A DNA stretch of 50,149 nt from an uncultured Bacteroidaceae bacterium (lineage in GTDB: Bacteria; Bacteroidota; Bacteroidia; Bacteroidales; Bacteroidaceae): positions 1 to 50,149 of the forward strand of contig CALUJO010000015.1 of the NCBI GenBank assembly GCA_944320965.1, in the 5' to 3' direction. The position numbers were made by a program, and so were the translations under genes. Shown here one piece after another: positions 1 through 50,149 of the stretch. How positions within the stretch are numbered: position 1 is the stretch's first letter; every line of letters begins with the position of its first letter. The notes beneath the pieces were generated by a model that had not been told where the DNA came from, did not search any database, and saw nothing but the letters and a program-made list of their open reading frames with translations.

Positions 1-32
1 CAAAGCCTCGGCTTGGGAAAGTCGGGGCTTTG
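1..32 (+). terminator. Stem-loop at the left edge, probably 3' end of an upstream transcript
   Basis: CAAAGCCTCGGC (1-12) can pair with GTCGGGGCTTTG (21-32) if two G-U pairs are allowed, with an 8-nt loop. No T-run follows directly, but a second hairpin with a T-run starts at 37. The gene that it belongs to lies left of the window, so its role is inferred only. Confidence 0.35.
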
Positions 33-36
33 TCAT

Positions 37-77
37 AAAAAAAGAGGGTATGCATTTTGACACACCCTCTTTTTTGT
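37..77. terminator. Probable bidirectional intrinsic terminator
   Basis: AAAAAAGAGGGT...TG (about 38-52) pairs with CACACCCTCTTTTTT (61-75) with one mismatch and an 8-nt loop. It is flanked by an A-run on the left and a T-run on the right, so it would terminate a transcript entering from the left. Confidence 0.7.
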
Positions 78-198
78 ATCATAGTTTTGTTTAATACGCT
101 TTGGAAATAAAAGTCTGTATAAAATATTTATTTTAATCTTGTAATATTGCTATTTCCCATAATACGAAGTTTTGTGGCAAATATACTTAATAAGACAT

Positions 199-215
199 TA
201 AATGTTAAACATTTA
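199..215. promoter_or_regulatory. 17-bp perfect palindrome, putative operator upstream of the exporter operon
   Basis: TAAATGTTAAACATTTA is an inverted repeat of 8 bp around a single central base. It lies about 78 bp upstream of the -7 element of the first exporter operon, where a dimeric regulator could bind. No cognate regulator is adjacent, so this is an inference from symmetry alone. Confidence 0.35.
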
Positions 216-292
216 TATAAAACGAGTATGAAATAGATACTTTCGGAACATAAATTCCCTTTATGGGGAATAATATGTAAATTTATATGCTT

Positions 293-300
293 TAATTTTG
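293..300 (+). promoter_or_regulatory. -7 promoter element of the exporter operon
   Basis: TAATTTTG matches the Bacteroidota -7 consensus TAnnTTTG. No TTTG sits 19-21 nt upstream, so the -33 half is weak. Transcription starting near 305-307 rules out the in-frame TTG at 298 as a start and supports the ATG at 367. Confidence 0.55.
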
Positions 301-366
301 CTTTTGAATTTATACGATATCACATTCTTTTTTATGAATGATTTGATGAACTTAAATTATGGCTTT

Positions 367-1623
367 ATGAAAAAGATATTTGTAGGGTTATGTTTCCTTG
401 TGTGTTCGGTTTCTGCTTTTTCACAGGTAAGACTTGAAGACTGTCTTGAAAAGACAAAGGCAAATTATCCTTTGGTGAAACAATATGACCTGATTGAAAA
501 GTCTGCCGAGTATTCAATACAGAATGCAACCCGCAATTACATTCCCCAGTTGAATGTTTCCGGAAAGGCAAGTTACCAGAGTGAAGCAACAACAATGCCC
601 TTCAGTGTGCCCGGAATAGGGCAGATTGCTTTGCCGAAAGACCAGTATCAGGTTGTTGCCGAGGTACAGCAGATTATATGGGACGGTGGAAACGTAAAGG
701 CTGCAAAAGACCTTGTCCGTGCAAATACCGAACAGGCAATCCAGCAGGTAAACACCAACATGTATGCATTGAATGAAAAGGTTAACCAGATATTCTTCGG
801 AATTCTTATGCTTGACTGCCAGATTGAGCAGAATAAGATTCTGAGAGAGAATCTTGAACGGAACCTTTCTGTTGTGGAATCATGCTTTACTAACGGAACA
901 GCAATGCAGGCGGATGTTGATGCCGTCAAAGTAGAACTTCTGAATGCCGAACAGCAGAACATAAAGATGCAGTATGCCCGTAAGTCATATATTGATATGC
1001 TTTCTCTGTTTACCGGAGAAAAATATACGGGAGAGGAGACTTTTGAAGTTCCGCAGGTTGTTGACCGGCCGGATATTATGCTTAATAACCGACCAGAATT
1101 GCAGCTTTTCACTGCAAGAGAAAATACACTTAATACGCGGGAGAAGTCAATTTATTCGGGATTCATGCCTCAATTCGGTATTTTTCTGCAAGGCGGATAC
1201 GGTAATCCGGGACTTGATATGTTTAAGGACGAGTTCAGACCTTTCTATATTGCCGGTGTGCGGTTCTCATGGAACTTCGGCAAACTGTATACCTTAAAGA
1301 ATGACAAACGTGATATATCTACGAACCGTTTGCTTATTGATGCAGAACGTAGTGCTTTCCTTTTGAATACACGTATACAGGCGGCTGGTGAAGACCGTAA
1401 TATTGACGCACTGAAGGAGCAGATAAGGAAGGATGAAGAGATTGTAGCCTTGCGTACAAGGATACGTCAGGCGGCAGAAGCGGAGCATACTAACGGAACA
1501 ATGTCTGTAACCGACATGCTTTCCGAGATAAATAAGGAATATATTGCCCGTATAACTCTTGAATGCCGTAAGATAGAACTTGTTATGTCCGTTTATAAAT
1601 TGAAGAATACATTGAACAGTTAA
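367..1623 (+). CDS. TolC-family outer membrane efflux channel
   Basis: This is the outer-membrane exit duct of the exporter encoded by this operon. The 418-residue product starts MKKIFVGLCFLVCSVSAFSQ, a clear type I signal peptide with likely cleavage after AFSQ or near it. The rest has the alternating coiled-coil and amphipathic pattern of OEP/TolC proteins: a 'LEDCLEKTKANYPLVKQYDL' opening (the usual first helix), a long glutamine- and glutamate-rich helix around residues 100-200, and a second copy of the fold from about 230. The in-frame TTG at 298 was rejected because it overlaps the -7 element and would put 23 residues before the signal peptide. The lipoprotein fusion gene follows after 21 bp. 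Homologues number in the hundreds per family, so the specific substrate cannot be named. Confidence 0.9.
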   Translation: MKKIFVGLCFLVCSVSAFSQVRLEDCLEKTKANYPLVKQYDLIEKSAEYSIQNATRNYIPQLNVSGKASYQSEATTMPFSVPGIGQIALPKDQYQVVAEVQQIIWDGGNVKAAKDLVRANTEQAIQQVNTNMYALNEKVNQIFFGILMLDCQIEQNKILRENLERNLSVVESCFTNGTAMQADVDAVKVELLNAEQQNIKMQYARKSYIDMLSLFTGEKYTGEETFEVPQVVDRPDIMLNNRPELQLFTARENTLNTREKSIYSGFMPQFGIFLQGGYGNPGLDMFKDEFRPFYIAGVRFSWNFGKLYTLKNDKRDISTNRLLIDAERSAFLLNTRIQAAGEDRNIDALKEQIRKDEEIVALRTRIRQAAEAEHTNGTMSVTDMLSEINKEYIARITLECRKIELVMSVYKLKNTLNS

Positions 1624-1644
1624 TATAAAAATATCAGTCAGAAT

Positions 1645-2544
1645 ATGAAAAATACCGTTTATTCATTTATCGTTTTGCTTGCCGTTTCTTTTGTTGTTTC
1701 ATGTTCCGGCAATAGCGGAAAGAAGTTTGCAACGGGAACTTTTGAAGCAACCGAAGTTGTTGTTTCAGCGGAAGCAAGCGGTCGTCTGTTGTCTTTTGAT
1801 ATTGAAGAAGGCGATAGGGTAAAAGCCGGAAATGTGATAGGAATTATAGATACTACCCAGCTTTATTTAAAGAAACTGCAGCTTGAGGCAAGCCTTAGGT
1901 CGCTGACAAGCAGTAAAAGTGATGTTTACAAGCAGATTGCCGTGATAAAGAAACAGATAGAGACAGCCGAGCGTGAAGAGAAACGTGTGGAAAGTCTTCT
2001 TGAAGCAGGTGCGGCAACGCAGAAACAGATGGATGATATACGTTCACAGGTTGAATTGTTGAGAAACCAGCTTGTTGCACAGCAGTCAACACTGTCAAAT
2101 GCGAACAGCAGCATCGACGGACAGTCGGCGTCAGTAAACATACAGATACTTCAAATAGAGGATATGCTTGACAGGAGCAGAATAGTTTCTCCAATCGATG
2201 GAGTAGTGTTGGGCAAATATCTTGAAAAAGGCGAACTTGCAGCGCAGGGACGTCCATTGTTTAAGGTTGCCGATATGGATAAGGTTTACATGCGCGCCTA
2301 TCTTACATCCGTACAGCTTGCAGATATCAAAATAGGTGATGAAGTAAAGGTCTTTGCCGATTTCGGCTCGGACGAGCGTAGGGAATACAAGGGCACCGTG
2401 ACATGGATTTCAAGTCAGTCGGAGTTTACACCCAAAACTATATTGACAGACGACGAGCGTGCAAATCTTGTATATGCGGTAAAGGTAATGATACCTAACG
2501 ACGGATATATCAAGCTTGGTATGTATGGTGAAATGGAATGGTAA
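1645..2544 (+). CDS. HlyD/YbhG-like periplasmic membrane fusion lipoprotein
   Basis: This adaptor would bridge the inner-membrane ABC-2 permeases and the TolC-like channel. The 299-residue product begins with a lipoprotein signal peptide with lipobox VVSC and Cys20 as the lipidated residue. Residues about 40-75 form the first half of a biotinyl-lipoyl domain (ASGRLLSFDIEEGDRVKAG), residues about 80-170 a coiled-coil hairpin, and 'SRIVSPIDGVVLGKYLEKGE' (about 180-200) the second lipoyl half, followed by a beta-barrel domain. This order is typical of HlyD/YbhG proteins (usual length 300-350). It lies 21 bp after the channel gene and overlaps the ATPase gene, which fixes it in the same operon. 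Confidence 0.88.
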   Translation: MKNTVYSFIVLLAVSFVVSCSGNSGKKFATGTFEATEVVVSAEASGRLLSFDIEEGDRVKAGNVIGIIDTTQLYLKKLQLEASLRSLTSSKSDVYKQIAVIKKQIETAEREEKRVESLLEAGAATQKQMDDIRSQVELLRNQLVAQQSTLSNANSSIDGQSASVNIQILQIEDMLDRSRIVSPIDGVVLGKYLEKGELAAQGRPLFKVADMDKVYMRAYLTSVQLADIKIGDEVKVFADFGSDERREYKGTVTWISSQSEFTPKTILTDDERANLVYAVKVMIPNDGYIKLGMYGEMEW

Positions 2545-4001
2545 TGGATACAATTGTTACAGCCGAACATATTGAGAAAAACTATAAGGGAATCCGTGCG
2601 CTGAAAGGCGTTTCATTCAGCGTGAACCGTGGTGAAATGTTTGGTATAATAGGTCCTGACGGTGCGGGAAAGACAACACTTTTCCGTATCCTTACCACTT
2701 TGGTTTTGCCGGACAGCGGACATGTGAAGATTGACGGATATGATACGGTGCATGATTATGCCGCAATACGTCAGTTTGTTGGCTATATGCCCGGCCGTTT
2801 TTCCCTTTATCAGGATTTGAGCGTAGAGGAAAACCTGCACTTCTATGCAACTCTGTTCGGAATGAGCGTAAAGGATAACTACGCTACAATCAAGGATATA
2901 TATTCACAGATAGAACCGTTTCGCAAGCGTAGGGCAGGGGCCTTGTCGGGAGGTATGAAACAGAAACTGGCGCTTAGCTGTTCGCTTATACACAAACCCC
3001 GTATACTTTTCCTTGATGAACCTACTACGGGTGTTGACCCTGTTTCCCGTAAAGAATTCTGGGACATCCTTTCCGGATTGAAGAAAGAAGGTATGACAAT
3101 TATTGCGTCAACACCTATTATGGATGAGGCTTTGAAGTTTGACCGTGTCGCCTTTATCCATGATGGCGAAATAAAAGGTATAGGAAAGCCTGCCGATATA
3201 ATAGAACAGTTCAAGTCAATATTGGCGCCCGATAAGATTGACCGTCCGCCGGTTGCAGTGTCACCTGAAAAAGCTATAACTGTAAAGAACCTGACAAAGA
3301 AGTTCGGCAATTTCACTGCAGTCAATTCCATATCATTTGAAGTCTCAAAAGGGGAAATTTTCGGATTCCTTGGGGCTAACGGTGCGGGAAAGACAACCGC
3401 AATGCGAATGTTGTGCGGTTTGAGCAAGCCTACATCCGGCAGTGCAACGGTTGCCGGATATGATGTAATAGAAAATCCCGAAATGGTGAAGAAACGCATA
3501 GGCTACATGAGCCAGAAGTTTTCTTTGTATAATGACTTGAGCGTTGCCGACAATATACGTCTGTTTGCTGGGATTTACGGAGTCAACGACAGGCTTATAG
3601 CTTCAAAGACGGATGAGATGCTTGAACGCATCGGACTTTCGGATCAGAAAAATACCATGGTCTGCGATTTGCCTTTAGGATGGAAGCAAAGACTTGCCTT
3701 TTCAATCTCAATAGTACACGAACCAGAGATTGTGTTCCTTGATGAACCTACCGGCGGTGTTGATCCTGCAACGCGAAAACAGTTCTGGGAACTTATATAT
3801 GATGCGTCCGAACGCGGCATTACTATATTTGTTACGACGCATTATATGGATGAGGCTGAATATTGTGACCGTATATCTATGATGGTTGACGGAGAGATAA
3901 AGGCGCTTGATACGGTGCCTGAACTTAAGAAAAAGTATAATGCTGCCGATATGGACGAGGTGTTCCGCAAACTGGCTCGCGGGGCTTTGAGGACGGAATA
4001 A
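2538..4001 (+). CDS. ABC transporter with two fused ATPase domains, YbhF-like
   Basis: One polypeptide of 487 residues carries both nucleotide-binding domains of the exporter. Domain 1 has Walker A GPDGAGKTT (residues 39-47), signature LSGGM (about 136-140) and Walker B LFLDEP (about 157-162). Domain 2 has Walker A GANGAGKTT (about 279-287) and Walker B VFLDEPTGGVDP, but its signature reads LPLGWKQR instead of LSGGQ. The GPDGAGKTT and LPLG(W/F)KQR pair is the pattern known in Escherichia coli YbhF. Two starts are possible: ATG 2538, overlapping the upstream gene by 7 bp, or ATG 2544, giving a TAATG stop-start overlap; both imply translational coupling. Two permease genes follow. Confidence 0.92.
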   Translation: MVMDTIVTAEHIEKNYKGIRALKGVSFSVNRGEMFGIIGPDGAGKTTLFRILTTLVLPDSGHVKIDGYDTVHDYAAIRQFVGYMPGRFSLYQDLSVEENLHFYATLFGMSVKDNYATIKDIYSQIEPFRKRRAGALSGGMKQKLALSCSLIHKPRILFLDEPTTGVDPVSRKEFWDILSGLKKEGMTIIASTPIMDEALKFDRVAFIHDGEIKGIGKPADIIEQFKSILAPDKIDRPPVAVSPEKAITVKNLTKKFGNFTAVNSISFEVSKGEIFGFLGANGAGKTTAMRMLCGLSKPTSGSATVAGYDVIENPEMVKKRIGYMSQKFSLYNDLSVADNIRLFAGIYGVNDRLIASKTDEMLERIGLSDQKNTMVCDLPLGWKQRLAFSISIVHEPEIVFLDEPTGGVDPATRKQFWELIYDASERGITIFVTTHYMDEAEYCDRISMMVDGEIKALDTVPELKKKYNAADMDEVFRKLARGALRTE

Positions 4002-4016
4002 TGAATAAAGACTGTT

Positions 4017-5120
4017 ATGAAGAGATTTCTTGAATTTATAAGAAAAGAGTTTTACCATATATTGAGGGACAAGCGTACCATGCTTATTCTTCTTGGTATT
4101 CCTATAGCCCAGATAATCCTTTTTGGATTTGCCATTTCAACAGAGGTGAAGGATGTGCGTGTTGCAGTGTTTGTTCCCGAAATGGACAATACTGTGCGCC
4201 GTCTTGTTAATGATGTCGATGCAAGCGAGTATTTCATAGTCTCGTCTGTTGAAACGACTTATCGTGATCTTGACAAGGTGTTCGATGAGGGAAGTGCTGA
4301 TGTAGCCCTTCTTTTCCCGTCAGGGTTTGAAGCAAGTCTTTTACGCGGTGAACAGACTATACAGATTGTTGTGGATGCTGTCGAACCTAATGCCGCACTT
4401 GCAAGGAGCAATTACCTGTCTTCCGTTCTTTCAACATCATTGATGCAGCTTTCGCCCGGTGCCGTTCAGACTGGTATGCCGGATGTGAAAATCCGTATGC
4501 TGTATAATCCTCAGATGAAAAGCGCGTTCAATTTCGTTCCAGGCGTCATGGGACTTATACTTATGCTTATATGTGCCATGATGACTTCCATATCAATTGT
4601 GAGAGAGAAAGAGACCGGAACTATGGAAGTTTTGCTTGTTTCTCCTGTAAACACTTTTATGATGATAATAGCCAAGGCTATACCTTATTTCATCCTTTCG
4701 GTCGTGAATCTTATAACGATACTTGTACTTTCGGTAACATTGCTTCAGGTTCCCGTAAACGGAAGTCTGTTCCTGCTTTTCGGTATTTCGTTTCTTTTCA
4801 TATTTGTGGCATTGTCGCTCGGAATGCTTATTTCGTGCATCGCTACAACCCAGGTTGCAGCAATGCTTCTGTCCGGTATGGTGCTTATGATGCCTACAAT
4901 GCTTTTGTCCGGCATGATATTCTCGCTTGACAGTATCCCGGCCATATTACAGTATATTTCATACATACTTCCAGCCAGATGGTACATTGAGGCTGTCCGT
5001 CGTATAATGATTGAAGGAGGAGGATTTATGTCTGTTGCCGATGACTTTGCCGTACTTGCGGTAATGGCTGTGGTACTTACAGGTGCCAGTGCCATGCTTT
5101 TGAAAAAACGTCTTGAATAG
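4017..5120 (+). CDS. ABC-2 type permease, YbhS-like
   Basis: First membrane subunit of the exporter, 367 residues. There is one N-terminal membrane helix (about 22-40, after KEFYHILRDKRTM), a large extracytoplasmic region of about 130 residues starting STEVKDVRVAVF, and then five hydrophobic helices from about residue 175 to the C-terminus. The cytoplasmic motif 'VREKETGTMEVLLVSPV' after the second helix is the hallmark of ABC-2 permeases (ABC2_membrane_3). It starts 15 bp after the ATPase gene and is paired with a related permease downstream, so the two probably form a heterodimer. The substrate is unknown; E. coli relatives have been linked to drug and cation export. Confidence 0.9.
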   Translation: MKRFLEFIRKEFYHILRDKRTMLILLGIPIAQIILFGFAISTEVKDVRVAVFVPEMDNTVRRLVNDVDASEYFIVSSVETTYRDLDKVFDEGSADVALLFPSGFEASLLRGEQTIQIVVDAVEPNAALARSNYLSSVLSTSLMQLSPGAVQTGMPDVKIRMLYNPQMKSAFNFVPGVMGLILMLICAMMTSISIVREKETGTMEVLLVSPVNTFMMIIAKAIPYFILSVVNLITILVLSVTLLQVPVNGSLFLLFGISFLFIFVALSLGMLISCIATTQVAAMLLSGMVLMMPTMLLSGMIFSLDSIPAILQYISYILPARWYIEAVRRIMIEGGGFMSVADDFAVLAVMAVVLTGASAMLLKKRLE

Positions 5121-5130
5121 AAGAGGAGGT
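5121..5130 (+). promoter_or_regulatory. Strong Shine-Dalgarno sequence
   Basis: AAGAGGAGGT lies 4 nt before the ATG at 5135. Most genes in this window lack any purine-rich ribosome site, so this near-perfect one stands out. It fixes the start of the second permease and may raise its translation to match the first permease. Confidence 0.6.
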
Positions 5131-5134
5131 CATT

Positions 5135-6193
5135 ATGCTGAAATATTTGTTGCAGAAAGAGTTTAAGCAGATAAGGCACAGCAAGTTCATGCCGAAACTG
5201 ATACTTATATTTCCATGTATGCTGTTGCTGTTCATGCCTTGGGCTGCTACAATGGAAGTATCCAATATAAAGATTGATGTTGTTGATGCCGACAGATCCG
5301 TTGAGTCACGCCGGCTTATTGACAAAATTGCCGCGTCAGAATATTTTATACTTAAGGATGTGAACTGTTCCCCGTCAAAAGCAATGCAGGATGTCGGTTA
5401 TGGAAAGGCTGATATAATTCTTGAAATACCCGACGGTTATGGCGAAAAGATTGTTATGGGGGAATGCCCTCAACTTCAGATTTCAGCAAATGCTGTTGAC
5501 GGTATGAAAGGCTCTTTGGGAGCTTCCTACCTGACAAGTATCATAAGCGGCTACGACAGCGGAATGTCCGTAATATATAAATACAATCCGTATCTGGACT
5601 ATAAGAAATACATGATACCGGCTCTTATGGCTATGATTGTGGTTCTTATATGCGGGTTTATGCCATGTCTTAATATCGTAAGCGAGAAAGAGGTCGGAAC
5701 CATTGAGCAGATGAATGTAAGTCCGGTGAGCCGTGTCGTTTTTACAGTATCAAAGCTTTTGCCTTACTGGATAATAGGTGTGATAGTAATTACCATAGGG
5801 GTTGTGATTGCCAAACTTGTTTATGACATGTCCCCTGTGGGAAATCTTTTGAATATATACATCGCCAGTATAATATTCATAATGGTAATGTCGGGTATGG
5901 GACTTGTCATCTCAAACTATTCGGCAACAATGCAACAGTCAATGTTTGTAATGTTCTTCTTTATTCTTGTACTTGTCCTGATGAGCGGACTTTTCACTCC
6001 GGTATCAAGTATGCCAAAGTGGGCTCAGCTCCTGACATACCTTAATCCTTTCAGATACTATATGGAAATGATGCGAATGGTTTACCTGAAAGGCACTGAG
6101 CTTGTATTTATGTGGAAGCACATTCTTGTGCTTATAGGTTTTGCCATATGTTTCTATGCCTGGGCAGTCCTTAGCTACAGGAAAGTTGAGTAA
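5135..6193 (+). CDS. ABC-2 type permease, YbhR-like
   Basis: Second membrane subunit of the exporter, 352 residues, paralogous to the preceding gene. It has the same plan: N-terminal helix after KEFKQIRHSKFMPK, an extracytoplasmic domain of about 140 residues (SNIKIDVVDADRSVESRRL...), and five helices from about residue 165. The ABC-2 motif reads 'VSEKEVGTIEQMNVSPVSR'. The gene follows 14 bp after the previous one and is the last of the operon, since the next gene is 233 bp away with no clear terminator in between. Start chosen by the Shine-Dalgarno sequence at 5121-5130. Confidence 0.9.
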   Translation: MLKYLLQKEFKQIRHSKFMPKLILIFPCMLLLFMPWAATMEVSNIKIDVVDADRSVESRRLIDKIAASEYFILKDVNCSPSKAMQDVGYGKADIILEIPDGYGEKIVMGECPQLQISANAVDGMKGSLGASYLTSIISGYDSGMSVIYKYNPYLDYKKYMIPALMAMIVVLICGFMPCLNIVSEKEVGTIEQMNVSPVSRVVFTVSKLLPYWIIGVIVITIGVVIAKLVYDMSPVGNLLNIYIASIIFIMVMSGMGLVISNYSATMQQSMFVMFFFILVLVLMSGLFTPVSSMPKWAQLLTYLNPFRYYMEMMRMVYLKGTELVFMWKHILVLIGFAICFYAWAVLSYRKVE

Positions 6194-6213
6194 ATTTATA
6201 ACTGCGGATGTCA

Positions 6214-6323
6214 TAAAACAAGTGTATTCTTTTATAAATGGACAATGCCTGCTGTTTTGTTGGTTTTGAAAGAAAAGTTTTATAAATGCAATGCTTGTTT
6301 TTACAAAATGTTTATAATATTTG
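6214..6323 (+). repeat. Weak phased repeats and -7-like box upstream of the LRR gene
   Basis: TTTTATAAATG occurs exactly twice (6230-6240 and 6278-6288) and TTACAAAATG follows 22 bp later (6301-6310). This loosely resembles the 22-bp arrays elsewhere in the window, but the middle unit is poor. A TAATATTTG box (6315-6323, one base longer than the TAnnTTTG consensus) follows. I see nothing else in the 233-bp gap. Confidence 0.3.
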
Positions 6324-6426
6324 TAATATTATCTGGCATTTGGATTTTCATTGAATAATGTGTATTTGACGGTTGGGGTGGATGGTAATTCTTGTGCCAG
6401 TGTTTTCACCGTTAAATCTTTTGCTT

Positions 6427-7863
6427 ATGAAGAGAATTACTACGCTTCCAATGATTTTTGTTCTTAGTGCTCTTTTTGCAATGCAGTTGCCGGCACAGAC
6501 TTTTGATGAAGGCAATTTCCGGTATACAATTGTGTCCGAAAGTGAAAAAACAGTAAGTATAGCCCAAAGTGAGGTTCATTTGTCGGGTAATATAGAAATA
6601 CCGTCTGCCGTTAAATACAACGGGGTTGACTATCAGGTTATCGGACTTTCAGATTTTGCATTTGCCTATTGCAGTGATATCACTTCAGCCAGTTTGCCTA
6701 ACGGTATTGAATCTTTTGGCAAATATTCCTTTTGGGAATGCACAAGTCTGAAGACAGTAAATATTCCGTCCGGTGTTGAAACAATAGGTCCTGGTTCTTT
6801 TTGGCTTTGCAGTAAATTGCAGGAAGTTAACTTGCCTGCCAATCTTAAGATACTGGAAGAAAATTTATTCTATTCATGCAGTTCATTAAGGAATATTGTT
6901 ATTCCGGATGGTGTTGAGGAAATAAGGGATTTTGCTTTCAAGGATTGCAGTCTGCTTGAAACAGACAAGATGCCTTCATCTTTGAAATCAATAGGCGAGT
7001 CTGCTTTCTTCGGTACTTCCATTACCAGCGCAATTCTTCCAGAAGGGGTTCTGAGTGTAGGTCCTATGGCTTTCTCCGGATGCGTAAATCTTTCAGAAAT
7101 ATATATCCCAGCCACCTTGTCAGAGTTTTATGGCAGTGCTTTAGCCGGATGTGAAGCTCTTGAAAGTATAGAGGTCAGCGTTGACAATAAAAATTATTCG
7201 TCAATTGACGGTGTACTGTTCAATAAAGACCAAACCGAGCTTATTATTTATCCGGGCAAGCATGGCAGTAAATACGAAGTGCCGTCATCTGTCGTTACCG
7301 TTGCTGACGGAGCATTTGAGAAGTGTGCAAGCATTACGGAGGTAGTGTTTAATGAAGGTGTTGAAACTATTGGAAAACGTGTTTTCTTTGGATGCAATGA
7401 ATTGAAAACTGTGGTATTGCCATCTTCCGTTAAGAGTATAGGATATGGCTTTCTTTATGATACCAATATGATGGAGTCTTTTGAGTGCCGGGCAGTAAAT
7501 CCTCCAGTATGTGATGATAACTGTTTTTATGGAATGTTTATGGAATCCTGCAAGCTGAAGGTCCCTGTCCAAAGTGTTGAAGATTATTCTTCATCACGTG
7601 AATGGCGCAAGTTTAATGATATTGAAGGGTGTGTCTATACTTCTTTAGACAATGTATCTGTAACAGAACCTTTGATTATAGCTGAAGACGGTTGCATTAT
7701 ATTGTATAATCTTGTTGATGGTATGTATGTCAATGTGTACGGACTGTCCGGAAAACTTTTGGACAGAGTATGTGCAACAGGAAATACCGTAAGACTTGAA
7801 CCGGGGGAAGATGTGGTTATCGTTGAATACGGAAACTACAGACTTAAAGTGATATTGGACTGA
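6427..7863 (+). CDS. Secreted BspA-like leucine-rich repeat protein with T9SS-type tail
   Basis: The 478-residue product opens with a signal peptide (MKRITTLPMIFVLSALFAMQLPAQ). Residues about 65-390 are tandem BspA-type LRRs (LRR_5) of about 23 residues, visible as recurring 'SVxLPxGVxSIGxxAFxxCxxL' units such as 'GVETIGPGSFWLCSKLQEVNLP'. Such repeats in Bacteroidota and Treponema mediate binding to host proteins or other bacteria. The last 60 residues (MYVNVYGLSGKLLDRV ... NYRLKVIL) fit the T9SS type A sorting domain pattern, with 'VYxLsGkll' and a terminal 'kvil' strand, so PorU/PorV encoded at 43-48 kb could process and export it. The in-frame start at 6373 was rejected because it precedes the signal peptide by 18 residues. 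Confidence 0.88.
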   Translation: MKRITTLPMIFVLSALFAMQLPAQTFDEGNFRYTIVSESEKTVSIAQSEVHLSGNIEIPSAVKYNGVDYQVIGLSDFAFAYCSDITSASLPNGIESFGKYSFWECTSLKTVNIPSGVETIGPGSFWLCSKLQEVNLPANLKILEENLFYSCSSLRNIVIPDGVEEIRDFAFKDCSLLETDKMPSSLKSIGESAFFGTSITSAILPEGVLSVGPMAFSGCVNLSEIYIPATLSEFYGSALAGCEALESIEVSVDNKNYSSIDGVLFNKDQTELIIYPGKHGSKYEVPSSVVTVADGAFEKCASITEVVFNEGVETIGKRVFFGCNELKTVVLPSSVKSIGYGFLYDTNMMESFECRAVNPPVCDDNCFYGMFMESCKLKVPVQSVEDYSSSREWRKFNDIEGCVYTSLDNVSVTEPLIIAEDGCIILYNLVDGMYVNVYGLSGKLLDRVCATGNTVRLEPGEDVVIVEYGNYRLKVILD

Positions 7864-7873
7864 TTTATTATTC

Positions 7874-8530
7874 TTAATCTTCTTCAATAAAAAGATATTC
7901 AACAAAATCGAACATAGACCATGATTCATTGTTTATCATGGTCTTGTTTTTTATATTGTTTTCCTTGGCAAACCGTTCGGGAGCAGGAACTATTCCATTT
8001 CCGGAAGATATACTCCATATATATTGGTTTATTTGTGGCTGATGCGGTAATTTATCGGCAACCTGTCCTCCGCCACGGGCTCCATAGCCGCCCACAAACC
8101 TTATATTCGGATATTTTTTGACTAACTCTGCCGTATATTTTCTGAACCATTTAAAGTAACTGTCCTTTTTCCATGGCAGTCGGCTGTTTTCAATCATTAT
8201 CCTTATCCATACATCTCCCTTGCTGTTCAGCCATTCGTATTCCTTTTCAAGATTCACGTCATACACAATCCTGCCGTGTGCCGCCTGTGCTTTCCCGTCT
8301 TTATCCGGTCGCACCCGGAAGTCGAACATTCTGACTCCGACAGCATACTGCTCCTGGATGTCAAGGCTCTGGCATCTGTTTCTTCTGTCAACAATCCTGT
8401 CATTCCCGTTTATGTTTTGGGCAAATGTCAGGCTGTTGTGCGAGGCAAGTTTTCCTTCTGCTATTGCCTGGGCATTTGTCGTAAGACAGAAAAATATAGC
8501 GAGTGCTGCAAATAGAAACATACTTTTCAT
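7874..8530 (-). CDS. PI-PLC X-domain-like phosphodiesterase, secreted
   Basis: The 218-residue product starts at the ATG whose complement ends at 8530 and has a signal peptide (MKSMFLFAALAIFFCLTTNAQA). It matches the catalytic X region of bacterial phosphatidylinositol-specific phospholipase C: 'ASHNSLT' carries the first catalytic His, 'VGVRMFDFRVR' the conserved Asp/Arg strand, and 'AAHGRI' the second His. The family would cleave phosphoinositides or glycosyl-phosphatidylinositol by a cyclic intermediate; the actual substrate is not predictable. It is shorter than the usual 300 residues, so the distal barrel strands may be reduced. It converges on the LRR gene with only 10 bp between the stops. 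Confidence 0.75.
   Translation of the reverse strand: MKSMFLFAALAIFFCLTTNAQAIAEGKLASHNSLTFAQNINGNDRIVDRRNRCQSLDIQEQYAVGVRMFDFRVRPDKDGKAQAAHGRIVYDVNLEKEYEWLNSKGDVWIRIMIENSRLPWKKDSYFKWFRKYTAELVKKYPNIRFVGGYGARGGGQVADKLPHQPQINQYIWSISSGNGIVPAPERFAKENNIKNKTMINNESWSMFDFVEYLFIEED
7916..7951 (+). terminator. Intrinsic terminator of the LRR gene, inside the convergent gene
   Basis: AGACCATGAT (7916-7925) and ATCATGGTCT (7935-7944) form a perfect 10-bp stem with a 9-nt loop, followed on the + strand by TGTTTTTT. It lies 53 bp after the LRR stop codon but within the coding sequence of the opposing PI-PLC-like gene. Confidence 0.65.
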
Positions 8531-8699
8531 CGGCAATATATCTGTTTGTGTTTTGTTTTGCAATATAGCTGTTTTTCTTTTTATGTTTTGTTATTCTTTT
8601 CTAAAAGAATCAATTTCGGACATTGGCTTGTATGTTTTTACTGGTTTGAAAATATTATAAATGGAATAAGATGCTCTATACCGATTGTCGCATTAGAAA

Positions 8700-8812
8700 G
8701 TTTCTCAAAACATGCGTACATATTTGCCCAAATTCTTTAAATGTTTTTGTGTAAAACATTGTATATTTTAGTTGGAAACATTTAAGGATTTGGTGCAAAA
8801 CATAGAAAGTAT
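8700..8812 (+). repeat. Degenerate direct-repeat array, period 22-23 bp
   Basis: The anchor AAAACAT recurs at 8707, 8753 and 8797, as GAAACAT at 8775 and as a poor copy AAATTCT at 8730, giving spacings of 23, 23, 22 and 22 bp. Three adjacent units read GTGTAAAACATT, GTTGGAAACATT and GGTGCAAAACATA. The 18-mer TTTTTGTGTAAAACATTG (8744-8761) recurs exactly at 49911-49928 in another array. The spacing suggests stacked protein-binding sites on one DNA face. Confidence 0.6.
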
Positions 8813-8984
8813 TCTATTAGGCTGACTTTCCTTTGTATAATGAATGTCGTAGTGTTAATTATTGTAAAATATAATCACATTAAAGATGTTTTTGCTTATT
8901 TTGAAATAAAATAACATTCGCGTGGTTGAAAATATGGTCATGTTTGAAACGGACAAATATAGATATAGTAGAAAAATTTTTTAA

Positions 8985-9014
8985 GACATTTGTCAATCCG
9001 GACACTTTGTCAAT
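8985..9014. promoter_or_regulatory. Two tandem small inverted repeats, possible operator
   Basis: GACATTTGTCAAT (8985-8997) and GACACTTTGTCAAT (9001-9014) are near-identical direct repeats 16 bp apart. Each contains its own inverted repeat, GACA-N2-TGTC and GACA-N3-TGTC. They lie about 100 bp upstream of the lipoprotein gene. Confidence 0.35.
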
Positions 9015-9110
9015 AGATTGTAGCTGGCGGTTTGGCATAAGCTTCCATGTCTTGATAATATTATGTAGCATAGCCTGTTCGGGAAGTTTTAGGTAAAAAG
9101 AATTAATGAT

Positions 9111-10058
9111 ATGAAAAAACAAAATTTATTTAGCTTATTAGCTATTATGTTTTGCCTTTTTATTGGTTTAACATCTTGCAGTGAAGATAATGACAATGAA
9201 GGCGGTAATGGAGGAGGGCTGGTTAGTGATACTCTTCCCACAGAGAAAGGCTGGGCAGGTTCGATGGAAAACGGCGAATGTACCTATACTCCGGAGTCAT
9301 ACGATGAGTATCCTGGTTATTTTGCCTTTTCTTTTGATAATGGAGTGTGTGAAGATGCTGTTTATAATGTGATATGCAGTTCTGCAAGTGAGGCAATCAG
9401 TATTTGTGATATGCTGAATAACGGAACTTTTGATGATCTTATGGGCGATGATGAAGAATACGCAACAAAAGGAATCCAGTCTTCAGTCCTTTCACAGTCA
9501 CTTGTACAAATTAAAGCTATCAGAGAGGTTATCAGTAAAGGAAGAGTGGCAACACGCTCTGATGTGTTGGGAATAACCTGTTATCAGAGTGGAAAGGTTG
9601 TTTTCTTCAAGCTTGAATGCTTTAAGGGTAAAGATGGAGAAACAGTACAGACAGCAGTAGAATTCTGGTTTGAAGGAAATATGAGTTCATTGCCGGAATC
9701 TCCTCTGTTTGGAGAGTATGACAGTAATACAGGCAAATACACCAACAATAACATTATGGGCATTGCCAACACTAAATATGAAATAGATGTGGAGTTTAAT
9801 GATAACCTGCTGGTAGATTTTGTAACAACCTTGACATTGCCGAATCCAAGTTGGGCTTATATGTTGGAAGAAACTTTCCGCGAACAGGAACAATATTATA
9901 TAGAAATGTTTGGACAGGCTCCCGAAATAATACGCGAAGGAAATGTCGTAACAGTAAAGGCCATTATAATTGGTGATGTTACAAAAGAAGTTGTAGAACA
10001 ATACATTGTAATACTTGACCTTACCATGAATATGCCGATAGGGCTTACTTTCCTTTGA
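9111..10058 (+). CDS. Surface-type lipoprotein of unknown function
   Basis: The 315-residue product has a lipoprotein signal peptide (MKKQNLFSLLAIMFCLFIGL) with lipobox LTSC and Cys23. The residues just after the cysteine are SEDNDNEGG, rich in acidic side chains, which resembles the lipoprotein export signal that sends Bacteroidota lipoproteins to the cell surface. The mature part is rich in beta-type sequence with no domain that I recognise; 'ISICDMLNNGTFDDLMGDDEEYATKG' suggests an acidic loop. It is a single-gene unit closed by a terminator at 10082-10136. Its upstream region is long and contains possible operators. Confidence 0.75.
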   Translation: MKKQNLFSLLAIMFCLFIGLTSCSEDNDNEGGNGGGLVSDTLPTEKGWAGSMENGECTYTPESYDEYPGYFAFSFDNGVCEDAVYNVICSSASEAISICDMLNNGTFDDLMGDDEEYATKGIQSSVLSQSLVQIKAIREVISKGRVATRSDVLGITCYQSGKVVFFKLECFKGKDGETVQTAVEFWFEGNMSSLPESPLFGEYDSNTGKYTNNNIMGIANTKYEIDVEFNDNLLVDFVTTLTLPNPSWAYMLEETFREQEQYYIEMFGQAPEIIREGNVVTVKAIIIGDVTKEVVEQYIVILDLTMNMPIGLTFL

Positions 10059-10081
10059 TAAATAAAATATTCCTATATTAT

Positions 10082-10136
10082 AAATCAGGTACGGATGCAT
10101 ATGTCAGGTAATTGTGGTCCGTACCTGATTTTTTAT
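10082..10136 (+). terminator. Intrinsic terminator after the lipoprotein gene
   Basis: AAATCAGGTACGGA (10082-10095) pairs perfectly over 14 bp with TCCGTACCTGATTT (10118-10131), followed by a T-rich run. The A-run at its left also allows function in the other direction. Confidence 0.85.
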
Positions 10137-10261
10137 TTATTTATATGGACCAAATAATAAGGTATAAGTATCTTACAGGATATTTGACATTTGCGTTTTT
10201 TTTAATAGATTCGCAATATTGTAATATCCGTTTTTTTATGATATAACACCTTTTACAAAAT

Positions 10262-12886
10262 ATGTTACACACTATATTTCAAAGGACAGCTTTCTTGTTC
10301 CTGCTGCTTTTTGTGTTTATTACGCAAATGTCGGTAGCACAGACGTTTAGCGGTCATATAATTGCTGAAGACAGTACTTCGGTTCCATATTCTACAATAT
10401 ACAGTCGTGAGTCGGGCATTGGTATAACTGCCGACGGTAATGGAATGTTCTCTGCCCGTGTGCCTGTCGGACATTACAGTTTTGAGGTTTCTGCACTTGG
10501 ATTTGAAGCCAGAACGGTAGAATTTGATATTGATGATAACGGTTATGACTGTACTGTTATGCTGCGTGAACAGGTTTATCAGCTTAAAGGTGTTACTGTA
10601 ACTGGCGGAAATGAAAACCCCGCCTATCGTGTCATGCGCAATGTTCTTGCCTATGCTGCAAGAAACAGAAGGCAGATTGAAAGTTATTCGGTTACAAACT
10701 ATGCCAAGGGAACAGGAAGAATTACAGAAATTCCATCTATATTAAAGTTGTCGGATGATTATGCCCGTGACAGTGCAGAACTGTTAGGCTCTGCCTATGT
10801 AATGGAGGGTGTGTATGATATAGATTACAAGTATCCGGATAATTACAATACGGTTATAAAGGCATTCAAATCCTCGTTCCCGCTTGAGGTTCCTGTCCAG
10901 ATATGGAATCCTGCCGACATGGACTTTTATTCTGATTATGTTGAGGGTTGCGTGTCGCCAATGGGCAAGAATGCGTTTTCTGCCTATACTTTTGAATTGG
11001 AAGGATATTACATGAATGATGAAGGACGAATGATTAACAAGATAAGAGTAAAACCTAAGAGCAGCGGTTCAATGGCGTTTACTGGTCACATATATATAGT
11101 TGAAGATTTATGGTGCCTGTCTGATGCCGATTTATATACGGCAAATTCAATGTACAGTATCAATCTTGTTGTCAATGCAAAGGAAATGCGGGCCGGAGTA
11201 TTTTTGCCTGCAACATTAAGCATGAAGATGAAGATCTCCGTAATGGGGATGGATTTGACACTGGGTATATTCTCTTCATCAAACTATTCGGAAATAAATA
11301 TTGCGTCAATCGGTAACCAATCAAATGCTGCCGTTGCAGATGTAAGTACAGTTATTGAAAGTCCGCGCAAGAAAGAACGTGCCGAAAAGATAGAAAAAAA
11401 GATATCCCAAATAATGAAGGACGGTGAACTTACAACCAAAAAGGCTTTGGAAGTAGTAAAACTGAACGAAAAACTTTCTGAACTCCAACTGACTGATACT
11501 CTGAAGGGAGCAAAACGCTACAATCTTGATTTGCAGAATATACGTAACCAGAAAGTAGAGAACGGTGCAATGACACGCGATTCTCTTTTCTGGGATTCTG
11601 TGCGTCTTGTTCCGCTAATGGATGATGAGGCTGTGAGTTACAGAAAAGAATGGAAAAACAATCCGTCAAAGGACTCTCTGAGAACAGTATCCGCATTTGA
11701 TATATTGGCGGGGCATAGATTCTACAACAAGAGCAAGAGGTTATGGGTCAAGACTCCAGGACTGGATGGAATACTGTTTGACATAAATGCGGTTGACGGA
11801 TATAATGTAGGGGCAGATGTTGAGCTTGGAGTTGATTTGAAGAATAGGGGAGAGATCTCGTTGCGTCCGTGGGGGTATTACCTTACTCACAGGAAAGACG
11901 CCAATTACGGAGCCGAGCTGAAGATAGGCTATGCACCTTCTGTTAACGGACAGATGTCTATTTCGGGTGGACGTGAAACTGCCGATTATAATGGAACACG
12001 GGGAGTAAGCCGTTATCTGAACATGATTTCTACTTATCTGTTTGCCAACAACTATGCCAAGTTCTATGAAAACAGGTTTGTGCGATTCTCAAATTCAGTT
12101 GATATTGCTAACGGACTGAATCTTGCAGTCGGAGCTGAATATACACGGCGTTCGATTCTGCAAAACACAATGCATAAGTCAGGCAAGCGTTGGCTTGAAC
12201 CGAATATCCCGGCTTCGGTAAGTTACAGGGAAATGCCGTTAAACTCCATGATGCATTTTTCAGGAACACTCCAATATACTCCGGCCTATTTTTACAGATA
12301 TATTTCCGGAAAGAAAGTATATATTAAATCAAAATATCCGACATTTACGGTTTCCTATGCTCACGGATTTTCTGTCAATGCAGACGGAGCAGAGGAAAAG
12401 TCAAGATATAACAGACTGGAATTCGGCGTAAAGCAGAAAATAGATTTCATGCTTTCAAGCCTAAGCTATTGGGTGAACGGAGGTATGTTTGTTGATTCGG
12501 AAAATGTATACTTCCCCGATTTCCGTCATGCACCTGTTAATCCATCCTATATATCATTATATTCGGACAATGACCGTTTCTTGCTTCCGGGAAACTACGA
12601 ATATTCAACTTCGGACAAATGGATATCAGGAGGTGTAAGTTTCAAGACAGGACGTCTGTTGCTTAATTTTATTCCGTTCCTGGGTAAGCCTATTAACAGT
12701 GAAGGGCTTGGCGTAAGAACTATGGCAGTCAAGGGCTTGCCTGTATTTACTGAAATAGAATACCGTTATGTCAGTCTGGAAACAATAAGCATAAGTGTGG
12801 CTTTGGGATTAAGGGGCAAGAAGTATGAAGGCATTGGTTTTACTGTAGGTATTCCTATAGGCAATTACTTATATCAGTTACGTTAA
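10262..12886 (+). CDS. DUF5686 outer-membrane protein with carboxypeptidase-like regulatory domain
   Basis: The 874-residue product has a signal peptide (about 1-27, ending MSVAQ). Residues about 28-112 form a CarboxypepD_reg-like beta-sandwich (GHIIAEDSTSVPYSTIYS ... VPVGHYSFEVSALGFE), the same module found at the front of SusC/TonB-dependent receptors. The remainder matches the long Bacteroidota DUF5686 family, with many amphipathic strands toward the C-terminus (about 500-874) that suggest an outer-membrane beta-barrel ending '...GIPIGNYLYQLR'. No TonB plug is apparent. The function of the family is unknown. It is transcribed alone and converges with the glycerate kinase gene, overlapping its 3' end by 32 bp. 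Confidence 0.85.
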   Translation: MLHTIFQRTAFLFLLLFVFITQMSVAQTFSGHIIAEDSTSVPYSTIYSRESGIGITADGNGMFSARVPVGHYSFEVSALGFEARTVEFDIDDNGYDCTVMLREQVYQLKGVTVTGGNENPAYRVMRNVLAYAARNRRQIESYSVTNYAKGTGRITEIPSILKLSDDYARDSAELLGSAYVMEGVYDIDYKYPDNYNTVIKAFKSSFPLEVPVQIWNPADMDFYSDYVEGCVSPMGKNAFSAYTFELEGYYMNDEGRMINKIRVKPKSSGSMAFTGHIYIVEDLWCLSDADLYTANSMYSINLVVNAKEMRAGVFLPATLSMKMKISVMGMDLTLGIFSSSNYSEINIASIGNQSNAAVADVSTVIESPRKKERAEKIEKKISQIMKDGELTTKKALEVVKLNEKLSELQLTDTLKGAKRYNLDLQNIRNQKVENGAMTRDSLFWDSVRLVPLMDDEAVSYRKEWKNNPSKDSLRTVSAFDILAGHRFYNKSKRLWVKTPGLDGILFDINAVDGYNVGADVELGVDLKNRGEISLRPWGYYLTHRKDANYGAELKIGYAPSVNGQMSISGGRETADYNGTRGVSRYLNMISTYLFANNYAKFYENRFVRFSNSVDIANGLNLAVGAEYTRRSILQNTMHKSGKRWLEPNIPASVSYREMPLNSMMHFSGTLQYTPAYFYRYISGKKVYIKSKYPTFTVSYAHGFSVNADGAEEKSRYNRLEFGVKQKIDFMLSSLSYWVNGGMFVDSENVYFPDFRHAPVNPSYISLYSDNDRFLLPGNYEYSTSDKWISGGVSFKTGRLLLNFIPFLGKPINSEGLGVRTMAVKGLPVFTEIEYRYVSLETISISVALGLRGKKYEGIGFTVGIPIGNYLYQLR

Positions 12887-14006
12887 ATGCTTTCAGGTAT
12901 CTGACAAGACTCTCATAAACCAGTCTGGATGCATTTTGCGGTTTCATCGCTTCGTGAAGGTCCATATCTCTTGGGGTTGCTTCAATGATTTCAAATGGCA
13001 TTTTTCCTTTTTCTTCATCACTTGCCGTGCATCTGCCGCAAACGGCAATAACAGGTATCCTGCTTGCGCATGCGTGACTTGCTACAATAGCAGGTAACTT
13101 GCCGTCAAGTGTCTGATTGTCAATCTTGCCTTCGCCGGTAATGATTAGGTCTGCCCCTTCTGCAAGTTTGTCAAAATCAGCCATATCAAGAAGAAATTCG
13201 GCTCCGGACACGGTTTGTGCGTCAAGTATGGAAATAAGTCCTGCGGCAGTACCTCCTGCTGCTCCTGCACCAGGGATGCCTGGAATATCCTTTCCGGAAT
13301 AAAGACTGTAGAGCGAACCTATGTTATGCAGTCCTTTGTCAAGAGACTCTATCATTTTATTGTCGGCTCCTTTTTGTCGGGCAAATACAAAGGCCGCCCC
13401 ATTGGGACCGTATAGAGGGTTTGTTACGTCGCATGCCAAGGTGAAGGCGGATTCTTTTGCTTCTGGTTTAAGTCCGGAAACATCAATATGACATACTTGT
13501 TCTGTTCCATTTCCGTTACAGTCGGTTTCATTTCCTTCACAATCGGTAAATTTTATTCCCAATGCTTTCAGTATGCCCATTCCGGCATCATTTGTTGCAC
13601 TTCCGCCAAGTGTCAGTGTTATGTCCCTGCATCCTTTGTCAAGTGCATCCGCAATCAGAAGCCCCGTGCCGTAAGTGGATGTTTTCAAAGGATTCAGTTC
13701 TTTTTCATCAAGAAGTGTTATGCCTGATGCTGCCGCCAGTTCGATAATTGCTTTGCCGTTTTTGCATATTATGTACTCTGCATATATTTCACGGAAAAGC
13801 GGGTCTACAGTCTTTACTTTTACACTCTTTGTCTCTGTTATCCTTTTTATTGCTTCAACTGTTCCTTCCCCGCCGTCTGCAACGGATATTCTGTGAACAT
13901 CGCATTCAGGGAATATGTCTTTTACAGCTTTTTCTGCAGCTTTGGCTGCCTGCTCGGATGTCAATGACCCTTTGAAAGAGTCTATGGCTATAACTATTTT
14001 ATTCAT
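12855..14006 (-). CDS. Glycerate kinase (GlxK/GarK family)
   Basis: The enzyme phosphorylates D-glycerate, feeding it into glycolysis. The 383-residue length is the family norm. The start MNKIVIAIDSFKGSLTSEQAA is the diagnostic N-terminus, followed by 'ISVADGGEGTVEAI' (about 45-58) and glycine-rich segments 'GGSATNDAGMGILKALG' and 'GAGAAGGTAAGLIS' that build the substrate and nucleotide sites, then 'TGEGKIDNQTLDGKLP'. An upstream in-frame start at 14102 was rejected because it adds 32 unrelated residues. Its stop lies inside the convergent DUF5686 gene (32-bp overlap). No operon partner is adjacent. Confidence 0.93.
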   Translation of the reverse strand: MNKIVIAIDSFKGSLTSEQAAKAAEKAVKDIFPECDVHRISVADGGEGTVEAIKRITETKSVKVKTVDPLFREIYAEYIICKNGKAIIELAAASGITLLDEKELNPLKTSTYGTGLLIADALDKGCRDITLTLGGSATNDAGMGILKALGIKFTDCEGNETDCNGNGTEQVCHIDVSGLKPEAKESAFTLACDVTNPLYGPNGAAFVFARQKGADNKMIESLDKGLHNIGSLYSLYSGKDIPGIPGAGAAGGTAAGLISILDAQTVSGAEFLLDMADFDKLAEGADLIITGEGKIDNQTLDGKLPAIVASHACASRIPVIAVCGRCTASDEEKGKMPFEIIEATPRDMDLHEAMKPQNASRLVYESLVRYLKAFNVTDISNCL

Positions 14007-14167
14007 ATATGCAGTAAACTTTTGTCTGTTGCGAATATAATAATTTGTTTTCAGATAGTTTTTTGTATTTTTACCATAAATATGTAGATAACTATATTCC
14101 ATAGAAAAGTGTGAAGTAATGTGTTTTATTATTTTTCACCAATAGTCTTTGTATAATTATTTGTAAT

Positions 14168-14446
14168 ATGTTTACTGTAATAGGATTGATGTTTAGCGGA
14201 ATTCTGCTTGGATATTTGTTGAGAGTCAAGAGAATGACACAATTGAATAAGGTTATAACTTGCTTGATTTGGGCTTTGTTGTTTCTTCTTGGTGTTGAGG
14301 TTGGCGGAAACCGCCGGATAATTGAAGGATTGGCTACTCTTGGAATGGAAGCAATTGTAATAACTCTGGCTTCAGTTTTGGGAAGCTGTGTTGCGGCATG
14401 GGCTTTATGGGTTGTTCTATATAAAAGAAAGAGGAAAGAAGTATGA
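14168..14446 (+). CDS. LysO-type lysine exporter, N-terminal subunit
   Basis: This 92-residue membrane protein with three hydrophobic helices corresponds to the N-terminal part of LysO (DUF340, E. coli YbjE), which exports L-lysine. Visible features are 'MFSGILLGYLLR' and 'LLFLLGVEVGGNRRIIEGLATLG', the conserved loop with two arginines. The reading frame ends with ATGA, where the second subunit begins, so the two chains are translationally coupled. Together they give 292 residues, close to the 299 of the single E. coli protein. The split is probably natural rather than a frameshift because each half has its own start and the overlap is clean. Confidence 0.85.
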   Translation: MFTVIGLMFSGILLGYLLRVKRMTQLNKVITCLIWALLFLLGVEVGGNRRIIEGLATLGMEAIVITLASVLGSCVAAWALWVVLYKRKRKEV

Positions 14447-15045
14447 AGGGAAGTTTGATTATTGTCGGTTTTTTTGTACTTGGTGCTCTTGTCGGTTTGT
14501 TTGAATTAATTCCCTTTAATATAGCCGATACTGATATCAGTTTCTATACACTTTGTGCCCTTATGTTTTGTGTTGGTCTTGGAATAGGCAATGACCCTCA
14601 GACAATAAGGAATTTCCGTTCTCTGAATCCACGGCTTGTTTTCCTTCCTGTCATGACAATTTTAGGGACATTGGCCGGTGCTGCACTTGCAAGTCTTGTT
14701 CTGACACACAGAACTGCTCCGGAATGTATGGCTGTAGGTGCCGGTTTCGGGTATTATTCGCTTTCGAGTATCTTTATTACTGAATATAAGGGAGCTGAAC
14801 TTGGTACTATTGCATTATTGTCAAATATAATACGTGAGATATTCACTCTTCTTGCTGCTCCGTTGCTGGTTCGTTGGTTTGGCAATCTTGCTCCGATATC
14901 TTCGGGAGGAGCAACAACGATGGACACTACATTACCAATAATAACCAGATGCAGCGGTCAGGAGTTTGCTGTTGTTTCAATATTTCATGGCTTTATTGTG
15001 GACTTCAGTGTTCCGTTTTTAGTAACATTCTTCTGCTCAATTTAA
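14443..15045 (+). CDS. LysO-type lysine exporter, C-terminal subunit
   Basis: The 200-residue product covers the remainder of LysO with about six helices. 'FYTLCALMFCVGLGIGNDPQTIRNFRSLNP' repeats the loop pattern of the first half, pointing to the internal duplication known in this family. 'AVGAGFGYYSLSSIFITEYKGAELGTIALLSNIIREI' contains the conserved acidic and arginine residues of the transport core. It starts at ATG 14443, overlapping the first subunit by 4 bp. In E. coli lysO is controlled by lysine; here no riboswitch or ArgP-like site is recognised upstream. It ends 99 bp before the rplU promoter. Confidence 0.87.
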   Translation: MKGSLIIVGFFVLGALVGLFELIPFNIADTDISFYTLCALMFCVGLGIGNDPQTIRNFRSLNPRLVFLPVMTILGTLAGAALASLVLTHRTAPECMAVGAGFGYYSLSSIFITEYKGAELGTIALLSNIIREIFTLLAAPLLVRWFGNLAPISSGGATTMDTTLPIITRCSGQEFAVVSIFHGFIVDFSVPFLVTFFCSI

Positions 15046-15143
15046 AAATATAGATTTAATGATTCTTATGAACATGTTGTTTTCTGTATTTTGTGTGTAT
15101 GGATTAATTGTTTGAAAAATAATAGTATAAAAATCTTTGTTTG

Positions 15144-15175
15144 TTTGGCTATATAAAATATTATAAGTAATTTTG
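15144..15175 (+). promoter_or_regulatory. Complete Bacteroidota-type promoter for rplU-rpmA
   Basis: TTTG (15144-15147) and TAATTTTG (15168-15175) are separated by exactly 20 nt, a full match to the -33 TTTG / -7 TAnnTTTG consensus. Transcription would begin near 15180, leaving a leader of about 78 nt. Confidence 0.85.
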
Positions 15176-15186
15176 TACCCGATTAT

Positions 15187-15235
15187 TCCGCACCGGGTAG
15201 ATCAAGTCATCTGCAGAACAGATGCACCCGACGGA
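15187..15235 (+). ncRNA. Structured 5' leader of the rplU-rpmA mRNA
   Basis: Three nested helices fold this leader: UCCG (15187-15190) with CGGA (15232-15235), CGGGU (15194-15198) with ACCCG (15226-15230), and CAUCUG (15208-15213) with CAGAUG (15219-15224) closing a 5-nt loop. An asymmetric bulge of 9 nt lies on the 5' side. Position and shape suggest an autoregulatory ribosomal-protein leader, probably bound by L21 or L27; this is inferred from structure only. Confidence 0.6.
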
Positions 15236-15258
15236 CCAAACCGTATAATAAATAAAAC

Positions 15259-15576
15259 ATGTACGTAATTGTAGAAATTCAAGGAAGACAGTTCAAGGCT
15301 GAAGAAGGCAAGAAATTGTTCGTAAACCACATCATGGATGTTGAAGCCGGTGCAACTGTTGAGTTTGACAGAGTGTTGTTGGCTGATAACAACGGAGAAG
15401 TAAAAGTTGGTTTGCCAGTATTGGAAGGCGCAAAGGTTGTTTGCGAAGTTGTTTCTCCACTTGTAAAAGGTGAAAAAGTATTGGTATTCCACAAGAAGAG
15501 AAGAAAAGGTTACAGAAAACTGAACGGTCACCGTCAGCAGTTTACTGAAGTAGTAATCAAACAAGTTATTGCTTAA
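15259..15576 (+). CDS. rplU: 50S ribosomal protein L21
   Basis: Large-subunit ribosomal protein, 105 residues. '[22 protein letters not shown]' is the conserved N-terminus and '[25 protein letters not shown]' the basic C-terminal rRNA-binding segment. It is followed after 25 bp by rpmA, the usual L21-L27 order. The promoter and folded leader upstream suggest feedback control. Codon use is strongly biased and visibly less variable than in neighbouring accessory genes. Confidence 0.98.
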
Positions 15577-15601
15577 TCAAAATTTAAAAAGTTAGTAGAA
15601 C

Positions 15602-15865
15602 ATGGCACATAAAAAAGGAGTCGGTAGTTCAAAGAACGGCCGTGAATCACAGAGCAAGAGATTAGGCGTAAAGATATATGGTGGCGAAGCTTGCAAGGCA
15701 GGTAATATTATCGTTCGCCAGAGAGGTACAGAATTCCACCCGGGTGTTAACATCGGTATGGGTAAGGACCACACACTATACGCATTGGTAGATGGTACAG
15801 TATGCTTCAAGAGAGGTCGTATGGACCGTTCTGTAGTTTCAGTAATTGCACACGAAGAAGCATAA
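15602..15865 (+). CDS. rpmA: 50S ribosomal protein L27
   Basis: Large-subunit ribosomal protein, 87 residues. '[20 protein letters not shown]' is the flexible N-terminus that reaches the peptidyl-transferase centre, with no Firmicutes-type cleavable extension. '[27 protein letters not shown]' is the core. It shares the rplU promoter and is followed by an intrinsic terminator at 15893-15931. Confidence 0.98.
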
Positions 15866-15892
15866 TTCTTATTAAGAAACACATACTAAAGG

Positions 15893-15931
15893 GGTGTTCG
15901 GCTTTCAGGTTATTGCCGGACACCTTTTTTT
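15893..15931 (+). terminator. Intrinsic terminator of the rplU-rpmA operon
   Basis: GGTGTTCGGC (15893-15902) pairs with GCCGGACACC (15915-15924), 10 bp with one G-U pair and a 12-nt loop, followed by seven T residues. Confidence 0.9.
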
Positions 15932-15952
15932 GTTACCTTAAATTCAATTATT

Positions 15953-17221
15953 ATGTATACTGGCAAAAAATATTTCTTTGTTCCAAGGAAGGGAAACCTT
16001 TATGAAAATGGATTGTATGGCAGTCGCACACTGATTGTCGGAGCATATCATGTCTGCGATTTAGATTGTGGGTTTTCCGATAAATGTGTTGCCAATTCTT
16101 TGTCAATGGACAGAGAGTGTCCTGTCTACAAAGGCAAGGACAGCTATTACAGACTTTCAAACAGTAATATAATAGAGATTGACAGTTTTGTCAATTCTGA
16201 TGCCAAGTATCCTTCATATTCCGAGTTCACAAAATACATATTGTCGAAGAAAGACTATGTATCGGACGAAGAGAAACAGTCGTTGTGGGAAAAGCTTGCC
16301 TTTTATAATTATGCCCAAAACTATAAAAAGACCTATCAGCCATTTGATGAATCCAAGGATAGAGACAGACTTGATAAGGACTTTGAGGCTTTCAAAGAGG
16401 TTATTGAAGAACTGAGACCTGAAGTAATTTATGTGTGGCATGATGCCATAAAGGATGTTATTGACCGTCATATAAGTGAAATCCAGGGACTGAGATATAT
16501 TGCAGAAACCAATATGCAGTCATTGACCGTACATTGTTATACTATATTGACTGACCGTTGCAGTTATATTGATTCATATAAAGACCGGTTAGGTTTAATG
16601 TCGCGCAGTGAAAAGATAGGTTTCATTAGCAAGTGCATAGACTTGTGCAGCAACATAAGAAAGTTCGATTATAAAAGTCTGGCCGACAAGTCTGAACTGA
16701 TGGAAGGCTTGAGCTTTGCATTGTTCCTTGATGATGATTTTGAAAGACAATTGTATAACGACCTTGTTTTTGCTTATTTTGACAATGAGGACAGTAATAT
16801 ACTCAAGACCATGCTTGCCCCACTTTATGATTATGGTTTGATAAAAGATGAAACTCATTATGTCTTTACAACTCTCCCTCATGCCAAAAAGGTCAAATCA
16901 GAATCTTCTTCTAAAGAGTATCTGACCCTAAAATATGAGAGAAGCGGGTTCTTGTGTTATTTATATAATTTATTGATAAAGGAAAAAACAGAGGCTCAAA
17001 CTGCTACATTAAAGCATCGGCAGGCAATCAAGGATAAGTTCAGAATGACAGAAAGCATTTTTGCTTATGGATTAGGATATTCCAAGACTCTTGAAGAATG
17101 GAGAAGTCTGAAGAAAGAATATACGGATACCGTAAAGTGTGTCAAGGACTTTGACTTTAAACAGATATATGAAGAAATAAAGAATTCTGTGAAAACAAAT
17201 AAACCAGATATTTTCAAGTAA
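15953..17221 (+). CDS. Uncharacterised two-domain protein with UDG-like, cysteine-rich N-terminal half
   Basis: The 422-residue product is a paralogue of the protein at 17979-18620 over its first 180 residues. Both share 'FF(V/L)PR.G..Y..G..G.R..(I/L)V.G..H.C', later 'L.FYNY.Q' and 'AF.E..E..RPE.(I/F)V.VW'. In the partner the glycine motif reads LGESHYC and a HPSS motif closes the domain, which together resemble the two active-site motifs of the uracil-DNA glycosylase superfamily. Here the motif is VGAYHVC with His33 and Cys35, 39, 45 and 56, and no HPS motif is seen, so this copy may be non-enzymatic. Residues about 190-422 form a separate, mainly helical domain that I do not recognise ('FDFKQIYEEIKNSVKTNKP' at the end). 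Only 21 bp separate it from the ribosomal terminator, so it may rely on read-through or a weak promoter. Confidence 0.6.
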   Translation: MYTGKKYFFVPRKGNLYENGLYGSRTLIVGAYHVCDLDCGFSDKCVANSLSMDRECPVYKGKDSYYRLSNSNIIEIDSFVNSDAKYPSYSEFTKYILSKKDYVSDEEKQSLWEKLAFYNYAQNYKKTYQPFDESKDRDRLDKDFEAFKEVIEELRPEVIYVWHDAIKDVIDRHISEIQGLRYIAETNMQSLTVHCYTILTDRCSYIDSYKDRLGLMSRSEKIGFISKCIDLCSNIRKFDYKSLADKSELMEGLSFALFLDDDFERQLYNDLVFAYFDNEDSNILKTMLAPLYDYGLIKDETHYVFTTLPHAKKVKSESSSKEYLTLKYERSGFLCYLYNLLIKEKTEAQTATLKHRQAIKDKFRMTESIFAYGLGYSKTLEEWRSLKKEYTDTVKCVKDFDFKQIYEEIKNSVKTNKPDIFK

Positions 17222-17222
17222 T

Positions 17223-17289
17223 CCCCACAGTGGGGTTGTGTCGTATTTATAATGGATACTTTTGTGTCGTTTTTAAAACGATATCCATT
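17223..17289 (+). promoter_or_regulatory. Hairpins and direct repeat directly before the next start codon
   Basis: CCCCACAGTGGGG (17223-17235) is a small inverted repeat right after the upstream stop. AATGGATA (17251-17258) pairs with TATCCATT (17282-17289), enclosing CGTTTT/AAAACG (17268-17280). The last helix ends at the base before ATG 17290. TTGTGTCGT occurs twice, at 17236 and 17262. Translational control or an operator is possible. Confidence 0.4.
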
Positions 17290-17625
17290 ATGAATACAAA
17301 AGTAAATAAAAAATCTGACTTTATAAAGGCCCTTACGGCAAATGCCGGAGATATTGTTATTGAAGGGCATTTGGCCGAAACCTATAAAATAAGATACAGA
17401 AAGGCAGTATCGCTATCAAAACTCAGCTTAAAGATAATCTGCTCATCGAATGATTTTGCAGGCATAAGAGGTATACTCCTTTATACCAAGGGAGTACGCC
17501 TTGATATGTTTGTACTTGAACTTATGCTGGGCAATGAGCTTGCCCGGCTTGTATTTGACAACGGGTATGACAGGATGAGATATCTTGTCGGTGGAAATAT
17601 AGTATTTATGAAGCATAATAATTAA
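17290..17625 (+). CDS. Small protein of unknown function
   Basis: I do not recognise this 111-residue protein. It is lysine-rich at the N-terminus (MNTKVNKKSDFIKAL), has no signal peptide, and alternates short strands and helices ('GDIVIEGHLAETYKIRYRKAVSLSKLSLKIICSS', 'YDRMRYLVGGNIVFMK'). It is probably cytoplasmic. ATG 17290 was preferred to the in-frame GTG at 17230, because the stretch between encodes no plausible protein and contains hairpins. It lies between the two UDG-like paralogues with the DUF1232 gene 19 bp downstream, so these genes may be co-transcribed. Confidence 0.6.
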   Translation: MNTKVNKKSDFIKALTANAGDIVIEGHLAETYKIRYRKAVSLSKLSLKIICSSNDFAGIRGILLYTKGVRLDMFVLELMLGNELARLVFDNGYDRMRYLVGGNIVFMKHNN

Positions 17626-17644
17626 CCAAATAAAATTTATTGAT

Positions 17645-17953
17645 ATGGATAATAATAACGAATTGGAAGAAAAGAAAAGCACTGCTGGTGCTTGGGTAAT
17701 GCTTGTATTGGCTGTTTTGTATGGATTTAGTCCTGTTGATATTATTCCTGACATACCGGTTATTGGCTGGATTGATGATTTCTTTATCAATGCCACGGCT
17801 ATATTGAACCTGATCCAGGCTGAGTGTCATCAGACAAATGAAACGCTTGCTTCAATAGCCAAAGGTTTGAAATGGTTGGCAATAGGCATAGGAGTAGTGG
17901 TAATATTGCTTGTATTGTTGCTTGGCTCGTTTATTGTTTCATTGTTCAACTGA
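17645..17953 (+). CDS. DUF1232 (YkvA-like) small membrane protein
   Basis: The 102-residue product has the DUF1232 core 'AWVMLVLAVLYGFSPVDIIPDIPVIGWIDDFF' at about residues 18-48, whose 'SPxDxIPD...GxxDD' pattern is diagnostic. A second hydrophobic helix (about 78-100, 'LAIGIGVVVILLVLLLGSFIVSLF') ends the protein. The family occurs widely and has no established function; it is usually inner-membrane. It begins 19 bp after the unknown small protein and ends 25 bp before the second UDG-like gene. Confidence 0.82.
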   Translation: MDNNNELEEKKSTAGAWVMLVLAVLYGFSPVDIIPDIPVIGWIDDFFINATAILNLIQAECHQTNETLASIAKGLKWLAIGIGVVVILLVLLLGSFIVSLFN

Positions 17954-17978
17954 TAGTTGTTAACCAATATATATAAAA

Positions 17979-18620
17979 ATGAGCAAGGATTTTAATTCTG
18001 TTTTCTTTCTGCCAAGGGTAGGAAAAAACTATAGTAAAGGAGGTATTTTCGGCAAAAGGATTATGGTATTGGGCGAGAGCCATTACTGTGCTGAACATTG
18101 TGCGGATTGTGGTGCGCCATGTCATAAGACGGAATGCGGAAACTTTACTTCAAATGTGATGGAAAGGTATTTTGACGCCGATTGCGAATATGAACCGTGG
18201 ATGAATACATTCAGGAAGTTTGAAAGGTCACTGGTAAACAAGGTTACAGACAGGGCTCTTAGTCGTGAAATATGGGATTCTCTTTTGTTTTATAATTATT
18301 TACAGGTAGCAATGACCCAAAGTCGTGTTGCCGGAAACAAAGAGGATTATTTCAATGCCGAAACAGCCTTTTATGAGATACTTGAGGTGTACCGTCCAGA
18401 ATTTGTCATTGTGTGGGGGTATCGTCTTTGGAATAATTTACCAAACGGAGAAAGTTGGGGATGGAATGAAGATGTAAATATTGACGGAACTCTTTATGAG
18501 AACGGTTACTATCAGTTGAAAGATGGAAGTAAAGTAAATATAATAGCGATTCAGCATCCATCGTCAGGTTATTCGTGGGATTATTGGCATCGTGTAATTG
18601 AATTGTTTTTGAACAGATAA
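17979..18620 (+). CDS. Uracil-DNA-glycosylase-superfamily-like protein with cysteine cluster
   Basis: The 213-residue product has a motif LGESHYC (residues 31-37) at the end of the first strand and 'AIQHPSSGYSW' (His193-Ser196) near the C-terminus; together they resemble motif A and the HPS motif of the UDG superfamily. Five cysteines follow the first motif (Cys37, 41, 44, 48, 53), a spacing that could bind a metal or an iron-sulfur cluster, as in families 4 and 5 UDGs, although the spacing differs. DNA or RNA base processing is an inference; the family is uncharacterised. It is the shorter paralogue of the gene at 15953-17221 and is followed by a zinc-ribbon membrane protein after 19 bp. Confidence 0.62.
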   Translation: MSKDFNSVFFLPRVGKNYSKGGIFGKRIMVLGESHYCAEHCADCGAPCHKTECGNFTSNVMERYFDADCEYEPWMNTFRKFERSLVNKVTDRALSREIWDSLLFYNYLQVAMTQSRVAGNKEDYFNAETAFYEILEVYRPEFVIVWGYRLWNNLPNGESWGWNEDVNIDGTLYENGYYQLKDGSKVNIIAIQHPSSGYSWDYWHRVIELFLNR

Positions 18621-18639
18621 CTAAATTAAAGTATATATC

Positions 18640-19839
18640 ATGAAAAATAATGAAGTAATGACAGGTTATAGTAACGGACAGAAAAAAGTAAAGATATGTC
18701 CTTATTGTGGAGAAGAAATATTGGCAGTAGCCAAAAAGTGCAAACATTGTGGTGAATGGTTGGATAAGGAAACCGAGACAGAACCTGCAATGGTGGAGTG
18801 TCCGGTGTGTGGAGAGCAGATTGAGGAGTCTGCTGATATATGTCCATTCTGTAAGGAAAAAGTAAAAGATGAAAAAGAAACATCTGTTCCTTCAATTGTA
18901 GAGACGAAGGATAATGCCGGTGGAGCAGATGAGAATAATATTCAGCCATTAGGTGATGTTGCAAAACCGTATGGTGATGAAGAATGCAATCAGTGTGTTA
19001 GTGATAATATTGCAGGCTTTTTCAAATACAGTTTTGCAGATGTTTTTATACGTCATTATGCTGATTTCAAGGGAAAGATAAGCAGAAAGCAATTCTGGTT
19101 TGGTTATCTGTCTTATTCTTTATTGATTTTTTCTTTGGTATTGATGGATTTCCTGGCAGGCACTTATTATGTCTTTGTTTCTATAGCTGCTTTGCTCCTT
19201 ACAGTTCCCGGACTGGCTTTTATGGTCAGAAGACTTCATGATATAAATAAAAGCGGCTGGTGGATTTTTATAAGTATGATTCCTCTTGTTGGTTATTTGT
19301 GGCTTTTTGTGTTGCTTTTGAAAAGGGGGGAGACTAAAAGTCCTAAAATAAAACTGATGCCTGTTGATTGGGCAATATTTTCCGGTATCCTGATATTGAT
19401 AATATCTGTTATTGTTTCATTCAGGAGCATGACATCGGATATATTTACAGGAAGTGATTTTTCTTATGATAATTATTCTGAAGAACAGTTTGATTCTGAT
19501 GATTATAGTGGAACCAAATATTACGAAGGGGTAATTGATGGAAAATACTATTGTGATATAGAATTGTTATTTAATTGTTCCAGCGGTGGCATGCCTACTG
19601 TTATTTATTGGGTTGAAGGTTCTTATAGCTATAGAAAATCAAAATCAAGTGATAGACTTCTGTTGTTTGGTACCTATGATCCGTCTTCATTTAAAATGGA
19701 GTTGGAAGAATATTTGAATAATCCGGATGAAGAACCTATAGGTAAGATATCTGCATATAGAATAGGAACTGGAGAGTTTAGTGGAACTTATTATTTCAGT
19801 AATGGTGAGGAAATGGAATTTTATATGAAGGAAAAATAG
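18640..19839 (+). CDS. Double zinc-ribbon, DUF805 inner-membrane protein
   Basis: The 399-residue product has two N-terminal zinc ribbons, CPYCGEEILAVAKKCKHCGE (about 14-33) and CPVCGEQIEESADICPFC (about 48-65), then a linker. From about 125 comes DUF805: 'FKGKISRKQFWFGYLSY' followed by four membrane helices with the conserved 'RRLHDINKSGWW' loop. The C-terminal 130 residues are an extra beta-rich domain ('EGVIDGKYYCDIELLFNCSSGG') of unknown role after a further helix. Zinc ribbons joined to DUF805 are frequent in gut bacteria but functionally undefined. The lipoprotein 80 bp downstream may be related in function. Confidence 0.8.
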   Translation: MKNNEVMTGYSNGQKKVKICPYCGEEILAVAKKCKHCGEWLDKETETEPAMVECPVCGEQIEESADICPFCKEKVKDEKETSVPSIVETKDNAGGADENNIQPLGDVAKPYGDEECNQCVSDNIAGFFKYSFADVFIRHYADFKGKISRKQFWFGYLSYSLLIFSLVLMDFLAGTYYVFVSIAALLLTVPGLAFMVRRLHDINKSGWWIFISMIPLVGYLWLFVLLLKRGETKSPKIKLMPVDWAIFSGILILIISVIVSFRSMTSDIFTGSDFSYDNYSEEQFDSDDYSGTKYYEGVIDGKYYCDIELLFNCSSGGMPTVIYWVEGSYSYRKSKSSDRLLLFGTYDPSSFKMELEEYLNNPDEEPIGKISAYRIGTGEFSGTYYFSNGEEMEFYMKEK

Positions 19840-19919
19840 GCTTGTTGTATTTCATGATTAATCAGATTAATGAATATTGGGAATAGAACGGATTATAAAT
19901 ATTGAATAATTGATAATAT

Positions 19920-20537
19920 ATGAAACATGTAAGTATTATTTTGATATTGATGTCTTTTATTATGGCTTCGTGTGGGGATAATGAACTTGCACGGTCTGCC
20001 GATGGTTTATGGTATTCAAAATTGAATTTGAAGGATGAGTATGGAGTGCCCTATACAGTGGAAGAATATCTTCGTTTGAATTATGAGGAAAGTAATGATA
20101 AGGATGGTGGTACATTTGTGGAATCTATAGTATCCCACAATATTGATGATGATGGAGAGTACCAGGTAACTTATGATGTACATTCTACAGTTTCCGGTGA
20201 ATGGGAGGTCCTGTTTGGAGACTTCATTTCGGTGTATGATTTGTATTCGCTTGAAATAGAAATAAAAAATCTGAAATTTCTACCTTCCGAGTCTGCTGAC
20301 ATTATATCCAGACTTGATTTTGCGAGTGATGATATTTGGAGTCTGACTCTTGAAAAGGAAAGCATAAGAGAAGAAATAAGGAAAGGTATTTATCAGCAGG
20401 TATTGTCTGATTACAGACAGCACAATTATGAAGTTGATAATGAAAATGGTTGTTTTTCTGATTTTCAGGTAAATGGTGATATTTTGTCTTTTACAGCATC
20501 TGATATATCTATGAAGATGAAGAGGGTAAAAGAGTAG
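19920..20537 (+). CDS. Lipoprotein of unknown function
   Basis: The 205-residue product has a lipoprotein signal (MKHVSIILILMSFIMASC, lipobox IMASC, Cys18). The mature part is acidic and contains 'SADGLWYSKLNLKDEYGVPYTVEEYLRLNYEE' and 'TVSGEWEVLFGDFISVYD', which suggest a small lipocalin-like or calycin-like beta-barrel of the kind in DUF4923-type and related Bacteroidota lipoproteins; I cannot assign it firmly. There is no strongly acidic stretch right after Cys18, so export to the surface is less clear than for the lipoprotein at 9111. No clear terminator follows. Confidence 0.65.
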   Translation: MKHVSIILILMSFIMASCGDNELARSADGLWYSKLNLKDEYGVPYTVEEYLRLNYEESNDKDGGTFVESIVSHNIDDDGEYQVTYDVHSTVSGEWEVLFGDFISVYDLYSLEIEIKNLKFLPSESADIISRLDFASDDIWSLTLEKESIREEIRKGIYQQVLSDYRQHNYEVDNENGCFSDFQVNGDILSFTASDISMKMKRVKE

Positions 20538-21090
20538 TTTTCGGACATCTTTCTCCTTTTTATTAACAGATAATGTCTTTTGTGGAATCTTTTGGGTTAA
20601 GAATATTCTTGTTTTGGTTGTATTTGAGTTTAGGTGTATGGTTATGTAATGATTTGAGGATATAGCAGATATAATCTCAATATTTCTTGAAATAAAAAAG
20701 CAGTCCGTGTGTTTTTTATATCTATATTCTTTTGTTAGTCATTTTTTTATTACTTTTGGGCGAATAAAAATGATTAAAAAGAGTATATAGATTTTAAATA
20801 AGACATATTAAGATACTTGTAAGCAAATTATTGGACCTGGTTAAATCTGGAAAATTCAACAAAGGAGTCTATAATAATTTGGCAAGTGTGCTCTATACCC
20901 GTTCAGGGCATGGACTGCTTTCCTTTATTTTGACTCCGGGTTTTCCAGAACCTAACCAGAAAAGTAGAAGAGACAGATTCATGCCTTTCTTGTTTTCTTT
21001 CCCTTTTCTTTGTTTGCATTTGTTTTAAACTCATTTTTTATGAAATCGTTATTGCTGTTTGTAATAATACAACTGTTAAATTGTAATATT
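20538..21090 (+). other. 553-bp stretch without a supported gene
   Basis: Only weak open frames occur: a 30-codon frame at 20573-20665 that would encode one hydrophobic helix, and a TTG-started frame at 20831-21028 with no family resemblance. Base composition is very A/T-rich in the first half. I see no array, terminator or tRNA. A promoter for the downstream small genes probably lies near its right end. Confidence 0.4.
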
Positions 21091-21348
21091 ATGGGAAATA
21101 AAAATTATTATTGTGAGTATTGCGGACACAAATTTCCCGATGTCCGTCAACTGACTTCCGGTACTTGTTCCAAACATCCTGCCGGTTCAAACAAGGGAAG
21201 ACACAAACTTTATGAAGGAAGTGAAAAGAGTGAATACACTTGCAAGTATTGCGGAAAGCGCTTCCCGTCAATAATGGTTATGGTTGGATGCACTTGTGTC
21301 AATCATCCTGACGGTTCTAATAAAGGAAATCATTCACCGGCATTGTAG
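21091..21348 (+). CDS. Small protein with two tandem zinc-finger-like repeats
   Basis: The 85-residue product consists of two copies of one motif: 'YYCEYCGHKFPDVRQLTSGT' then CSKHP.GSNKGRH, and 'YTCKYCGKRFPSIMVMVGCT' then CVNHP.GSNKGNH. Each copy has C-x2-C and C-x3-H, a likely zinc site, joined by 'KLYEGSEKSE'. The N-terminus MGNKNY is consistent with a cytoplasmic protein. A start at ATG 21040 would add a hydrophobic segment (MKSLLLFVIIQLLNCNI) and cannot be excluded. Its role is unknown; nucleic-acid or protein binding is plausible. It is followed 61 bp later by a membrane microprotein. Confidence 0.65.
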   Translation: MGNKNYYCEYCGHKFPDVRQLTSGTCSKHPAGSNKGRHKLYEGSEKSEYTCKYCGKRFPSIMVMVGCTCVNHPDGSNKGNHSPAL

Positions 21349-21409
21349 TCTTTTATCGTATTTGGTAAGAGATATATTATATGTTTAATTTTTTTAAAAA
21401 CTTATCGTT

Positions 21410-21526
21410 ATGGGAAAAAACAAGACTAAAACAAAAGATGTTATTAAAACAGTGGTAAGCGTTGCTGGAACAGTTGCAACTATAGGTGGGGCTATTATTG
21501 GGGCTTTATCAGATGACAAGAAGTAA
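21410..21526 (+). CDS. 38-residue single-helix membrane microprotein
   Basis: ATG 21410 to TAA 21524-21526 encodes 38 residues: a basic head (MGKNKTKTKD), one glycine-rich hydrophobic helix (VIKTVVSVAGTVATIGGAII, about 11-30) and an acidic-basic tail (SDDKK). Basic-helix-charged-tail proteins of this size include type I toxins, small membrane regulators and bacteriocins; I cannot choose among these. The start MGKNK resembles MGNKN of the preceding zinc-finger gene, and both starts are preceded by A/T-rich leaders. A strong hairpin follows at 21557-21611. Confidence 0.5.
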   Translation: MGKNKTKTKDVIKTVVSVAGTVATIGGAIIGALSDDKK

Positions 21527-21556
21527 TTAAATTGGATAGTTTTAATTAATGTCCAG

Positions 21557-21634
21557 CCGCCGCTTTCATCCCCTTAACCGCAACCTTCGGTTATAGGAAT
21601 GAAGGCGGTGGTTTTATAACCGAAGTCTTCGGTT
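21557..21634 (+). terminator. Two consecutive strong hairpins
   Basis: Hairpin 1 pairs CCGCCGCTTTCAT (from 21557) with ATGAAGGCGGTGG (to 21611) through a nearly continuous stem, with AACCG/CGGTT at the apex. Hairpin 2 is AACCGAA (21618-21624) with TTCGGTT (21628-21634) and a 3-nt loop. They end the small-gene pair. A true T-run is missing, so the terminator call is tentative; they might be a mobile hairpin element. Confidence 0.45.
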
Positions 21635-21789
21635 TAAGAAAATGTTGGGACTGTTAAAATGGGATGTGCCAAACATTTTATCCACTTTTATAGGACAGTA
21701 GTGAGAGAGTACCTTTTTGGGAGATATTCAATTTATTGGGAATATTCAGAAAAGTCCCTATAAATAATATGGTTTTTGAGTAACTTTAC

Positions 21790-21797
21790 TATCTTTG
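21790..21797 (+). promoter_or_regulatory. -7 promoter element of the MntA/HepT pair
   Basis: TATCTTTG matches TAnnTTTG and lies 20 nt before ATG 21818. No TTTG occurs at the expected -33 position, so the promoter may be weak or regulated. Confidence 0.6.
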
Positions 21798-21817
21798 CAT
21801 TATAAGCAAGTCTGTTT

Positions 21818-22117
21818 ATGAAACTGATAGATAACAATATACAGAAGATTGTCGCTTTGTGCAAGAAGTACAAGGTCAACAAATTGTTTGTGTTCGGCTC
21901 AATACTTACTGACCGCTTTAACGAGGATAGCGATGTGGACTTGGTTGTTTCTTTCAACAAGGCAGAGATAAGCGACTATTTCGACAACTATTTTGATTTC
22001 AAATACTCGTTGGAGGAATTGTTCGGCAGGAATGTTGATTTGCTGGAAGAACAGACTATAAAGAATCCATATCTGAAAAAGAATGTGGATGCAACCAAAG
22101 CATTGATATATGGATGA
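21818..22117 (+). CDS. MntA-type nucleotidyltransferase antitoxin
   Basis: The 99-residue product is a minimal nucleotidyltransferase. It has the motif GS-x10-DxD at Gly27-Ser28 and Asp39/Asp41 (FGSILTDRFNEDSDVDL). In characterised MntA/HepT systems this enzyme transfers AMP to a tyrosine of the HEPN toxin and so silences it. The gene overlaps the HEPN gene by 8 bp, which couples their expression. The -7 element at 21790 gives a short leader. The pair is a cargo-type gene set often found in accessory regions. Confidence 0.9.
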   Translation: MKLIDNNIQKIVALCKKYKVNKLFVFGSILTDRFNEDSDVDLVVSFNKAEISDYFDNYFDFKYSLEELFGRNVDLLEEQTIKNPYLKKNVDATKALIYG

Positions 22118-22451
22118 TTTGATAAAGAAGCACTTGCAAGATATTTTGACAGCCATTGAAGAAATAGAAAGTTTCTTTGGTGACAAACCTAAGTTATTTG
22201 AAGACTTTTACAGTAATCTCTGTCTTAGACGGGCTACTGAAAGGAACATAGAGATTATAGGCGAAGCGATGAACAGAATCTTAAAGACTGATAGAAATAT
22301 AGCTATCACCAATTCGCGCAAAATAGTGGATGCAAGAAACTATATCATTCATGGATATGACAGCTTATCGGCTGATATTCTTTGGAGCATGGTTATCAAT
22401 CATCTGCCGAAACTGAAAGATGAAGTAACGGCTTTATTAGATAATAAGTGA
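22110..22451 (+). CDS. HepT-type HEPN ribonuclease toxin
   Basis: The 113-residue all-helical protein belongs to the DUF86/HepT family. The catalytic motif is complete: RNYIIHGY, where Arg76 and His81 form the RX4H nuclease site and Tyr83 is at the X-Y position that is AMPylated by MntA in the known system (RX4HXY). 'LRRATERNIEIIGEAMNRI' is the conserved second helix. It would cleave RNA, probably tRNA, when freed from its antitoxin. It is translated from ATG 22110 inside the end of the mntA-like gene. There is no sign of truncation. Confidence 0.9.
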   Translation: MDDLIKKHLQDILTAIEEIESFFGDKPKLFEDFYSNLCLRRATERNIEIIGEAMNRILKTDRNIAITNSRKIVDARNYIIHGYDSLSADILWSMVINHLPKLKDEVTALLDNK

Positions 22452-22627
22452 TATTTTTATTTATACAGAAACATACATATTAAGATTACGAAGGCTTTGA
22501 CTGCAAAATATTTATTGCTTAAAGCCCTCTATTTTATATCTTTCATGTAGCAAAGGTTTCAATATAGGAGACAGAGTCATTGACATTGCTGTTTTGTAGA
22601 AACATATAAACGATTGCTTTGAAGGCA

Positions 22628-22712
22628 CTCTTTTGTCCTGTAAATCCTCCGGTTTATCCCCAAAAATGCCGGTTAGTCCATAAAAAATCCCCGTTGGTCT
22701 ATCTTTTTTGCG
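22628..22712 (+). repeat. Direct-repeat array (four units, about 21 bp) abutting the efflux promoter
   Basis: Units CTCTTTTGTCC (22628), CCGGTTTATCC (22649), CCGGTTAGTCC (22669) and CCGTTGGTCT (22691) are spaced 21, 20 and 22 bp. Each is followed by an A/T block (TAAATCC, AAAATGC, AAAATCC, TTTTGCG). The last unit touches the -33 element TTTG (22707-22710). Length, spacing and location suit stacked activator sites. Unit 4 resembles the CCGTTnGTC half-site reported for the LytTR protein AlgR. Confidence 0.65.
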
Positions 22713-22738
22713 CCACGAAAGTTCTCATTCTATTTTTG
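22707..22738 (+). promoter_or_regulatory. Complete promoter of the tolC-macAB-LytTR operon
   Basis: TTTG (22707-22710) and TATTTTTG (22731-22738) are separated by exactly 20 nt, a full consensus match. Transcription would start near 22743, about 24 nt before ATG 22767. Confidence 0.85.
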
Positions 22739-22766
22739 TTTCAGAAAATGATAAGAATATATAGTT

Positions 22767-24140
22767 ATGAGAATCTTGAAAAATGGCATTTCCTTTTTGT
22801 TTTGCGTTGCTGTTGCTGGTGTTGCCTGTGCGCAGGATGCAGACAGTATAGCTGTGATGCCTGAGCAGTGGACATTGCAGCAGTGCATAGATTATGCTTT
22901 GGAAAAGAACATATCCATACAGAAGAACAGGATAAATGTTCAGAGTGCTGACATTGATACGAAGACGGCAAAGGCAGCATTCTTCCCAAGTCTAAATGCA
23001 TCTGTAAGCCAGCGAGTTGTAAACAATCCGTACAGCGACAGCAATACGATTATTGATGGAGACCGTATAACTACCAACAATTCCAAGACAAGCTACAACG
23101 GAAGTTATGGTATTGATGCCTCATGGAATCTGTTCAATGGCGGAAAGCGCATGAATACATTGAAACAGCAGAAGGTGGCACAGAACATAGCCGAGCTTAC
23201 TGTTGAAGAAAGTGAGAATTCAATCCAGGAAAGTCTTGTACAGATGTATATACAGATACTTTATGCAAACGAAGCAGTTGCTATCAATGAAGCGACGGTT
23301 GAGGTAAGCAAGGCGGAATGTGACAGGGGCAAGGAACTTCTTGCTGCCGGAAGTATTTCGAATGCCGACTATGCCCAGCTTGAAGCTCAGTACAGCAACA
23401 ACAAGTATATGCTTGTAACGTCGCGTGCAACTCTTCAGGATTACAAATTGCAACTGAAACAGCTCCTTGAAATAGACGGAGATCTTGATATAGATATAGT
23501 TGTACCTGATATTGATGACAGCGATGTGCTTGTTCCCCTGCCTCAGAAATCGGATGTTTACCAGACTGCACTAATAATACGTCCGGAGATTGAGTCGGGA
23601 GAGTTGAATGTCGAACATTCTGACCTTAACATAAGCATTGCAAAGGCAGGATATTACCCGTCTCTCAGTCTGAGTGCAGGAATCGGCACTAATCACACAA
23701 ACGGTAATGACTTTACATTTTCCGAGCAGGTAAAAACAAATTGGAACAATTCAATGGGAATTACCTTGAGTATTCCGCTTTACACTAACCGTCAGACAAG
23801 AAGTGGTGTGCAGAAAGCAAAGCTACAAAAGCAGACATACGAACTGGATTTGCTTGACAAGCGTAAAGCCCTTTACAGAACAATTGAAAGTTACTGGCTT
23901 GATGCAAACAGTGCCCAGCAACAGTATGCTGCAGCTGTTGAAAAATTGAAAAGCGCAAAAGTCAGCTATGATTTGGTCAGTGAGCAGTTTAATATGGGTA
24001 TGAAGAATACGGTAGAGCTGCTGACAGAGAAGAACAATTATCTGAATGCACAGCAGGAAGTGCTGCAGGCAAAATATATGTCGGTTATGAATATTCTGAT
24101 GCTTGATTTCTATAGCGGCAAACCGATGGAGTTAAATTGA
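22767..24140 (+). CDS. TolC-family outer membrane efflux channel
   Basis: Outer-membrane duct of a MacAB-type efflux pump, 457 residues. It has a signal peptide (MRILKNGISFLFCVAVAGVACAQ), then the standard opening 'WTLQQCIDYALEKNISIQKNRINVQSA'. Two OEP repeats with long helices are visible (about 100-230 and 300-440). 'AKAAFFPSLNASVSQRV' and 'AKAGYYPSLSLSAGIG' are the paired strand motifs of TolC-family barrels. It is the first gene of a six-gene operon (channel, MacA, ATPase, permease, kinase, regulator) whose promoter lies next to a 21-bp repeat array. Confidence 0.93.
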   Translation: MRILKNGISFLFCVAVAGVACAQDADSIAVMPEQWTLQQCIDYALEKNISIQKNRINVQSADIDTKTAKAAFFPSLNASVSQRVVNNPYSDSNTIIDGDRITTNNSKTSYNGSYGIDASWNLFNGGKRMNTLKQQKVAQNIAELTVEESENSIQESLVQMYIQILYANEAVAINEATVEVSKAECDRGKELLAAGSISNADYAQLEAQYSNNKYMLVTSRATLQDYKLQLKQLLEIDGDLDIDIVVPDIDDSDVLVPLPQKSDVYQTALIIRPEIESGELNVEHSDLNISIAKAGYYPSLSLSAGIGTNHTNGNDFTFSEQVKTNWNNSMGITLSIPLYTNRQTRSGVQKAKLQKQTYELDLLDKRKALYRTIESYWLDANSAQQQYAAAVEKLKSAKVSYDLVSEQFNMGMKNTVELLTEKNNYLNAQQEVLQAKYMSVMNILMLDFYSGKPMELN

Positions 24141-24166
24141 TAATAATAAGTAAAGCATATAACAGT

Positions 24167-25384
24167 ATGAAGACAAAGAAAATTATTGTAGTAATAGTTA
24201 TTCTTGCGGTTGTCGGGATTGTAGTTTGGCTGTTTACCGGTAAGGGCGGCAGACCTACAGTTTCTTTCAGCACCGTAAAGGTAGAAAAGGGTGATATATC
24301 CAGTTTCGTTACGGCAACCGGAACAGTAGAACCAATGACAGAAGTTGAGGTCGGTACACAGGTGTCAGGTATTATTGATAAACTTTATGCCGATTATAAC
24401 TCTGTAGTAAAACAGGGACAGCTTATTGCCGAGATGGATAAGGTTACATTGCAGAGTGAACTGGCATCCGCCCAGGCAGTATATGACGGAAACAAGGCAG
24501 AGTATGAGTACCAGCAGAAGAATTACGAGAGAAGCAAGGCTCTGCACGAGAAAAAAATGATAAGCGATACTGACTATGAAACAGCTCTTTACAATTATCA
24601 GAAATCTAAGAGCAACTATGACAACAGTGCCGCTTCACTTGCAAAGGCAAAAAGAAATCTTTCTTATGCAACAATCACTTCACCTATTGACGGCGTAGTA
24701 ATTGACCGTGCTGTTGAAGAAGGACAGACAGTTGCAGCAGGATTTGAGACTCCGACCCTGTTCACAATTGCGGCAGACCTTACTCAGATGCAGGTAGTTG
24801 CCGATGTTGATGAGGCTGATATAGGCGGTGTAGAGGAAGGACAGCGTGTGACATTTACGGTTGATGCTTATCCGGGAGATGTATTTGAAGGCAAGGTTAC
24901 ACAAATCCGTTTGGGTAGCAGCTCTTCCAGCACGTCAGGAACTTCAACAACAACTGAAAGTGTAATTACCTATGAAGTGGTTATTTCGGCTGCAAACCCT
25001 GATTTGAAATTGAAACCGCGTCTGACAGCAAATGTGACTATCTATACTCTTGACAAGAAGGATGTACTGAGTGTTCCTTCAAAGGCTCTACGTTTCAATC
25101 CTGAAGCTCCTTTGGTTACAGAAGATGATGTTGTCAATGATTGCGAAGGTAAAATAAAACTTTGGACAAAGCAGGGAAATGTTTTTACTGCACATCCTGT
25201 TAAAGTTGGAATTTCAAATGGTATAAGAACTGAAATCATTGGCGGTATTGCCGAAGGAACAGATGTTGTGAGCGAAGCTGTTGTAGGAAGTATTGAACCT
25301 TCTCCCGGAATGTCTGGTGATACTGCAGAAAGAAGTCCTTTCATGCCGGGCCCTCCGGGAAGCAGAAACAAAAAGTCAAAATAA
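24167..25384 (+). CDS. MacA-like periplasmic adaptor protein
   Basis: The 405-residue membrane fusion protein links MacB to the TolC-like channel. One N-terminal membrane anchor (KKIIVVIVILAVVGIVVWLF, about 3-23) precedes the lipoyl half-motif 'VSGIIDKLYADYNSVVKQGQLIAEMD' (about 66-92), a coiled-coil hairpin (about 95-160) and 'ATITSPIDGVVIDRAVEEGQTV' (about 165-187), then beta-barrel and membrane-proximal domains. A serine-threonine-rich loop (SSSSSTSGTSTTTES) interrupts the barrel domain, and the C-terminus is proline- and glycine-rich. ATG 24167 was chosen over an in-frame TTG at 24137, which overlaps the upstream gene. Confidence 0.92.
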   Translation: MKTKKIIVVIVILAVVGIVVWLFTGKGGRPTVSFSTVKVEKGDISSFVTATGTVEPMTEVEVGTQVSGIIDKLYADYNSVVKQGQLIAEMDKVTLQSELASAQAVYDGNKAEYEYQQKNYERSKALHEKKMISDTDYETALYNYQKSKSNYDNSAASLAKAKRNLSYATITSPIDGVVIDRAVEEGQTVAAGFETPTLFTIAADLTQMQVVADVDEADIGGVEEGQRVTFTVDAYPGDVFEGKVTQIRLGSSSSSTSGTSTTTESVITYEVVISAANPDLKLKPRLTANVTIYTLDKKDVLSVPSKALRFNPEAPLVTEDDVVNDCEGKIKLWTKQGNVFTAHPVKVGISNGIRTEIIGGIAEGTDVVSEAVVGSIEPSPGMSGDTAERSPFMPGPPGSRNKKSK

Positions 25385-25396
25385 TAACGGACTGAG

Positions 25397-26143
25397 ATGA
25401 AAAATAAAGTTATTGAATTATTGAATATTAAGCGTAATTTCATTGTCGGGGACGAAACCGTTCATGCGTTGCGTGGAATAACATTCAGTATTGAGGATGG
25501 CGAGTTTGTTACCATAATGGGTACATCCGGTTCCGGTAAATCCACTTTGCTGAATACGCTTGGTTGCCTTGATACTCCCACTTCGGGTGAATACCTGCTT
25601 GACGGGGTGTCAGTCCGTACAATGAGTAAGGCGCAGCGTGCCGTGCTTAGGAACAGAAAGATTGGGTTCGTATTCCAGAACTATAATCTTCTGGCAAAGA
25701 CAACGGCTGTTGAAAATGTAGAACTCCCATTGATGTATAACAGTGCAGTCAGCGCAGCCGAGCGCCATCGTAGGGCTGTTGATGCCCTGATTGCGGTGGG
25801 ACTTGGCGACAGACTTGAACATAAGTCCAATCAGATGTCCGGAGGCCAGATGCAGAGAGTTGCCATTGCCAGGGCATTGGTAAACAATCCTGCCGTAATA
25901 CTAGCCGATGAGGCGACCGGTAATCTTGATACACGTACATCATTTGAGATACTTGTATTGTTTCAGAAACTCCATGCCGAGGGACGTACAATAATATTTG
26001 TAACCCACAATCCGGAAATTGCCCAGTACAGTAGCCGTAATATCCGTTTGCGTGACGGGCATGTTGTTGAAGATGTTGTTAATAAAAATATTCTGTCCGC
26101 TGCCGATGCCCTTGCGGCATTGCCTAAGACGGAAGATGATTAA
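25397..26143 (+). CDS. MacB-type ABC transporter ATPase
   Basis: The 248-residue ATP-binding subunit belongs to the LolD/MacB family. Motifs: Walker [10 protein letters not shown] (about 41-49), Q-loop VFQNYNLL, signature [15 protein letters not shown] (about 147-161) and Walker [13 protein letters not shown] (about 167-178), H-loop FVTHNPE. Unlike E. coli MacB, ATPase and permease are separate chains here, as is common in Bacteroidota. It lies 12 bp after the adaptor gene and 17 bp before the permease gene. It drives mechanotransmission rather than direct membrane transport in the known family. Confidence 0.95.
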
Positions 26144-26160
26144 TCTTTAGAATTACAGTT

Positions 26161-27378
26161 ATGAACTTTACCAATTTATTGAAAATAGCATTCAAGGCTT
26201 TGGTCAACAACAAGATGAGAGCGTTTCTTACGATGCTTGGAATTATCATCGGTGTTGCTTCAGTCATAACTATGCTTGCAATAGGCCAGGGCTCGAAGAG
26301 AAGCATCCAGAAACAGATTTCCGAGATGGGCTCGAACATGATAATGATTCATCCGGGCGGTGATATGCGTGGCGGTATGCGTCGTGATGCTTCCGAGATG
26401 CAGACATTGAAACTGGCTGACTATGAGACCCTTAGGAATGAATGCATGTACCTGTCGGCAATAAGCCCTAACGTGTCTTCTTCCGGACAACTGATTGCGG
26501 GAAACAATAACTATCCGTCATCATTTACCGGAGTCGGACTTGAATATATGGAGATACGTCAGTTGACTGTAGAATATGGCGAGATGTTTACTGAGGCTGA
26601 TATAATTTCTTCTGCCAAGGTCTGTGTCATAGGTAAGACAATAGTTGACAATCTTTTCCTTAACGAAGATCCTATAGGCAAGATTATCCGTTTCAACAAG
26701 GTACCTTTCAGAGTTGTGGGAGTACTGAAATCAAAGGGGTACAACTCTATGGGTATGGACCAGGATGATATTGTTCTTGCTCCTTATTCCACAGTAATGA
26801 AAAGATTGCTTGCGGTACAGCATCTTCAGGGAATCTTTGCTTCGGCATTGACAGAGGATATGACTGAAAATGCGATTGATGAGATTACCGAAATATTGAG
26901 GCGTACACACAAACTGCAGCCAAATGATGACGATGATTTCAATATCCGAAGCCAACAGGAGTTGAGCAGTATGCTGAATTCAACAACCGATATGATGACA
27001 ACTCTTCTTGCTTGTATTGCCGGAATATCGCTTGTAGTTGGCGGTATCGGTATCATGAATATCATGTATGTAAGTGTTACTGAGAGAACACGCGAGATTG
27101 GACTTCGTATGAGTGTTGGTGCCAGAGGCATAGATATTCTTTCGCAGTTCCTGATTGAGGCTGTGCTTATAAGCATTACCGGTGGACTTATTGGAGTTCT
27201 GATAGGATGTGGCGCAAGCTGGGCGGTTAATGCTATTGCAAAATGGCCGGTGTTTGTACAGCCTTGGAGTATCATTCTTTCATTTGGGGTTTGTACTCTT
27301 ACCGGAGTGTTCTTCGGATGGTATCCGGCAAAGAAGGCTGCCGACCTTGATCCTATCGAGGCTATCAGGTATGAATAG
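26161..27378 (+). CDS. MacB-type FtsX-like permease
   Basis: The 405-residue membrane subunit has the MacB layout: N-terminal helix ('MRAFLTMLGIIIGVASVITMLAIGQGSK', about 19-46), a periplasmic MacB_PCD domain (about 50-275), and three C-terminal helices with the FtsX motif 'TERTREIGLRMSVGARGIDILSQFLIEAVLIS'. The ending 'GWYPAKKAADLDPIEAIRYE' is diagnostic for this family. The substrate (drug, peptide, lipoprotein or siderophore) is not predictable. It precedes the sensor kinase by 51 bp, which contains a possible internal promoter. Confidence 0.94.
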   Translation: MNFTNLLKIAFKALVNNKMRAFLTMLGIIIGVASVITMLAIGQGSKRSIQKQISEMGSNMIMIHPGGDMRGGMRRDASEMQTLKLADYETLRNECMYLSAISPNVSSSGQLIAGNNNYPSSFTGVGLEYMEIRQLTVEYGEMFTEADIISSAKVCVIGKTIVDNLFLNEDPIGKIIRFNKVPFRVVGVLKSKGYNSMGMDQDDIVLAPYSTVMKRLLAVQHLQGIFASALTEDMTENAIDEITEILRRTHKLQPNDDDDFNIRSQQELSSMLNSTTDMMTTLLACIAGISLVVGGIGIMNIMYVSVTERTREIGLRMSVGARGIDILSQFLIEAVLISITGGLIGVLIGCGASWAVNAIAKWPVFVQPWSIILSFGVCTLTGVFFGWYPAKKAADLDPIEAIRYE

Positions 27379-27416
27379 AATTATTTATTGTAAGATTAAT
27401 ATATAAAACATTTTAT

Positions 27417-27424
27417 TACATTTG
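27417..27424 (+). promoter_or_regulatory. Possible internal promoter for the kinase-regulator pair
   Basis: TACATTTG matches TAnnTTTG but lies only 5 nt before ATG 27430. Transcription from it would start at or near the ATG, giving a leaderless mRNA, or a 24-nt leader if ATG 27454 is the true start. No -33 TTTG is present. Confidence 0.35.
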
Positions 27425-27429
27425 CGGGT

Positions 27430-28497
27430 ATGAATATTTTATCAGAATCCAAAATGCGCTCAATAGAGCTATTAATCCATATATTTGTTTGGGGATTGAT
27501 ATTTGCTTTTCCTTTCCTGCTGTTCAGCAGGGATGGATGGAGTGACGGATGGTGGTATCATGCCTTGCGGATGTTTGTGATGCAACTATCCTTTGTTCTG
27601 GTTTTTTATATCAATTATCTTTTTATAATCCCTAAATTTCTCTTTAAAGGGAGATATAGCAAATATATCCTAGTTAATATCTTTATAATAGTTTCCATGC
27701 TTCTTTTGATGCATATATGGCAAGAGTTCTGTATGCATTATTTTTCAGATATTGATATTGAAAAACCAGAAGGGATAGGGCCTCCAAAATGGATCTTTAC
27801 TGTCAGGGATGCAATAACGATGATTCTTGTCATTGGCTTGAGTGTGGCACTGAAGATGAGCCGGAAATGGGTACATACGGAAAATGCTAGGCGAGAGGCT
27901 GAGAAGAACAGAACAGAGGCGGAACTGAAGAATTTGAGAAATCAGATAAATCCACACTTTCTGCTGAATACACTTAACAATATATATGCTCTTATTGCGT
28001 TTGATACGGATAGGGCACAGGAAGCCGTTCAGGAGTTAAGCCGTCTTTTAAGATATGTACTTTATGATAACCAGCAGGAGTTTGTTGATTTGAATAAAGA
28101 GGCAGACTTTATAAGGAATTATATAGAACTTATGAAGATACGACTTTCTTCAAATGTAAGGCTTGATACCGATATAGATATTGATGCTTCTAATACTGCG
28201 AGAATTGCCCCATTGATATTTATTTCACTGATTGAAAATTCGTTCAAACACGGTATTTCGCCTATGTCGCCGAGTTTCGTTTCAATAAGTCTTTCGGAAT
28301 CTGACGGAGAAGTGACGTGTCAGACAGTTAATTCAAACTTCCCTAAGAATATTGAAGACAAAAGCGGTAGCGGAATTGGTCTTCAGCAGGTGGAGAAAAG
28401 ACTTGAATTGATTTATCCGGGAAAATATACATGGGAGCACGGAATAAGAAATAACGGAAAGGAATATTACTCCCGACTTGTAATTAAAACCAGATGA
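27430..28497 (+). CDS. LytS/YehU-type sensor histidine kinase
   Basis: The 355-residue product has about four N-terminal membrane helices (residues 10-150), a coiled linker ('HTENARREAEKNRTEAELKNLRNQ') and the His_kinase domain of the LytS class with 'NQINPHFLLNTLNNIYAL', where His176 is the likely phosphorylated residue. The ATPase part shows the N-box 'LIENSFKHG' and G-box 'SGSGIGLQQVEKRLELIYP'. No extracellular sensor domain of size is present, so the membrane region itself may sense. The start could be ATG 27430 or ATG 27454 (MRSIELLIHIF). The stop overlaps the regulator start by 4 bp (ATGA). Confidence 0.92.
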   Translation: MNILSESKMRSIELLIHIFVWGLIFAFPFLLFSRDGWSDGWWYHALRMFVMQLSFVLVFYINYLFIIPKFLFKGRYSKYILVNIFIIVSMLLLMHIWQEFCMHYFSDIDIEKPEGIGPPKWIFTVRDAITMILVIGLSVALKMSRKWVHTENARREAEKNRTEAELKNLRNQINPHFLLNTLNNIYALIAFDTDRAQEAVQELSRLLRYVLYDNQQEFVDLNKEADFIRNYIELMKIRLSSNVRLDTDIDIDASNTARIAPLIFISLIENSFKHGISPMSPSFVSISLSESDGEVTCQTVNSNFPKNIEDKSGSGIGLQQVEKRLELIYPGKYTWEHGIRNNGKEYYSRLVIKTR

Positions 28498-29234
28498 TTA
28501 TGACTCTTGACTGTATTATAGTTGACGATGAGCCTTTGGCATTGGAACTTATGGAAAGCTATGTCAAACGTACGCCCTTTCTTAATCTTGTAGGAAAGTA
28601 TTCAAGTGCCGTGCAGGCAATGGGAGATATTGCAGGCAAGAATATTGATGTTATGTTTCTTGACATACAGATGCCTGAATTGAATGGTCTTGAATTCTCC
28701 AAGACTGTTGACAGGCATACCAAAATAATATTTACTACAGCTTTCGGACAGTATGCAATAGACGGTTATAAGGTAAATGCACTTGATTATCTGCTTAAGC
28801 CTGTTTCATATGTTGATTTTCTGAGAGCTGCAAATAAGGCTGCCGAATGGTTTGAGGTTTATAAGACTGGTGAGCCAAGTATCCAACAGCCGGTTTTACA
28901 ATCAAACCGTGATTATATTTTTGTCAAAAGTGATTATAAACTTGTAAGAGTTGACCTTAAAGATATATTGTATGTTGAAGGATTGAAGGACTATGTCAAG
29001 ATTTACATTGAAGGACAGCCCAAACCGATAATCTCGTTAATGACAATGAAGGCTATGGAAGAGATGCTTCCAACCGAAAAGTTCTTGCGCATTCACCGTT
29101 CTTTTATTGTAAATAAGGAACAGATTAAGGTCGTTGACCGCGGACGTATTGTATTCGGAAAAGAATATATTCCTGTAGGCGATAACTATAAGCAGGCTTT
29201 TCAGGCATTTATTGATGGGGGTACGGTCAAGTAG
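28494..29234 (+). CDS. LytTR-family response regulator
   Basis: The 246-residue regulator has an N-terminal receiver domain ('LDCIIVDDEPLAL', phospho-acceptor Asp57 in 'MFLDIQMPELNG', Lys in 'LLKPVSY') and a C-terminal LytTR DNA-binding domain (about 145-240: 'DYIFVKSDYKLVRVDLKDILYVEGLKDYVKI' and 'FLRIHRSFIVNKEQI'). LytTR domains bind direct repeats spaced about two helical turns apart. Arrays with that spacing flank this operon (22628-22712 and 29329-29400), so it may control its own operon and the giant gene downstream. ATG 28500 is an alternative start. Confidence 0.93.
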   Translation: MIMTLDCIIVDDEPLALELMESYVKRTPFLNLVGKYSSAVQAMGDIAGKNIDVMFLDIQMPELNGLEFSKTVDRHTKIIFTTAFGQYAIDGYKVNALDYLLKPVSYVDFLRAANKAAEWFEVYKTGEPSIQQPVLQSNRDYIFVKSDYKLVRVDLKDILYVEGLKDYVKIYIEGQPKPIISLMTMKAMEEMLPTEKFLRIHRSFIVNKEQIKVVDRGRIVFGKEYIPVGDNYKQAFQAFIDGGTVK

Positions 29235-29328
29235 AATTTATATAATGTTGAGTTCATTTGTTTATTGTAGCTTTCCTTTTAAAAATCAGCATTTTTCATA
29301 ATAAAACTTCATTGAGTAAAATTCATTT

Positions 29329-29400
29329 TTTACGCATTGACACCTGCTTTTACATATTGAGACCTCGGTTTTGACATGTTGCTACTTCTTGTTTTTTATA
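29329..29400 (+). repeat. Direct-repeat array (about 20-23 bp) upstream of the giant gene
   Basis: ATTGACAC (29336), ATTGAGAC (29356) and GTTGCTAC (29378) recur at 20 and 22 bp. Each is followed by a T-rich block with TTTACAT, TTGACAT and TTTTATA at 29349, 29371 and 29394 (22 and 23 bp apart), and TTTACGC at 29329. The last block ends 6 bp before the -7 element. Confidence 0.55.
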
Positions 29401-29406
29401 GGCTTA

Positions 29407-29414
29407 TATATTTG
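29407..29414 (+). promoter_or_regulatory. -7 promoter element of the giant secreted protein gene
   Basis: TATATTTG matches TAnnTTTG. The -33 position (around 29382-29387) reads CTACTT rather than TTTG, so the promoter probably needs an activator, consistent with the adjoining repeat array. Confidence 0.6.
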
Positions 29415-29449
29415 TAATATTGATTATAAATATAAAATAAGCTGAAAAT

Positions 29450-32400
29450 ATGAGAGTAAAACTACTTTGTCTTTTTATGCTTGTGTTTGGAGTGACGCAG
29501 GCTCGTGTTGTTACTTTTACGCCTGAAAATATGGCGGGTAACGGAGAATTGTCCGTGATACTTGACGATATGATTGCTATGGAGGTGTCCGATGGATTTT
29601 GTACTGTTGATATGTTAACCCTGCGTAATGGCGGGGCTACACTATCTTTCACATCTAATGATGAACCTATTACTGGTATACGTATAATTGTTGTACCCGG
29701 TGACCCTGCCGACCGTATAAGTGGGAACGGTTATATTGCTTCCGGCGAGATTGGTACTTGGACTGGTGATGCAATGGATGTTACCCTTGTCAACAATGCG
29801 TCTGATTGGGTAGGCATTAAAAAAATAGTAGTGTGTACCAATGGTTCGGATTGGGAAGATGAAGGAGAAGATAATGTTGAACCGCCGCTTGTAGAAGAAA
29901 GAAAATATGTTTTTGATTGTGGAGGTACTATTGATGGTACTGACTCGCTGGTAGTTGATACCGATGTGGCAACCTTTATTCAACGTAAAGCCAATGGACT
30001 AAATAAACCTGCTTATGTCAATCCGTGGCGTATATATACAAATAATACTGTGACTATACGTATGAAGGATGGTTACGCATTGAAAGATGTGAAAATATTA
30101 CTCGCGGATGGGTATGGTGACCCTGAATTGGAATATTCGGAAATAGTAACCGAATCGTTTGTTGAAAAATTTAAAATCATTTCAGATTTACCTGAAAACT
30201 TGAATATCTTCACCATTACTAATAAGGGAAAACAGACTCGCTGGCAGCAGATAGAAATCACTTATGTTAAGGGGATGACGGATGCAACGGTTGTGATTTC
30301 ACCGCGTGCGATAGATTTCGGTACTATTAGTACGGGTAATAAAAACACCCGCAACATTACTGTGTTTGCGCAGAAATCAACATCTATAACTGGAGTTAGT
30401 ATTTCTGAACCGTTTTCTGTGTCAGACTTTACTCCACCAGTTTCACTTGACGAGAACGAAAGTTATACTCTTTCGCTTGATGTTTTGTCGCAAACAAAAG
30501 ATTCATTTGAAGATACATTGCGTATAGCCTTTACCGATACTGTTTGTAAAGTGCCGGTAAAGGCTACGGTGGTAGACGGTATGTTCGGTGCATCTGAAGG
30601 GGCTTTCCCTTCAAGCCTGGGACACTTGTATGATGTGAACGGTGATGGACGTATGGAATATTTCGTAGGTGCATACCCCAACGTAGAACAATACACGTTT
30701 GACGGATTGCTTATGAAGACTATTCCTACAGGAAATTATCTTTTCTCTCTTGACGACATGAATAATGATGGCATACTTGAGATAGTGTGTGACCAAAGTG
30801 GTGATAAGGAAGACCCCGGTACTGTGTCTGTTCACGCTCTTGACGGTACGTTACAGAATTCTTTTCCGGTAGCATTGAACAGTAAAACGTATACTGTAAT
30901 GCTTGATGCAAATAGTGATGGACGGTCAGATTTCTTTATGCAGGTACAGGATGATAGATATTGGGCTGGTACACAGTATATTGATAAATATAAGAACTTT
31001 ATATATTATCAGCAGCCGGACGGTTCGTTTATGCGTAAGGAAATACGTGTACTTGACGACCCGAGTGAAATAGAAAATGCAATGTTTGCCCAGTATGGTG
31101 CCAATGCAATAGTTACAAAACCGGTTAATTTTAGTGGAGTATCTTTGGCCAAAAGTCCTTCTGTTCCTTGGCGTGCCGGTTCAGCGACTGAGAATACAAT
31201 CATGCGTAAGACTCGTTCTGCCGAACTGTTTTATGGTAATACCTCTCCTACTGCGGTGGACGTGAATATGGACGGATACCCAGACTTACTTAACTTGAAC
31301 AATGGTGATGCCTTGTTAAGTATAGGTGATAGCACTTATTATTACGGTTCGTTTGAAGGACAGACTACAGTTAAGGACTTGAACGGGGATGGTATGCCTG
31401 ATTTTGTATTGTATGACGAGGACAGTCGTACTGTTACCCTATATATCTATGAGGGAAATAACAGATTTATGAAACAGACTCTGATGCAGAACTTTAATAT
31501 CACTGGTATATATACTTTTGACTTTGACCACGATGGCGATGTTGATATCCTGCTTCCGTTTGATTATACCGAAGATTCACAATATGCCTACCTTGTATTC
31601 TTTGAGAATCAGGGAGATAATATATTCAAGAAACGTGAACGTTCGTTTGATTACGGTCGTGCGTTGAGCTTTATAGGCGGAGGTGACGTTGATAACGACG
31701 GGCGTTTTGAGGTGGTAACTCGTGAAGACAGGAACATATTTCTAATTGATTGTGAAACAAATTTTGAGATTGGAGCCGAGTCGGGAGTTATAGCAACAGT
31801 ATCGGAAGATGAAACTTCTTACTATGAAGGGGACTATCTTTTTAATTTCGGCGACTTTGATAACGACGGGCGAACTGAATGGTGGGCAGGCGTGAACTTT
31901 GATTCTGATTGGAGTCATACTACACCTTATAGTGTTCGCGAGTCTGGCCGGTTCGACGCTGATAAACTTAACACCGCCCCTCAGAAGATGAGTGCTCCTT
32001 CTTATATATATGACGCAGCAATAAACATGTTGCGTGTGGAATGGAAAGTAGGTAAAGATGCGGAAAACTCGTCATGCGATCTTACTTATGCGTTGCGTAT
32101 TGGAACTGAACCTGGTAAGGGAGATATTTGGTATGCTTATGCTGACGCTAATGGACGTCGTTTGCGCCCCGGTCATGGCAATGCCGGTCATAATACTTAT
32201 TCTTTAGTATCTACCGCCGGGTGGTCAAAAGGAACTTACTATATGGCTGTTCAGGCAATTGACGCTAATGGGCTGGGAGGAGCCTGGTCGGACGAGGTGA
32301 CCTTTGACTACCCGGGGCTTTCCGCTTCGTTCCAAGCATCAACCTATCACATGAATGTGATGGATACGCTCACCCTTTTCACTGTGGCTGACTACAATGC

Positions 32401-35400
32401 TTCCAATACCTATATCTGGGATTACGGTGAGGGGGGACGTGAGGTGAGCCGCGGAGGCAACCGCTTGCAGGTGGCGTACGATTATGCCGGTCGTAAGACC
32501 GTCAGTCTCTCGGTAATCGATGCCGATGGCATGATGGCAACTAGTGAAGAGGTTTCATTAGAGGTCTATCCCTTCCGCTGGGTAGCCGACTCTATACCCG
32601 ACCCCGGAGAATACTGGAGTTATTCGACCTATTCATCTGCAGGGCGTTATTTTGATATCGACATGAACGGCTCGCTTGATGTGGTGGGTACTGCTGTAAT
32701 CAATTCGAGTCAGTCACTGACGGGTGTATTCTCCAACGAGGAGAATAACAACCGTTTCAAGAAGGTTGGACGCACCTACAATTCCGATCTTAACCCCGAT
32801 TTAGAGAGGATTATTCCTATAGACTTCAACATGGACGGTATCCCAGATTTTATGGGGAATACAAATAAAGGTAATTTGTTTGTTAATGAGGGCAGTTTTG
32901 ACTTTTCCTATTCGACCGAGACCTATACGGTGCCACCAAAACAAAGCACTTATGATAAAGAGATTACCGAATATGACTTGCACGATATATACAGCCGTTT
33001 TGACTTCGACAATGATGGTTATCTTGATGTAGTTTATGGTGGATTTCATTCTCTTCGTTTAGGTATTAACCGGGGCGACAACCTCAGTTTTGACAGGCAT
33101 AACCTTCCAGACCCTGATTCTGATGATAATATAGAATGGGCTATGGGACAATGGATTGATTTTAACCGTGACGGATATATGGATTTTTGGTATCGTGAAA
33201 CTGATAGTAATCAGAAGGCAGTATGGAGGTTCATTGTTTATTTGAACAATGGTGATGGTACGTTTGAACGTAAAAATGTATATGAGTATCCGTATCAGAA
33301 TGGTGAGTTCTCTCCGTTCTTCTTTGATTTGAACAACGATGGCTGGCAGGATTTGATATGGAGCGTTATGCCCGATTACGATGGAGGCGTGTTGGAAACG
33401 GGTGGTACCCATATTGTATTGGGTGATGCGTCAATGTCCTATGTAGGTAAGAAGGAGGTTGTTCTTGAAGGATACGCTTTCAATGGAGAGTTTTACTGTT
33501 ATGGTTGCGGTCACGAAAGTAGACGCTTATACGATTTGGACAACAACGGCTGGCTCGACCTGCCGGTGATGGTGGCCGATGGTTTTAGGACAAGCCCAAG
33601 CGGCTATGTATCCTTGCAAACGGCCACAGGGCTGCTCTATCTTTACCCCGATTGGAAAACCGTGTTTGAAAAAGGGGCTGAATCTCCTGTCGACGAAATG
33701 CCTTTTGCCGACCTGAATGGCGACGGCTTGCCCGATGGAAATGAGATGATTATGGTAACCAAACATACGAATACTGCTCCGGAAGCACCAAAGAATGTGC
33801 GTGCCGTGCAGACCGAAGATGGTGTCCTTCTGCAGTGGGATGATGCACTGGATGCAGAAACACCTGCAGTTCATATGCGCTATAATGTAAGCTTGAAGCG
33901 CAAGGGAGCAAAGGGAGAGAACAGTTATGTGCTTTCGCCAATGAACGGAGGCAGTGATGTTGCAGCTGCCATACCAGCCTTTAGAGGCTATCGTAATTGT
34001 ACCCGCATGGTGGTGCCAATCCGTCGCTTTGAGGTAGGGCAGGAGTATGAATTGAAAGTGCAGGCAATTGACCTATGGAATGAACATTCGCCTTTCTCCG
34101 AGACTTTTACTTTCCGAATGGAGAGTCAGGTAAACATTGATGCACCGGCTGAAACATGTACGGAACGTGTCGTAACTGTTACTTACAAAGGTACCGAGAG
34201 TGGAACTCCGCAGTGGTCGGCAGGTGATGGAGGTGAAGTGTTTGAAGCCGATGGCAATTCTGTAGATATGTTGTGGAAAACTCCTGGATTGAAAACTATT
34301 AAAGTTACAGTTGGAGGTGTGGCTTCTGAACGTACTATTATGGTAAATGAGATGCCTGATTTATCAATAGATTTCCCGGAAGCGATATTGATTAACGCAG
34401 CAGTGCATTTCGATTTGCCGGATGTTTTTGCAGACTCGAGCAAACGTACATATTTGCGCGGTTCATTTTATCATAATGGGCAAGAAGAACTGCCGATGGA
34501 CAGTTATTCTGGAACTGGGGATCCAATAACTTATACAGAAGGTATCTTTGCCCTGGCACGGAAGACAGGAACGACCGAAGTTCGTTTGGCTTTGCTTGAA
34601 GCTGGCAGATACTGGCTGGATATGTGTTATGACGATCCGGTTTGTGGTGAGGTTAGCGCACGTACCTGGTTTGATGTGGTAGATGCGCAACCGGAGATTG
34701 CAATTGTAGGTGTTGAAGGCGGAAAGAATGTGGTACAGTGGAATGTTGAGGCGGCTCAGGCTTCTGGGGTAGATTTCAAAACAGTTCGTATATATAAAGA
34801 AACAGGTTCTACAAATAATTTTGTATTGATAGGAGAGGCAGAGCTTTTGGATGGCCGTTACGTAGATTTGTCTTCTGACCCGACTGTACGCAAGAGCCGT
34901 TATGCGATTGATATGTGTACTGCAGACGGTATGGTTTCCGGACGCAGTGCCGTACATGGCAGTGTGCATATTATGCTGAACCAAGGTGTTGCTTCTAATA
35001 GTGTTAACATTGTTTGGACTCCTTACGAGGGCGGAATAGTTGACCAGTACACAATCCTGCGAGGAACTTCGCCGGATGACCTTGAAGTGCTGGCTACTGC
35101 TTCAGGTTATGAAACAAGTTATACCGACCAGACCAAACCTGACGGTGATGTGTATTATGCTTTACAGTATACTAATCTTTACAGTAATACTTGGGGACAA
35201 AAAACTGCATCTCCAGAACTTCGTAGCGCAGCAAAGGTTCAATCACTGTTTGATGGTCGTTCTAATGTTGTTAATGCAAACAGTTCTGTGAATATTACCA
35301 TGGCTGAGTCGCTTTATGTTATGGTTCTGGAAAATAGTGCAACTCTTACACCTGAACAGACTTCTTTGCATTTGTATGCCGAAGTATTGCCGGCAACTGC

Positions 35401-36091
35401 TACATATAAGCGTGTAAACTGGCAGGTATTATCAGGCGAAGATTTGGCAACGGTAGATGAAACTGGTGTTCTTGCTTATACCGGCAATGGCGATAATGGT
35501 ATTGTACGCGTTCAGGCTTCTACTATTGATGGCTCGAACATAAAAGTGGTGAAAGAGATTTCTGTCAGCGGTTTCAATCAGGGGGGCGACAATGTACCGG
35601 TAAGCGGTATTCGTATCAGCGCGCCTTACACACAGCTTACTCCATCCAGGAATACAGTGCAGCTTGAAGTTGAAATACTTCCTGCCAACGCAACCGAAAA
35701 AGGCTATTATTGGGAGGTTGTTAGTGGCTTGCAGGTAGTAGAAGTGTCTGCTACAGGTTTGGTGACAGCAAAAGGTACGGATGGTTCAGCTACAGTACGT
35801 GCTGTTTCAATTGATGATAGTGGGGCATATGGTGAAATAATTATTACTGCTTCCGGTTTCGGACAGTCTGGAGTTGACAATCTTATAGCTCTGGCACATG
35901 TGTATACCAATGATCAGGCTATATATGTTGAAAATGCCGAAGGTCTTTCAATTGATATGTTTGACATTACCGGTCGTCATCTGAAGCATGTAGATGAAGC
36001 TGCTGCGCAGGAAATATTTTATAACTTGGAAACAGGCGTTTATCTTTTGTATATTGAAGGAAAAGCTTGTTGTAAAGTATTGGTTGAATAA
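29450..36091 (+). CDS. Giant secreted multidomain protein with FG-GAP/VCBS repeats and T9SS sorting domain
   Basis: The 2213-residue product has a signal peptide (MRVKLLCLFMLVFGVTQA). Order of modules: two beta-rich domains (about 20-280), an Ig-like domain (about 282-380), first beta-propeller of FG-GAP/VCBS units (about 385-830), fibronectin III-like (about 840-955), PKD-like (about 955-1040), second propeller (about 1045-1440), fibronectin III-like (about 1443-1560), PKD-like (about 1565-1640), further beta modules, two BIG2 domains (about 1950-2140) and a T9SS type A sorting domain ('SIDMFDITGRHLKHV ... GVYLLYIEGKACCKVLVE'). About 15 calcium-type motifs such as DVNGDGRMEYF and DFDNDGYLDVV mark the propellers. 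It probably acts at the cell surface in adhesion or glycan binding; no catalytic domain was seen. Confidence 0.9.
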   Translation: MRVKLLCLFMLVFGVTQARVVTFTPENMAGNGELSVILDDMIAMEVSDGFCTVDMLTLRNGGATLSFTSNDEPITGIRIIVVPGDPADRISGNGYIASGEIGTWTGDAMDVTLVNNASDWVGIKKIVVCTNGSDWEDEGEDNVEPPLVEERKYVFDCGGTIDGTDSLVVDTDVATFIQRKANGLNKPAYVNPWRIYTNNTVTIRMKDGYALKDVKILLADGYGDPELEYSEIVTESFVEKFKIISDLPENLNIFTITNKGKQTRWQQIEITYVKGMTDATVVISPRAIDFGTISTGNKNTRNITVFAQKSTSITGVSISEPFSVSDFTPPVSLDENESYTLSLDVLSQTKDSFEDTLRIAFTDTVCKVPVKATVVDGMFGASEGAFPSSLGHLYDVNGDGRMEYFVGAYPNVEQYTFDGLLMKTIPTGNYLFSLDDMNNDGILEIVCDQSGDKEDPGTVSVHALDGTLQNSFPVALNSKTYTVMLDANSDGRSDFFMQVQDDRYWAGTQYIDKYKNFIYYQQPDGSFMRKEIRVLDDPSEIENAMFAQYGANAIVTKPVNFSGVSLAKSPSVPWRAGSATENTIMRKTRSAELFYGNTSPTAVDVNMDGYPDLLNLNNGDALLSIGDSTYYYGSFEGQTTVKDLNGDGMPDFVLYDEDSRTVTLYIYEGNNRFMKQTLMQNFNITGIYTFDFDHDGDVDILLPFDYTEDSQYAYLVFFENQGDNIFKKRERSFDYGRALSFIGGGDVDNDGRFEVVTREDRNIFLIDCETNFEIGAESGVIATVSEDETSYYEGDYLFNFGDFDNDGRTEWWAGVNFDSDWSHTTPYSVRESGRFDADKLNTAPQKMSAPSYIYDAAINMLRVEWKVGKDAENSSCDLTYALRIGTEPGKGDIWYAYADANGRRLRPGHGNAGHNTYSLVSTAGWSKGTYYMAVQAIDANGLGGAWSDEVTFDYPGLSASFQASTYHMNVMDTLTLFTVADYNASNTYIWDYGEGGREVSRGGNRLQVAYDYAGRKTVSLSVIDADGMMATSEEVSLEVYPFRWVADSIPDPGEYWSYSTYSSAGRYFDIDMNGSLDVVGTAVINSSQSLTGVFSNEENNNRFKKVGRTYNSDLNPDLERIIPIDFNMDGIPDFMGNTNKGNLFVNEGSFDFSYSTETYTVPPKQSTYDKEITEYDLHDIYSRFDFDNDGYLDVVYGGFHSLRLGINRGDNLSFDRHNLPDPDSDDNIEWAMGQWIDFNRDGYMDFWYRETDSNQKAVWRFIVYLNNGDGTFERKNVYEYPYQNGEFSPFFFDLNNDGWQDLIWSVMPDYDGGVLETGGTHIVLGDASMSYVGKKEVVLEGYAFNGEFYCYGCGHESRRLYDLDNNGWLDLPVMVADGFRTSPSGYVSLQTATGLLYLYPDWKTVFEKGAESPVDEMPFADLNGDGLPDGNEMIMVTKHTNTAPEAPKNVRAVQTEDGVLLQWDDALDAETPAVHMRYNVSLKRKGAKGENSYVLSPMNGGSDVAAAIPAFRGYRNCTRMVVPIRRFEVGQEYELKVQAIDLWNEHSPFSETFTFRMESQVNIDAPAETCTERVVTVTYKGTESGTPQWSAGDGGEVFEADGNSVDMLWKTPGLKTIKVTVGGVASERTIMVNEMPDLSIDFPEAILINAAVHFDLPDVFADSSKRTYLRGSFYHNGQEELPMDSYSGTGDPITYTEGIFALARKTGTTEVRLALLEAGRYWLDMCYDDPVCGEVSARTWFDVVDAQPEIAIVGVEGGKNVVQWNVEAAQASGVDFKTVRIYKETGSTNNFVLIGEAELLDGRYVDLSSDPTVRKSRYAIDMCTADGMVSGRSAVHGSVHIMLNQGVASNSVNIVWTPYEGGIVDQYTILRGTSPDDLEVLATASGYETSYTDQTKPDGDVYYALQYTNLYSNTWGQKTASPELRSAAKVQSLFDGRSNVVNANSSVNITMAESLYVMVLENSATLTPEQTSLHLYAEVLPATATYKRVNWQVLSGEDLATVDETGVLAYTGNGDNGIVRVQASTIDGSNIKVVKEISVSGFNQGGDNVPVSGIRISAPYTQLTPSRNTVQLEVEILPANATEKGYYWEVVSGLQVVEVSATGLVTAKGTDGSATVRAVSIDDSGAYGEIIITASGFGQSGVDNLIALAHVYTNDQAIYVENAEGLSIDMFDITGRHLKHVDEAAAQEIFYNLETGVYLLYIEGKACCKVLVE

Positions 36092-36188
36092 TAATTTAAG
36101 TGGATCTTCAAAAATCATGTGAACAATCCTGATAAAACTATTTGAATACGAAGTTTGGATGTGGATTTTTAGGATTTCTGTAGATTGA

Positions 36189-36245
36189 AAGAATATGAAT
36201 ATTCCATAAATGCATATATACGGGATATTCATATTCTTATTTTAT
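36189..36245. terminator. Bidirectional terminator between the giant gene and the LuxR-type gene
   Basis: AAGAATATGAATAT (from 36189) pairs with ATATTCATATTCTT (to 36238), with GG/CC near the apex and one mismatch, followed by TATTTTAT. The stem serves the + strand gene ending at 36091 and the minus-strand gene ending at 36247. Confidence 0.7.
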
Positions 36246-36246
36246 A

Positions 36247-37002
36247 TCATATTATGTTAAGTTCCTTGGCTATATTGTAGGCTTCAATTGAATTTCTCAC
36301 TTGAAGTTTTTTCAGTATTTCCTGTCTGTGTCTGCTGACTGTATTCTTGCTTATTGATAAAGCCGTGGCAATATCCTTGCTTATCATCCCTTTGCCTATA
36401 TAGTTCAGTATTTGTTTCTCTCTTTCCGATAATATTCCTTCTGCCCTTAATTGATTTAGCTTTAATGTTTCACCGTTTGATGTATTCAGTATTATGTTTT
36501 CACATAATCCCGTATCCCATGCCGGACCGTAAAGGCATAGTGCGAGCCAGATGTCTTTTGATTTTGGGGAATATATGTATAATGTGCGGTGCAATACATA
36601 AATGTAATTGCCTGTGCGGTTCTTCATCCTTATCTTATGGATAAGATGGTAATTGCTTCTTTTGTCTTTAGGCTGTTGCCTTACGAAATCAAAGAAGTAT
36701 AGTTCCTGTATATATTTTTGTTTAAGATCGTCAGGATGTACTTTATTCAGAATGTTGTCTTCCCAAATTGAATATAAAGTTTCTGTTTGACTGTCCTGTT
36801 TCAATCCAAGGACCTTTGAGAATTTGCCATAGAAAATATAGCTTTTGTTTGTTCGCAAGTCACTTAGTACGGAAACCATGTTTTCAAGTTCTGCATAGTT
36901 CCTGGCAATCTCAACGTATCTTTTCAGTTCATCTGTATATAATGGCTCCTGACTGAAGTCTTGCCTGGCGAATTTTTTGTTCAGTTGTTCTATGGTATTC
37001 AT
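36247..37002 (-). CDS. LuxR-family transcriptional regulator with PAS-like N-terminal domain
   Basis: The 251-residue product ends in a LuxR-type helix-turn-helix: 'LSEREKQILNYIGKGMISKDIATALSISKNTVSRHRQEILKKLQVRN' (about 187-233). The N-terminal 170 residues resemble a PAS fold ('KSYIFYGKFSKVLGLKQ', 'HKIRMKNRTGNYIYVLHRTLYIYS'), typical of Bacteroidota LuxR regulators without a receiver domain. The start MNTIEQLNKKF (complement of 37000-37002) was chosen; a longer frame to 37212 would run through the divergent gene and its promoter. It is divergently transcribed from the DUF1349 gene with 85 bp between starts and may regulate it. Confidence 0.85.
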   Translation of the reverse strand: MNTIEQLNKKFARQDFSQEPLYTDELKRYVEIARNYAELENMVSVLSDLRTNKSYIFYGKFSKVLGLKQDSQTETLYSIWEDNILNKVHPDDLKQKYIQELYFFDFVRQQPKDKRSNYHLIHKIRMKNRTGNYIYVLHRTLYIYSPKSKDIWLALCLYGPAWDTGLCENIILNTSNGETLKLNQLRAEGILSEREKQILNYIGKGMISKDIATALSISKNTVSRHRQEILKKLQVRNSIEAYNIAKELNII

Positions 37003-37031
37003 TTTATATGCAAAAATGGTTATTAATAAGC

Positions 37032-37063
37032 ATTGCCGGCTAACGTGCGAGTGCCTACCTTTG
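37032..37063 (+). promoter_or_regulatory. Promoter of the DUF1349 gene
   Basis: TACCTTTG (37056-37063) matches TAnnTTTG. ATTG (37032-37035), one base off TTTG, lies exactly 20 nt upstream. The element also lies in the upstream region of the divergent LuxR-type gene. Confidence 0.7.
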
Positions 37064-37087
37064 CAAAAATAATAAAAAACTGTTTTT

Positions 37088-37735
37088 ATGAGAAAATTTG
37101 TATCTGTTCTGCTTTTTGTCTTGGCTGTTTGCACGGCATCAGCACAGACACTTGAAAAAATGAATTGGTTTAACGAACCTGACAGTTGGAAAATAGAGGA
37201 CGGCAAGCTCAAAATGTTTGTTACTCCTCAAAGCGATTATTGGCGTATATCACATTACGGATTTACGGTTTATGACGCGCCATTCTATTATGCTGAATAT
37301 GGCGGAGAGTTTGAGGTAAAGGTTAAGGTTTCGGGAAACTATAAGGAACGCTTTGATCAGGCTGGTCTGATGCTTAGGATTGACCATGAAAACTATATCA
37401 AGACAGGTATTGAGTTCGTTGACGGTAAATATAATTTGAGTACTGTTGTAACTCACGGAACATCCGATTGGAGTGTCATTTCTCTTGACAAGCCTGTTCC
37501 TTTTGTTTGGATAAAGGCTGTCAGAAGACTTGATGCTGTTGAAATTTTCTATTCCTTTGATGATAAGGACTACATAATGATGCGTAATGCATGGCTCAAG
37601 GACAATACCCCTGTGAAGGTGGGTTTGATGGGAGCCAGTCCGGACGGTAAGGGCTTTGAAGCGACCTTTGAGAATTTCAAGGTCAAGCATTTGCCGGATA
37701 TGAGAAGGCTGGAATGGCTGGACAAGAACAAGTAA
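37088..37735 (+). CDS. Secreted DUF1349 protein, concanavalin A-like fold
   Basis: The 215-residue product has a signal peptide (MRKFVSVLLFVLAVCTASAQ). The rest matches the DUF1349 jelly-roll: 'MNWFNEPDSWKIEDGKLKMFVTPQSDYWR', 'FDQAGLMLRIDHENYIKTGIEFVDGKYNLSTVVTHGTSDWS', and 'VKVGLMGASPDGKGFEATFENFKV'. Members include yeast YLR301-type 'regulation of enolase' proteins and bacterial relatives with presumed carbohydrate binding; the true role is unknown. It is periplasmic or secreted and monocistronic, closed by a terminator at 37824-37865. Confidence 0.85.
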   Translation: MRKFVSVLLFVLAVCTASAQTLEKMNWFNEPDSWKIEDGKLKMFVTPQSDYWRISHYGFTVYDAPFYYAEYGGEFEVKVKVSGNYKERFDQAGLMLRIDHENYIKTGIEFVDGKYNLSTVVTHGTSDWSVISLDKPVPFVWIKAVRRLDAVEIFYSFDDKDYIMMRNAWLKDNTPVKVGLMGASPDGKGFEATFENFKVKHLPDMRRLEWLDKNK

Positions 37736-37823
37736 CGGTAAATATTCAGAATGAAATAATATATTTCCGTTAAATGAAACTTAAATCGCAGACTTCGTTT
37801 CTGTAACCGAAGATTGCATTCAT

Positions 37824-37865
37824 AAAACCGGAGCCTTCAGTTTTAAAAACGAAGGCTCCGGTTTT
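37824..37865. terminator. Bidirectional terminator, 15-bp perfect stem
   Basis: AAAACCGGAGCCTTC (37824-37838) and GAAGGCTCCGGTTTT (37851-37865) are perfect inverted repeats with a 12-nt loop, with A- and T-rich flanks. It separates the convergent DUF1349 and FabK-like genes. Confidence 0.9.
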
Positions 37866-37934
37866 AAAATATGTTTGTCAATAATTTGTGCAGTATCCGG
37901 TATTAATGGAAACCGGTGCTGTTTGCCCTGCTTG

Positions 37935-38876
37935 TCAGAACACGGTTCTTTCCTGTCGGGCAAGTCTGTTGTATTCGGCAATCATGTCTTCAATGACATT
38001 GGCGGCAGTCTGTTTTTCACGCAGTGTTGAGGCTATCTGTCCAAGTTCAAGTTCCCCTTCTGCAAGATCACCTTCAAACATGCCTTTCTTTGCACGTCCT
38101 TTTCCAAGAAGCTCTTTCAGTTCCTCAACAGATGCTCCTCTGTTTTCTGCTTCTTCAACTTTAGTCATGAATTCTCCCTTTACAAGTCTTGTTGGTGAAA
38201 TCTTTTTCAGAAGCAGTTTTGTATCGCCTTCGTTCAGACTGAGTCCCAGTTCCTTGAATGATTCGTGTGCCGAGCTTTCTTCAGTCAGTGCAAATCTTGT
38301 ACCGACCTGTACACCTTCGGCTCCAAGATCCATTGCGGCCATCATTGCTGCTCCCGAGCCTATTCCGCCCGCTGCAATGAGAGGAAGGTCGGTAACTTTC
38401 CTAACTGCCGGTATAAGGCATAGTGTTGTTGTCTCTTCACGTCCGTTATGTCCTCCGGCTTCAAAGCCTTCTGCTACAATAGCATCTACCCCTGCTTCCT
38501 GACATTTCATTGCAAATTTTGAAGAAGCTATGACATGTGCAACCTTTATTCCTTTTTCCTGAAGGAATTTTGTCCACGTCTTTGGATTGCCTGCCGAAGT
38601 GAATACAATTTTTACTCCTTCCTCGACAATTATATTCATTATCTCTTCAATCTGAGGGTATAGTAGTGGAACATTGACACCAAACGGCTTGTCGGTTGCA
38701 GCCTTGCATTTTTGTATGTGTTCTCTCAATGTTTCGGGGTGCATTGAGCCTGCTCCAAGTAGTCCGAGGCCGCCAGCATTGCTTACTGCTGATGCAAGAC
38801 GCCACCCGCTGCACCATACCATTCCACCTTGTATTATAGGGTATTTTATTCCGAAAAGTTCTGTTACTCTGTTCAT
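37935..38876 (-). CDS. FabK-like / nitronate monooxygenase-family FMN enzyme
   Basis: The 313-residue TIM-barrel flavoprotein belongs to the NPD/FabK family. 'YPIIQGGMVWCSGWRLASAVSNAGGLGLLG' is the conserved FMN-site start, 'PFGVNVPLL' and 'VFTSAGNP' follow, 'VAEGFEAGGHNGREE' contains the active-site His, and 'AAGGIGSGAAMMAAMDLGAEGVQVGTRFALTEES' binds FMN phosphate. Overall pattern and length resemble enoyl-ACP reductase II (FabK) more than classical nitronate monooxygenase, but the two are not separable by eye. It lies 20 bp downstream of the SUI1-like gene on the same strand, so they likely share a transcript. Confidence 0.85.
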   Translation of the reverse strand: MNRVTELFGIKYPIIQGGMVWCSGWRLASAVSNAGGLGLLGAGSMHPETLREHIQKCKAATDKPFGVNVPLLYPQIEEIMNIIVEEGVKIVFTSAGNPKTWTKFLQEKGIKVAHVIASSKFAMKCQEAGVDAIVAEGFEAGGHNGREETTTLCLIPAVRKVTDLPLIAAGGIGSGAAMMAAMDLGAEGVQVGTRFALTEESSAHESFKELGLSLNEGDTKLLLKKISPTRLVKGEFMTKVEEAENRGASVEELKELLGKGRAKKGMFEGDLAEGELELGQIASTLREKQTAANVIEDMIAEYNRLARQERTVF

Positions 38877-38896
38877 ATCTCAGTTTTTTTATTGAT

Positions 38897-39244
38897 TTAT
38901 CCTTTCATTATTGTCTGGGTATATCCCATCTCGACAAGCATTTTACATATTCTTTCCTTAAAGTCGCCCTGTACAATAATTTCTCCGTCTTTGGCGCTTC
39001 CTCCAACTCCGCATTTGCTTTTCAGCGTTTTCCCAAGTTCTTTAAGGTCATCTTCCGTACCGATAAAGCCTGTGATAAGGGTAACAGTCTTTCCTCCACG
39101 GTTCTTTCTATCAAGTGCAACCCTCAGTTTCTGTTGTTGTTTGGGAAGAGTTTCGGTTTCCTCTTCTTCATAAGTTTCATATTTGAAGTCAGGATTTGTC
39201 GAGTAAACTATATTGAGTCTGTCTTTCCAGTCGTTGTTTGCCAT
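38897..39244 (-). CDS. SUI1/eIF1-family translation factor, YciH-like
   Basis: The 115-residue product has a variable N-terminus (MANNDWKDRLNIVYSTNPDF) and then the SUI1 domain: 'KLRVALDRKNRGGKTVTLITGFIGTEDDLKELGKTLKSKCGVGGSAKDGEIIVQGDF'. The 'RGGKxVTxIxG' and 'KxCGxGGS' segments are diagnostic. The bacterial protein binds the ribosomal P-site region and is thought to affect initiation fidelity. A minus-strand -7 element (TATTTTTG, complement of 39269-39276) lies 25 bp upstream. It is the first gene of a two-gene unit with the FabK-like enzyme. Confidence 0.92.
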   Translation of the reverse strand: MANNDWKDRLNIVYSTNPDFKYETYEEEETETLPKQQQKLRVALDRKNRGGKTVTLITGFIGTEDDLKELGKTLKSKCGVGGSAKDGEIIVQGDFKERICKMLVEMGYTQTIMKG

Positions 39245-39333
39245 ATTTTATAACGTTTAGATTATCAACAAAAATAGAAATTATATTGTTTGTATATATT
39301 ATTTAAAATGTTTTTATTTGTAAAAAAAACAAT

Positions 39334-40131
39334 ATGACAGAAAAACACAGGAGCAATAATACACGTCTGTATGTTGCATTGCTTACTCTTATAGTTGCCG
39401 GATTGGCCCTTTTTTCAGCTTTTTCGTTTACTTCAGATGACAGCATGGATGGGAATGACTGGCTTGTAAGAACCAATATTTCCGAATATTTTAAAAAGAC
39501 AGATGATGTATCGGTTGTTATAATCGAAGATACATTGAATAATAAGGCCGAGGAACAGGTACAGGATACGCTTCCCAAACGTATTCTTTTGTTGGGCGAT
39601 TCTATGGTGGAGGGGTTAAGCAAGCCTTTTGGCAGATATGCTTCCCAGAACGGGCACAGTCTTACTAGCGTTATCTGGTACAGTTCTTCGTCCAAGACAT
39701 GGGCGCTGACAGATACTCTTGAGTATTTTATAAGTAAATATTCGCCTGATTTCATAATGGTTTCATTGGGCGGGAACGAAATGTTTGTAAATGATTTGGA
39801 CAAGCGCCGCAAATATGTTTCAAGTATCGTGAAAAGAATATCGGACATTCCGTTTATATGGATAGGTCCCCCTAACTGGAAAGAGGATACCGGTATAAAT
39901 GATATTGTTGAGAATACCGTCGGCAGCGGACGTTTCTTTCTGTCAAAGAATCTGACTTTTGAAAGAGGAAAGGACGGACGTCACCCGACGCTGGCTTCAT
40001 CATGCGAATGGGCAGATACCATATCATCGTGGATAATGAATACTTCACGATACAGAATACGTATGGAACATCCAGCCGATACTGTTTCCCGCAGCGGAAG
40101 AGTTGTGGTTTTGTCTAATGCCAGAATATAA
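39334..40131 (+). CDS. Membrane-anchored SGNH-family hydrolase or acyltransferase
   Basis: The 265-residue product has an N-terminal membrane anchor (YVALLTLIVAGLALFSAFSF, about 12-31) and an extracytoplasmic SGNH domain. Block I is 'ILLLGDSMVEGL' with the nucleophile Ser about residue 90, block III is 'MVSLGGNEMF', and 'DGRHPTLAS' holds the catalytic Asp-x-x-His. The gene sits 14 bp before a MBOAT O-acetyltransferase gene; in alginate-type systems a membrane MBOAT protein passes acetyl groups to a periplasmic SGNH protein, so this is probably the final acetyltransferase for a cell-surface polysaccharide. The acceptor is unknown. Confidence 0.82.
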   Translation: MTEKHRSNNTRLYVALLTLIVAGLALFSAFSFTSDDSMDGNDWLVRTNISEYFKKTDDVSVVIIEDTLNNKAEEQVQDTLPKRILLLGDSMVEGLSKPFGRYASQNGHSLTSVIWYSSSSKTWALTDTLEYFISKYSPDFIMVSLGGNEMFVNDLDKRRKYVSSIVKRISDIPFIWIGPPNWKEDTGINDIVENTVGSGRFFLSKNLTFERGKDGRHPTLASSCEWADTISSWIMNTSRYRIRMEHPADTVSRSGRVVVLSNARI

Positions 40132-40145
40132 TTTCGGATTTGTAT

Positions 40146-41621
40146 ATGGGCGCTAACTACGACTTGATGACATACTTGGAAAAATTGTTCCTTAAAGGGG
40201 GAGGAATGCCTGTCATATTTTCAACAATTGAATTCTGGATATTGCTGATAGTTATTCTGTCGGGACTGATATTTGTCAACAGGCATAATACTGCAAGGAT
40301 AGTCTATATACTTGTATTCAATCTGTTTTTCTATTATAAGGCAAACGGACTTCTCATACTGATGATGCTTGCCACCTCGTTCATAGATTTCAGATTGTCC
40401 GGATTTATGGCTGTCTGTTCATCGAAAGTAAAGCGCAGACTGATGTTATCTGTTTCAATATTGATGAATATTGGGCTGCTTGTATATTTCAAGTATTCCG
40501 GCTTTTTAATGACATCTGTAAATGATTTGTTCAGAACTAATTTCCCGATACCGGATATTGTACTTCCTGTAGGAATTTCTTTCTATACATTTCAGTCGGT
40601 TGCCTATATGGTTGATGTCTACAAAGGCAAGGTGAATTGTGCGCGGAGATGGTTGGATTATCTGTTTTTCCTTACTTTTTTCCCTATCCTGCTTGCCGGG
40701 CCTATCCTTAGGGCAGGCAGCTTTTTGCCACAGCTTGAAAGGAAACCTTCGGTCAGTGCTTCAATGATTTGGGGAGGCTTCTGGCTTCTGATATTGGGTA
40801 TAGTGAAGAAAGCTGTTATTGCCGACTATATAATGCAGTTCAACAGTTGGGTCTTTGAATCTCCAGCCGATTATACCGGAATGGAAGCATTGCTTGCCTC
40901 AATAGGCTATTCGGCACAGATTTATTGCGACTTCTCCGGTTACAGTGACATGGCTATCGGGGTAGGGGCAATAATGGGATATGATTTGGGAGTGAACTTT
41001 GACCGTCCTTACCGTTCTGTCAATATAACCGAGTTCTGGCGCAGATGGCATATTTCGTTGTCAAGCTGGTTGCGCGACTATCTTTACATTCCTTTGGGAG
41101 GCAACAGGAAAGGTAAGATGAGGATGTATTTCAATCTTTTCATAACTATGCTTATTGCCGGAATATGGCATGGCGCTTCGTGGCTGTTTGTCCTTTGGGG
41201 AGCAATGCACGGTATTGGTCTTGTTGTTCATAAATTTTTCAAGCCTTATCTTTCGAGTCTGGGGAACGGTTTCCTTGTAAGACTTGGAGGCGGTATCCTG
41301 ACATTTGCCTTTGTAACACTGTTGTGGCCTTTGTTTGCCGGTAATGACATTGCTGCTGTCGGTATCTTGTATAATAAAATCTTTACTTCTGTTGATATTT
41401 CCTATTTGGAACCTTTTGTAGAGGCACGCCCTCAGTGGACAATACTTGTCCTGGTGGTGTTTGTTTCACAGATGTTGCCTGATTCTTTTGTTTCAGACTT
41501 GCGTAGCTGGTTTGTCTCTGCCCCTCTTATATTCAAGTTTATAATATTTGTAATTGCTATCCAGCTTGTAATTCAGTTCAGTGCGGGCAATATAGCTCCG
41601 TTTATATATCTTCAGTTCTGA
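40146..41621 (+). CDS. MBOAT-family membrane O-acetyltransferase (AlgI/DltB-like)
   Basis: The 491-residue polytopic protein has about 11-12 helices. 'FWRRWHISLSSWLRDYLYIPLGGNR' (about 300-325) and 'AGIWHGASWLFVLWGAMHGIGLVVHK' are the MBOAT hallmarks, with His342 in GIWHGAS and a second His about 357. It would carry acetyl groups across the inner membrane to a partner, here the SGNH protein encoded immediately upstream. ATG 40146 is used because 40140 is a TTG; ATG 40206 is preceded by a GGGGGAGGA tract, but the spacing is too short and it would cut family-typical N-terminal residues. Confidence 0.9.
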   Translation: MGANYDLMTYLEKLFLKGGGMPVIFSTIEFWILLIVILSGLIFVNRHNTARIVYILVFNLFFYYKANGLLILMMLATSFIDFRLSGFMAVCSSKVKRRLMLSVSILMNIGLLVYFKYSGFLMTSVNDLFRTNFPIPDIVLPVGISFYTFQSVAYMVDVYKGKVNCARRWLDYLFFLTFFPILLAGPILRAGSFLPQLERKPSVSASMIWGGFWLLILGIVKKAVIADYIMQFNSWVFESPADYTGMEALLASIGYSAQIYCDFSGYSDMAIGVGAIMGYDLGVNFDRPYRSVNITEFWRRWHISLSSWLRDYLYIPLGGNRKGKMRMYFNLFITMLIAGIWHGASWLFVLWGAMHGIGLVVHKFFKPYLSSLGNGFLVRLGGGILTFAFVTLLWPLFAGNDIAAVGILYNKIFTSVDISYLEPFVEARPQWTILVLVVFVSQMLPDSFVSDLRSWFVSAPLIFKFIIFVIAIQLVIQFSAGNIAPFIYLQF

Positions 41622-41720
41622 CAAATGTAGTTTATTTGTCCTGTTGCAGTTCTTTGTATAAAGATGCTAAAAACCGCTCAGTTTGTAGGTTTTATGAACT
41701 CAATGTATTGAAAAATAAAT

Positions 41721-41728
41721 TATTTTTG
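41721..41728 (+). promoter_or_regulatory. -7 promoter element upstream of rex
   Basis: TATTTTTG matches TAnnTTTG and lies 44 nt before ATG 41773. No TTTG is found at -33. It may serve the whole rex-FAH-porU-porV-ispF run. Confidence 0.6.
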
Positions 41729-41772
41729 CAATTTGATAAGAAAAGAAGTATTTGTATGTTATATTGTTGAAC

Positions 41773-42417
41773 ATGGTGCCAAGTAACAATAAAAATATCG
41801 ATAAGATTCCTGAGCCAACTTTAAGACGCCTTCCATGGTATTTGTCTGGTATAAAGTTGATGAAAGTGAGGGGGGAGAATTATGTGTCTTCAACAGCACT
41901 TTCCAGAGAAACAGGAATCGATGCTTCAAAGATAGTCAAGGACTTGTCGTATGTCAATATTTCAGGAAGGACCAGAGTGGGTTATGATATTGACGAGATG
42001 ATAAGTGTGCTTGAAGAATTTTTATGGCCTAAAAAGGTTCACAAGGCTTATCTTTTTGGTGTGGGAAATCTTGGTGCCGCGCTTCTTCAGGACTCGGGTT
42101 TGAAACAGTTCGGCCTTGAAATTGTCGGAGCATTTGATGTAAACAAGAACATTATTGGAAAAAGTATAAATGGAATTCCTGTTTATGATATTGCAAGCCT
42201 GTCGAACAAAGTGAAGAATTCCGGTGTTGAAATAGGTGTACTTACTGTTCCTATCGAAGTGGCACAAAGTGTAACAGACAATATGGTGGAGAACGGAATA
42301 AAAGGAGTGTGGAACTTTACGCCTTTCAGAATAAGGGTTCCCGAAAATATCGTTGTCCAGAATACTTCTCTTTATGCACATCTTGCAGTTATGTTTAACC
42401 GATTAAACAATATTTGA
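41773..42417 (+). CDS. rex: Redox-sensing transcriptional repressor Rex
   Basis: Rex senses the NADH/NAD+ ratio and represses fermentation and respiration genes when NADH is low. The 214-residue product has an N-terminal winged helix ('IPEPTLRRLPWYLSGIKLM' and 'YVSSTALSRETGIDASKIVKDLSYV') and a Rossmann NAD(H) domain with 'LFGVGNLGAALL' (about 91-102), followed by 'VGAFDVNKNIIGKSINGIPVY'. Its C-terminal helix swaps between subunits in the family. ATG 41773 is the first ATG of the frame; an upstream TTG at 41752 is unlikely. The next gene starts 9 bp after its stop. No obvious Rex operator was found by eye. Confidence 0.95.
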   Translation: MVPSNNKNIDKIPEPTLRRLPWYLSGIKLMKVRGENYVSSTALSRETGIDASKIVKDLSYVNISGRTRVGYDIDEMISVLEEFLWPKKVHKAYLFGVGNLGAALLQDSGLKQFGLEIVGAFDVNKNIIGKSINGIPVYDIASLSNKVKNSGVEIGVLTVPIEVAQSVTDNMVENGIKGVWNFTPFRIRVPENIVVQNTSLYAHLAVMFNRLNNI

Positions 42418-42425
42418 TTAATATA

Positions 42426-43043
42426 ATGAAGATTATTTGCGTTGACTATAATTATCCTGAATACAATAAAGAACAGAATATTTCGTTTTTACCTAAGAGA
42501 CCGGTTGTGTTTACAAAGCCTGATTCTGCAATTCTGAAGGACGGCAAGCCGTTTTTCCTTCCGGATTTCTCGGAAGATATAAGATGCAGGGCCGGACTTG
42601 TAATAAGAGTTTGCCGTTTGGGTAAGAATATAGCAAAAAGATTTGCTTACAGATATTATGATGCGGTGACAGTAGGTATTGACATTTATGCAAATGACCT
42701 TAGGGAGGATGCAAGACAGAACGGTTTGCCTTATGCACTTTATGACGGATTTGACGGCTCGGCTGTGCTTGGCGATTTTGTAATGACAGATGAACTCGGA
42801 CAGAATGTTTCGGGTATAAGTTTCTCGGCATCCCTGGATGGCAATGAAGTCCAGAAGGGTAATTTGCGTGATATGCTGTTTGGCATTGACGAAATAATAG
42901 AATATGTAAGCAGTTTCTATACCTTGAAAATTGGAGATCTTATATTTACCGGTTTCCCTTCTTCCGGCTTTAATGTTGCAATTGATAATGAATTGCAGGG
43001 ATTTGTCGGGGACAGGAAGGTCTTGGACTTTTTTATTAGGTAA
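42426..43043 (+). CDS. FAH-family protein, probably catalytically inactive
   Basis: The 205-residue product is a fumarylacetoacetate-hydrolase-family fold: 'RPVVFTKPDSAILKDGKPFFLPDFSE', 'YYDAVTVGIDIYANDLRED', 'FYTLKIGDLIFTGFPSSGFNV'. The family normally has an ExE pair that binds the catalytic metal in the strand after 'LPDFSE' (pattern HxExEL). Here that strand reads IRCRAGLVIRVC, with Arg and Gly in place of the two Glu, and 'FTGTPxGVG' is FTGFPSSGF. The fold is intact with no frameshift, so it looks like a conserved pseudoenzyme. It lies 9 bp after rex and 21 bp before porU. Confidence 0.8.
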   Translation: MKIICVDYNYPEYNKEQNISFLPKRPVVFTKPDSAILKDGKPFFLPDFSEDIRCRAGLVIRVCRLGKNIAKRFAYRYYDAVTVGIDIYANDLREDARQNGLPYALYDGFDGSAVLGDFVMTDELGQNVSGISFSASLDGNEVQKGNLRDMLFGIDEIIEYVSSFYTLKIGDLIFTGFPSSGFNVAIDNELQGFVGDRKVLDFFIR

Positions 43044-43064
43044 AATATAATCAATTTATAACAT

Positions 43065-46000
43065 ATGAAAAAAATAGCTGTTGCAATACTTCTAAATATG
43101 TTTTTGTTCTTGGGTAGTCAGTTTTTGAATGCACAGAACTTTACAGTTTTGAAGTGGGGCGATAGTAGTGTCTATACAATTGGTCGTGATTCGGTTGAAC
43201 ATCCTTTTAATTTTAAGGATGCAGCATTCTTTGATAATGATGTTCTGCCGCATTATACAGAGTCTTTCCGCTTGGATGACGATTTGGGTATGTACAATTA
43301 TGACATAGCCGTTGAATATCCCGAGTATGAAAGGGTTCCTGTTTGGCAGAGAAAAGCAGTAGAGGACCTTGGTATAGTGTTGCCTCCTGCTATGAATGTC
43401 AGTAAAAGGATTGTAAAGGCAGCCGGAACAGCTTATTTGACTGTGGACTTTGTTCCTATGGTGTATAGGAACGGTGACTATTACAGGGTAAAGTCTTTCC
43501 GTCTTAATCTGAAGAAATCTGCTTCAGCTCGTGTCCAAAAATCACCGAAGTCAGATGTTGGAGTGCAGTATGCCGATAATTCAGTGCTGGCATCAGGAAA
43601 GTGGGTGAAAATAGCGGTGCAGAACAGTGGCATATATTCTATTTCACATTCCAAACTTGCTTCTATGGGATTTAGCGACCCTTCAAAGGTTGCAGTTTAT
43701 GGGTACGGTGGAAATTTGCTTAACGAGGATTTCAGCAAGTATTATTGTGATGATTTGCCGGAGGTTCCTTTGATAAGAACTTCAAACTCATTGCTTTTTT
43801 ATGCCGAAGGTACAAGACGCATTGATTATGAAAACAACATACTTGTGCCTGTAACAAACTACAGCTCTGATTACGGTTATTATTTCCTGACGGAAAAGGA
43901 AAATCCTTCTTCATTTCAGGAATCAGAAGAAGTCCCAGAAGGTAAGATTGTAACTGAATCATTGGATTTTGCTTTTCTGAAAAGTGACGAACTTTATGCA
44001 TGGAGTAATTTCGGTAACCGGCTTTACGACTCGTATGATTTCAGATATGGAAACAGGAAAGACTATAATTTCTCGTTGCCTGCTATAGTAAATTCAGAAA
44101 ATGTAAACATTCAGGTTGCGTTTGCAGCAGGATATACCACTACTTCAAATTATCTGAAAATTTATGCCGGTGGAAGTGAAATAGCAAAGTCTGGAAGTTT
44201 GCACAGTAACGAAGAAGCGCAGTATGCTAAGGCGCGTCGTGGCGTTGTCTCAGCAAAATACAGGATTCCTGATGGAGAAAGCTCGCTTACCCTAACCTTG
44301 GAGCATCAAAATTCCGGTTCAATATCAGGACGACTGGATTATATTCTTGTTAACTATACAAGAAAACTGGAGATGACTTCTTCTTCACTTGTTTTTTATA
44401 ATACCGGTAATACAGGAAACGTTACTTATAAGATAACAAACGCCAATTCATCGACAGTTGTTCTCGATGTTACCAATCCGGGACAATACAAGCGCATGAA
44501 GGTTTCATTGGATGGTAGTGAAGCCACATTCTCTGATAATGTTTCAGATTATAGAAAGTATGTAGCATTTAATACCAATTCCGGTTTCAGTGAGGGCTAT
44601 CAGGTTGTTGGAGAAATATCGAACCAGAATCTCCACTCCTTGAGGGAATATGACATGGTCATAATTGTTCCTTCCGGCAATAAGCTGTATGGGCAGGCTG
44701 AACGTCTGGCTGAAGAGCATCGTAAAAGAGATGGCTTGAATGTCGTAACGGTTAATGCCGGTAATGTATATAATGAATTTTCGTCAGGAACTCCGGATCC
44801 TACTGCCTACAGGCGATTGATGAAAATGCTTTATGATACATCTGTTGAACGCAAGCCCAAGTATCTTTTGCTGTTTGGTGACTGTTCTTATGATAACCGT
44901 TTAAGGACATCTGCGTGGAGCGGATATTCAACAGATGATTTGCTGTTGTGCTATATGCCAGAAGAGTCGGAGGTTGAAACCAATACTTTCTTTGGAGATG
45001 ACTATTTCGGATTTCTTGATGATAATGAAGGGAAGGATATTGGTAACGGAAGAAATGTCATTGATATAGGAATAGGACGTTTGCCTGTTCTTACTGAGTC
45101 GGAAGCATCTGTTGTAGTTGATAAGTTTATCAGATATATGGATAATGCAGACAAGGGGGATTGGAAGAACCTTGTTTGTATTACTGCTGATGACAATCTG
45201 GATGCAGGTGGTACAATACATATGAAACAGGGAGATAACCTGGGTAAATATATAGAGTCTCTTAATGAAGGATATATGGTTGAAAGACTGTTTATAGACC
45301 TTTATAAAAGAGAAAATTCCTCTACAGGATATTCTTATCCTTCTGTTGTGCGCAAATTGAATGAAATGTTCAATGACGGTATGTTTGTCATAACATATAT
45401 AGGGCACAGTAATCCTGACTTCTGGAGTTCTAAGAAGATTCTTACAAGTAACGATATCGTAAAAATGAAGTCGGAGAGAATACCTTTATGGATAACTGCA
45501 TCATGTGAGTTTACAAGAATGGATGCCGTTACGCGCTCTTCGGGTGAACTGGCTGTATTGAACGGACAGGGTGGAGCTGTCGGTATGTTCAGTGCTACGA
45601 GAGTTGTTTACATATCCTATAATGACGAGATAAACAGAATATATAACAAGTATCTTTTCGGTCGCAATGAGAAAGGTGAGCATTATACTCTTGGTGAAGT
45701 GTTTATGAAAACAAAGCAGGAATGCTCTATGAATATACCTAACAGGAATCATATGAATTATGTCTTCCTTGGAGACCCTGCATTGCGTCTGACTTATCCT
45801 GACAACAATAAACTTGTAGTCGACAGTATCAACGGTGTTGCAGCCGGAGAAGGGGCAAGTATAAATGCGGGTACAATTTCTGAAGTTGTTGGTCATGCAG
45901 TAGACAGACAGGGTAATGAACTGACCGATTTTACCGGTAAAATGGAAATTACCGTAATGGACAGCAAGAAACTTATGACAAGTCTGAACAATGCCAATAT

Positions 46001-46886
46001 CTATTATGACGATAAACCGGATACCGTTAAGTTCATGGCAAGAACAAACAATCTGTATCTTGGTCAGGATTCTGTTGTAAACGGCAGATTCCGGTTCAGA
46101 TTTCCCGTGCCGTTGGATATGAGTTATTCCAATCAGAACGGACTGATAAACCTGTATGCCGGCAATGATAGTACCGAGGCAAATGTCGGTTTCGAGGATT
46201 TCAGGGTTGAAGGTACAGAAGGGGAGATTGAAAATGACGGGGAAGGACCAAGTATTTCCGCTTATCTTAATTCTGTTGAAAAACTGACAACACAGGTAAA
46301 CAGGTCTCCTGTTCTTTATATTTACCTTTCGGATATGAACGGAATCAATATTTCCGGTGCGGGAGTTGGACATGACATTGTTGCCGAAATAGACAATAAT
46401 CCTAATTATTTCTATACGCTTAATAACTATTATGTTCCTGAGAGCCCGTACAGCGGAAGCATTGCCTATAAGCTTAATGACTTGCCTGTTGGCAAACACA
46501 ATATGGTGATACGTGCATGGGATGCTTTGAACAATTCGTCTACAATGACAATTGATTTTGAAGTTGTGCAGGACTTGAAGCCTACTTTCTTTGATGTTTC
46601 ATGCATAAGCCCTGCCAGTGAGAAGACAACATTCTTTGTTTCACATGATATGCCTGACAGTGATGTGAATATGATTCTCGAAGTCTTTGATTATTCGGGC
46701 AGTGCGGTCGTAAGAAAAGAGTTTGATGATGTCTCTTCTTCTTCGGTTTATACTTTTGATTGGGATTTATGTACTGCAGGCGGTGCTGCTCTTGACTCAG
46801 GTGTATATCTGTATCGTATTTCTATGTCGGTAGAAGGAGGAGAATATACCTCTCAGACTAAAAAAATAGTTATAATAAGGCAATAA
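43065..46886 (+). CDS. porU: T9SS C-terminal signal peptidase PorU
   Basis: PorU removes the C-terminal sorting domain of T9SS cargo at the outer face of the outer membrane and attaches the product to lipopolysaccharide. The 1273-residue product has a signal peptide (MKKIAVAILLNMFLFLGSQFLNAQ), a long N-terminal beta region ('SGKWVKIAVQNSGIYSISHSKLASMGF' is typical of PorU), the gingipain-type C25 peptidase domain with His781 (YIGHSNPDFW) and Cys814 (ITASCEFTRMD), and a C-terminal T9SS-type domain ('VYTFDWDLCTAGGAALDSGVYLYRISM ... TKKIVIIR'). Length matches known PorU (about 1100-1300). porV follows. Confidence 0.93.
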   Translation: MKKIAVAILLNMFLFLGSQFLNAQNFTVLKWGDSSVYTIGRDSVEHPFNFKDAAFFDNDVLPHYTESFRLDDDLGMYNYDIAVEYPEYERVPVWQRKAVEDLGIVLPPAMNVSKRIVKAAGTAYLTVDFVPMVYRNGDYYRVKSFRLNLKKSASARVQKSPKSDVGVQYADNSVLASGKWVKIAVQNSGIYSISHSKLASMGFSDPSKVAVYGYGGNLLNEDFSKYYCDDLPEVPLIRTSNSLLFYAEGTRRIDYENNILVPVTNYSSDYGYYFLTEKENPSSFQESEEVPEGKIVTESLDFAFLKSDELYAWSNFGNRLYDSYDFRYGNRKDYNFSLPAIVNSENVNIQVAFAAGYTTTSNYLKIYAGGSEIAKSGSLHSNEEAQYAKARRGVVSAKYRIPDGESSLTLTLEHQNSGSISGRLDYILVNYTRKLEMTSSSLVFYNTGNTGNVTYKITNANSSTVVLDVTNPGQYKRMKVSLDGSEATFSDNVSDYRKYVAFNTNSGFSEGYQVVGEISNQNLHSLREYDMVIIVPSGNKLYGQAERLAEEHRKRDGLNVVTVNAGNVYNEFSSGTPDPTAYRRLMKMLYDTSVERKPKYLLLFGDCSYDNRLRTSAWSGYSTDDLLLCYMPEESEVETNTFFGDDYFGFLDDNEGKDIGNGRNVIDIGIGRLPVLTESEASVVVDKFIRYMDNADKGDWKNLVCITADDNLDAGGTIHMKQGDNLGKYIESLNEGYMVERLFIDLYKRENSSTGYSYPSVVRKLNEMFNDGMFVITYIGHSNPDFWSSKKILTSNDIVKMKSERIPLWITASCEFTRMDAVTRSSGELAVLNGQGGAVGMFSATRVVYISYNDEINRIYNKYLFGRNEKGEHYTLGEVFMKTKQECSMNIPNRNHMNYVFLGDPALRLTYPDNNKLVVDSINGVAAGEGASINAGTISEVVGHAVDRQGNELTDFTGKMEITVMDSKKLMTSLNNANIYYDDKPDTVKFMARTNNLYLGQDSVVNGRFRFRFPVPLDMSYSNQNGLINLYAGNDSTEANVGFEDFRVEGTEGEIENDGEGPSISAYLNSVEKLTTQVNRSPVLYIYLSDMNGINISGAGVGHDIVAEIDNNPNYFYTLNNYYVPESPYSGSIAYKLNDLPVGKHNMVIRAWDALNNSSTMTIDFEVVQDLKPTFFDVSCISPASEKTTFFVSHDMPDSDVNMILEVFDYSGSAVVRKEFDDVSSSSVYTFDWDLCTAGGAALDSGVYLYRISMSVEGGEYTSQTKKIVIIRQ

Positions 46887-46956
46887 AGTGCTTTTTATGA
46901 AGTTATAGATATTGATTCGGACAATAAATTTAACGACAAACAATTTTATTAAATAT

Positions 46957-48150
46957 ATGAGAATAGCTAAAAACAAGACTAAACTGATATTTGCCATGGC
47001 TGCGGCATTTTGTGCAGTTGGCAATGTTGCTGCTCAGGATGACCCCAAAGATATATTCAACCCGGTAAGCCACGGTGTAACATCTCTTGCCATAGCTCCT
47101 GATTCACGAGGCGGTGGTATGGGAGATATTGGTGTTGCTACTGACCCGGATGTCAACTCACAATTCTGGAATCCGGCAAAATATCCTTTCACAATAAGCC
47201 GTGCGGGAATTGCAATGTCATATACTCCTTGGTTACGTAAGCTTGTTAATGATATTGACCTAGCCTATCTTGCCGGATATTACCGTATAGGCGATTATCA
47301 GGCAATAAGCGGTTCATTGCGTTATTTCTCTTTGGGTGAAGTGCCTATTACAGGCGGACAGGGAGAAAGTCTTGGTAGTATCAGTCCTTATGAAATGGCT
47401 GTTGACGTTGCATACTCACGAATGCTTTCGCAAAGATTTTCTGCTGCGGTTGCAATGCGTTTCATATATTCCGACCTTGCATATAACAAGGACCAGGGAA
47501 TGAAGCCTGGTGCTGCTTTCGGTGCAGATATAGCTTTGTTCTATTCTGACTATATAATGTTGGGACAGCGAGAGTGTATGTTTAACTGGGGGTTGAATCT
47601 TTCCAACATCGGTTCAAAAATCTCTTATGATGGTGGCGGAAAGAGTGAGTTCCTTCCTACAAACTTCGGTACAGGTATCTCGCTGATGGTTCCTATTGAC
47701 AATTACAATATCATCTCTTTCCACGGTGATATCAACAAACTTATGGTCCCTACACGACCGATGCAGAAAGAGGGTGAGAGTGCGGTAGAATATCAGGATC
47801 GTCTTGATGAAGAGTATCGTGACCTTTCTCCTATTAAAGGTATCTTTACTTCATGGTCTGATGCTCCGGGCGGATTCAAGGAAGAATTGAGAGAGTTCAA
47901 GTGGGCTCTTGGTGCAGAGTATTGTTACAATAACCAGTTTACGGTGCGTGGCGGTTATCATTGGGAGCATGAAACAAAGGGAAACCGAAAGTATTTTGCA
48001 TTCGGTGCCGGATTCCGTATGAGTGTGTTCTCTCTTGATGCTGCTTATCTGGTTTCAACTGCGCAGAGCAATCCTTTGGACCAGACTTTGCGATTCACTC
48101 TTGCGTTTGATATGGACGGAATTAAGGACTTGATTGGTAGAAGGAGATAA
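46957..48150 (+). CDS. porV: T9SS outer-membrane shuttle protein PorV
   Basis: PorV collects cargo at the SprA translocon and delivers it to PorU. The 397-residue product has a signal peptide (about 1-26, ending NVAAQ) and then the family's marker stretch 'SHGVTSLAIAPDSRGGGMGDIGVATDPDVNSQFWNPAKYPF'. The rest is a FadL-like 14-strand barrel ending 'LDQTLRFTLAFDMDGIKDL'. A TTG 45 nt upstream was rejected as start. It lies 70 bp after porU and 6 bp before ispF. PorV is also called LptO in Porphyromonas. Confidence 0.95.
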   Translation: MRIAKNKTKLIFAMAAAFCAVGNVAAQDDPKDIFNPVSHGVTSLAIAPDSRGGGMGDIGVATDPDVNSQFWNPAKYPFTISRAGIAMSYTPWLRKLVNDIDLAYLAGYYRIGDYQAISGSLRYFSLGEVPITGGQGESLGSISPYEMAVDVAYSRMLSQRFSAAVAMRFIYSDLAYNKDQGMKPGAAFGADIALFYSDYIMLGQRECMFNWGLNLSNIGSKISYDGGGKSEFLPTNFGTGISLMVPIDNYNIISFHGDINKLMVPTRPMQKEGESAVEYQDRLDEEYRDLSPIKGIFTSWSDAPGGFKEELREFKWALGAEYCYNNQFTVRGGYHWEHETKGNRKYFAFGAGFRMSVFSLDAAYLVSTAQSNPLDQTLRFTLAFDMDGIKDLIGRRR

Positions 48151-48156
48151 TCTGTT

Positions 48157-48636
48157 ATGAAAATCAGAGTTGGAATGGGCTATGATGTTCATGCCCTTGT
48201 CGAAGGCCGTGATTTGTGGCTGGGAGGCATAAAGATTGAACACGATAAAGGCCTTTTGGGCCATTCGGATGCAGATGTTCTGATACATGCAATTTGTGAT
48301 GCTATGCTTGGCGCAGCTAATATGAGGGACATAGGTTATCATTTCCCTGACAATGCCGGAGAGTTCAAGAATATAGACAGCAAGATTCTGCTTGCAAGAA
48401 CTGTCGAAATTATTGCGACAAAGGGGTATCGTGTAGGTAATATTGATGCTACGGTATGTGCCGAGCGTCCTAAACTTAAGAATCACATTCCAGTTATGCA
48501 AGAAACTCTTGCCCGGGTTATGGGAATTGATGTTGATGATGTGTCAATAAAAGCAACAACTACCGAAAAACTGGGCTTTACCGGACGACAGGAAGGTATT
48601 TCTGCCTATGCGGTTGTTCTTATTGAAAAGGATTGA
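48157..48636 (+). CDS. ispF: 2-C-methyl-D-erythritol 2,4-cyclodiphosphate synthase
   Basis: IspF makes MEcPP in the non-mevalonate isoprenoid pathway. The 159-residue product is full length. Metal ligands Asp10, His12 and His44 are visible in 'GMGYDVHALVEG' and 'DVLIHAICDAMLGAANMRDIG', and 'KATTTEKLGFTGRQEGI' is the conserved C-terminal CDP-binding segment. It is the last gene of the porUV run, 6 bp after porV, and is closed by a strong terminator at 48670-48713. Confidence 0.97.
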   Translation: MKIRVGMGYDVHALVEGRDLWLGGIKIEHDKGLLGHSDADVLIHAICDAMLGAANMRDIGYHFPDNAGEFKNIDSKILLARTVEIIATKGYRVGNIDATVCAERPKLKNHIPVMQETLARVMGIDVDDVSIKATTTEKLGFTGRQEGISAYAVVLIEKD

Positions 48637-48669
48637 GAATTTATTAGATTCGGTACAGGATATAATTCA

Positions 48670-48713
48670 AAGACAAGCGGTAATCTGACTTTTATCTGAT
48701 TACCGCTTGTCTT
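48670..48713. terminator. Bidirectional terminator, 16-bp perfect stem
   Basis: AAGACAAGCGGTAATC (48670-48685) pairs perfectly with GATTACCGCTTGTCTT (48698-48713) around a 12-nt loop, with a T-run on the right and A residues on the left. It separates ispF and the convergent amidase gene. Confidence 0.95.
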
Positions 48714-48740
48714 TTGTTTTATTTTTATGTTGTGTTGTAT

Positions 48741-49730
48741 TTATTTGCAGACTGCCTTGAAATCGGCAATGAATCCGTCTGTGATCCAGTTTGCCAGAGC
48801 CTGACGGTTATCGCTTATTACAAATCTGCGCTGGTCGTTGCTGTTCTGTATGTTTCCCAATTCTACAAAAACTGATGTAGGTTTGGTTCTTTTCAGGACA
48901 AGCAGATTTCTCGGGCTGACTGTTCCGTCAAATCCTCTTCCAGGCTGGAACTTTTTGTATTTCTGTTCAAAAGTGTTCCTTATTCTTGTTGCAAGTTTCT
49001 TGCTTGTGCTGTTTTCGTTCTGGTGATAGAAGAAGACATCCATCTGCTTCTTCTTGCTTCGGCTGTCAATATGCAGGAAGATTGCCCTGCAATATTTGTA
49101 GTTGTTTTTGTCTTTCGCGTAAAGTGAATTTATTTTTTCCGAACGCTGTATAAGCCTTTGGTTCTGGTTTAGCGGTATGGTTTGTCCCATGCATGTTTCT
49201 CTTTTACTTGTAGAAAGATATTTGCTGTCCCTGATACCGTCTTTGGAATCCTGTATTATTATATAGACTTTTGCTCCTTCTTCCATAAGATTCCTTGCCA
49301 GTCGCAGGGCAATGTCATAAGCATATTCGTCTTCGTGCAGTTCGTGGTCGTTAAGTTTGCCTATTGCGCCGGGGTCGGGTCCTCCGTGTCCGCTTACTAT
49401 ATAGAAACATGCATCAGCCAAAGTTGACGATTTTATTTTTACATCCTTTAGCTTTGGACCGAAAAGAGGTTCTGTTATCTTGTCCGGTAATTCTTTGTTT
49501 ACAGGAGGGATTTTATATGCTACACCTTTTAACAGGCTGTTGTTTTTTCCGAATTTCCCCTTGTTTATCTCAATAAAGATGGTTTTGTATTTCTTAGGTG
49601 ACCTTTTGTTTCTTATAAGAAAGGCATCTATACCTTCGCCGTTCTTGGGTGTTACTTTGTTTTGGGCAATAATATTCTGACCTGTTGCAAATAGAAGTAA
49701 AAGTAATATAAGTTTTAGATATCGTTTCAT
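48741..49730 (-). CDS. N-acetylmuramoyl-L-alanine amidase (Amidase_3)
   Basis: The 329-residue product has a signal peptide (MKRYLKLILLLLLFATGQNIIAQ) and, from about residue 100, the Amidase_3 zinc hydrolase domain: 'YIVSGHGGPDPGAIGKLNDHELHEDEYAYDIALRL' with His and Glu ligands, 'AIFLHIDSR' with the second His, and 'VFVELGNIQNSNDQ' with the catalytic Glu. It cleaves the amide bond between MurNAc and L-alanine in peptidoglycan, in cell separation or recycling. A PG-binding domain is not apparent; the insert 'GQTIPLNQNQRLIQRSEKINSLYAKDKNNY' is typical of Bacteroidota members. ATG at 49728-49730 was preferred over a TTG at 49745. Confidence 0.9.
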   Translation of the reverse strand: MKRYLKLILLLLLFATGQNIIAQNKVTPKNGEGIDAFLIRNKRSPKKYKTIFIEINKGKFGKNNSLLKGVAYKIPPVNKELPDKITEPLFGPKLKDVKIKSSTLADACFYIVSGHGGPDPGAIGKLNDHELHEDEYAYDIALRLARNLMEEGAKVYIIIQDSKDGIRDSKYLSTSKRETCMGQTIPLNQNQRLIQRSEKINSLYAKDKNNYKYCRAIFLHIDSRSKKKQMDVFFYHQNENSTSKKLATRIRNTFEQKYKKFQPGRGFDGTVSPRNLLVLKRTKPTSVFVELGNIQNSNDQRRFVISDNRQALANWITDGFIADFKAVCK

Positions 49731-49843
49731 ACTTAGGCGTTTCAAAAAGGCAAAGATAGTTTATTTAAAAATTTAATCATGTTTTTGTAGTGCAAACTTC
49801 ATTATTTCTTTACTGTTTTTTTGTATTTTTAAATTCATTTCTT
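49731..49843. other. A/T-rich upstream region of the amidase gene
   Basis: No gene. A minus-strand promoter for the amidase is expected here but no clear consensus was found. Confidence 0.3.
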
Positions 49844-49950
49844 CTGTTGGACAAAAGCCTCCGGTCTTTTCCTCAAAAACATTCAGTGTTTTCGGTGAAA
49901 ATGCCGGAGATTTTTGTGTAAAACATTGCAGGTATTTGCGGGTTTACATG
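49844..49950 (+). repeat. Degenerate direct-repeat array, period 22-23 bp
   Basis: A/T anchors AAAAGCC (49853), AAAACAT (49876), AAAATGC (49898), AAAACAT (49920) and TTTACAT (49943) are spaced 23, 22, 22 and 23 bp. The words CCTCCGGT and AAAATGCCGG are shared with the array at 22628, and TTTTTGTGTAAAACATTG with the array at 8744. The target gene is either the amidase to the left or a gene beyond the right edge. Confidence 0.6.
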
Positions 49951-50149
49951 CGCATGTCTTTGGTTTTTTCAAATGTCCTTTCCAATGCCTTTCCTGCTGT
50001 TTTTCCTGTTTCCCCGTCCTTTGGGTCTTTCTCCTGAAAAATGCTCAAAAAAAGTTTTAGTTGAATGTTTCGGTCAATCAGCAAGTTATGCAAAACATGA
50101 AAAATATTTCTAAAATTTTTCACGAAAACATTTGGAAGTAATTGTAAAA
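49951..50149 (+). other. Pyrimidine-rich right edge without a gene
   Basis: About 200 bp, rich in T and C on the + strand up to about 50030, then A/T-rich. AAAATGC (50038) and AAAACAT (50092, 50125) recur out of phase with the array. No open frame is supported; a promoter for a gene to the right is likely. Confidence 0.35.

Follow-up and report, generated by a model that had tools for sequence, protein, structure and literature searches.

The LytTR consensus core is GTTN[AG][TG], and AlgR sites read CCGTTnGTC. According to PMC2766830, LytTR domains bind repeats of 9 bp with a 12-bp spacer. Such sites have two or more direct repeats with about 21 bp between repeat centers, and spacers of 11 to 13 bp are seen (PMC2766830, PMC6193735). 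In the autoactivating LytTR systems of S. mutans, the repeats lie 4-11 bp before the -35 box (PMC6193735). The described direct-repeat operators, those of AgrA, SilA and HdrR/BrsR among others, have repeats spaced about 21 bp apart just upstream of the promoter and a regulator gene nearby, and most are autoregulated (PMC2766830, PMC6193735, PMC4227749). Operons of this kind have also been predicted in Bacteroides. In the LRS-like LytTR operons, repeats of the form TCCGGTATTCA-11 bp-ACCGGAAATCA were predicted, separated by 11 bp from the TAnnTTTG-type promoter that follows them, and autoregulation was presumed (PMC6193735, Table 3).

Here we describe an array of direct repeats in a 50,149-nucleotide stretch of contig CALUJO010000015.1 from an uncultured Bacteroidaceae bacterium (the window). 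The array lies in a gap (22452-22766) that follows two genes of the nucleotidyltransferase/HepT type (21818-22451). On the other side of the gap is a plus-strand operon of six genes for an ABC-type pump, the last of which codes for a LytTR response regulator. From the sequence comparisons below we predict, with a probability of roughly 0.78, that this regulator binds the array and activates its own operon.

The array shares with the published operators its direct repeats about 21 bp apart, a distance of 6 bp to the -33 box (within the range of 4-11 bp given in PMC6193735) and the co-occurrence of a LytTR regulator gene. It differs from them in having three to four units instead of two and a TTnRTC core followed by an A tract, and in serving a Bacteroidales pump operon with TTTG/TAnnTTTG promoters. 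The LRS-like operons, as tabulated, resemble the window units in the 22-bp period of their 11-bp repeats and in the CCGG start, but they combine a membrane-bound LytTR protein with an NfeD/DUF2154 membrane protein, whereas the window has a soluble response regulator together with a kinase and a MacAB pump. That LytTR proteins of Bacteroides may autoregulate has thus been predicted before; the present case adds a type of operon, a consensus and conservation of this depth. A search of the main texts of mostly open-access papers returned no description of this operator, and the word BTnc049, the name of a small RNA discussed below, was absent from those main texts.

The pump operon and the repeat array

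The genes of the operon are as follows.

22767..24140, + strand: TolC-type outer membrane channel (OEP; PF02321)
24137..25384, + strand: MacA-like periplasmic adaptor, HlyD-type (PF16576; TIGR01730 above cut-off)
25397..26143, + strand: ABC transporter ATPase (PF00005)
26161..27378, + strand: MacB-like permease (PF12704, PF02687)
27430..28497, + strand: LytS-type histidine kinase (PF06580, His_kinase)
28494..29234, + strand: response regulator with a LytTR DNA-binding domain (PF00072, PF04397), predicted from its co-occurrence with the array to bind it

As in MacAB-TolC systems, the adaptor, the ABC ATPase, the MacB-type permease and the outer membrane channel are all present in one operon. 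In contrast with those systems, the ATPase and the permease are separate proteins, and a dedicated kinase-LytTR pair belongs to the operon. The scores stayed below the NCBIfam equivalog cut-offs (155.7 of 342 bits for MacA and 288.9 of 966 bits for MacB), and we therefore class the pump as MacAB-like and not as MacAB proper. The pair directly upstream of the array (21818-22451) consists of an MNT-like nucleotidyltransferase and a HepT-like protein, and is likely a toxin-antitoxin pair.

The array and the promoter comprise the following elements.

22628..22638, + strand: unit 1 (distal), CTCTTTTGTCC; unit-profile score 6.9 at 22632
22649..22659, + strand: unit 2, CCGGTTTATCC; unit-profile score 6.0 at 22653
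22669..22679, + strand: unit 3, CCGGTTAGTCC; unit-profile score 12.6 at 22673; aligns with TTnGTCGAnAAAAA of the relatives
22690..22700, + strand: unit 4 (proximal), CCCGTTGGTCT; aligns with GTCTAT of the relatives
22707..22710, + strand: -33 box, TTTG, 6 bp past the proximal unit; a TTG-type box is present in 31 of 55 promoters of relatives
22731..22738, + strand: -7 box, TATTTTTG; a TAnnTTT-type box is present in 31 of 55 promoters of relatives

An earlier note on this DNA had proposed four units at a 21-bp period ending at a promoter. All four were found at the starts that it gave, as was the promoter TTTG-N20-TATTTTTG downstream of them (TTTG at 22707-22710, TATTTTTG at 22731-22738). The period of about 21 bp holds for the array as a whole, but it is not uniform: in the common register TTNRTCY the units start at 22632, 22653, 22673 and 22694, giving steps of 21, 20 and 21 bp. 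With regard to the LytTR core, units 2 to 4 read GTTTAT, GTTAGT and GTTGGT, and unit 1 has no such word. Although the AlgR site is similar to the window's CCGTTGGTC unit, the family does not conserve the letters that precede TTnRTC. That units 2 and 3 begin with CCGG is a local feature, and the conserved part in relatives is TTnRTC followed by the A tract. Both promoter boxes agree with the TTTG / TAnnTTTG promoter that PMC7366714 deduced in B. fragilis.

The two strands of the window hold 53 and 51 TTNRTCY words, and the four-unit chain is the sole run of at least three at steps of 20-22 bp on either strand. Dinucleotide shuffling of the whole window (n = 300) produced a run of at least three in 0 cases and a run of two in 128, and when the gap alone (22452-22766) was shuffled 20,000 times, at least two units in a run arose in 73 cases, at least three in 1 and four in 0. 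As the word class was picked post hoc, after the array had been seen, the conservation tests weigh more than these shuffles.

Conservation of the array and its link to lytTR

The LytTR protein had a match at E <= 0.001 in 58 of 61 genomes, its own counted, and at E <= 1e-75 in 131 of the 399 genomes of the family. We sampled 115 lytTR surroundings in addition to the window, 116 loci in all; in one set of 15, some are weaker matches, 39-51% identical. The whole six-gene operon is present at 85 of them, the window counted, and the other 31, which were cut or without a full adjoining operon, were dropped.

An unsupervised one-site-per-sequence search of 57 non-redundant promoters returned the array in the form TTnGTCGAnAAAAA ... 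GTCTAT ... TTTTTG, with a motif log-likelihood of 710.6 against a maximum of 159.2 among 24 shuffled sets. Along 55 promoters the unit score peaked solely at -21, 0 and +21, where fractions of 0.42, 0.93 and 0.11 exceeded 5; at every remaining offset the fraction was at most 0.04. In 29 of the 31 promoters with a TAnnTTT-type box, this box is at an identical 34-bp distance from the proximal GTC. A third, upstream unit is common in relatives, and its counterpart in the window is unit 2, which is 1 bp off their register. The window's fourth, at -41/-42, is not common: the relatives show no unit-score peak at -42, the position of unit 1, and the distal unit is thus a local addition, particular to the window's lineage.

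Each of the 85 promoters was then scored by a profile from whose training set it and any similar sequences had been left out, and the same scores on DNA farther upstream served as a control (95th percentile 3.9, maximum 6.6). The earlier note had singled out, as the outcome that would speak against it, an array missing where relatives keep the operon. Instead, 81 of the 85 held-out operons exceeded the control 95th percentile, and 79 exceeded the control maximum, which the window array surpassed with a score of 12.8. Positives also came from other families of the order (L040, 26.0; L048, 23.9; L056, 16.4; L047, 11.8; L057, 8.0). The pump regulator spans Bacteroidaceae and occurs at loci of at least five other families of the order.

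Six operons did not rise above the control maximum, among them three in genus g6, where 2 of 5 were positive, and one in g23. L087 and L088 were misses by this measure when held out, and a profile trained with them scores them at 29.9 and 17.2; the start codon of L087 was placed too far downstream in the scoring. Four pump promoters of genus g6 (L126, L127, L128 and L131) have little or nothing of the usual array and instead share a motif of the CTACTAA type at its place, which suggests an altered operator. In the window's own genus, genome G002 has a degenerate array only, with a held-out score of 11.9, and G001 and G003 were cut by contig ends. Among named genomes, 4 of 58 loci have the pump operon. 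Three of them (L151, L152 and L154), on contigs outside the training set, keep the array with scores of 33.5, 40.5 and 13.2, and the fourth, L201, is apparently the G002 contig already used.

The array could follow the regulator gene or the pump. For comparison we took 60 genomes not listed with a lytTR orthologue. A MacB relative at E <= 1e-60 is present in 35 of them; 20 of these loci were fetched and two without a usable pump start were dropped, leaving 18. None of these 18 macAB operons had the array, compared with 81 of the 85 operons with lytTR. The array thus goes with the lytTR gene, a co-conservation that the earlier note had named as support. The 18 operons come mostly from other genera, so that the link is partly confounded by descent. 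The best score among them was 3.3, below the cut, for an operon that carries a more distant kinase and LytTR protein (L244, 45%); another locus (L234) ends 150 bp past macB, and a linked lytTR is possible there.

Both pump operons found apart from lytTR (2/2) keep the array, with scores of 26.7 in G016 and 28.3 in G028. In G016, lytTR is about 48 kb from the pump operon. In G028 (L252, L034), pump and kinase are on one contig, with the array at the pump, and the lytTR orthologue is on another, without an adjoining kinase match. At lytTR loci without an adjoining pump an array above 6.6 stood at the head of the kinase operon in 10 of 29, compared with 4 of 29 control stretches, a signal that is strong in L063, L099 and L097 and weak overall; two of the 31 partial loci (L037 and L044), cut by contig ends, were excluded from the 29.

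Predicted control of the operon

These comparisons support the earlier note's interpretation of the array as a predicted LytTR operator serving autoactivation. Regulator binding, the direction of control and the signal of the kinase are matters that we infer, and it is position alone that leads us to prefer activation over repression. The kinase would phosphorylate the regulator on sensing something linked to the pump. The regulator would then bind adjacent units, which are about two helical turns apart, along a single side of the helix. Touching RNA polymerase from its place on the proximal unit, it would raise transcription of pump, kinase and regulator together. The distal fourth unit would add cooperativity, and the outcome would be a narrow positive-feedback circuit. 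The operator consensus, TTnGTCGAnAAAAA repeated at intervals of about 21 bp up to the -33 box, is testable.

As to the signal, bile salts were considered, but the operons named in the B. thetaiotaomicron data (PMC10994844, PMC11078008) could not be matched to the pump operon. Passages in PMC12596196 and PMC10861873 yielded no signal for the operon.

A sequence-only model built from 35 relatives, the window's genus excluded, found the window array with an E value of 9.2e-6, the next place in the genome having 0.08. It also found the array of the congener G004 (9.7e-6) and had no match at that of G002. There was no second significant site for this model in the window's genome, an assembly about 89% complete in which weak sites would escape. 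The regulatory circuit thus looks narrow in this genome, and a single-target feedback circuit is likely.

It is unlikely, in our estimate, that the array is a LytTR operator used mainly by another LytTR regulator of the genome, or shared by several. The LytTR query has five other matches in the window's genome, and some other LytTR operons of relatives have a similar array ahead of their kinase gene (L063, 27.1; L280, before a His_kinase gene), so close paralogues may read similar units. On the other side, the array tracks the orthologue of this particular lytTR and is missing from the 18 macAB operons of genomes without it, and the window's genome has no second significant site. Slightly less probable again is that the operon's own regulator, bound to the array, keeps the operon repressed as long as the kinase is inactive. 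Such a role would suit a proximal unit just 6 bp from the -33 box and near-consensus -7 or -33 boxes, with which the basal promoter could work alone; yet LytTR direct repeats at a distance of 4-11 bp from a -35 box downstream go with positive autoregulation in PMC6193735, and here the -7 box and the start site are free of unit overlap.

We regard it as very improbable that the repeats are not an operator at all and came about by chance, terminate transcription of the gene pair upstream or act as an RNA element. The gap does follow a same-strand HepT/nucleotidyltransferase pair and is a possible place for a terminator, but single-strand folding was no better than in shuffles (z 0.24), a terminator-like site was looked for in the gap and none was found, and conservation together with fixed phasing excludes chance. 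Readings as a palindrome, a terminator or an RNA element were dropped.

Further sites and the small RNA BTnc049

Downstream of lytTR, several of 84 scanned loci have another array with its promoter, no more than about 60 bp past the stop codon. Behind that second array, Rfam family RF04179 (BTnc049) was matched in L072, L103 and L031 (5 loci searched; gathering score 81.9 bits). The same operator and promoter stand before BTnc049 at L072:8266-8463 and also in L031, L075, L080, L082, L085, L089, L103, L104 and L110; in L282 and L283 (about 1500-1720), located from the array side, the same operator precedes a weaker BTnc049 relative. In several relatives this arrangement directly follows lytTR, and in others it is elsewhere in the genome.

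With a profile trained solely on pump promoters, an array above 6.6 was found at 16 of 39 BTnc049 copies beside lytTR. Among 40 copies fetched from other places, 5 had such an array, 3 of the 23 whose genome has the lytTR orthologue and 2 of the 17 whose genome does not, compared with 2 of 40 control stretches. A universal array at BTnc049 is ruled out by these counts. The RNA has the wider distribution, many of its copies being without the array, so the link between the two is lineage-specific. Across 399 genomes, lytTR (E <= 1e-75) and BTnc049 (E <= 0.001) were both present in 95, lytTR only in 36, the RNA only in 42 and neither in 226 (Fisher p 7e-29), a co-occurrence that is confounded by descent.

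The window itself has no Rfam match to BTnc049, and the best score in its genome is 21.3 bits against the gathering score of 81.9; that weak hit (L291) was rejected, as by eye it looks like the end of a coding frame. For BTnc049 in relatives, the LytTR protein is a candidate regulator. We give about even odds to a broader scheme, in which a kinase-LytTR circuit would be dedicated to a MacAB-type pump throughout Bacteroidales and its operator would have been placed repeatedly before BTnc049 in Bacteroides-like relatives as a second arm; the window's lineage, without that arm, would have added a fourth unit to a single-target autoactivation switch.

Relatives often show one or two further array-like sites, in a count made with a model whose training had included most of the pump promoters of those genomes. 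One is before a His_kinase gene (L280), one between a DUF4270 gene and a Kelch-repeat gene that diverge from each other (L281) and one before an AraC-type regulator gene (L285). These are candidate further members of the regulon or candidate sites of paralogous LytTR proteins.

The window holds a second set of three direct repeats past the operon, at 29336-29386: ATTGACACC, ATTGAGACC and GTTGCTACT, with steps of 20 and 22 bp. A TATATTTG box follows directly. We rejected it as an instance of the same operator, as the unit is different and the profile gives no match (best score past lytTR 1.0). Its pair pattern occurs at this place and at only 2 others across 2.9 Mb of fetched loci. The set lies upstream of a 2213-aa open reading frame (29450-36091) with FG-GAP, Big_2 and PKD matches.
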